Part shown: positions 1 to 35,179 of the stretch, one piece after another | Numbering within the stretch: position 1 is the first letter of the stretch | Layout: each line of letters opens with the position of its first letter | Source of the DNA: an uncultured Caulobacterales bacterium | GTDB taxonomy: Bacteria > Pseudomonadota > Alphaproteobacteria > Caulobacterales > Caulobacteraceae | Length of the DNA: 35,179 nucleotides | Assembly: GCA_903903715.1 (NCBI GenBank) | Contig: CAIUZX010000078.1 | Span: 1 to 35,179, forward strand | Direction: 5' to 3' | The notes under the pieces: generated by a model | Database searches by the model: none | Told to the model about the DNA's origin: nothing | The model's input: the letters and a program-made list of their open reading frames with translations, nothing else | Translations under genes and position numbers: made by a program

Positions 1-978
1 ATGGTGCGGCACGTCGTAGTTGAAGACGTGGCTGACGTCCGGGATATCCAGCCCACGCGCGGCAACATCGGAAGCCACCAGTAGCCGCAGCGCGCCTGAG
101 CGGAAGTCCGCCAGGGTCTTCATCCGCATGCTCTGATCCAGGTCGCCATGGATCGGCGAGGCGTCATAGCCGTGCGTCTTCAAAGACTTGGCCACCACAT
201 CGACCTCGGTCTTGCGGTTGCAGAAGACGATGCCGTTCTTCACGTCGTCGCGCGCCACCAGGGCCCGCAGCGCGGTACGCTTGGCCTTGGGGTCCGAGGA
301 CGGGATGCGCACCACATACTGGGTGATGTTCTCGTTGGTCGTCGCCGGGCGGCTGGCCTCGATCCGCGTGGGATCGTTGAGGAACTGCGCGGTCAGGCGG
401 GTGATTTCCGGCGGCATGGTCGCCGAGAAGAACAGGGTCTGCTTCTTGGGCGGCGTCATCTTGAAGATGCGCTCGATGTCCGGGATGAAGCCCATGTCCA
501 GCATGCGGTCGGCTTCGTCGACCACCATCATCTGCACACCGGTCAGCAGCAGCTTGCCGCGTTCGAAGTGGTCAAGCAGGCGGCCGGGGGTGGCGATCAG
601 CACGTCCACGCCGCGGTCCAGCTTCTTGACCTGGTCGGCGAAGGAGACCCCGCCGATCAGCAGGGCCCAGGAAAGGCTGCGGCCCTTGGCGTATTTCTCG
701 AAGGAGGCGGACACCTGGTCGGCCAGTTCGCGGGTGGGGGCGATGACCAGGGCGCGCGGCATGCGGGCCTTGGCCCGGCCCTGGGCCAGGCGGTCGATCA
801 TCGGCAGAGTGAAGGCGGCGGTCTTGCCGGTGCCCGTCTGGGCGATGCCGAGCACGTCACGGCCGGTCAGGGCGACCGGAATCGCCTGGGCCTGAATGGG
901 GGTAGGGGTGTCATAGCCGGCGTCTGTGACCGCCTTGACTACTTCGGGGCTGAGCCCCAGGTCGGAAAAACTTGTCAT
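1..978 (-). CDS. DEAD-box ATP-dependent RNA helicase, C-terminus cut by window edge
   Basis: The minus-strand frame is open from ATG at 978 to base 1, giving 326 codons with no stop, so the 3' end lies outside the window. It is absent from the ORF track, probably because it is truncated. The translation begins MTSFSDLGLS and shows the helicase motifs in order: Q-motif (TPTPIQAQAIP), motif I AQTGTGKT, Ia PTRELADQ, Ib TPGRLLD, II DEAD (VVDEADRMLDMGF), III SAT, then in domain 2 IVFCNRKTEVD, HGDLDQ and the start of motif VI region (SDVAARGLDIPDVSHVFNYD). This is the RhlE/DeaD-like group that unwinds short RNA duplexes in ribosome assembly or RNA decay. Which paralogue it is cannot be decided because the C-terminal tail is missing. 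No good Shine-Dalgarno precedes the ATG, but the N-terminus is typical of the family. Confidence 0.95.
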   Translation of the reverse strand, partial: MTSFSDLGLSPEVVKAVTDAGYDTPTPIQAQAIPVALTGRDVLGIAQTGTGKTAAFTLPMIDRLAQGRAKARMPRALVIAPTRELADQVSASFEKYAKGRSLSWALLIGGVSFADQVKKLDRGVDVLIATPGRLLDHFERGKLLLTGVQMMVVDEADRMLDMGFIPDIERIFKMTPPKKQTLFFSATMPPEITRLTAQFLNDPTRIEASRPATTNENITQYVVRIPSSDPKAKRTALRALVARDDVKNGIVFCNRKTEVDVVAKSLKTHGYDASPIHGDLDQSMRMKTLADFRSGALRLLVASDVAARGLDIPDVSHVFNYDVPHH

Positions 979-1145
979 GTCCTGATGTTCAAGCCGGAGG
1001 CCGCGGGCGGAAGCGCCCAAGTTCAAGCGGTCCAAGGTCCGGCGAATGCGCCGGAACATAAGAGTTCGCCTGTCCTTGTCAACGCGCGGCTGCCCTTCTG
1101 GACGCCCTCAGACCAATATTCCCGCCGCCGGAGCAGATATCGGGC

Positions 1146-1733
1146 TCAGGGCGTCAGCAAGATGAAGACGCCGGCCAGAATCAGCAGGCTGACGGCGGTG
1201 AGGATCAGGCTGGTCTTCAGGCGGAAACGCAGGCTGAAGAAGAGCACATAGCCGAGCACCGACATGATGATGACCAGGATGGCGGTCACATCGATGATCC
1301 AACTCCAGGCGGCGCCTGTGTTCTTGCCCCGGTGCAGATCGTTGACCACCGTCAGCAGCGAGGAAGGCTTGCCGACCACCTCGGCCTTGCCGGTGGCGGT
1401 ATCGACCGTGACCGTGGAGGCGCCGCGCGCGCCCAGATACTGGATGAAGGCCTGGCCGTCCTGAACGTCGCCGCTCTTGAAGCGCCCGATCAGGGCCGTG
1501 TGGCGCGCCACCGCCTCGCCCAGCGCCTTGCCCGGGACCGGCGCGGCCAGGGCCTGAGTCATCTCGTCCTTGGCCAGGGTCAGGCTGACCGACCGCTCCG
1601 CCGGTTCGTGCGACAGCCAGCCGGGGTGGTTCAGGAACAGGCCTGTGACCGAGAAGAAGATCAGGGCGATGAAGGCGGCGGCCGACAGATAGCCGTGCAG
1701 CATCCGGCACAGCCGGTAAAAGTCGCCGCTCAT
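1146..1733 (-). CDS. PepSY-associated transmembrane protein
   Basis: A 195-residue inner-membrane protein. Hydrophobic segments lie at about residues 15-34, 143-167 and 174-193, and the region between the first two is soluble, probably periplasmic, and PepSY-like. Histidines sit at the ends of the first helix (LHGYLSA, LNHPGW) and before the second (NDLHRGKNTG), as in PepSY_TM-type proteins where such His residues may bind heme; heme binding here is inference. Its ATG overlaps the stop of the upstream ApbE/DUF2271 gene by 4 bp (ATGA), so the two are almost certainly translationally coupled. This suggests a membrane redox partner for a flavinylated or DUF2271-dependent system. I saw no canonical flavinylation motif (D-G-x-S/T-S/A-T) in it. 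It is last in the operon. Confidence 0.8.
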   Translation of the reverse strand: MSGDFYRLCRMLHGYLSAAAFIALIFFSVTGLFLNHPGWLSHEPAERSVSLTLAKDEMTQALAAPVPGKALGEAVARHTALIGRFKSGDVQDGQAFIQYLGARGASTVTVDTATGKAEVVGKPSSLLTVVNDLHRGKNTGAAWSWIIDVTAILVIIMSVLGYVLFFSLRFRLKTSLILTAVSLLILAGVFILLTP

Positions 1734-3085
1734 GCGCCGCCGCCCGCGCGCGGGCCGTAGCGGACAGTGGTGGCGCCCAGCTCCTCGTCCGCCGCCGCCG
1801 TGGCCGTCAGCGCGCCGGGGCCAAGCGACATGTCGAAGGTCTGGTAGGAGTGCCCGCCATGCTCGCGGGTGGCTTCGATATGCAGGGTGTAGCGGCCCTG
1901 GCCCAGCATCTGACCCTTATCGTCGCGCCCGTCCCAGGCGATGTTGTAGTGGCCGGGCCGGCGTGTGGGGCGGGCGATGGTGTCGACGCTGCCCAGCGTC
2001 CGGCCGACCCGCCGCCACCAGATGAAGTTCTGGTCGATGAAACGCAGATCGGTCCCCAGGATGGCCAGGGTGCGGATCGGGGCGCCGGTCTGATCGGTGA
2101 TCCAGAAGGCGATATAGGGCGGCTGAGCCCGGTCGCGGGGGATCACCGGCACTTCGTAGTTCACGTTCACGCTGAAGCCCGAGGGCCAGGCCGGGCCTTG
2201 CGGGTTCTGGGCGCGGATCAGGCGGGCGGGCGGGTCTTGAGCGGTCAGGGCATTCCAGCCGCGCGAAGGCAGGCGGCGCCCGTTCTCATCGATCAGCAGC
2301 GCCTCGAACCCGTCCAGCCGGTCGGTCAGGGCCAGGCCATCGGCGGGGCTCATGACGCAGAGGGCGGTGGCCAGGGCGTCGGCGTCCCGCGCGGTGCTCG
2401 CCACGACGGCGGCGGAGACGCCTCGCGCCGGGTTGCCGGTTCGGGGGTCGAGAATGTGATCGCCGCGCAGGCCCGGTCCGCTGAAGGCGACGGCCTTGTC
2501 ATTGAGCCAGAGGGCTTGCAGAGGCTCCGCGTTGTCGGCCAGCCGGCGCGGATCGGCCACGCCGACGCGCCATCCCTGCGCCGACGGCGCCTGGCCCCAG
2601 ACTCGTAGGTCGCCGCCGATGTCGATCATCATCCCGGCCAGGTCCGGCGCCGCGCGCCGCGCCGCCGCCAGGGCTGCGTCGATCACATGGCCCTTGCCCA
2701 CGCCGTCGAGGTCCAGGGCGCCGTCCGTCAGGCCGAGCTGCGCGTCGAAGGCGCCGTTGGTGGCTCGCCGCCAATGCTCGGCGGCCTGGATCACGGCCAG
2801 CAGGTCCGGCGAGGGCGCCACGCCCTGCCCAGTGTTGAAGGCCGTCAGTTCGCTATCGGTCCGCCAGCGGCTCAGCACCGCGTCCAGCCGGTCGATCTCC
2901 GCGCGGGCCGCCCGCGCCGCCGCCAGGGCAGAGCCGGGGTGATCCGCCACGATCGCCATGTCGAGGGAGGCGCCGAGCACATGCGGCTCGTGCACGCGCC
3001 AGACCTGGCCCTGGGCCGCGCCGGCGACCATCACAGACGCCGAGGCGCCGAGCAGCGCCGGCCAATAGGATTTTGATGAGGTCAT
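1730..3085 (-). CDS. apbE: FAD:protein FMN transferase (ApbE) fused to a DUF2271 domain
   Basis: 451 residues from ATG at 3085. The ORF-track start at 3256 runs back through the upstream TPR gene in another frame and is not credible. A signal-peptide-like stretch (YWPALLGASASVMVAGAAQGQ) is followed by an ApbE domain at about 28-280 with DLDGVGKGHVID, DIGGDLRVWG, HILDPRTGNP and ADALATAL, the substrate and metal-binding motifs of FAD:protein FMN transferases. Residues about 300-440 match DUF2271: YIAFWITDQTGAPIRTLAI, then RRPGHYNIAWDGRDDKG and YTLHIEATREHGGH. ApbE covalently attaches FMN to Thr/Ser of exported redox proteins. The role of DUF2271 is unknown. It lies 16 bp after the TPR gene and overlaps the PepSY gene by 4 bp, so the three form an operon. 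The fusion of the two domains is noteworthy. Confidence 0.9.
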   Translation of the reverse strand: MTSSKSYWPALLGASASVMVAGAAQGQVWRVHEPHVLGASLDMAIVADHPGSALAAARAARAEIDRLDAVLSRWRTDSELTAFNTGQGVAPSPDLLAVIQAAEHWRRATNGAFDAQLGLTDGALDLDGVGKGHVIDAALAAARRAAPDLAGMMIDIGGDLRVWGQAPSAQGWRVGVADPRRLADNAEPLQALWLNDKAVAFSGPGLRGDHILDPRTGNPARGVSAAVVASTARDADALATALCVMSPADGLALTDRLDGFEALLIDENGRRLPSRGWNALTAQDPPARLIRAQNPQGPAWPSGFSVNVNYEVPVIPRDRAQPPYIAFWITDQTGAPIRTLAILGTDLRFIDQNFIWWRRVGRTLGSVDTIARPTRRPGHYNIAWDGRDDKGQMLGQGRYTLHIEATREHGGHSYQTFDMSLGPGALTATAAADEELGATTVRYGPRAGGGA

Positions 3086-3101
3086 GAAGCGGATGGCCGA
3101 C

Positions 3102-3704
3102 CTAGTAGCCCTTGGCCTGGGCGCCCGAGACCCCATTGCCCGGCCAGAGGTTCTCCTTGACCTGGGTGGGGTCGGGCAGGCCCAGCACCTGCGAGCGGCC
3201 GCGGATGGCGCGCGGGTACTTGGGGTTGATCTTGAGCTCGGCCTCGAAGTCGGCAAGGGCGGCGGTGTCGTTGTTCAGCCGCCGTTCGGCGTCGCCCCGC
3301 GAGGTCAGCACGCCGACCAGGTTTGGCTTCAGCGCCAGGGCCTGGCTGTATTCGGCGATCGCCTCCGGGTATTTGCGCACCTGGGCGTAGAGGTCGCCCC
3401 GGCCATACACGACCAGCGCCTGGAAGGCAGGGTCGTGGGACAGCTGCAGCGCCTCGGCGTAATCGGCCATGGCGTCGGCGGTCTTGCCCAGACGGCTGTA
3501 GATTTCGGCGCGGTCGAACAGGGCGGAGGCGCGCGCCGCCGGGTCGCTTCCGGCTTCTTCAATAGCCTTGGTGTAGAGAGCGAATGCCCGGGCGTAGTCT
3601 TCCCTCTCGACGGCCATTTCGGCGTCCGCCGTGGAGCCGGCATGCACAGGCCCCGCCAGAACAGCGGCGGCCAAACCGAGCAAGATCATCATCCGTGGTC
3701 GCAT
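3102..3704 (-). CDS. Exported tetratricopeptide repeat protein
   Basis: 200 residues from ATG at 3704, chosen because GGGAG lies about 6 bases upstream and because a signal peptide (MRPRMMILLGLAAAVLAGPVHAG) follows at once; the track start at 3731 would put nine residues before it. The mature part is built of TPR-like helices: EDYARAFALYTKAIEEAG, ARASALFDRAEIYSRLGKTADAMADYAEALQL, VYGRGDLYAQVRKYPEAIAEYSQALALKP and TSRGDAERRLNNDTAALADFEAELKINPKYPRA. It probably acts as a periplasmic scaffold. It is the first gene of the TPR - ApbE/DUF2271 - PepSY operon, which makes a role in assembly of that redox system plausible, but this is inference from position only. Confidence 0.85.
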   Translation of the reverse strand: MRPRMMILLGLAAAVLAGPVHAGSTADAEMAVEREDYARAFALYTKAIEEAGSDPAARASALFDRAEIYSRLGKTADAMADYAEALQLSHDPAFQALVVYGRGDLYAQVRKYPEAIAEYSQALALKPNLVGVLTSRGDAERRLNNDTAALADFEAELKINPKYPRAIRGRSQVLGLPDPTQVKENLWPGNGVSGAQAKGY

Positions 3705-3744
3705 GGGCGCTCCCGCCTTCTGCGCCCACAATACGTCGGAATGG

Positions 3745-5796
3745 CTAGAGGTCGAGGTCTTCCACGGCGAACTCGGCGTTTTCCTGGATGAATCGGAAAC
3801 GCAGCTCGGGTTTGCGGCCCATCAGGGTCTCCACCAGCGACTCCACCTGCTCCTCGGAGCGGGGCAGGGTGACGCGCGCCAGGGTCCGCTTGGACGGATC
3901 CATGGTGGTTTCCTTCAGCTGGGCCGGCATCATCTCGCCCAGGCCCTTGAAGCGGCCGATCTCCGGCTTCTTGCCCTTGAACTCGCCGGCCAGCAGCTCG
4001 TCCTTGTGCGCGTCGTCGCGGGCGTAGACCGTCTTGCCGCCGTGGCTGATGCGGTAGAGCGGGGGCAGGGCCAGGAACAGCCGGCCGGCCCGGATCATGT
4101 CGGGCATGGTGCGGTAGAAGAAGGTGATCAGCAGCGAGGCGATGTGGGCGCCGTCGACGTCGGCGTCGGTCATGATGACGATGCGCTCGTAGCGCAGGTC
4201 CTCTTCCTTGAAGCGCGACCCGCCCTGGACGCCCAGCGCCAGCATCAGGTCGGACAGCTCCTTGTTTTCGGCGGCCTTCTCGCCGGTGGCCGAGGCGACG
4301 TTCAGGATCTTGCCGCGCAGGGGCAGGATGGCCTGGTTGCGGCGGTTGCGGGCCTGCTTGGCCGAGCCGCCGGCGCTGTCGCCTTCGACGATGAACAGTT
4401 CTGCCCCTTCCGAGGAGCTGTCGGCGCAGTCGGCCAGCTTGCCGGGCAGGCGCAGCTTGCGGGTCGCCGAGGCGCGGGCGACTTCCTTGTCCTTGCGCCG
4501 CTTCAGCCGCTCCTCGGCCCGCTCGATGACGAACTCCAGCAGGGTGGAGGCGGTCTTGGGGGCGGCGGTCAGCCAGTGGTCAAAGGGGTCGCGCAGGGCC
4601 GCTTCCACCAGCCGCTGGGCGTCGGAGGAGGATAGGCGCTCCTTGGTCTGGCCCTGGAACTCGGGGTTGCGGATGAAGACCGAGACCAGCACGCCCGCCT
4701 GGGCGATCACGTCCTCGGCGGTGATCAGGCCGCCGCGCTTGTCGCCGGTCAGTTCGGCATAGGCCTTGAGGCCGCGCGTGAGGGCCGCGCGCAGACCGGC
4801 TTCGTGAGTTCCGCCTTCGGGCGTGGGCACGGTGTTGCAATAGGATTGCATGAAGCCGTCGGCCTCGCCGAAACCCGCCGGGCTCCAGGTCAGAGCCCAT
4901 TCCACGGCGCCGCCTTCGGCCTTGCGCTCGATCCGTCCGGCAAAGGGCTCGGGCGTCACCGTCTCGATGCCCTTGGTGCGCTCGGCCAGGAAGTCGGCCA
5001 GGCCGTTGGGGAAGTGGAAGACGGCTTCGGCGGGCGTCTGGTCGTGGATGCGGCCCGGATCGCAGGACCAGCGGATTTCCACGCCCCGGAACAGATAGGC
5101 CTTGGAGCGGGCCATGCGCAGCAGCCGGGCCGGCTTGAAGGCCGCGCCTTCACCGAAGATCTGCTCGTCGGGCAGGAAGGTGGTGGAGGTGCCGTGCTTG
5201 CGCGAGGCGCCCAGCTGTTCCAGCGGCCCCAGCGGCTTGCCGCGCGAGAAGCTCTGCTTCCACTCGAACCCGTCGCGCCAGACCCGCACCTCGACCCGTT
5301 CGGACAGGGCGTTGACCACCGAGACGCCCACGCCATGCAGGCCGCCGGAGGTCTCGTAGTTCTTGCCGGAGAATTTCCCGCCCGAGTGCAGCACGGTCAT
5401 GATGATCTCGAGCGCCGACTTGGAGGGGTCCTTGGGGTAGGGGTCCACAGGGATGCCGCGCCCGTCGTCGCGCACGGTGATCGAGCCGTCGGCGTTGAGC
5501 GAGACCTCGATCAGCTTGGCGTGGCCGGCCACGGCCTCGTCCATGCTGTTGTCCAGCAGTTCGGCGAACAGGTGGTGCAGCGCCCGCTCGTCGGTGCCGC
5601 CGATGTACATGCCCGGCCGCTTGCGCACCGGCTCCAGGCCTTCCAGGACCTCGATGTCCTTGGCCGAATAGGCGTTGGCGGCAGCCGAATTGTCCTTCGG
5701 GGCGGCCTTGGGCTCAGGCAGGGGGGCGACATGCGGCGGCGCCGGGGCGTCGTCGAACAGGTCAGCGCTGGTGGGTTTGGGAACGGCCGTGGACAT
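3745..5796 (-). CDS. parE: DNA topoisomerase IV subunit B
   Basis: 683 residues, the usual length for alphaproteobacterial ParE and clearly shorter than GyrB (about 800). The GHKL ATPase domain has ELLDNSMDEAVAGHA, DDGRGIPVD and GGLHGVGVSVVNALS. A transducer domain follows, then the TOPRIM domain with LFIVEGDSAGGSAKQ, LPLRGKILNV and IVIMTDADVDGAHI. The C-terminal part has GRFKGLGEMMPAQLKETTMDP. Together with ParC (not in the window) it decatenates replicated chromosomes using ATP. The first ~45 residues are a low-complexity Ala/Pro-rich tail, as in related ParE proteins. The gene stands alone, with opposite-strand or spaced neighbours. ParE rather than GyrB is chosen from length and overall similarity. 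Confidence 0.95.
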   Translation of the reverse strand: MSTAVPKPTSADLFDDAPAPPHVAPLPEPKAAPKDNSAAANAYSAKDIEVLEGLEPVRKRPGMYIGGTDERALHHLFAELLDNSMDEAVAGHAKLIEVSLNADGSITVRDDGRGIPVDPYPKDPSKSALEIIMTVLHSGGKFSGKNYETSGGLHGVGVSVVNALSERVEVRVWRDGFEWKQSFSRGKPLGPLEQLGASRKHGTSTTFLPDEQIFGEGAAFKPARLLRMARSKAYLFRGVEIRWSCDPGRIHDQTPAEAVFHFPNGLADFLAERTKGIETVTPEPFAGRIERKAEGGAVEWALTWSPAGFGEADGFMQSYCNTVPTPEGGTHEAGLRAALTRGLKAYAELTGDKRGGLITAEDVIAQAGVLVSVFIRNPEFQGQTKERLSSSDAQRLVEAALRDPFDHWLTAAPKTASTLLEFVIERAEERLKRRKDKEVARASATRKLRLPGKLADCADSSSEGAELFIVEGDSAGGSAKQARNRRNQAILPLRGKILNVASATGEKAAENKELSDLMLALGVQGGSRFKEEDLRYERIVIMTDADVDGAHIASLLITFFYRTMPDMIRAGRLFLALPPLYRISHGGKTVYARDDAHKDELLAGEFKGKKPEIGRFKGLGEMMPAQLKETTMDPSKRTLARVTLPRSEEQVESLVETLMGRKPELRFRFIQENAEFAVEDLDL

Positions 5797-5967
5797 GGGG
5801 GAAATCTGGGACGATTCGGGAGCGGTCCGGTATGCGGCTGAAGGGATCGGGGATCAACTGTCCAAGGCGCCGCGTGGACGCGATGGACGGCGGGGGCGTG
5901 CGTCCCTAAAATCATATGGCCCGACACGGGCGCCGTCGGGGGGCGGTCCAACCATGAGACGCCTTCG

Positions 5968-6975
5968 ATGATCCGCAAGCTGGCCGCCGCCGCGGCCCTG
6001 TCCAGCCTCGCCTTCGGCGCCGCCCACGCCCAGACCACGCTCAAGTCCAACGAGGACACCTTCGCCGACGCGCCCGCCGGGCCGATCGACTCCATGGTGG
6101 CGGTGGACGCGGGCGACGATCAGCTGCTGTACGGCTCGCTGTTGCGGCCCCTGGCCGGCGGTTCCTATCCCACGGTGCTGATCCTGCCGGCCCAGGGCGC
6201 GGACCGGAACGGCAACGCCCCCGCCGACGGGCCCAAGTCGAACATGTACAAGATGCTGGCCGAGGATCTGGCGGCCAAGGGCGTCGCCTCCCTGCGCATC
6301 GATAAGCGCGGCGTGGGCGCCAGCAAGAAGGCCATCAGCCGCGAGGAGGACCTGCGCTTCGACACCTATGTCGAGGATGCGGTGACCTGGGCCAAGTTCC
6401 TGCGCGCCCAGCCCAAGGTGAACTGCATGGCCATCCTCGGCCACGGCGAGGGGGCTCTAGTGGCGGCCTTGGCGGCGCAGAAGATCAAGGTCTGCGCGGT
6501 GATCGAGATTTCAGGCGCCGGACGCCCCGCCGCCGCGGTCCTGGCGGGTCAGCTGAAGCTGGCCAATGAGACAGGCGGCATGGACAAGGCCAACTACGAC
6601 CAGGCGGTCCAGATCCTCAACACCCTGTCCAACGGCAAACCGGCGGGCGATCCGCCCGAGAAGCTGAAGGCTCTGTTCCGCTCCAGCGTGCAGCCCTACC
6701 TGATCTCCTGGCTGGACCTGAATCCGGTTGACGCCCTGAAGAACGCGCCGCCGACCCTGATCCTGCAGGGGACCTCGGACCGCCAGCTGGACGCCGCCGA
6801 TGCTCAGAAGCTGGCGTCGGGGCCGAAATTCGCCCGGGTTGCGATGATCCCCGGGGCCGACCACGACATGAAGCTGCGTCCCGACGCCAAGAAGGACCCG
6901 GATATCACCGCTCCCATGGCGCCGCAGGTGTCCACGACCATCGCCGACTTCCTCAAGCGCCTGAAGTGGCCCTGA
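5968..6975 (+). CDS. Exported alpha/beta-hydrolase-like protein lacking the nucleophile serine
   Basis: 335 residues with a signal peptide (MIRKLAAAAALSSLAFGAAHAQ). The body has the alpha/beta-hydrolase pattern: a strand and oxyanion region (VLILPAQGADRNG), ASLRIDKRGVGAS, then the nucleophile elbow, an Asp at about 271 in LQGTSDRQL and a His at about 299 in GADHDMK. The elbow reads LGHGEGALVA: the expected G-x-S-x-G is G-H-G-E-G, so Gly160 replaces the catalytic serine although the Asp and His are kept. The bases (ggc cac ggc gag ggg) are unambiguous. It may be a non-catalytic or altered hydrolase. A 5-codon ORF (MRRLR) overlaps its start by ATGA, and I found no strong ribosome site. It is convergent with glnA. 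Confidence 0.85.
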   Translation: MIRKLAAAAALSSLAFGAAHAQTTLKSNEDTFADAPAGPIDSMVAVDAGDDQLLYGSLLRPLAGGSYPTVLILPAQGADRNGNAPADGPKSNMYKMLAEDLAAKGVASLRIDKRGVGASKKAISREEDLRFDTYVEDAVTWAKFLRAQPKVNCMAILGHGEGALVAALAAQKIKVCAVIEISGAGRPAAAVLAGQLKLANETGGMDKANYDQAVQILNTLSNGKPAGDPPEKLKALFRSSVQPYLISWLDLNPVDALKNAPPTLILQGTSDRQLDAADAQKLASGPKFARVAMIPGADHDMKLRPDAKKDPDITAPMAPQVSTTIADFLKRLKWP

Positions 6976-6980
6976 GCCCC

Positions 6981-7013
6981 AAAAGAAAAGGGCCGCGGAT
7001 TGCTCCGCGGCCC
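6981..7013 (-). terminator. Intrinsic terminator of glnA
   Basis: A perfect 10-bp stem GGGCCGCGGA / TCCGCGGCCC with a 4-base loop. Read on the minus strand it is followed by TTTTCTTTT, so it fits best as the glnA terminator, lying about 30 bases past the glnA stop. On the plus strand no T-run follows, but the hairpin may also slow transcription from the convergent hydrolase gene. Confidence 0.85.
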
Positions 7014-7042
7014 TGTCCCCATGCCCCTTAAAGGCTAGTGCA

Positions 7043-8449
7043 TCAGCACTTGTAGTACATGTCGAACTCGACCGGGTGCGGGTGCAGCGCCAGTCGCATC
7101 ACTTCTTCCATCTTCAGCTCGATGTAGGCGTCGATGAAATCGTCGTCCATCACGCCGCCGGCCTTCAGGAAGCCGCGGTCCTTGTCCAGCGAGTCCAGGG
7201 CTTCCTTGAGCGAGCCGCAGACTTCCGGGATCTTCTTCTGCTCGCGGGGCGGCAGGTCGTAGAGGTTCTTGTCGGCGGGCGGGCCCGGATCGATCTTGTT
7301 GGCGATCCCGTCCAGACCGGCCATCAGCAGAGCCGTGAAGGTCAGGTAGGGGTTGCCCATGGGATCGGGGAAGCGGGCTTCCAGACGCTTGCCCTTGGGG
7401 CTGTCGACGTGCGGGATCCGGATCGAGGCCGAGCGGTTACGCGCGGAGTAGGCCAGCTTCACCGGCGCTTCGTAGCCCGGCACCAGGCGCTTGTAGCTGT
7501 TGGTGGTCGGGTTGGCGAAGGCGTTGATCGCCTTGGCGTGCTTGATCACGCCGCCGATATACCAGAGGCAGGCGTCCGACAGACCTGCGTACTTGTCGCC
7601 GGCGAAGAGCGGCTTGCCGTCCTTCCACAGCGACTGGTGGCAGTGCATGCCCGAGCCGTTATCGCCGAAATAGGGCTTCGGCATGAAGGTCGCGGTCTTG
7701 CCGTAGGCGGCGGCGACGTTGTGGATGACGTATTTGTAGAGCTGCATCCGGTCCGCCATGGTCAGCAGATCAGAGAACTTCAGACCCAGCTCATGCTGAG
7801 CGGGCGCCACTTCGTGGTGGTGCTTTTCCGGCTCGAGGCCGAGTTCGCCCATCACCGCCAGCATTTCGCCGCGCAGATCCTGTCCGGAATCGATCGGATT
7901 GACCGGGAAGTAGCCGCCCTTCGGGCCGGGACGGTGTCCCATGTTGCCTTCCGGATATTCGCGACCGGTGTTGAGCGGCAGCTCCGTGCTGTCGAACTCG
8001 TAGCCCATCTTGGTCGGGTTCGTGTTCCAGCGGACGTCGTCAAACACGAAGAACTCGGCTTCCGGTCCGAAATAGACCTGATCGCCGGCGCCGGACGACT
8101 TCACATAGGCCAGAGCCTTCTTGGCGATGGAACGGGGGTCGCGGTTGTAAGGCTCACTGGTGTCCGGGTTCAGCACGTCGCAGAACAGGAACATCGTGGT
8201 CTGTTGATAGAAAGGGTCGATATAGGCGGTCTTGAGGTCAGGACGCAGCAGCATGTCGGACTCGTTGATCGCCTTCCATCCGGCGATGGACGAGCCGTCG
8301 AACATGGTGCCCTCGGTCAGGAAGTCGTCGTCGACAAGAGCGATATCGAAGGTCACATGCTGCATCTTGCCCCGGATGTCGGTGAACCGGACATCAACGT
8401 ACTTGACGTCCTTGTCCTTGATTTCCTGGAGGATTTCGGCTGGCGTCAT
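7043..8449 (-). CDS. glnA: Type I glutamine synthetase
   Basis: 468 residues, full length for GSI. It makes glutamine from glutamate, ammonia and ATP as a cytoplasmic dodecamer. Visible signatures are [13 protein letters not shown] near the N-terminus, [28 protein letters not shown], the ATP-binding [38 protein letters not shown] and [23 protein letters not shown] holds the tyrosine that GlnE adenylylates, so regulation by reversible adenylylation is expected. TAGGAAC precedes the ATG. It lies 122 bp downstream of glnB on the same strand, the classic alphaproteobacterial glnB-glnA pair. No factor-independent terminator was seen between them, so co-transcription is likely. Confidence 0.98.
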
Positions 8450-8571
8450 CGGATGGGTTCCTAGGTCTGTGTGATCATTACGCAGATCGGCTTCGCCGAT
8501 CCGGGCGTCGAGTTGTGGCGCGCGCGCCAGGAGCGACGCCGCTCCCTGTTCCTTGGCATTTTGCGCCGATG

Positions 8572-8988
<417 letters not shown>

Positions 8989-9151
8989 TCAACCCCAATG
9001 GAACCGATCAGGACTGCGGAAGAAATAGGCGCCCATAAACTAGGCGGTACTGTGCGAAAAATAAACAGATCTTGTGCGCCTGCGCGGGGGGCTTGTCCCG
9101 GCGTGATCAGGGCCTAAGGTTCGAGACTTCATAAGAGGGATGGTCCGTCAA

Positions 9152-9727
9152 ATGCCGTTTGTTCACATGATCCGCCATGGCAAGCCGGCCAGCACGTGGG
9201 GCGATTCCGTCGCGGACCCCGATCCGGGCCTGGACGCGGAGGGGAGGGCGCAAGCCGAGGCGGCCGCGGCGGCGTTGCTGGCGCTTTCCCCCTCTGAGCG
9301 TCCGGTCCGCGTGCTGAGTTCGCCGCTTCGCCGATGCCGCGAGACCGCCCAGCCTCTGGCGGACGCTCTGGGCGTGCCGGTCGAGATTGAGCCTGCCGTC
9401 GCTGAAATCCCCACGCCTTCGGTGCTGGCGAACGCAGAGCGCGGCGACTGGCTGCGTCGGTCCTTCCAGGGGCGGTGGGATGAGATCGTGGGGGATCTTG
9501 ACTATGCGGAGTGGGCGAGGGGCGTCGCCCGCGCCGTTGTCGCAAAGCCAGGCGCCGCGGTGTTCAGCCACTTCGTGGCGATCAACGCCGCCGTATCGGT
9601 CGCCAAGGGCGATCCCCGCGTTCGCCAGTTCGAACCGGCGCACACAGCGATCTCGAAATTTGAAATTGACGGGGAGCGGCTCTCTCTGGTCGAGGCGGGA
9701 CGCTCCAGCGAAACACAGGTCCTGTAG
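9152..9727 (+). CDS. Histidine phosphatase superfamily (phosphoglycerate mutase-like) protein
   Basis: About 191 residues. The catalytic RHG motif is near the N-terminus (MIRHGKP), followed by SPLRRCRETAQPLADAL with the second phosphate-binding Arg, and FSHFVAINAAV with the second catalytic His. This places it in branch 1 of the superfamily (SixA/CobC/PGM-like). The substrate cannot be named. Two starts are possible: ATG 9140, which directly abuts the purine run AGAGGG, and ATG 9152, 12 bases from it. I prefer 9152 because the protein then begins MPFVHMIRHG, as usual in the family. It ends 13 bp before nnr and is probably co-transcribed with it. Confidence 0.88.
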   Translation: MPFVHMIRHGKPASTWGDSVADPDPGLDAEGRAQAEAAAAALLALSPSERPVRVLSSPLRRCRETAQPLADALGVPVEIEPAVAEIPTPSVLANAERGDWLRRSFQGRWDEIVGDLDYAEWARGVARAVVAKPGAAVFSHFVAINAAVSVAKGDPRVRQFEPAHTAISKFEIDGERLSLVEAGRSSETQVL

Positions 9728-9740
9728 GAAGGCCGAAGGC

Positions 9741-11207
9741 ATGACCGATTACCCGCCCGATTCCGCCATCTGGTCGATCAAGGCGCTGGCCGCCGCGGAC
9801 GCCGAGGTGATCGCCTCGGGGGTGTCAGGCCTTGAGTTGATGCGCCGCGCGGGCGGGGCTGTTGCCGACGTCATCCGGGCGCGCTGGACGGCGCGGCCAA
9901 TCGTCGTTCTGTGCGGTCCCGGAAACAACGGCGGAGACGGATTTGTCGTCGCCGCGGCGCTGGCGAAGGCGGGCTGGCCCGTCACAACCGTCGAGCTGGT
10001 TCCTCGCGACGCGCTCAAAGGGGATGCCGCGGCGGCGGCTGCGGAGTGGGCCGGGCCCGTCGCGCCTTGGTCCGCTGAGTCTCTGGCCGGCGCGGAGCTT
10101 GTGGTGGATGCCGTGTTCGGGGCGGGACTCACGCGGCCGCTGGAGGGTCGCGTGCGGGATGTCCTGATGAGCGTTAGGGCTCCTCTGATCGCGGTGGATC
10201 TTCCATCTGGACTGAACGGCGACACGGGACAGCCCCTGGGCGCGACGCCGCGCGCCGCTGTCACTGTCGCCTTTCATCGCAAGAAGCTCGCGCATGTCCT
10301 TGAACCCGGGAAGGGATTCTGCGGTGAGGTCATTGTTGAAGACATTGGTCTGCCGGCCAGATCGTCCCTCGCGGGGGACTGGGTGGAAAACCGAACGCAG
10401 GACTGGCTCAAACGTTTTCCCTGGCCTGACGTTGCTGCGCACAAGGGCGAGCGCGGGCGGCTGGTGGTCGTATCGGGTCCGGCGCATTCAACGGGCGCCG
10501 CGCGATTGTCCGCCATGGCGGGACTTCGGATCGGCGCAGGGCTCGTCACCGTCGCGTCTCCGACCGATGCGATGAGGGTCAACGCCAGCCATCTCACCGC
10601 CATCCTGCTTCAGTCCTTCGAAAATGAGGAGGAACTGCTGCCCGTGGTGGAGCGCGTGGACGCCGTCGTGATCGGTCCTGCTGCCGGGGTGACCGAGGAG
10701 ACGCGGCTGAACGTGCTCGCCTGCGGACAGACGGGCGCTGCCATGGTGGTCGACGCCGACGCCTTGACCATCTTCCGGGACGATCCAGGCGAACTGTTTT
10801 CCGCCCTGGACCGCGACGATGTCCTGACCCCGCATCCGGGTGAGTTCGAACGCCTGTTTCCTGGCCTGCTGAAGGGCAAGCCCACGCGTCTGGACGCAGC
10901 ACTGGAGGCTGCGGTCGCAGCGGGCTGTGTGGTCGTGCTGAAGGGCGCGGATACGGTTATCGCCAGCCCAGACGGGCGCGCTTCGATCAATACCAACGGT
11001 GCGCCCTGGCTCGCGACAGCCGGGTCCGGAGATGTGCTGGCGGGCTTCATCGGCGGCCTGATCGCCCAGGGCATGGACAGCTTTGACGCCGCCTGCGCCG
11101 GTGTCTGGATCCACGCCGAAGCCGGGCGCGCCTTTGGCCCCGGCCTGATCGCGGAGGACCTGCCGGGGCTGGCGCCGACGGTGTTAAGCCGGCTCTGGCG
11201 AGGCTAG
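9741..11207 (+). CDS. nnr: Bifunctional NAD(P)HX epimerase / ADP-dependent NAD(P)HX dehydratase
   Basis: 488 residues from ATG 9741, preceded by AGGAAGGCCGAAGG. The track start at 9387 runs through the upstream gene in another frame. The N-terminal YjeF_N epimerase domain (about 1-205) has GPGNNGGDGFVVAAALAKAGW and VVDAVFGAGLTRPL. The C-terminal ribokinase-like dehydratase domain (about 220-485) has TPHPGEFERLFPG, VVLKGADTVIA and GSGDVLAGFIGGLIAQG. The enzyme repairs hydrated, inactive NADH and NADPH: the first domain epimerises the R and S hydrates and the second dehydrates the S form using ADP. Its stop TAG is immediately followed by the reverse stop of the convergent monooxygenase gene (CTAGCTAG), with no space between the genes. 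Confidence 0.95.
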   Translation: MTDYPPDSAIWSIKALAAADAEVIASGVSGLELMRRAGGAVADVIRARWTARPIVVLCGPGNNGGDGFVVAAALAKAGWPVTTVELVPRDALKGDAAAAAAEWAGPVAPWSAESLAGAELVVDAVFGAGLTRPLEGRVRDVLMSVRAPLIAVDLPSGLNGDTGQPLGATPRAAVTVAFHRKKLAHVLEPGKGFCGEVIVEDIGLPARSSLAGDWVENRTQDWLKRFPWPDVAAHKGERGRLVVVSGPAHSTGAARLSAMAGLRIGAGLVTVASPTDAMRVNASHLTAILLQSFENEEELLPVVERVDAVVIGPAAGVTEETRLNVLACGQTGAAMVVDADALTIFRDDPGELFSALDRDDVLTPHPGEFERLFPGLLKGKPTRLDAALEAAVAAGCVVVLKGADTVIASPDGRASINTNGAPWLATAGSGDVLAGFIGGLIAQGMDSFDAACAGVWIHAEAGRAFGPGLIAEDLPGLAPTVLSRLWRG

Positions 11208-12758
11208 CTAGGCGGGGACGACTGGCTTGGCTGTCGCGGCCGCTGCCTTTGTCTCTCCGCCATAGACGAAGGCTGCGTCGTCGAGATCAATCTGTGGCAA
11301 CTCGTCCTTTTCACGCCAGTAGTCCTGGCTGTGCTGCCATTCGGGTTTGTCGCCACGCCTGGGCAGAAGGTGCATGCCCCGCATCAGATAGCCGGGATTG
11401 AAGTTCTCCGGATCGATCCAGCTCAGGAGCGGCATGTCGGCGTCTTCGTCTCGCAGCCGTGCTTCAACCCGTCTCACGCCCTTGCTCTTCATGTGATTGA
11501 GCAGGCGGCAGACAAAGTCGGCCACCAGATCAGAACGCAGGGTCCAGCTGGCCCGGAAGTAGCCGAAAACCCACACCATGTTGGGAATGCCGGTGAACAT
11601 CATGCCCCGGTAGGTGACCGTGTCGCCGAAGTTCAAGGGTTTGCCGTCGATCAGGAAGGCGATGTCGCCGAGAACATTGAGGTCAAAGCCCGTCGCGGTA
11701 ATGATGATGTCAGCGTCGATCGCCTTGCCCGATTTCAGGACAAGGCCGGTCTCGGTGAAGCGCTCGATCTCGTCGGTCTCGACCGTCACCTTGCCGGAGG
11801 CGATGCCCTGGAACAGGTCGCCATCCGGAACGAAGGCGATGCGCTGCCGCCAGGGCCGGTACTTCGGCGTGAAGTGCGGCGCGATGTCGTGGTCGGGGCC
11901 AAGGCAGGCCTTCACCCCCTCGAGCAACTCCTGACGCACCGCCTCCGGCTCCTCGAATGAGCGGCGGGTGAAAGCATCCTGATCAAACAGGATCTTGCGG
12001 CGAACAATTTCGTGGATCCAGGTCTCGTCGACCTTGAGCTCACGCAGGGTGTCCGCAAGCTCATTCTGGTTGCGGCCCGGAATGAAGTAGGTGGGCGAGC
12101 GCTGGACCACCGTCAGGTGCGCGCAGTCACCCGCGATGGCGGGAGCGACCGTCGCCGCTGTGGCGCCGGACCCGATCATGATGACCCGCTTGTTCTTGTA
12201 GTTGAGGTCTTCGGGCCAGGTCTGCGGATGGACGATGCGTCCCTTATAGGCCGACATGTTCGGCCATTCGGGGGTGTAGCCCTTCTCGTGACGATAATAA
12301 CCCTGGCACATCCACAGGAAGTTCGCCTTGAACAGGCGTCGCTCACCCGTGTCGGTGCGCTGGGCCTCGATGGTCCAGACGTTGTCCGTGCTGGACCAGG
12401 CGGCGTTCAAGATCTTGTGGCGGTAGCGGATGTGAGGGCGTAGTCCGTTATCCTCGATCACCTCCCCCATGTAGGTGAGGATCTCCTCGGCGGTGGCGAT
12501 GGGCGGTCCCACCCAGGGTTTGAAGCGGTAGCCGAAAGTATAAAGATCGCTGTCCGACCGCACCCCTGGATATTTGTGGGTGAGCCAAGTGCCGCCAAAG
12601 CTTTCCAGCGTTTCGAGCACCACAAAGCTTGTCCCGGGACACTGCTGCTGAAGGTGGTAGGCGCCCCCGATTCCGGAAATACCGGCGCCGACGATCAGCA
12701 CATCGAACGTTTCGGCCGCCGTCGAAGCCGACGAATGAAGTTCGCTTGCGTCGTCCAT
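11208..12758 (-). CDS. Flavin-binding monooxygenase, Baeyer-Villiger type
   Basis: 516 residues. An FAD-binding Rossmann motif (VLIVGAGISGIGGAYHL) sits near the N-terminus, followed by FGGTWLTHKYPGVRSDSDLYTFGYRF, a family landmark. The signature YKGRIVHPQTWPED matches FxGxxxHxxxW(P/D) of Baeyer-Villiger monooxygenases with Tyr for the first Phe, and VIMIGSGATAATVAPAI is the NADPH-binding motif. Such enzymes insert oxygen next to ketones or oxidise N/S atoms; the substrate is unknown. GGAGGA lies 7 bases before the ATG, a strong ribosome site. It has no partner genes on its strand, so it is probably transcribed alone. Confidence 0.92.
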   Translation of the reverse strand: MDDASELHSSASTAAETFDVLIVGAGISGIGGAYHLQQQCPGTSFVVLETLESFGGTWLTHKYPGVRSDSDLYTFGYRFKPWVGPPIATAEEILTYMGEVIEDNGLRPHIRYRHKILNAAWSSTDNVWTIEAQRTDTGERRLFKANFLWMCQGYYRHEKGYTPEWPNMSAYKGRIVHPQTWPEDLNYKNKRVIMIGSGATAATVAPAIAGDCAHLTVVQRSPTYFIPGRNQNELADTLRELKVDETWIHEIVRRKILFDQDAFTRRSFEEPEAVRQELLEGVKACLGPDHDIAPHFTPKYRPWRQRIAFVPDGDLFQGIASGKVTVETDEIERFTETGLVLKSGKAIDADIIITATGFDLNVLGDIAFLIDGKPLNFGDTVTYRGMMFTGIPNMVWVFGYFRASWTLRSDLVADFVCRLLNHMKSKGVRRVEARLRDEDADMPLLSWIDPENFNPGYLMRGMHLLPRRGDKPEWQHSQDYWREKDELPQIDLDDAAFVYGGETKAAAATAKPVVPA

Positions 12759-12907
12759 GGTCTCGTTCCTCCGGCAATTGTTTGTTCTTCAGAGTGTTTC
12801 CGGCATTTTGGGCGCCGTCGTTGCGGAGGATCAAGACGAATCGTCATGTCGGAGCGTCAGGCCTTGCCTTGACGCCGGACCTTGCCCTAAAGCCGTGTTC
12901 CTGGCTG

Positions 12908-12992
12908 GCGGATGTGGCGGAACTGGTAGACGCACTGGATTTAGGTTCCAGCGCCGTGAGGCGTGGAGGTTCGAGCCCTCTCATCCGCACCA
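12908..12992 (+). tRNA. tRNA-Leu (anticodon UAG)
   Basis: An 85-base tRNA with a 7-bp acceptor stem (GCGGATG / CATCCGC), the long variable arm expected of leucine tRNAs, anticodon stem CTGGA / TCCAG with loop TTTAGGT (anticodon TAG), T-arm GGTTCGAGCCC and an encoded CCA end. It stands alone in the 483-bp gap between the monooxygenase and tig genes. The rest of that gap holds only a possible terminator and the tig leader. Confidence 0.97.
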
Positions 12993-13050
12993 GACCGGCC
13001 CTTGTGACAAACACCGGCGATTGTTGTGCAATTCCCGCCGTTTGAAGCTC

Positions 13051-13077
13051 AGCGCGTCGATCAGGCGCGCGCTTTTT
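13051..13077 (+). terminator. Possible terminator after tRNA-Leu
   Basis: AGCGCG pairs with CGCGCT across an 11-base loop, followed at once by five T residues. It lies about 60 bases past the tRNA and before the tig leader. The stem is short, so this is only a moderate call. Confidence 0.45.
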
Positions 13078-13241
13078 GGCTTTCGTCAGACGACGCGTCA
13101 TGACATAAGGGCCGCTTCGCCGCCTCGACCGGGCTTCAACTGGTCTGGCGGCGTCGTTGTTTTCATCGCTTGAACGCGAGGCGTGGACCTAAAGAGCGCG
13201 TGCGCTCTCTTCGCGCCGGCGACCGATTCGGAAAGTATGCC

Positions 13242-14609
13242 ATGTCGATTCAGATCGTTGAGAAGTCGGGCGAGGGCCTGAGCCGCGTGTTCGGAGTGAC
13301 CGTTCCGGCGGCCCTTCTGGCGGAACGGCTTGAGGCGAAGATCGCAGAGATCCAGCCGAAGATGCAGCTCAAGGGCTTTCGTCCGGGCAAGGTGCCGGCG
13401 ACCCATGTGCGCAAGATGTACGGCAAGGGTCTGATGCAGGAAGTGGTCGAGCAGGCCCTGCAGGAAACCCAGCAGAAGGCCATCGACGACGCCAAGATCC
13501 GCCCTGCTGCTTCCCCGGATGTCAACTTCTCGGGCGATCTCGAGCGCGTGCTCGCCGGCGGCGCCGATCTCGCCTTCGATCTTTCGGTTGAGCTGATGCC
13601 GGAATTCGAGCCGGTGGACCCGTCGACCCTGTCGCTCTCTCGCCCGGTCTATGATCCGAGCGACGAAGAGATAGACGGGCAACTGAAGGAAATCGCCGAG
13701 CAGAACCGCACCTTTGAAAAGAAGGGCGGCAAGGCGCCGAAGGCGGCTGACGGAGATCAGCTCGTCATCGACTTCCTGGGTCGCGTCGACGGCGAAGCCT
13801 TCGAAGGCGGTCAGGCGGATGACGTTGAACTGGTGATCGGGTCGGGCCGCTTCATTCCGGGCTTCGAAGAGCAGCTCAAGGGCGTGAAGGTCGGCGCGGA
13901 CGTGGTGGTCAAGGTGACCTTCCCGGCCGACTACGGCGCGGCGCACCTTGCCGGCAAGGACGCCGAGTTCGACGTGAAGGTGAAGGAAATCAAGGCCGGC
14001 AAGGATGCCGAGCTGAATGACGAATTCGCCAAGTCGCTGGGCCTCGAGGACCTCGCGTCCCTCCGTCAGGCCGTTAAGGACCAACTGACCCGTCAGTACG
14101 CCGGGGCGTCGCGTTTCAAGATGAAGCGGGCCTTGCTGGACGCGCTCGACGAGAAGCACAGCTTCGATCTGCCGCCGCGCATGGTGGCCAATGAGTTCCA
14201 GGTCATCTGGAATCAGGTTGAACAGGAGCGGACCGCCGGCCAGCTTTCCGAAGAGGACGCGGCCAAGCCCGAAGCCCAACTCCGTGGCGAATACCTAAAG
14301 ATCGCGGAGCGCCGCGTGCGCCTCGGTCTCGTCCTCGCCGAGATCGGTCGTCGCAACGACGTTGTCGTCACCGACGCCGAAATGAACCAGGCCCTGATCT
14401 CCGAAGCCCGCCGCTATCCGGGGCAGGAGCGCGAGGTCATCGAGTTCTATCGCCAGAACGCGCAGGCGGCCGCCCAACTCCGCGCGCCGGTCTATGAAGA
14501 GAAGGTCGTGGATCTGATCTTTGAGCGGGCCAAGGTCGAAGATCAGGCCGTGACGAAGGACGAGTTGTTCGCCGAAGATGATCTGCCAGCCGGTTACGAC
14601 GCGGCCTGA
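13242..14609 (+). CDS. tig: Trigger factor, ribosome-bound chaperone and prolyl isomerase
   Basis: 455 residues from ATG 13242 ([17 protein letters not shown]); the track start at 13170 adds 24 non-family residues. The ribosome-binding domain has the tail signature [17 protein letters not shown]. The central FKBP-like domain (about 160-245) has [38 protein letters not shown] and [21 protein letters not shown]. The C-terminal helical arm domain follows. It binds nascent chains at the ribosome exit and speeds folding. Upstream, CTTGAA at 13169 followed 13 bases later by CCTAAA resembles a heat-shock (sigma-32) promoter only loosely, and AGAGCGC-GT-GCGCTCT at 13193-13208 could fold in the leader. 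It heads the tig - clpP - clpX - lon block but is separated from clpP by 126 bp. Confidence 0.98.
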
Positions 14610-14643
14610 TCGCGCGGAACTGAGCGACAGAGGCTGCAGACGG

Positions 14644-14672
14644 CTTGCAACTCGCCTCGTGGAAGGCGATAT
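14644..14672 (+). promoter_or_regulatory. Candidate heat-shock (sigma-32) promoter of clpP
   Basis: CTTGCA, a 15-base spacer, then GGCGATAT, close to the sigma-32 pattern CTTGAA-N13-15-CCCCATNT, starting 92 bases before the clpP ATG. In Caulobacter crescentus clpP is known to be monocistronic with a heat-shock-controlled promoter just upstream. The match here is by eye and imperfect. Confidence 0.35.
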
Positions 14673-14735
14673 CCTACGGTACGACGGACCGGGGCTTGGC
14701 CTTGAGTCTGGTAATTTGATCAGAAGAGGCCACGG

Positions 14736-15368
14736 ATGCGCGACCCGACAAGCGTGATGATGAACCTTGTTCCCATGGTGGTCGAGCAGACCAGCCGGGG
14801 AGAACGGGCCTTTGACATCTTCTCCCGCCTCCTGAAGGAGCGGATCATCTTCCTCACCGGACCGTTCGAGGACGGCATGGCGGCGCTCATCACGGCGCAG
14901 CTTCTGTTCCTCGAGAGCGAGAATCCGAAGAAGGAAATCTCGATGTACATCAACTCGCCCGGCGGCGTGGTGACGAGCGGCATGGCGATCTACGACACCA
15001 TGCAGTACATCCGCAGCCCCGTGACCACGCTCTGCGTCGGCATGGCGGCCTCGATGGGGTCGTTCATCCTGGCGGCCGGCGCGAAGGGACAGCGGATTGC
15101 TCTGCCCAACGCGCGGATCATGGTGCACCAGCCCTCCGGCGGCTTCCGCGGTCAGGCCTCGGACATCGAGCGCCACGCCGAAGACATCATCAAGACAAAG
15201 AAGCGGATGAACGAGCTCTACGCCAAGCATACCGGCCAGCCGCTGGAAGTGATTGAGCGCGCCCTCGACCGCGACAACTTCATGACGGCCGAAGAGGCCA
15301 AGGCCTTTGGTCTGGTAGACCACGTGTACGAAAGCCGCGACGGGAACGACCTGTCCGTTGCATCGTAA
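14736..15368 (+). CDS. clpP: ATP-dependent Clp protease proteolytic subunit
   Basis: 210 residues, normal length. The catalytic triad is visible: Ser106 in [11 protein letters not shown], His131 in [12 protein letters not shown] and Asp180 in LDRDNFM. The N-terminus has [25 protein letters not shown], the usual processed region. AGAGG lies 6 bases before the ATG. ClpP forms a double-heptamer chamber that degrades proteins unfolded by ClpX (encoded downstream) or ClpA. In Caulobacter, ClpXP is essential and drives the cell cycle by degrading CtrA; that is family knowledge. It is separated from clpX by the inverted cicA-like gene, as in C. crescentus. Confidence 0.99.
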
Positions 15369-15381
15369 TCAAGGTGTCGCT

Positions 15382-15405
15382 CGCCGCCGGTTAACCCCGG
15401 CGGCG
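15382..15405 (+). terminator. Hairpin terminator between clpP and cicA
   Basis: A 9-bp GC-only stem CGCCGCCGG / CCGGCGGCG with loop TTAACC begins 14 bases after the clpP stop. It lacks a T-run on either strand. In C. crescentus a terminator structure directly follows clpP, which agrees with this position. Confidence 0.55.
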
Positions 15406-15421
15406 GCGGCTTCTGCGGTGA

Positions 15422-16099
15422 TTACTTCTGAGGTCTGGCCGGGTCGGCGACAAACAGGCGCATATATTTTTCGTCCGCCAGTTCCATCATGTCCTTGTCG
15501 CCCGGGCTGTCGCCATAGGCGGCCTGAAGCCGGATGCCCTGGCCGAAGACGTCCTTCAGGCGACCGACCTTTTCCGGGCCGATGCAGTTCAGGCCGTCGA
15601 GCCCGCCCTGGATCCGATCATTGTGGTCGAACTTGAGCCGCGTGCCGATCAACACATCTGCGCCGAGGCCTCGGGCGAAAGGCGCGACGATGATCTCGGG
15701 AGAGGCGGTGACAATAGCCATCCGCGCGCCGTGCTGACGATGCCTGCGAAACACCTTCACGGCGTCCGGCCGCAGGAGCAGGGGCGCCGTCAGTTTGGCG
15801 AACTCGACAGCCTCTTCCTCGATCATGGCGCGGGGAACACCCTTGAGGAAGGTGCGCACGGCGGCGGCCTTCAGCTTGCCGGGATCGCGGTCTCTGGCCC
15901 AGCGCAATCCCGCAGGCGCCAGTCGCATCATTCCCACGCTGTAGCCGATCGCGCCTTCACGCCATTGCAAGAAAGCCTTGAAGCTGTCCTTGGTGGTCAA
16001 TGTTCCGTCGAAATCGAATGCAACGATAGGTCCGCCGCGCGTCACATTGGGCGCGGTTCTTTGGCCTTGAGCGTGCAGGTCGTCCAGTGAGGTCTCCAT
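15422..16099 (-). CDS. cicA: CicA-like HAD-superfamily phosphatase
   Basis: 225 residues from ATG 16099. The track uses a GTG at 16108, but GGAG overlaps that GTG and lies 9 bases before the ATG, so the ATG is the better start. HAD motifs are clear: FDFDGTLTT (nucleophile Asp29 and Asp31), VTASPE (motif II), the Lys of EKVGRLKDV (motif III) and YGDSPGDKDMM (motif IV). This is the HAD-IB type. In Caulobacter crescentus the gene between clpP and clpX, in opposite orientation, is cicA, a phosphotransferase-superfamily member whose dosage affects growth and shape. Position, orientation and family agree here. The substrate is not known to me. It is convergent with clpP and divergent from clpX. Confidence 0.85.
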   Translation of the reverse strand: METSLDDLHAQGQRTAPNVTRGGPIVAFDFDGTLTTKDSFKAFLQWREGAIGYSVGMMRLAPAGLRWARDRDPGKLKAAAVRTFLKGVPRAMIEEEAVEFAKLTAPLLLRPDAVKVFRRHRQHGARMAIVTASPEIIVAPFARGLGADVLIGTRLKFDHNDRIQGGLDGLNCIGPEKVGRLKDVFGQGIRLQAAYGDSPGDKDMMELADEKYMRLFVADPARPQK

Positions 16100-16225
16100 C
16101 GGGTTCACTCCAAGCCTATCAGAGCGAGGAAAGCAAGGCGTCTCGCCTATGTATGCGCGGTTGCCCCTTGATCGTGAAGAAGGTCCTGTGCTCGAATGCA
16201 GTCTGGACGATCGTCAGCTTTCTGT

Positions 16226-16260
16226 AAGCCTTCCCGATGTAGTGTGAGTTCGGGAGGCTT
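16226..16260 (+). other. Imperfect inverted repeat in the clpX leader
   Basis: AAGCCTTCCCGA and TCGGGAGGCTT pair over 11 bp with one bulged T and a loop of about 12 bases, 88 bases before the clpX ATG and in the cicA-clpX divergent region. No T-run follows, so it is not an obvious terminator. It could be a leader-RNA structure or an operator. Confidence 0.45.
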
Positions 16261-16348
16261 CAGGCCTGAACGATGATTCCGCCGAAAGGCGGCGCATGTC
16301 GTCCGGTTCCCGCTCGCCGGGGACGGCCGACGAACAGTGAGATGACCT

Positions 16349-17608
16349 ATGACCAAAGCCGCCAGCGGCGACGCTAAATCAACCCTGTACTGCTCTTTCT
16401 GCGGAAAGAGCCAGCATGAGGTGCGCAAGCTGATCGCCGGACCCACCGTGTTCATCTGTGATGAATGCGTTGAGCTTTGCATGGACATCATTCGCGAAGA
16501 GCACAAGATTGCTTTCGTAAAGTCCAAGGACGGGGTTCCGACACCTCGCGAGATCCGGGATGTGCTTGATGATTACGTCATCGGCCAGGATCATGCGAAG
16601 AAAGTGCTGTCGGTGGCGGTGCACAACCACTACAAGCGCCTCAGCCACGCGCAGAAGAACAACGACGTCGAACTGGCCAAGTCGAACATCCTGCTGGTCG
16701 GTCCGACGGGCTCCGGCAAGACGCTGCTCGCCCAGACCCTCGCGCGAATCATCGACGTTCCTTTCACCATGGCGGACGCCACGACCCTGACCGAAGCGGG
16801 TTATGTCGGCGAAGACGTCGAAAATATCATCCTGAAGCTGCTGCAGGCCGCGGACTACAATGTCGAACGCGCCCAGCGCGGCATCGTCTACATCGACGAA
16901 GTCGACAAGATCAGCCGCAAGTCCGACAACCCCTCCATCACCCGCGACGTGTCGGGAGAGGGCGTTCAGCAGGCGCTGCTCAAGATCATGGAAGGCACCG
17001 TGGCGTCCGTGCCGCCCCAGGGCGGCCGCAAGCACCCGCAGCAGGAATTCCTGCAGGTCGACACGACGAACATCCTGTTCATCTGCGGCGGCGCCTTTGC
17101 GGGCCTGGAGAAGATCATCTCGGGACGCGGCAAGGGCTCGTCCATCGGCTTCGGCGCGACGGTGAAGGATCCGGAAGATCGCCGCACGGGCGAAGTGCTC
17201 CGCAATGTGGAGCCGGACGATCTGCTGCGCTTTGGGCTTATCCCCGAGTTCATCGGCCGTCTGCCGGTCATCGCAACCCTCGAGGACCTCGATGAGGTGG
17301 CGCTGGTGAAGATCCTGACGGAGCCCAAGAACGCCCTGGTCAAGCAGTACCAGCGCCTGTTCGAGATGGAATCTGTGGGCCTGACCTTCACCGACGACGC
17401 GCTTCACGCCATCGCCCGCAAGGCGATCCAGCGGAAGACCGGCGCCCGCGGCTTGCGCTCGATCATGGAGGGCATCCTGCTCGACACGATGTTCGAGCTG
17501 CCGACCTATCAGGGTGTTGAAGAGGTCGTGGTCAATGCCGAAGTGGTCGAGGGCCGGGCTCAGCCGTTGATGATCTACGCTGAGAAACGCGGCGGTCAGG
17601 CGTCCTGA
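16349..17608 (+). CDS. clpX: Clp protease ATP-binding unfoldase subunit
   Basis: 419 residues, full length. The N-terminal zinc-binding domain has Cys15, Cys18, Cys37 and Cys40 ([26 protein letters not shown]). The AAA+ module has [16 protein letters not shown] (Walker A), pore loop [18 protein letters not shown] (Walker B), the RKH loop (GGRKHPQQ), GSSIGFGA and EFIGRLP (arginine finger region). ClpX hexamers recognise, unfold and feed substrates to ClpP. The upstream region of about 250 bp is shared with cicA; in C. crescentus several clpX promoters map between clpP and clpX. A hairpin follows the gene. Confidence 0.99.
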
Positions 17609-17659
17609 CGCCGACCTTTTCCGTCGCGCCTGATTTCATTCACAGATTCGCATGCGCAG

Positions 17660-17685
17660 GGCGGGTTGGATATCTCCAATCCGCC
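17660..17685 (+). terminator. Probable clpX terminator
   Basis: An 11-bp stem GGCGGGTTGGA / TCCAATCCGCC, one G-T wobble, loop TATC, 52 bases past the clpX stop. A T-rich but not continuous tail follows (TGTCGCTTACCTT). Confidence 0.6.
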
Positions 17686-17876
17686 TGTCGCTTACCTTGT
17701 GCGCCTTGATTAGCCCGCACGACGGTCCACATTAGACCTCTGGTCGCTGAGTCCGTCGCCGCGATTTGGGGCGGACAAGGCTTTCAACGATCCTCGCCAC
17801 CGGGCGTTCCGCAGGCAGGCAGGGTCCGATCGGGTCAGATGCGTGAGCCAGCACGCGTCCGGCCATGGAGTGACGA

Positions 17877-20276
17877 ATGTCTGATATCCGCATCCTCCCC
17901 GTGCTCCCCTTGCGGGACATCGTGGTATTCCCCCACATGGTCGTGCCGCTCTTTGTGGGTCGGGAAAAGTCTGTCCGGGCGCTCGAAGAGGTCATGCGGG
18001 GCGACAAGTCGATCCTCCTGGCCACCCAGCGGAACTCGGCTGACGATGATCCGCAGCCGGGCGCGATCTATGACGTCGGCGTGGTCGCCACGGTGCTCCA
18101 GCTCCTGAAGCTGCCGGACGGCACGGTAAAGGTGCTTGTCGAAGGCAAAACCCGCGCGGCGCTTTTGCGTTTCACGCAACGGGATGAGTACTTCGAGGCC
18201 GAAGCCGCGATGCTTGACGAGGACGGCGCCGACGCGCCGGAGGCGAAGGCCCTGAGCCGCGCCGTGACCGAGCAGTTCGAAGGCTACGTCAAGCTGAACA
18301 AGAAGGTCCCGCCAGAAGCGCTGGCCGCGATCCCGCAGATCGTCGAGCCTGGAAAGTTGGCCGATTCAATCGCTGCGCACCTGTCGGTGAAGATCGCCGA
18401 AAAGCAGGCGCTGCTGGAGATCGTCAACATCGCCAAGCGCCTCGAAAAGGTCTTCGCGATGATGGAGGGCGAAATCTCCGTCCTGCAAGTCGAGAAGAAG
18501 ATCCGTAGCCGCGTGAAGCGGCAGATGGAGAAGACCCAGCGCGAATACTACCTGAATGAGCAGATGAAAGCCATTCAGCGGGAGCTCGGCGAGCAGGACG
18601 AACATCGTGATGAGCTGATCGACCTCGAAAAGCGCATCAAGAAGACCAAGCTCTCGAAGGAAGCGCGAACCAAGGCGGATGCGGAACTGAAGAAGCTGCG
18701 TAACATGAGCCCGATGTCCGCCGAGTCCACGGTCGTGCGCAATTATCTCGACTGGTTGCTGTCCATTCCGTGGGGCAAGAACAAGCTGAAGCCCATTGAT
18801 CTGGCGGAAGCCGAAACCATCCTCGACGATGACCACTACGGTCTCGACAAGGTCAAGGAGCGCATCCTTGAGTACCTCGCCGTTCAGGCGCGCACCGGCG
18901 CATTGAAGGGTCCGATCCTGTGCCTCGTCGGACCTCCGGGCGTCGGCAAGACCTCGCTAGGGCGCTCCATCGCCAAGGCGACCGGACGGGAGTTCGTTCG
19001 CCTGTCCCTCGGCGGCGTGCGCGACGAGGCGGAGATCCGCGGGCACCGGCGGACCTATATCGGCTCCATGCCCGGCAAGATCATCCAGTCCATGAAGAAG
19101 GCCAAGGCGACCAATCCCTTCTTCCTGCTGGATGAGATTGACAAGCTCGGCGCCGACTGGCGGGGCGACCCCTCCAGCGCTTTGCTCGAGGTGCTGGATC
19201 CGGAACAGAACGCTACGTTCGGGGATCACTACCTCGAAGTCGATTACGACCTCAGCCAGGTGATGTTCGTGACAACGGCCAACAGCCTGAACATGCCGCA
19301 GCCTCTGCTCGACCGGATGGAGATCATCCGTATCCCCGGCTACACCGAGGATGAGAAGGTCGAGATCGCCCAGCGTCACATTCTGCCGAAAGTCGCGAAA
19401 GATCACGGGCTGACAGATGCGGAGTGGACCGTGCCCGAGGAAGCGATCCGGGATCTGATCCGCTACTACACGCGGGAGGCCGGCGTTCGGTCGCTGGAGC
19501 GTGAACTCGGCAACCTCGCGCGCAAGACGGTTCGCGATCTCGCCCGCAAGAAGGTGAAGCTGATCGTTCTTGATGAGGCGCGGGTCGCCAAGTATGCGGG
19601 CGTGCGCAAGTTCCGTCACGGAGAGACCGACGAGGCCGATCAGGTCGGGATCGTCACGGGTCTCGCCTGGACGGAATTCGGCGGTGAGATCCTCACGATC
19701 GAAGCCGTGCGCATGGCCGGCAAGGGCCGCATGAGCATCACCGGCAACCTGAAGGACGTGATGAAGGAATCGGTCTCTGCGGCCAATTCCTACGTCCGCT
19801 CCCGCGCGCCGCAGTTCGGCATCTCACCGCCGACCTTCGACCGCACGGATGTCCACGTTCACGTGCCGGAAGGCGCGACGCCAAAAGACGGTCCATCCGC
19901 CGGCGTCGCCATGGTCACGGCCATGGTCTCGGTGCTCACGGGGGTGCCTGTGCGCAAGGACGTCGCCATGACCGGCGAGATCACCCTGCGCGGCCGGGTG
20001 CTGGCCATCGGCGGACTGAAGGAAAAATTGCTCGCAGCCCTTCGGTCCGGCGTGAAGCTTGTGCTCATTCCGCAGGAGAACGCCAAGGATCTCGCGGACG
20101 TGCCGGAGTCTGTGAAGTCGGGCATGACCATCATTCCCGTCGGTACAGTGGACGAGGTTCTGGCGCACGCCTTGACCGGTCCCCTGTCTCCCATCGAATG
20201 GACGGAGCCTACGGACGTCGTGAAACCGACGACTGCCGACGATAGTCGTGACACTGATACGGTGATCACTCACTAA
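17877..20276 (+). CDS. lon: ATP-dependent protease Lon (class A)
   Basis: 799 residues. The N-terminal substrate-binding domain (LPVLPLRDIVVFPHMVVPLFVGREKS) is followed by a helical region, then the AAA+ domain with Walker A GPPGVGKTS (Lys358) and Walker B FFLLDEIDKLG, and the C-terminal protease domain. The Ser-Lys dyad is Ser674 in DGPSAGVAM and Lys717 in GGLKEKL, 43 residues apart as in E. coli. Lon degrades misfolded and regulatory proteins; in Caulobacter it degrades CcrM and DnaA (family knowledge). CTTGAT at 17705 with TCCACATT about 15 bases later is a weak heat-shock promoter candidate. It lies 268 bp after clpX, with a terminator between, so it is probably transcribed separately. 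Confidence 0.99.
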   Translation: MSDIRILPVLPLRDIVVFPHMVVPLFVGREKSVRALEEVMRGDKSILLATQRNSADDDPQPGAIYDVGVVATVLQLLKLPDGTVKVLVEGKTRAALLRFTQRDEYFEAEAAMLDEDGADAPEAKALSRAVTEQFEGYVKLNKKVPPEALAAIPQIVEPGKLADSIAAHLSVKIAEKQALLEIVNIAKRLEKVFAMMEGEISVLQVEKKIRSRVKRQMEKTQREYYLNEQMKAIQRELGEQDEHRDELIDLEKRIKKTKLSKEARTKADAELKKLRNMSPMSAESTVVRNYLDWLLSIPWGKNKLKPIDLAEAETILDDDHYGLDKVKERILEYLAVQARTGALKGPILCLVGPPGVGKTSLGRSIAKATGREFVRLSLGGVRDEAEIRGHRRTYIGSMPGKIIQSMKKAKATNPFFLLDEIDKLGADWRGDPSSALLEVLDPEQNATFGDHYLEVDYDLSQVMFVTTANSLNMPQPLLDRMEIIRIPGYTEDEKVEIAQRHILPKVAKDHGLTDAEWTVPEEAIRDLIRYYTREAGVRSLERELGNLARKTVRDLARKKVKLIVLDEARVAKYAGVRKFRHGETDEADQVGIVTGLAWTEFGGEILTIEAVRMAGKGRMSITGNLKDVMKESVSAANSYVRSRAPQFGISPPTFDRTDVHVHVPEGATPKDGPSAGVAMVTAMVSVLTGVPVRKDVAMTGEITLRGRVLAIGGLKEKLLAALRSGVKLVLIPQENAKDLADVPESVKSGMTIIPVGTVDEVLAHALTGPLSPIEWTEPTDVVKPTTADDSRDTDTVITH

Positions 20277-20299
20277 CGAATATGTGAACTCAAAAGTTT

Positions 20300-20337
20300 C
20301 CCACCGACTTTGCGGCGTCAGTTGCAAGGTCGGTGGG
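20300..20337 (+). terminator. Terminator of lon
   Basis: A 14-bp stem CCCACCGACTTTGC / GCAAGGTCGGTGGG with one T-G wobble and a 10-base loop, 24 bases past the lon stop, followed by GGTTGCTTTC. It is the longest hairpin found in the window. Confidence 0.75.
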
Positions 20338-20421
20338 GGTTGCTTTCGGCATTCCGAGCCGAAAAACTTCCTACGTCCTGAAAATTCGTCCGCATCCCTC
20401 CCTGTTCAGGCGTTTTTCGTT

Positions 20422-20451
20422 TTGACGTAGGGGAATTTCCAGTTCCATAAT
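20422..20451 (+). promoter_or_regulatory. Candidate housekeeping promoter of hup
   Basis: TTGACG, an 18-base spacer, then CATAAT, ending 67 bases before the HU start codon. Both boxes differ from the TTGACA/TATAAT consensus by one base. It is the best sigma-70-like pair I can read in the window. Confidence 0.5.
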
Positions 20452-20518
20452 CCGCGTTCAGGCGACAGATGACTCGCGCGACAGGCGCGACCGCCAAGGG
20501 GTTGGGAGAAGAAACGAC

Positions 20519-20794
20519 ATGACCACAAAGGCCGAACTGGTGGCGTCCATCGCCGAGAAGTCGGGGCTCAATCAAAAGCAGGCGAAGGAAGCGCTCGACG
20601 CGTTCATCGAAGCCGTGACGGATTCCATTAAAGCCAATCAGGAAGTGCGCATCGTCGGCTTCGGCAGTTTCGTGCCGGTGGCTCGCGAAGCGGGTATGGC
20701 CCGCAATCCGCGCACGGGTGAGCAGGTGGCGCGTCCGGCGTCCAAGACGGTTCGCTTCCGCGTCGGCGAAGGCCTGAAGACCGCCATCAACTAG
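20519..20794 (+). CDS. hup: HU-type DNA-binding protein
   Basis: 91 residues, standard for HU/IHF. MTTKAELVASIAEKSGLNQKQAKEALDAF forms the dimerising helices, GFGSFVPVAREAGMARNPRTGEQVARPASKTVRFRVG is the beta-arm and signature region with the RNPRTG tip, and the end is GLKTAIN. It packs DNA in the nucleoid. HU rather than IHF is preferred because of similarity to HU-beta (MTTKAELVASIA) and the location after lon, a common gene pair. GGGAGAAG lies upstream of the ATG. Promoter and terminator candidates flank it, so it is probably monocistronic. Confidence 0.96.
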   Translation: MTTKAELVASIAEKSGLNQKQAKEALDAFIEAVTDSIKANQEVRIVGFGSFVPVAREAGMARNPRTGEQVARPASKTVRFRVGEGLKTAIN

Positions 20795-20836
20795 TTCAGA
20801 CGGACCTCCGTTTTCTGGACGGGGTTGCAGTCTCGG

Positions 20837-20866
20837 AAGGGGGCTTGGAGACAACGCCCCCTTTTT
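20837..20866 (+). terminator. Intrinsic terminator of hup
   Basis: GGGGGC / GCCCCC stem, extended by A-T pairs at the base and possibly TTG/CAA at the top, followed by a run of five T residues. It lies 43 bases past the hup stop and is a textbook rho-independent terminator. Confidence 0.9.
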
Positions 20867-20920
20867 CGTGCGCTGGCGCGATTTCACTCGTACGAATAAT
20901 CGTCTATGCGTGCTGGAAAT

Positions 20921-20997
20921 GGGCGGCTAGCTCAGCTGGTTAGAGCATCTCGTTTACACCGAGAGGGTCGGGAGTTCGAATCTCTCGCCGCCCACCA
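20921..20997 (+). tRNA. tRNA-Val (anticodon UAC)
   Basis: 77 bases with acceptor stem GGGCGGC / GCCGCCC, D-arm GCTCAGCTGGTTAGAGC, anticodon stem TCTCG / CGAGA with loop TTTACAC (anticodon TAC), T-arm GGGAGTTCGAATCTCTC and an encoded CCA. It lies exactly between the conserved hup locus and the variable glycan cluster. No second copy of its 3' end and no integrase were seen in the window. Confidence 0.97.
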
Positions 20998-21016
20998 TCC
21001 GAGCCAACACGTCAAG

Positions 21017-21032
21017 CTCGGCCTTTGCCGAG
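21017..21032. terminator. Small hairpin between tRNA-Val and the glycan operon end
   Basis: CTCGGC-CTTT-GCCGAG, 6 bp with a 4-base loop, 40 bases below the end of the minus-strand glycan operon and 20 bases past tRNA-Val. No T-run on either strand. It could serve either transcript and is weak on its own. Confidence 0.3.
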
Positions 21033-21071
21033 ACTGTCAGCGCAGCGCGTTGCGGATGGGCCGTTCAGGTG

Positions 21072-22088
21072 TCAATCGAGGTAGAACCTCGGGATCGCTG
21101 AAGGATCGTTGTCGGCGATTTTCTGGATGTCTTCTTGGGTAAATGTGGCCGGGTTGACCATGTATTCAAAAAATGGTCCCGGTGCGACGCCGGCGCATTC
21201 AGAGCTTTGCATCAGCATGTCGCTAATCGGATAGCCCAGACTTCCCCATTTTTCACCAAGAGGCGCGTCGTGGATCAAGAACGTGTGCTGAGCGTTGACG
21301 CCGGATCCAAGCAGCATGACCTGCATGCCATTCGCCATTGAAATATAACGACCGGCTCTTTCGACGAGAGGGATCGCATTCTTGACTGTAACTGCAATCG
21401 GGTGCGTTCCGGGAAGGGGCTCGCTTCGGCCGCCGGTTGAATTTCCAGCGAGATTTGTGAAGACCTTCCAGCCCTTACTTGACAGGGCGTGAGCCAACGC
21501 CGCCCAAACCGTGTCCGGAAGGGGTGGGTTTGTATTGTTATCCGGGAAAAGGATGACGCTTGTGCCGGCGGCTACACCCATCTGATCCGCATAGCGATCC
21601 GCTTCGGCGCGGTCATCGTCCGAAATCCTTGGCGCGCGCATTTCGCTGTCCCACGGCAGACGAAGCATGAGGCGCCATTGATCTGCGAAGGTGAGCCCGC
21701 CTTTGCCGGGTTGCCTCAACCGCTCCATCAAGGGGAAGATGGTTCTACCGGCGCCGTGCCACAATGGGTGGGCGATGATCGGCTCATCTATGTCGAAATG
21801 GCCCGCCCCCTGCAGTCGAATGCAAAAGCGCATCAATCGCTGCTTTTCCCAGACGATCAGGCGGTCAATGTCGTCAGAGTACATTTGAGCCATGGCTTCT
21901 TGGCCTTCGTGCACCACAACGGTCAATGGGCCGCCGTGCACGCGCTTGAAGGCGTTGGCGAGCGCCAGGGTGCACCACGTATCGCCAATCGATGCCGGGT
22001 TGACCAGTATCCACGACTTTTCGGTTGGATCTCGCCAGTAATCAAGGGCTGCTTTCCAATAGTCTGATCCGAAAGTCGACGCGTACAT
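21072..22088 (-). CDS. GT9-like (heptosyltransferase-type) glycosyltransferase
   Basis: 338 residues from ATG 22088. The track starts at a TTG (22094), but GGAG lies 8 bases before the ATG, which is two bases past the stop of the upstream gene. The N-terminal half begins with ILVNPASIGDTWCTLALANAFKRVHGG and VVVHEGQEAM, like the acceptor domain of GT-B heptosyltransferases (GT9). The second half has ILFPDNNTNPPLPDTVWAALAHALSSKGWKVFTNLAGN, the donor-site beginning of that family. The conserved tail motifs of classical heptosyltransferases are blurred (ISMANGMQVMLLGSGVN), so the sugar donor cannot be predicted. It is the last gene of the 11-gene glycan operon. GC content is lower here than in the housekeeping genes to its left. 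Confidence 0.7.
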   Translation of the reverse strand: MYASTFGSDYWKAALDYWRDPTEKSWILVNPASIGDTWCTLALANAFKRVHGGPLTVVVHEGQEAMAQMYSDDIDRLIVWEKQRLMRFCIRLQGAGHFDIDEPIIAHPLWHGAGRTIFPLMERLRQPGKGGLTFADQWRLMLRLPWDSEMRAPRISDDDRAEADRYADQMGVAAGTSVILFPDNNTNPPLPDTVWAALAHALSSKGWKVFTNLAGNSTGGRSEPLPGTHPIAVTVKNAIPLVERAGRYISMANGMQVMLLGSGVNAQHTFLIHDAPLGEKWGSLGYPISDMLMQSSECAGVAPGPFFEYMVNPATFTQEDIQKIADNDPSAIPRFYLD

Positions 22089-22090
22089 AG

Positions 22091-22525
22091 TCAAGGCTCC
22101 AGGGCAGGTAGGTCGTCCGAATTAGAGCGGGCTTTGCAGAATTCAGAATAGTCCCGGTAATATTCGCTCGGGTCGTAAAGGCTCGAAACTAGGGCGAGAC
22201 AAACGGCGCCCGAAGAGAAATTGTCCAACTCGCGCCAGAGCATGGGCGGGACGTACAGGCCGAAATAGGACCTGTTGAGGGAGAATTTGCGCTTGGTGCG
22301 ACCATCATCGAGATTGACGTCAAAGCTCCCGGATGCGGCGATCAGGAATTGCTTCGTCGACGCTAGAGCGTGGCCTGCGCGGGTCTCCCCTCCGGGGACA
22401 TCATAGAGATAATAAACGCGCTGTATGGTGAAGGGAATCTGTCGGTCATTTTCGACAAATGTCAGATTGCCTCGGCGATCATTGACTCTTGGAAGGTCTA
22501 TAAATCTGGCGGACTCAGTATTCAT
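22091..22525 (-). CDS. Sugar 3,4-ketoisomerase-like cupin (FdtA/QdtA/WxcM family)
   Basis: 144 residues with the family pattern: RGNLTFVENDRQIPFTIQRVYYLYDVPGGETRAGHA, then a jelly-roll core (FLIAASGSFDVNLDDG), GLYVPPMLWRELDNFSSGAVCLALVSSLYDPSEYYRDYSEF. Relatives isomerise dTDP-4-keto-6-deoxyglucose to the 3-keto sugar, which a DegT enzyme then aminates. Relatives usually have R-x-x-H-A-H; this one reads RAGHALAST, so the second His is Leu and activity may be lost or changed. A DegT gene two positions upstream could be its partner. It overlaps the preceding glycosyltransferase gene by 4 bp (ATGA). No dTDP-glucose pathway genes rmlA or rmlB are in the window. Confidence 0.82.
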   Translation of the reverse strand: MNTESARFIDLPRVNDRRGNLTFVENDRQIPFTIQRVYYLYDVPGGETRAGHALASTKQFLIAASGSFDVNLDDGRTKRKFSLNRSYFGLYVPPMLWRELDNFSSGAVCLALVSSLYDPSEYYRDYSEFCKARSNSDDLPALEP

Positions 22526-23742
22526 GGATGAATGTGCCCGGAATGGAGGCTCGCATCGTCGCGCGAGGTTGATCTGGAGTGAAAATCTCGCCCGAGCGCG
22601 TGCAGATCAGCGAGAATCTGCGCCACCCGATGATCCCATGTGTGCCTTGCTCTGATCAAGGCCGCTGCGTTCGCTCTGATCCTGCGTCGGAGGTCGTGAT
22701 CGGCGAGCGCGGCCTGGGCAACCGCCTTCAGGCCTCCGGGCGGGTAGAGTAAAACGTTCTCGCCCGGTATGAAATTCGCGCCCGGCGCATCCGAAGTGTC
22801 GGCGTAGGCGTCTGCATTCGCCAGCATCACGGCGCCGGCGCCCATAGCCTCCATCACGCGTGGATGAGCGAGATAGCCGCCGTTGTGCACGCTGACCCGA
22901 CCCATTGCGTAGATGCGTGCGACATCCGAAGGCGCGGACGCCACTCCGTGGTAATAGGGCGCAAATGCTGGCCAGGACTTCCAGTGGTCCGGTCCGAAGA
23001 TCTGAGTATCTGTCGTGGCGTCGAGAAGCTGGTGAATAATGATCGCGCGGTCGGCGGAGCGAGGGATTATCTCATCGACAATATGGCGGATGTCTTTGGC
23101 TAGAGCGCCATGCTCCGCACCATGTTCGGCGAGAAATTGGTCTCTGAGATTGAGCAGGGCGGAAAAGTTCTGTGCGGAGACTTGGCTTTTTAAGACCCAA
23201 TTTTGATATTGTTCAAAATATTTTCTCAATTCGACTTGTTTGCCGCCGACGCTGATGTGGCGTTGTGTGTCATTGTAATGACCGATGAAGCCCACGAAAG
23301 TGGCGTCGCAAACGTCACCAAGTGTCAAATCTGCCTTGAAAACATCCGTGTCGACGCCGCAGAGCAGAACCTTGGCGTTGTTGATCTCCGAGACCGGGAA
23401 GTCGTCAAACATGCGACGCGTGATGAAATAGGTGATGTCGGCGTCTTGGCTACCTGACTTGATCAGCTGGTCGCTCAGAAAGAAATGATCCTGGATCCAG
23501 GAGATATAGATCGCGTCGTTTGGAACCCATTGCACCGTTGAACGCGGTCGATTGACGGCGAAGATGACGTCGGGTTGGAGCCCCTGAGCCATCTGCTTCA
23601 AGTCGATGTCTCGCCAACGCGATGGGATCAAGTCCGCAATCCAGCCTGCGCGCTCGAATGCCTTTTTCAGTCCCGTGAGCATCGCGACATAGAGGTCGGA
23701 ATCGTACGGCATCAGGATCAGGACACGGGGCAGGGCGTTCAT
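22522..23742 (-). CDS. CgeB-type glycosyltransferase
   Basis: 406 residues from ATG 23742 (MNALPRVLILMPYDSDLY). ATG 23763 is also in frame and would overlap the upstream stop by 8 bp; neither has a strong ribosome site. The N-terminal half contains LQPDVIFAVNRPRSTVQWVPND and a CISWIQDHFF-like strand (YISWIQDHFFLSD). The C-terminal half is the Glyco_trans_1_2 (CgeB) pattern: GYLAHPRVMEAMGAGAVMLANADAYADT, FIPGENVLLYPPGGLKAVAQAALADHDLRRRIRANAAALIRARHTWDHRV. It probably transfers one residue of the cluster's sugar in the cytoplasm. An AT-rich patch near 23,185-23,240 differs strongly from surrounding composition and suggests this gene was acquired. It ends in a 4-bp overlap with the ketoisomerase gene. 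Confidence 0.82.
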   Translation of the reverse strand: MNALPRVLILMPYDSDLYVAMLTGLKKAFERAGWIADLIPSRWRDIDLKQMAQGLQPDVIFAVNRPRSTVQWVPNDAIYISWIQDHFFLSDQLIKSGSQDADITYFITRRMFDDFPVSEINNAKVLLCGVDTDVFKADLTLGDVCDATFVGFIGHYNDTQRHISVGGKQVELRKYFEQYQNWVLKSQVSAQNFSALLNLRDQFLAEHGAEHGALAKDIRHIVDEIIPRSADRAIIIHQLLDATTDTQIFGPDHWKSWPAFAPYYHGVASAPSDVARIYAMGRVSVHNGGYLAHPRVMEAMGAGAVMLANADAYADTSDAPGANFIPGENVLLYPPGGLKAVAQAALADHDLRRRIRANAAALIRARHTWDHRVAQILADLHALGRDFHSRSTSRDDASLHSGHIHP

Positions 23743-23755
23743 TGTCCCGGCCGTC

Positions 23756-24910
23756 TCAACCATCAGCCATGGCGATAACCGCATCGACGAACAGGTCGGC
23801 GATCGTCTCGGCGTCTTGCAACGAAAGGTGCGGGCCAAAGGGCAGGCTCAGGCTGGTTGCGGCGATCCGCGCGGCATTTGGGGCTTGGATGGACTGACGC
23901 GCGTCATAGATCGGCTGTTCCGCGAAGGCGTGCGGGTAATGGATCAGAGTCTCGACTCCGTACTCGGCCAGCCAGGCCCGGACCGCGTCGCGACGGTCTG
24001 TCCGGACGGTGAAGAGATGCCACGCGTGTCGCGTTCCCGAGGCGGGTTCCGGCGGCGCAAGATCGGGCCTGCGGTCGGCGATGCGTCGACGCATCGCGTC
24101 GGCGAGCGCGATCCGGTGGGAGATCCACGGCTCCAGATGCTTCAGCTTCACCGAAAGTATCGCCGCCTGGATTTCGTCAAGCCGGCTGTTCACGCCGAAT
24201 TCCACGTGTTGGTACTTGGCGACGGAGCCGTAGTTGCGCAGACGGCGCACGCGCTCCGCAACCTCCGGATCACGCGTGGTGACGGCGCCACCGTCCCCGA
24301 AGGCGCCGAGGGTCTTGCCGGGATAAAAGCTGAAGGCTGCGGCGTGACCGAACGCTCCACAGCGGGTCTCGCCGATCATGGCCCCGTGCGCCTGCGCCGC
24401 ATCCTCGACGATTTTGAGATTGCGCCTTCGGGCGATCTCCTCAACGGCTGTCATGTCGCACGGGCGGCCGTAGAGGTGAACGACGAGGATGGCGCGCGTT
24501 GCGGGTGTGATCGCCGCTTCGATCAGGTCAGGCCGGATCAGAGCGGTTCCGAGGTCGACATCGACTGGGATCGGGACGGCGCCCGCGCGATCCACCGCCA
24601 ACCACGTAGCGATGAAAGTCATGGCCGGAACGATGACCTCGTCCCCCGGCGAGACCCCCACCGCCCTCAAGGCGAATTCGACGGCGTCGAGGCCGCAATT
24701 GAGGCCGACGGCATGACCAACGCCGCAGTAATCGGCAAAAGCCTGCTCGAAACCTGCAACCTCCGGACCCAGGATGTAATGACCGCGATCGATCACATGC
24801 CGGATGCTTGCGTCGAGTTCGTCGCGCAATTCGGCCGTTTGGCCATGGAGATCGAGGAAGGGAAACCGACGGGAAAGGCGCCCGGACGTCGAAGCGAGTG
24901 GCGCTGCCAT
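23756..24910 (-). CDS. DegT/DnrJ/EryC1 PLP-dependent sugar aminotransferase (A)
   Basis: 384 residues from ATG 24910. The track starts at a TTG (24958) with no better support; no clear ribosome site precedes either. [40 protein letters not shown] is the family N-terminus. Asp170 and Gln173 (EDAAQAHGA) contact PLP, and Lys199 in [16 protein letters not shown] forms the Schiff base. [12 protein letters not shown] and the C-terminal [11 protein letters not shown] follow. The sequence resembles enzymes that aminate keto-sugars at C3 (FdtB/QdtB type), which fits the ketoisomerase-like gene downstream. Exact position and sugar are inference. A 117-bp gap separates it from the aminotransferase upstream, the widest gap in the operon, so an internal promoter is possible. 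Confidence 0.9.
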
Positions 24911-25027
24911 GTGGATGTGGACCGGACCAGCTAGGTTGTCAGAAAAGTGCGGAATCAACGTCTCGCTTGGAGATCGTGAGACATCTTGCCCGTCACGTCC
25001 AGTCTTCCGGGTGGACCCATGTCGCCG

Positions 25028-26140
25028 TCATGAGCGACCATAGAACGCATTCACCGCGTTGGCGGTCATTTCGATCTGTTCCGGGCTCAGGTGTTGATGA
25101 TGCGGCAGAGCCAGAACCCGATCCGCTTGACGCTCTGCGACGGGCATGTCGCCCTTGCGATATCCAAGAGCCGCCGCCGCCGGCTGCAGATGGATCGGAC
25201 GGCGGTAGTAGATCAGCGACTGGACGCCCGACTGGGTCAGATGCGCGTGCAGCTCGTCGCGGCGCTCGCACTGGATGATGAACATGACGTGCGCATCGCT
25301 CTGCTGCGGATCATAGGGGGGAATGAAGAGATCGTCCTGAACGAGCAGGGATCGATAGAGCTCCACATTGCGACGTCGCCGCTCGATGACGTCGTCCAGC
25401 CGCCTAAGCCTGTGTAGCAGGACGGCTGCGTGGATGGTGTCGAGGCGGGAGTTCACGCCCCATTCGAGGCAGGTGTCGCGATCCGCCAGTCCGTGATTGC
25501 GATAGCGGCGCAAGCGCTCAGCGATTTCGGCGCTCTGGGTGAACAGAAAGCCGCCGTCGCCGACGGCGTTGAGGTTCTTCAAGGGGTGTGCGGAAAAGGC
25601 GCCGACCACGCCCCAGGTCCCGCCATGGCGTCCATTCCGGTAAGCGCCCATCGACTGGGCCGAATCCTCAATCACCAGCAGGCCATGCGTTTCGGCAATG
25701 GCGCTGATGGTTTCCATGTCGCAAATGCGGCCGGTCCAGTGAACGGGCATGATCGCGCGCGTGCGAGGCGTGATGAGCGCCTCGATACGTGCAGGGTCGA
25801 TGTTCTGATCCTCGCCCACGTCGCAGAAGACCGGCGTGGCGCCGATATGCGCGATAGAGGCCGTCGAGGCGACGAAGGAGTTCGGCGGCGTGATCACTTC
25901 ATCATCGCGCCTGATTCCCGCCGCCATCATGCCCATCATCAGCGCATCGGTTCCCGAATTCAGGGCGATGCAATGAGCTGCGCCGGCGTAGCTGGCGGCG
26001 GCGGCCTCGAAGTCCGTGACAGCTGCACCTCCGATCAGGTCGCCGCGCTCCAGCACATCGGTCACCGCGCTCAGCAGCTCCTCGCGCTCTTCGGCGAAGC
26101 GCTGCTTCAGATCGACGAACGGGACGAGGACGTCAGACAT
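25028..26140 (-). CDS. DegT/DnrJ/EryC1 PLP-dependent aminotransferase (B)
   Basis: 370 residues. Motifs: VPFVDLKQRFAEEREELLSAV, the GTDALMMGMMAAGIRRDDEVITPPNSFVAS loop, Asp159 and Gln162 in IEDSAQSMGA, the PLP lysine Lys188 in FSAHPLKNLNAVGDGG and NSRLDTIHAAVL. The tail IYYRRPIHLQPAAAALGY is typical of NDP-amino sugar aminotransferases. It is only distantly similar to the second DegT protein next door, so this is not a recent duplication. With the Gfo/Idh oxidoreductase of the same operon it could form an oxidise-then-aminate pair, as WbpB/WbpE do. Its start overlaps the amidohydrolase gene's stop by 8 bp, so the two are coupled. Confidence 0.92.
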   Translation of the reverse strand: MSDVLVPFVDLKQRFAEEREELLSAVTDVLERGDLIGGAAVTDFEAAAASYAGAAHCIALNSGTDALMMGMMAAGIRRDDEVITPPNSFVASTASIAHIGATPVFCDVGEDQNIDPARIEALITPRTRAIMPVHWTGRICDMETISAIAETHGLLVIEDSAQSMGAYRNGRHGGTWGVVGAFSAHPLKNLNAVGDGGFLFTQSAEIAERLRRYRNHGLADRDTCLEWGVNSRLDTIHAAVLLHRLRRLDDVIERRRRNVELYRSLLVQDDLFIPPYDPQQSDAHVMFIIQCERRDELHAHLTQSGVQSLIYYRRPIHLQPAAAALGYRKGDMPVAERQADRVLALPHHQHLSPEQIEMTANAVNAFYGRS

Positions 26141-26843
26141 GGGGTGTTCCTGCAGCGGGACCTTGCGCCAGAGCGCGCTCCGCCTTCAAAGGGGAGATCA
26201 GGCGCGCATAGTTTGCATCGAACAGGTCGAAGAGCGCGGGATCAGTGCCGCGATACCAGGCGATGGCCGCAGCCTGACTGAATTCGGGGTTGTCGGAGCC
26301 GAACACGACCTTCGACCGGATACGCGGCTCTGCGAGGGCGTGTCGGATCAGGCGGCTGACGCCGATATCAAGATCTGGCTGGCCGGTCACGCAGCCGAAG
26401 ATCTCCTGGGTGGCGGAGAAGTCCACGAAGGCGTTCGGGCTGTAACGCACGACCTGCAGCATCTCGTGAATGTCGTAGCCCCCGCCGTGGGTCAGCAGGA
26501 AATGGCGGTCCCGGAATCTCGCAAGCAGATGGAAGAAGTCGACCGGCTTCCAGACGAACTTGTAAAATGTGTCCAGCACCACGACCTTCGACGCCGAACC
26601 CGCCAGATACGCAGCGATCTGGTCCGGAGTGAAGCCGTTCCGGCGGCAGTGAATGTAGATGATGTCGCTGTCGGCATGGCGCTTGTCAGCGGTCAGATAG
26701 GGCGCGACGACAAACGTCTCGCCGTAAGGCTGGGCCTTGTGCCAGTCGTAGGGATGGCCTTCCGGAACCGGCGGGTCTCCTTCGACCGACAGGATCAGGC
26801 CGCCGTGCTGAGCCTCGACGATATGGGCGTGGACGTCGATCAT
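26133..26843 (-). CDS. Small amidohydrolase-family metal-dependent protein
   Basis: 236 residues, short for the amidohydrolase-2 (ACMSD-like) TIM-barrel family, which usually has about 280-330. It keeps the metal-site signatures: MIDVHAHI (HxH) at the very N-terminus, a His in LLTHGGGYDIHEM, and the Asp of VFGSDNPEF. SRLIRHALAEPRIRSKVVFGSDNP is the usual end of such barrels. Family members hydrolyse lactones or cyclic amides or decarboxylate acids; the substrate here is unknown. It is translated 5 bp after the oxygenase gene and overlaps aminotransferase B by 8 bp. Amidohydrolases are rare in glycan operons; it may trim a lactam, lactone or carboxyl group of the cluster's unusual sugar, which is speculation. 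Confidence 0.78.
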   Translation of the reverse strand: MIDVHAHIVEAQHGGLILSVEGDPPVPEGHPYDWHKAQPYGETFVVAPYLTADKRHADSDIIYIHCRRNGFTPDQIAAYLAGSASKVVVLDTFYKFVWKPVDFFHLLARFRDRHFLLTHGGGYDIHEMLQVVRYSPNAFVDFSATQEIFGCVTGQPDLDIGVSRLIRHALAEPRIRSKVVFGSDNPEFSQAAAIAWYRGTDPALFDLFDANYARLISPLKAERALAQGPAAGTPHV

Positions 26844-26848
26844 CGCGC

Positions 26849-27628
26849 TCAGTCCTTGAGAGGCCGCAGTCCGCCCCGGTCGAACACACCCGTCAGCGCC
26901 ACGGCGCGGCCGGACATGGCGTTGGCGTTGAAGGGGGTCTCTGGATCGATATCCGCGACACCGTGCACGCTCTGACCGTCCCAGATGACCACGTCGCCGG
27001 AGCGGCCCCCGAGCTCGAGATCGTGGATCTCCCCGTTACGCTCGACATAGACGCCGCCGGAATGGAAATCCACGCCGCGTTCCGTCAACTGAAGGCTGAG
27101 CTGCAGGTAGGCCACATCATCGCCCGTGACGTCTCCGAACACGGTGGCGCCTCTACGGTCCCTGTGCGCCGACATGAAGCCGCCGCCGGCGGGATAGAAA
27201 TGGATGCGGCAGGCGTTGAAGTGATCGGGCGCAAGACTTTCGTCGGTCAGGACCTCTCGCCCAATTACCGTGTCCCGCAGTGCGATCAGGGTTCTGAAGT
27301 CATTGTGGAGCTCGAAGATGTCCTCATCAAACAGCGGATTGTAGATGTTGATCATGAAGCGGGAGATGCCGGCCTGGGACTGGTTGGCGACGCCGATGCC
27401 CCACTTGCTGACATTCCGCCGAATCTCGTCCGGTGTGACGCCGGAGGAGGCGCGGTGCTGCGTCGTGTTGATGTAGGAGAGAATGCCCGAAAGTCGGCTC
27501 CGGATACGGTCTCGGTCGTACAGGCCGCGAACGCTCGCGTAACCTCTGACCCGAATGGCGTCCTGAATCTCGCCGCGGAGGGCTGCGACCTCCTCGACCG
27601 ACGTCGCGTGAAACACGGTTGCGCTCAT
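26849..27628 (-). CDS. Fe(II)/2-oxoglutarate-dependent oxygenase-like protein
   Basis: 259 residues. The candidate 2-His-1-carboxylate triad is His155 and Asp157 (FMSAHRDRRG) with His222 (WDGQSVHGV), and Arg241 (SGRAVALTGVF) sits where the 2-oxoglutarate-binding Arg/Lys usually lies. Between them are strands of a jelly roll (VAYLQLSLQLTERGVDFHSGGVYV, GDVVIWDG). It probably hydroxylates or oxidises an intermediate or the finished sugar. Its start overlaps the SDR gene's stop by 4 bp (ATGA) and 5 bp separate it from the amidohydrolase gene. The exact family (PhyH-like or other cupin oxygenase) is uncertain, and the substrate is unknown. Confidence 0.75.
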   Translation of the reverse strand: MSATVFHATSVEEVAALRGEIQDAIRVRGYASVRGLYDRDRIRSRLSGILSYINTTQHRASSGVTPDEIRRNVSKWGIGVANQSQAGISRFMINIYNPLFDEDIFELHNDFRTLIALRDTVIGREVLTDESLAPDHFNACRIHFYPAGGGFMSAHRDRRGATVFGDVTGDDVAYLQLSLQLTERGVDFHSGGVYVERNGEIHDLELGGRSGDVVIWDGQSVHGVADIDPETPFNANAMSGRAVALTGVFDRGGLRPLKD

Positions 27629-28524
27629 TCCGGGCTCACTGGCGTGAGGGCGACGGCGGCGGGAAGGAGGTCAGAGCAGCCTTGCTCGAAGCTTCGAAAC
27701 GTCACGTCGGGCATTTTCGTCAACCTCAAGGTGGGGTCGAAATGGCGGTGCGTCACGGGGTTCTGGCGCGGCGAGCCGTGAATAGTCGGCTCCGGTTCGA
27801 GTCGAAACGCCAGATGCTCTGCAACGGCGCGGAAGGAGAGGGATTGTCCCAGCGCAACATTCAATATTCCGGAAGTCCGGCGCATGGCGCAGCTCAGGAC
27901 GACCCTGGCGAGATCCTCGACGTGCACATGGTCGCGCATTTCCTCGCCGTTTCCGAACAGCGATATCTCGCCCGATTTCACCGCGTCTCGCGCGAAGCGG
28001 TTCGGTCCGTAGCTGTTGTGCGGGTCGCCTGCGCCATATAGTGCGCTCGGCCGCAGGATCGCCAGCGGGGTGGCGCCCGCGATGGACTGCACCATGGCTT
28101 CTCGGGCGACATGCATGGCGCCGTGCAGGCTGCTAGCGTCTGTGGGGGAGGTCTCGGTGACGAACGTCGCCTCGCCATAGACCGCGTCGGACGAAATGTA
28201 GATCAGGTGCGACGCCGGAGACCGCCTCCAGGCGGCGCAGACGACCTGCGCCATGATGACGTTCTCGACCATCATTTCCGAGGTCTTCGCCGGCGCGCGG
28301 GCGGCTGCGAACACGACCGTGTCGGACGGTCTGCAGAGCCCGCCAAGCTGCTCGTCGGCGTCAGCGGCGGACAGATCGACATCGGCGCGGCCCAAGGCCA
28401 GAACGTCGACGCCCTCGGACCTGGCGGCGCTGATCACATGTCGGCCGACAAAGCCCGCGGCGCCGATGACCACCAGCCGTTGAGGTTTCACGGGCTGCTC
28501 AAGTTGATGCGTCAAAGGGGGCAT
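27625..28524 (-). CDS. NAD-dependent epimerase/dehydratase-like SDR with altered active site
   Basis: 299 residues. The NAD-binding motif GAAGFVGRH lies at about 21-29, VVFAAARAP is the next strand, and YISSDAVYGE is the usual Ser strand (Ser111/112). The catalytic Y-x-x-x-K should follow, but the sequence reads SSLHGAMHVARE: His134 replaces Tyr and His138 replaces Lys (cac ... cat in the DNA). LRPSALYGAGDPHNSYGPNRF and HVEDLARVV confirm the extended SDR fold. Either it is a special subfamily that uses other residues, or it binds without turnover. It begins 9 bp after the UGD-like gene and overlaps the oxygenase gene by 4 bp, in the middle of the glycan operon. Confidence 0.88.
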   Translation of the reverse strand: MPPLTHQLEQPVKPQRLVVIGAAGFVGRHVISAARSEGVDVLALGRADVDLSAADADEQLGGLCRPSDTVVFAAARAPAKTSEMMVENVIMAQVVCAAWRRSPASHLIYISSDAVYGEATFVTETSPTDASSLHGAMHVAREAMVQSIAGATPLAILRPSALYGAGDPHNSYGPNRFARDAVKSGEISLFGNGEEMRDHVHVEDLARVVLSCAMRRTSGILNVALGQSLSFRAVAEHLAFRLEPEPTIHGSPRQNPVTHRHFDPTLRLTKMPDVTFRSFEQGCSDLLPAAVALTPVSPE

Positions 28525-28533
28525 GGTGCGCCT

Positions 28534-29814
28534 TCACGATCCAGAGGGGTGGCCAAGTCGGCGATAGTCGAAACCGGCGCGTGCGAAGGCGCGCTCATCG
28601 AGCAGGCCGTAGGGGTCAAGCAGTAGCCGCGCTTGTGTCCAGCCCGCGAGCTGATCGGCCGTTATGGTCGCGTAGTCCGGCCAGGGAGTCATGATCGCGA
28701 CGGCGGCGGTGGACTGACAGGCCGCTTCCACGGTCGCGCAGATGGTCAGTCGCTCAGGCGGATCGGGGATCGCACTCACGACAGGATCATGCGCCGACAC
28801 CAGGCGCGGGCCCAGATTGCGGAGAAGCTCCACCCCCGGGGAGTTGCGGATGGAGGCGGTGTTTTCCTTGTAGGCGAGGCCGAGGATGGCGACCGGCGCG
28901 TCCGCTTCAAGGCCTGCCGAATGGACCTGTCGCAGCGCCCATCCCCGACGGTATGCGGACGCCCGTGTCCAGCAGGTGGTCAGTCCGCTCTCCACGCCGT
29001 GTTCACCCGCGAGCTTCTCGATCGTGGCGATGTCGCGCCCGAGATTGCTGCCGCCAAAGCCGAGGCCAGGGGTCAGATAGGCGGACGGGCCGATCCGTGC
29101 GTCGAGTCTGAGGGCCGGAACGATCTCGCTCCACTGCGCGCCCGTCTCCGCGGCGAGGTCGGCCAGCATTCCCGTGGTGCTAAGGCTCGACACCAGAAAA
29201 GCGTTGATGGCGATCTTGGTCAGCTCCGCGCTTTCAGCGCGCATCGTCAGAACCGGACAATCGAAGGCCTGCAGATAGGCCTGGTAGGCATTCGGCAGAG
29301 GCCTGTCCGTGTCGAGCTGACCGACGATCAGCCGTTCCGGATGCAGCGCCCGGGCCATCGCCCGTCCGAAGATGAGCGTCTCAACTTGATAGCCGATGTT
29401 TTCGCCGCCGAGATCACGGGCAAGGCCACGCGTGAAGCCGGGCGGAACCTGGCTCAGGATCACCATGATGGCGCCCGGCTTCAGGTGCGGGAAGACGTGT
29501 TCAGCTAATGTGCGGATGGGGTTGAGGTCGCTGGTGTCGTCCTCCAGGGTCGGAACATCCTCCGCCACAAAGACCACGTCGCATTGGGCGATATCGTGCA
29601 ATGCCGCAGACAGTTTGAGGTTCGGGTGTCGCAAGGCCTCGGGCAGGCCCGGCTCCTCGATGGAGAGACGTCCCGCCCGGATGGCCTCGACCCGCTGATC
29701 GTCAGAGTCATAGGCCACTGTCTCGAAGCCCTTTGCGGCGCACGCCGCAGCGGTGCACAGCCCCAGGTGTGTCAGGCCGCAAATTCCTATGGTGGGGAGG
29801 TCCGACAGCATCAT
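28534..29814 (-). CDS. UDP-glucose/GDP-mannose dehydrogenase-like protein without catalytic Cys
   Basis: 426 residues from ATG 29814, which overlaps the preceding stop by 4 bp; the track start (29865) lies inside the previous gene. The three-domain UGD layout is visible: GICGLTHLGLCTAAACAAKG (NAD), SQVPPGFTRG, AELTKIAINAF (central domain) and LGLAYKENTASIRNSP (C-terminal domain). The usual GFGGSCFxKD is GFGGSNLGRD here, so Asn257 replaces the catalytic Cys and Arg260 the Lys. The usual PEFLREG is also gone (TLIFGRA). The classical two-step oxidation to a uronic acid through a Cys thiohemiacetal is therefore unlikely. It may oxidise once, or have lost activity. Operon neighbours are a Gfo/Idh oxidoreductase and the altered SDR. 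Confidence 0.88.
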   Translation of the reverse strand: MMLSDLPTIGICGLTHLGLCTAAACAAKGFETVAYDSDDQRVEAIRAGRLSIEEPGLPEALRHPNLKLSAALHDIAQCDVVFVAEDVPTLEDDTSDLNPIRTLAEHVFPHLKPGAIMVILSQVPPGFTRGLARDLGGENIGYQVETLIFGRAMARALHPERLIVGQLDTDRPLPNAYQAYLQAFDCPVLTMRAESAELTKIAINAFLVSSLSTTGMLADLAAETGAQWSEIVPALRLDARIGPSAYLTPGLGFGGSNLGRDIATIEKLAGEHGVESGLTTCWTRASAYRRGWALRQVHSAGLEADAPVAILGLAYKENTASIRNSPGVELLRNLGPRLVSAHDPVVSAIPDPPERLTICATVEAACQSTAAVAIMTPWPDYATITADQLAGWTQARLLLDPYGLLDERAFARAGFDYRRLGHPSGS

Positions 29815-30758
29815 AGGGGCGTCCCGGCCTGGCCGCTGATGTTCGCCAACTCCCGCTCGATCCACAGGTCATCCACGAGGGGCTCCGGCCTATTCTCGCT
29901 CAGGCTGTGGCACAGGTCTTTGAAGTGCGCGTATTCCAAGGACCAGGTCGGATCCTCCTGAGTCAGGGTCACCTCGGTCTCCGTCGGGCGGCCGCTGGGC
30001 AGGATACGGGTCCGGTGGATGAAGGACGAGGGGCCCCATTTGCAAAGGGAACGGATGTGGGCGCTGCCCTTGTCTGCGAAGACGTCCGCCGAGAAGTCGT
30101 TGCGCCAGGAGATCAACGACATTTCGAGCTCGACGTCCGGCGCGCCTGCGCCCGCCAGCACCACATTGTCGAACGCCTTGGTCTCGAAGGACGAGGCGCG
30201 GACGAGTTTGAAGTCCCACCGTGCTTCATCGCCGAACCAGAAGCGGAGCGTGTCCAGGAGGTGGCTGCCGAGGTCCGGCAGCACGCCGCTGTTGCGATCG
30301 CGCCAGGGACTGTCTGCGACCAGACGCGCCGTACCGTTTCCGTAGAAGAGGCGGAGGCTGTAGACCTGCCCCAGCGCTCCCGAAGCCAGAAGATCCCGCA
30401 TGCGGATGAAGTGCGGCTCGAAGCGATGGTTATAGGCAGTGTAGAGCACGGCGTCTGTCGCCTTCGCCGTCCGGGCCAGGGCCTGATAGGCGGCGTCCTC
30501 TCCCAACATGAGCGGCTTTTCGACGAGGACATGCTTTCCGGCCGCCAGCAAACTCTGCAGCAATTCGGGCTTGGCGTGGTCCGGCGTGCAGACAGCCGCG
30601 GCGTCGATCAGGTCCAGATCCAGGTCTTCGATCGCGCGAAGGTCCGCGTCCGACGCGACCGGATCGATGGTCGCGGCCAAGTCTGCGCCGGCGATGCGCG
30701 CGCGCTTGCGTCCCTGGACCCCCAGGCCGAAGATCGCCAGACGGAGCGGTGCGCTCAT
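29811..30758 (-). CDS. Gfo/Idh/MocA family oxidoreductase
   Basis: 315 residues from ATG 30758 (MSAPLRLAIFGLGVQGRKRA). The track start at 31073 lies inside the upstream gene. NAD(P) binding motif GLGVQG is followed by AAVCTPDHAKPEL, the catalytic EKPLML (Lys81), TAYNHRFEPHF and PDLGSHLLDTL with Asp162 and His166, which act in hydride transfer. Such enzymes oxidise ring hydroxyls of sugars, cyclitols or NDP-uronic acids. In the WbpA/WbpB/WbpE pathway, a UGD-family enzyme, a Gfo/Idh enzyme and a DegT aminotransferase act in sequence; the same three families occur here but the UGD-like member lacks its Cys. It overlaps the kinase gene before it and the UGD-like gene after it by 4 bp each. Confidence 0.92.
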   Translation of the reverse strand: MSAPLRLAIFGLGVQGRKRARIAGADLAATIDPVASDADLRAIEDLDLDLIDAAAVCTPDHAKPELLQSLLAAGKHVLVEKPLMLGEDAAYQALARTAKATDAVLYTAYNHRFEPHFIRMRDLLASGALGQVYSLRLFYGNGTARLVADSPWRDRNSGVLPDLGSHLLDTLRFWFGDEARWDFKLVRASSFETKAFDNVVLAGAGAPDVELEMSLISWRNDFSADVFADKGSAHIRSLCKWGPSSFIHRTRILPSGRPTETEVTLTQEDPTWSLEYAHFKDLCHSLSENRPEPLVDDLWIERELANISGQAGTPL

Positions 30759-32317
30759 CCGACGAAGCACCGGTCTTTGATCTGCGCGCATTTGGCGCGG
30801 AGTTGTTCGAGGGACACCGGAATGTTTCCGTCCAGCTCGCATTCGACGGCTGCGGCGAAGCTTCCGAGGATGCCTGCGATCACGCAATTGCCGGTGGCGC
30901 GGAGCGCCAGGGCGGAATAAGCGAGCAGGGCGTCTCCCGAGCCGACGGCGTCGACCACACGATCTGTGAAACTGTCGAGCACCACGAAGCTCGATCCGAT
31001 ATCGCCCGGAGGGTTTGCCGGACGAAACACGATCACCCCGCGCTCCCCGAGCTTCAGGAGCAGGTGCCGGCATCGCGCCGCTTCATATAGGCGGCTGCCG
31101 AGGGGGCGGATGACGGTGTCCTGATCGCCCATGGCGAACCGCGCCTCCCGCTCATTGGGCGTGATCAGGTCGAAGTCCTTGAAATCGAGGATATTGCCCC
31201 AGCGGCTGGAGACCTGGCTGTCGGCGACCTTCAAAGCTCCTGGCGGGATCGAAGCGATGATCGCGTCCGTAGTCGGCGCGCTGAACACGCCATGACGGAA
31301 GTCGCTGAGGATAACGAGGTCGGCGTCTGTGGTGGAGAGGTTGGCGCAGATCTCGCGGCGAATGCGGTCCGAGATGGCCCGATTGTCCAGCTTGTCGATC
31401 TTCAGCATGCGATAGTCGCCGACCACGACCGCGTTCTTCTGCGTCGTCGGTCGGGTCGGGTCCGTCACGGCCTTGAGCCGGACGCCCGCGCTGGCGAGAT
31501 CGTTCCGGACCAACTCCGCGAGCGCGTCATCGCCCAGGACCGTCGACAGAGTGACCTCGGCGCCGGCGGTCTGCAGGTGCTTGGCGACCACGCCCGCGCC
31601 GCCGACATAGTGCACTTCGTCCTCATAGCGGACACTGAAAGTCGGTGTCTTGCCGTTGGCGCCGATCAGCGTGGTGCGGGTTTGTGTGTCGACGATCACG
31701 TCGCCCACGACGTGCACCTTCAGGCCGGACAGCGCATCAAGGCTTCGATCAAGGTCCTCGAAGGTGATCCCTTCGTTTTCCATGACCACCATGAGCTTCT
31801 CATTCGAGATGTTCGGCGGCATGGAGTCGATGATGCGGGAGGACGAGTACACCACGTCCCCCGGTGTAAACACCATCTCCCCGCCATAGCTTTCGACGGC
31901 TTCCATTTCCGCAGCGGTCTTGGGGTGCACGCCGCCCTTTGCGTATTCATAGCCTTTGACGAAGTAGTCCGGCTGAATGATGCGGATGTTTTCCAGCGGA
32001 TCAGCATTCGGATCGACGGTGACAAAGTCGACCATCTGGAGAGCCGCGAGATTCAATGCCCGAAGGTCATGGGGCACGTAGGGCCTGATGTTCGCCTTCT
32101 GGATATGGTGATCTGCGGTGATACCGACGACAAGCAAGTCGCCGCGCTCACGCGCATAAAGCAGGTGCCGGATATGGCCTGGATGAACAATATCAAATGT
32201 TCCATGACACATCACCACCCTGCGGTCGCGAGGGCGGTCTCCGATCAGCGCTCTAATCTCAGCAGCTGACTTGACCTTCTCAGCATAAACCTTGCCGAAC
32301 AGATTGCTGGCGGTCAT
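30755..32317 (-). CDS. Bifunctional nucleotidyltransferase / PfkB sugar kinase (HldE-like, reversed domain order)
   Basis: 520 residues. The N-terminal part is a nucleotidyltransferase of the RfaE-C/TagD type with HxGH (VMCHGTFDIVHPGHIRHL, residues about 37-52) and YFVKGYEYAKGG. From about 197 onward it is a PfkB kinase: VHVVGDVIVD, GGAGVVAKHLQTAGA, LVILSDFRHG and the catalytic base Asp462 in VVDAVGSGDALLAY. In HldE of enteric bacteria the kinase comes first and the nucleotidyltransferase second, so the order is swapped here. It probably phosphorylates a sugar or heptose-like phosphate and activates it as an NDP-sugar; which nucleotide (ADP, CDP or other) cannot be told. GGAG stands 5 bases before the ATG. 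It is the first gene of the operon and shares a 185-bp divergent region with the RmlD-like gene. Confidence 0.9.
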   Translation of the reverse strand: MTASNLFGKVYAEKVKSAAEIRALIGDRPRDRRVVMCHGTFDIVHPGHIRHLLYARERGDLLVVGITADHHIQKANIRPYVPHDLRALNLAALQMVDFVTVDPNADPLENIRIIQPDYFVKGYEYAKGGVHPKTAAEMEAVESYGGEMVFTPGDVVYSSSRIIDSMPPNISNEKLMVVMENEGITFEDLDRSLDALSGLKVHVVGDVIVDTQTRTTLIGANGKTPTFSVRYEDEVHYVGGAGVVAKHLQTAGAEVTLSTVLGDDALAELVRNDLASAGVRLKAVTDPTRPTTQKNAVVVGDYRMLKIDKLDNRAISDRIRREICANLSTTDADLVILSDFRHGVFSAPTTDAIIASIPPGALKVADSQVSSRWGNILDFKDFDLITPNEREARFAMGDQDTVIRPLGSRLYEAARCRHLLLKLGERGVIVFRPANPPGDIGSSFVVLDSFTDRVVDAVGSGDALLAYSALALRATGNCVIAGILGSFAAAVECELDGNIPVSLEQLRAKCAQIKDRCFVG

Positions 32318-32502
32318 TCCGACTCCGTAAACTCGCCGCCTGCGCCGCGCCGAATTCCGTTCCTCTCGGGGCGCGAGTCAGTGACCATGTGTGATCATAG
32401 TGTTTTGGGCCTGCTTCGCACGCGTTCTTTTGGCGCGAAGGGGACTCATGCCGGTCCTGTCGGTTGACTGAGGCGGCATTGAAAAAGGCGCAGGTTTTCG
32501 GC

Positions 32503-33390
32503 ATGACGATCCTACTCATTGGCGCTACCGGGATGCTGGGATCGGCCTTGCGAGCGCAGGCGTTCCCTGGCGAGGTCATGTCAACCTGGCGCGAGCGCCC
32601 ATTGCCCCACGGTATTCGCTTTGACGCTAAGGAGGACGATCCGCGGCGCCTTCTGAGCGGTCTGCAAGGTCGGCCGAGTCACGCTGTGCTGCTGTTTGGC
32701 CAGACGCAGATCGACGCCTGCGCGCGGGATCCTGCGGGCTCTCGGGACGTGAACGTGTCGGCGATGATCCGCCTGCTCACGTGTCTGAAGTCTGAGGGGA
32801 TCACGCCGGTCTACTGCTCCACCGACGGCGTGTTCGACGGCGGCGGCCGGGACCTGCGAGAAGATGCGCCGCCCAACCCAATACTCGAATACGGTCGCCA
32901 GAAGGCCGAGATGGAAGCCTTCATCGCCTCGGAGTTCGCCGGGCGACCCCACCTGATCCTGAGGTACGCAAAGCTGGTTGGCCTCGAGACAGGGCGGCGA
33001 AATCTCCTCGGCGAATGGGTGGATGACCTCGAGCGTGGGCGCGAGATCCGGCTTGCCAAAGACCAATACTTTTCTCCAGCGTCTCTGGCCGACGCTGCGA
33101 AGGCGACGCTGGAATGCGCGCGTCGGGATCTGACCGGGATCTATCATGTCGGCGGGCCTGAGCGGCTCTCGAGGATCGAGATCTTCGAGATTGTCAGACG
33201 GGTCTACGAACGCCTCCAAGAGGTGACGTCCGTCGTGACCTATTGCCGACTGAACGACCTACCCTTTCTCGAGCCGAGGCCGCTGGACGCCTCCATCAAC
33301 TCGGAGAAACTGTATCAGGCGATCGGTCGTCGCTTTGCCAGCGTCGCCGAGCTCTGCGAGTGCGAAATGCCGATCCGGCTCCGGATCTAG
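32503..33390 (+). CDS. RmlD-like SDR (dTDP-4-dehydrorhamnose reductase-like)
   Basis: 295 residues from ATG 32503 (MTILLIGATGMLGSAL); the track start at 32464 is a TTG with no support. NAD-binding GATGMLG is followed by YCSTDGVFDGGG, which equals STDYVFDG of RmlD with Tyr changed to Gly, and YGRQKAEMEAF with an intact Tyr-x-x-x-Lys. LRYAKLVGL and YHVGGPERLSRIEI complete the fold. It probably reduces a keto-sugar nucleotide; calling the substrate dTDP-4-keto-rhamnose would be a guess. It is divergent from the glycan operon, and its stop overlaps the stop of the convergent GT61 gene by 3 bp (CTAG). Confidence 0.88.
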   Translation: MTILLIGATGMLGSALRAQAFPGEVMSTWRERPLPHGIRFDAKEDDPRRLLSGLQGRPSHAVLLFGQTQIDACARDPAGSRDVNVSAMIRLLTCLKSEGITPVYCSTDGVFDGGGRDLREDAPPNPILEYGRQKAEMEAFIASEFAGRPHLILRYAKLVGLETGRRNLLGEWVDDLERGREIRLAKDQYFSPASLADAAKATLECARRDLTGIYHVGGPERLSRIEIFEIVRRVYERLQEVTSVVTYCRLNDLPFLEPRPLDASINSEKLYQAIGRRFASVAELCECEMPIRLRI

Positions 33391-35179
33391 TCCGCCATCA
33401 TGCGTTCAAATAGCTTTTTGAACGTGATCATGTCGAGGTGCTGGTGGGCCAGTCCGGCCTGAGGTTGATCGAGCTGATCCTTGGCGCCGAGCATGGCGTA
33501 GTATCGCGCGCCGTACATTTGGGCGCCGAAGCTCAGGAACCAGTCCGAGCCGAGAATGCCTCCGCCATCATTGTGAATGTCGAGTATCCGAAGGTCCTTG
33601 TTGCAGAAAATCGTGTTGCTCATGTTGGAGCCGTGCTGACCGATGATGACCTTTGCATGGTGCGCCAACGAGATCTGTTCGATCACCGAGAAGTCGGACC
33701 ATTGCAGAATCTGGAATCCTTTGGGCAGGAGGAAGTCCAGTATTTCCTGCTCATTCGTCAGGTGGCGGATCGCTGCGTCCCTACGACTGATATAATAGAG
33801 CCCGCTCTCATAGCCGGCGGGCGGCGGCCCGGCGGCGGGCAGGAAGGTCTTGCGGAGCCATGCGGTCGTCGCGCGGCTGACAGACGGCCGATCGATTGTC
33901 GAGACAACGTAGGCGTGGTCCAGCCTCAGGGTCACCGATGCATTGGTGTGAATGAAGCGCAGATCGCGACCATGCGGCAGCAGGTCCAGATATTCTTTCT
34001 GATACCGGGTCATGATCGGCCCCATGACGACCGGCAGATCCCGCAACTGTGGAAAAGCCTCCAGATACCAGAAGCGGGGCAGGCACCCCGCGAGCCAGTG
34101 CAGATAGCAGTGCAGATCGGAAAAATTGGCCACGACCACGGGCTCTGAAATGCGTACCTCGGGGAAGAACCCCGTCTCAATTGGCGTTAGTCCGTCTGCG
34201 GCCGTCCCACCCGGCGCCGGACGCATGTAGGGGTCGATCTCCCAGATGGACGGTTTGAGCTGCTCGACGGCTTCGGGAAACGGCCCGATGGATTCCGTCA
34301 TCAGCGTGTTGTCTTCGTCATAGATGTAGCCGTGTGCGCCGCTGAGCCGCAGGTTGGGCGCGTAGGCGATGAAGCCGCCGTGGCTGACGTTGCGCGCCTG
34401 ATAGGGCGGCGTGAAGTAGATCTGCGCTGCCGAAGGGGCCTCAACGTGCGGGGCCGGGCAGACATAGGCTTCGGTCTCGCCGATCGCCAGGCGGGTGCGG
34501 CGCCCCTCCCTAGCTTGAGTGAGAAAGGAGACCCCGTCGGTTGCTGGCGGGCAAAGGGCCTCAAGGCTACCGAACCTGGTGGTCGCGTAGCTTGCCTGAA
34601 ATGCCCGCCCGAGCCAGATACGGGGAATGGGCAGGTGGCCTCGCGTCGTCACCCAGACCAGCGGGCCGAAAGCGATGTCGGCGTTTTCCCGCTGGGCGAG
34701 GGATCTCAGCTGCGCCGTCGCCTTTGGCGACATGTCATAGGGACCGAGCAGCACGCCGCCGTCGACAAGATGCGGAAGGAGGTGATCCGCCGCGTCGAAG
34801 GACGTCTCCGCCTCCAGATCCGGATCCAGAATGATCAGGTTCGCGCCTTCCGCCGACGTTTCAGCGGAAGGCGCATGGACGATTTCGGTCTCGAAAAGTC
34901 CTGCCTCCGTCAGAAGGTCCCGGAGCTGCGCCAGCCGCCCGTTGGACGGATCGCCGCCGACATAGGCCGTGAGCTCGGGCTGCAAGCCGGGCAGCGACTG
35001 CGCAAGCCAGCGGCGCAGGGTTTCGGAAAACCGCAGCTGCGCCGAAGCGCTCTCGAGAGCGGTGGGCGAAGGCACGATCAGCTCGACTTTGGCGTTGCGA
35101 TCTGGCGGCGGTTCAACAGCAATACGCCGTTCGACAGGGGCAGGAGAGTTCGATGGAAGTCGTCGCGTGTGGCGGCGAC
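33387..35179 (-). CDS. GT61 (DUF563) glycosyltransferase, N-terminus cut by window edge
   Basis: The frame remains open from the GTG at 35075 (the track's start) to the right edge, and the extra residues (PVERRIAVEPPPDRNAKVELIVPSP) look coding. The true start therefore probably lies outside the window; a start at 35075 is possible. About 597 codons are visible. The C-terminal half carries the GT61 pattern: LYYISRRDAAIRHLTNEQEILDFLLPKGFQI, SVIEQISLAHHAKVIIGQHGSNMSNTIFC and ILDIHNDGG. GT61 enzymes, first known in xylosyl and O-GlcNAc transfer, also occur in bacterial glycan loci. The N-terminal half is a separate region with weak similarity to anything I know. It is convergent with the RmlD-like gene. 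Confidence 0.85.
   Translation of the reverse strand, partial: RRHTRRLPSNSPAPVERRIAVEPPPDRNAKVELIVPSPTALESASAQLRFSETLRRWLAQSLPGLQPELTAYVGGDPSNGRLAQLRDLLTEAGLFETEIVHAPSAETSAEGANLIILDPDLEAETSFDAADHLLPHLVDGGVLLGPYDMSPKATAQLRSLAQRENADIAFGPLVWVTTRGHLPIPRIWLGRAFQASYATTRFGSLEALCPPATDGVSFLTQAREGRRTRLAIGETEAYVCPAPHVEAPSAAQIYFTPPYQARNVSHGGFIAYAPNLRLSGAHGYIYDEDNTLMTESIGPFPEAVEQLKPSIWEIDPYMRPAPGGTAADGLTPIETGFFPEVRISEPVVVANFSDLHCYLHWLAGCLPRFWYLEAFPQLRDLPVVMGPIMTRYQKEYLDLLPHGRDLRFIHTNASVTLRLDHAYVVSTIDRPSVSRATTAWLRKTFLPAAGPPPAGYESGLYYISRRDAAIRHLTNEQEILDFLLPKGFQILQWSDFSVIEQISLAHHAKVIIGQHGSNMSNTIFCNKDLRILDIHNDGGGILGSDWFLSFGAQMYGARYYAMLGAKDQLDQPQAGLAHQHLDMITFKKLFERMMAD

Follow-up and report, generated by a model that had tools for sequence, protein, structure and literature searches.

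The SDR1 gene and its operon

The window analyzed here, a 35,179-nucleotide stretch from an uncultured Caulobacterales bacterium, carries a tight operon on its minus strand, which includes an unusual extended SDR, here called SDR1 (27625-28524, minus strand; ATG start, 299 aa). Pfam, sequence alignment and a structural model all place it among the extended SDRs, but YxxxK, the signature used to recognise SDR activity, is replaced by HxxxH (His134-Gly-Ala-Met-His138; codons CAC GGC GCC ATG CAT at 28111-28125, minus strand). SDR1 starts 9 bases past the end of a gene for a UGD-like dehydrogenase (28534-29814, minus strand; assigned by Pfam, profiles and alignment), whose likely ATG at 29814 overlaps the stop of the preceding gene. 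That preceding gene encodes a Gfo/Idh/MocA oxidoreductase (29811-30758, minus strand, with a likely ATG at 30758, although a longer mechanical ORF reaches 31073), and its start overlaps in turn the stop of an HldE-like fusion gene (30755-32317, minus strand). The fusion protein consists of a cytidylyltransferase-like nucleotidyltransferase domain followed by a PfkB kinase, the reverse of the domain order in HldE.

On the downstream side, the TGA stop of SDR1 overlaps the ATG of the next gene (26849-27628, minus strand) in an ATGA arrangement, which points to translational coupling. The product of this gene has no match in Pfam, NCBIfam or PDB sequences; by eye it resembles 2OG/Fe oxygenases and also the protein encoded at L007:4417-5373 in another genome that contains SDR1. 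The neighboring protein (26133-26843, minus strand) carries two motifs that recall amidohydrolases, MIDVHAH and FGSDNP, and has no Pfam match; a TAL effector match obtained for it was discarded as an artefact, since no single stretch passes alone. The gene after that (25028-26140, minus strand) encodes a DegT/DnrJ/EryC1 aminotransferase according to Pfam, and a 64% identical counterpart adjoins SDR1 in L007.

Fold and active site of SDR1

SDR1 belongs to the NAD-dependent epimerase/dehydratase family (Pfam Epimerase, PF01370; 6.8e-31). It contains the GxxGxxG Rossmann motif of this fold (GAAGFVG, residues 21-27; 28444-28464, minus strand), in which the third glycine is replaced by Ala in several other members of its subfamily. 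In the SSDAVY strand (Ser111-Tyr116; 28177-28194, minus strand), Ser112 and Asp113 occupy the sites where nucleotide-sugar SDRs have Ser/Thr-Asp, and the catalytic Ser/Thr that extended SDRs carry on this strand is thus present as Ser112. An AlphaFold2 model of SDR1 built with 14 natural homologues as input (pLDDT 91.6, pTM 0.91) is closest to the solved folds of MoeE5 (6kvc) and TunA (3vps), both with a TM score of about 0.8. The SDR1 segment 'slhgamhvarea' aligns without gaps to 'slygasklacea' of the solved SDR 3ehe, placing His134 on the Tyr and His138 on the Lys, and in the model the HxxxH motif lies at the start of helix 133-149, the usual place of YxxxK in SDRs. The alignment, the model and the motifs therefore bear out the first-pass annotation, which had placed the two His residues at the catalytic Tyr and Lys positions of a protein whose Rossmann motif and Ser strand remain intact.

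SDR1 has its fold, Rossmann motif, Ser strand and Epimerase Pfam family in common with other extended nucleotide-sugar SDRs (MoeE5, TunA, GalE-type epimerases, HldD and RmlD), but differs from them in reading HxxxH for YxxxK, and its identity is 16-24% over the fold matches listed. It falls below the curated cut-offs for both HldD, the ADP-heptose 6-epimerase (TIGR02197; 50.8 vs 274.6 bits), and RmlD, the dTDP-4-dehydrorhamnose reductase (TIGR01214; 51.8 vs 224 bits), and no Polysacc_synt_2 match was obtained at an E-value of 0.001. The Mx3K dehydratases CapE, WbpM and PglF dispense with the catalytic Tyr, as SDR1 does. CapE, a sugar SDR with MxxxK, is active (PMC3699295), and so are WbpM and PglF; in PglF a Thr-Asp pair serves as the base (PMC8987622). 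Unlike SDR1, however, these proteins keep the Lys, have Met rather than His at the Tyr position, belong to a different SDR branch and are known 4,6-dehydratases; the Mx3K signature of Met with a retained Lys is absent from SDR1, which has His at both positions. Among the characterized Tyr-less SDRs compared (CapE, WbpM and PglF), there is no documented example of an active enzyme that has lost both Tyr and Lys.

Conservation, spread and history of the HxxxH subfamily

A scan of species genomes detected four relatives of SDR1 with 42-51% identity, in one alphaproteobacterium, two Opitutaceae and one betaproteobacterium; the betaproteobacterial match is a YxxxH paralogue, and its HxxxH gene adjoins it. 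Nine further HxxxH genes came from profile searches that covered 399 genomes from the window's phylum, the 48 of one order and 200 of another. The subfamily thus extends over at least two phyla, with members in Alpha- and Betaproteobacteria, Verrucomicrobiota and another Pseudomonadota group. Within the order to which the window belongs, a search of 398 genomes gave a match to SDR1 at E≤1e-30 in the window's own genome alone; the gene is thus rare and patchily distributed in this order. No relatives were found in viral contigs and plasmids, and a search of the open-access literature returned nothing on SDRs with HxxxH or on this gene cluster.

The first-pass annotation had proposed checking whether HGxMH is conserved in homologues with the same operon context, and regarded a normal YxxxK in that context as the mark of a decayed copy. 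H-G-[AVIM]-M-H is kept in all 14 subfamily members found, whose pairwise identities range from 38% to 76%; none of them has YxxxK, and in none of the cassettes found is the SDR1 slot taken by a YxxxK SDR. Besides the two His residues, Ser112, Asp113, Arg141 and Glu142 are invariant in 14 of 14, and His169, His199 and His259 are further invariant residues of the subfamily. Codon usage at the two motif positions varies only synonymously across the members (6 CAC and 8 CAT for His134; 7 CAC and 7 CAT for His138). The codons have drifted while both residues were held, which argues that the motif did not arise by chance. As a baseline, 29 further extended SDRs encoded in the fetched loci (these loci, rather than whole genomes, being the source of the sample) all contain YxxxK. 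Decay of a redundant copy with chance loss of YxxxK can be considered ruled out, its residual probability being negligible, in view of the conservation across phyla, the synonymous-only codon variation, the intact ORFs and the translational coupling. From these sequence patterns, SDR1 is a maintained variant, and probably a working one, rather than a broken gene.

When the motif columns are excluded from the alignment, the tree unites the HxxxH proteins in a single clade (support 100/99) and has one Tyr-to-His change. In four genomes, a second, paralogous SDR lies beside the UGD-like gene (L008:3085-4041, L009:10186-11172, L010:7998-8879 and L038:10475-11491) and reads YxxxH, with the Tyr kept and the Lys changed to His. 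The outgroup was the nearest more distant homologue (L035/G838), which reads YGMAK, lies outside the cassette and comes from the phylum of an Opitutaceae member; its branch is long, and the root is therefore less certain than the HxxxH clade. The AU test did not separate an arrangement of the YxxxH paralogues as a sister clade from one as a grade (p = 0.34). Under both topologies, the two paralogues have the Lys-to-His change in common, and the Tyr-to-His change belongs to the HxxxH clade alone.

The UGD-like partner and the proposed role of SDR1

The first-pass annotation had also considered the neighboring UGD-like protein to be altered, and this proved correct. All three UGD domains are present, and the protein passes the nucleotide-sugar 6-dehydrogenase profile (TIGR03026; 196.8 bits, cut-off 189.8). 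It shares with UDP-glucose and other nucleotide-sugar 6-dehydrogenases the active-site residues Lys217, Asn221 and Asp278, which are invariant, but the catalytic Cys of the GGSCFPKD motif is replaced by Asn274 (GFGGSNLGRD) in all 12 aligned homologues. Three ordinary UGDs inspected from related genomes have the catalytic Cys and read GGSCFPKD, and ordinary UGDs score at most 227 bits against the UGD-like profile, compared with at least 620 bits for the partner. The partner was found in all 14 genomes with SDR1. Moreover, independent searches of the 399 genomes from the window's phylum, for SDR1 and for the Asn-containing UGD-like protein, converged on the same five genomes, although some of these had contributed to the latter profile, which could miss divergent versions. 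In ordinary UGDs the second oxidation proceeds via a thioester on the catalytic Cys. This step is not expected of a protein that has no such thiol, and the partner should stop at the carbonyl. An Asn-for-Cys UGD-like dehydrogenase that is invariant across the cassette family is a finding in its own right.

The core of the cassette consists of the HldE-like nucleotidyltransferase/kinase, the Gfo/Idh/MocA oxidoreductase, the UGD-like dehydrogenase and SDR1, to which GmhA-, GmhB- and transaldolase-like genes are often added. Where a locus is long enough for the other core genes to be seen, they almost always adjoin SDR1; the L007 genome has them some 20 kb from SDR1 on its contig, along with GmhA-, GmhB- and transaldolase-like genes. 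The same operon core recurs in each of the taxonomic groups named above. The families represented are a SIS isomerase, a PfkB kinase plus nucleotidyltransferase, a HAD phosphatase and a transaldolase, and the transaldolase-like gene scores above the curated cut-off of TIGR02134. The curated cut-offs for HldE, GmhA and GmhB were missed (150.6 of 521 for HldE), though these models are the best matches. On these family matches, the cassette probably acts on an NDP-heptose or a closely analogous compound.

Other genes were observed around the cassette in particular genomes. Thiamine-diphosphate enzymes, either E1 alpha/beta pairs or an acetolactate-synthase-like protein, occur near it in three loci (L008:5919-8033, L019:5007-7143 and L009:11885-13774), which suggests that the sugar of some clusters is branched or extended. 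Directly upstream of the HldE-like gene, three genomes from a single Pseudomonadota order encode a protein that resembles, by eye, a radical-SAM enzyme (L016:5453-6553, L017:388-1488 and L018:8148-9248).

We consider it reasonably likely that SDR1, a maintained extended nucleotide-sugar SDR with a His/His dyad, is catalytic and acts in a pathway for an NDP-activated, heptose-like sugar. The HldE-like enzyme would activate the sugar as an NDP-sugar, which three Rossmann-fold enzymes would then remodel. Of these, the UGD-like dehydrogenase would oxidise it once, to the carbonyl. In SDR1, the proton transfer of the missing Tyr might be taken over by His134 or, in the manner of PglF, by Ser112-Asp113, a pair that in our reading lies on the same strand as the Thr-Asp pair of PglF; His138 would stand in for the Lys. 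Placed between a Cys-less UGD-like enzyme and a Gfo/Idh reductase, SDR1 is plausibly a proton-transfer enzyme, one that would act mainly in enolisation or epimerisation beside the new carbonyl and less in hydride transfer, and the Gfo/Idh/MocA oxidoreductase could then reduce the carbonyl again. We infer the heptose-like substrate, the catalytic activity of SDR1 and its particular reaction. Counting against this explanation are the Lys kept by the characterized Tyr-less SDRs, the Ala at the third Rossmann glycine of several members, and the family matches from which the sugar is identified, which lie under the HldE, GmhA and GmhB cut-offs.

Remodelling of GDP-heptose in Campylobacter uses a separate C4-dehydrogenase, C3/C5-epimerase and C4-reductase (PMC10680097). 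By analogy, the same logic would hold for the cassette, with a sugar activated as in heptose pathways and then one enzyme each to oxidise, epimerise and reduce it, but the set of three enzymes is different: the UGD-like protein, the HxxxH SDR and the Gfo/Idh/MocA oxidoreductase. A more specific version, which we put forward only tentatively and regard as rather unlikely, is a split NDP-heptose epimerisation: the thiol-less UGD-like enzyme would oxidise the terminal CH2OH no further than the aldehyde, the His residues of SDR1 would deprotonate and reprotonate the neighboring carbon, with NAD playing no redox part, and reduction of the aldehyde would fall to the Gfo/Idh enzyme.

The first-pass annotation had offered two alternatives for this gene pair, a pathway with non-standard chemistry or a role as binding subunits. 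The former gains support from the co-occurrence of SDR1 and the Cys-less UGD-like protein in every genome found; the latter is the weaker half, given that the active-site positions Ser112, Asp113, His134, His138, Arg141 and Glu142 are invariant. A non-catalytic SDR1 that binds NAD(P) or a sugar in a complex with the UGD-like enzyme, as MAT2B does with MAT2A, would account for the loss of both hallmark residues and for the adjacency and strict co-occurrence of the two genes, and SDR-fold regulatory proteins do exist (PMC3793261). However, there is no obvious reason for a binding subunit to fix His at exactly the two replaced sites and to hold the four other positions as well, and MAT2B itself retains YxxxK (PMC3793261); we therefore regard this role as possible but doubtful. 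Two invariant His residues one helical turn apart at an SDR active site, together with the invariant His169, His199, His259 and Asp113, could also form a metal site, which would make SDR1 a metal-dependent isomerase, lyase or aldolase on an SDR fold. The YxxxH paralogues, however, retain only the second His, indicating that the two were not acquired together, and such a metal site appears improbable.

If the split epimerisation is true, SDR1 would be an SDR turned from a redox enzyme into an acid-base isomerase, and the cassette an instance of the 'oxidise C7, epimerise C6, reduce' route, which has been listed as possible but unassigned (PMC10680097). More generally, a widespread subfamily with His fixed at both sites, always beside a Cys-less dehydrogenase, would mean either that His residues can reconstitute the proton relay of SDRs or that other chemistry can be carried out on their fold, and the cassette would mark a defined pathway for an unusual surface sugar.
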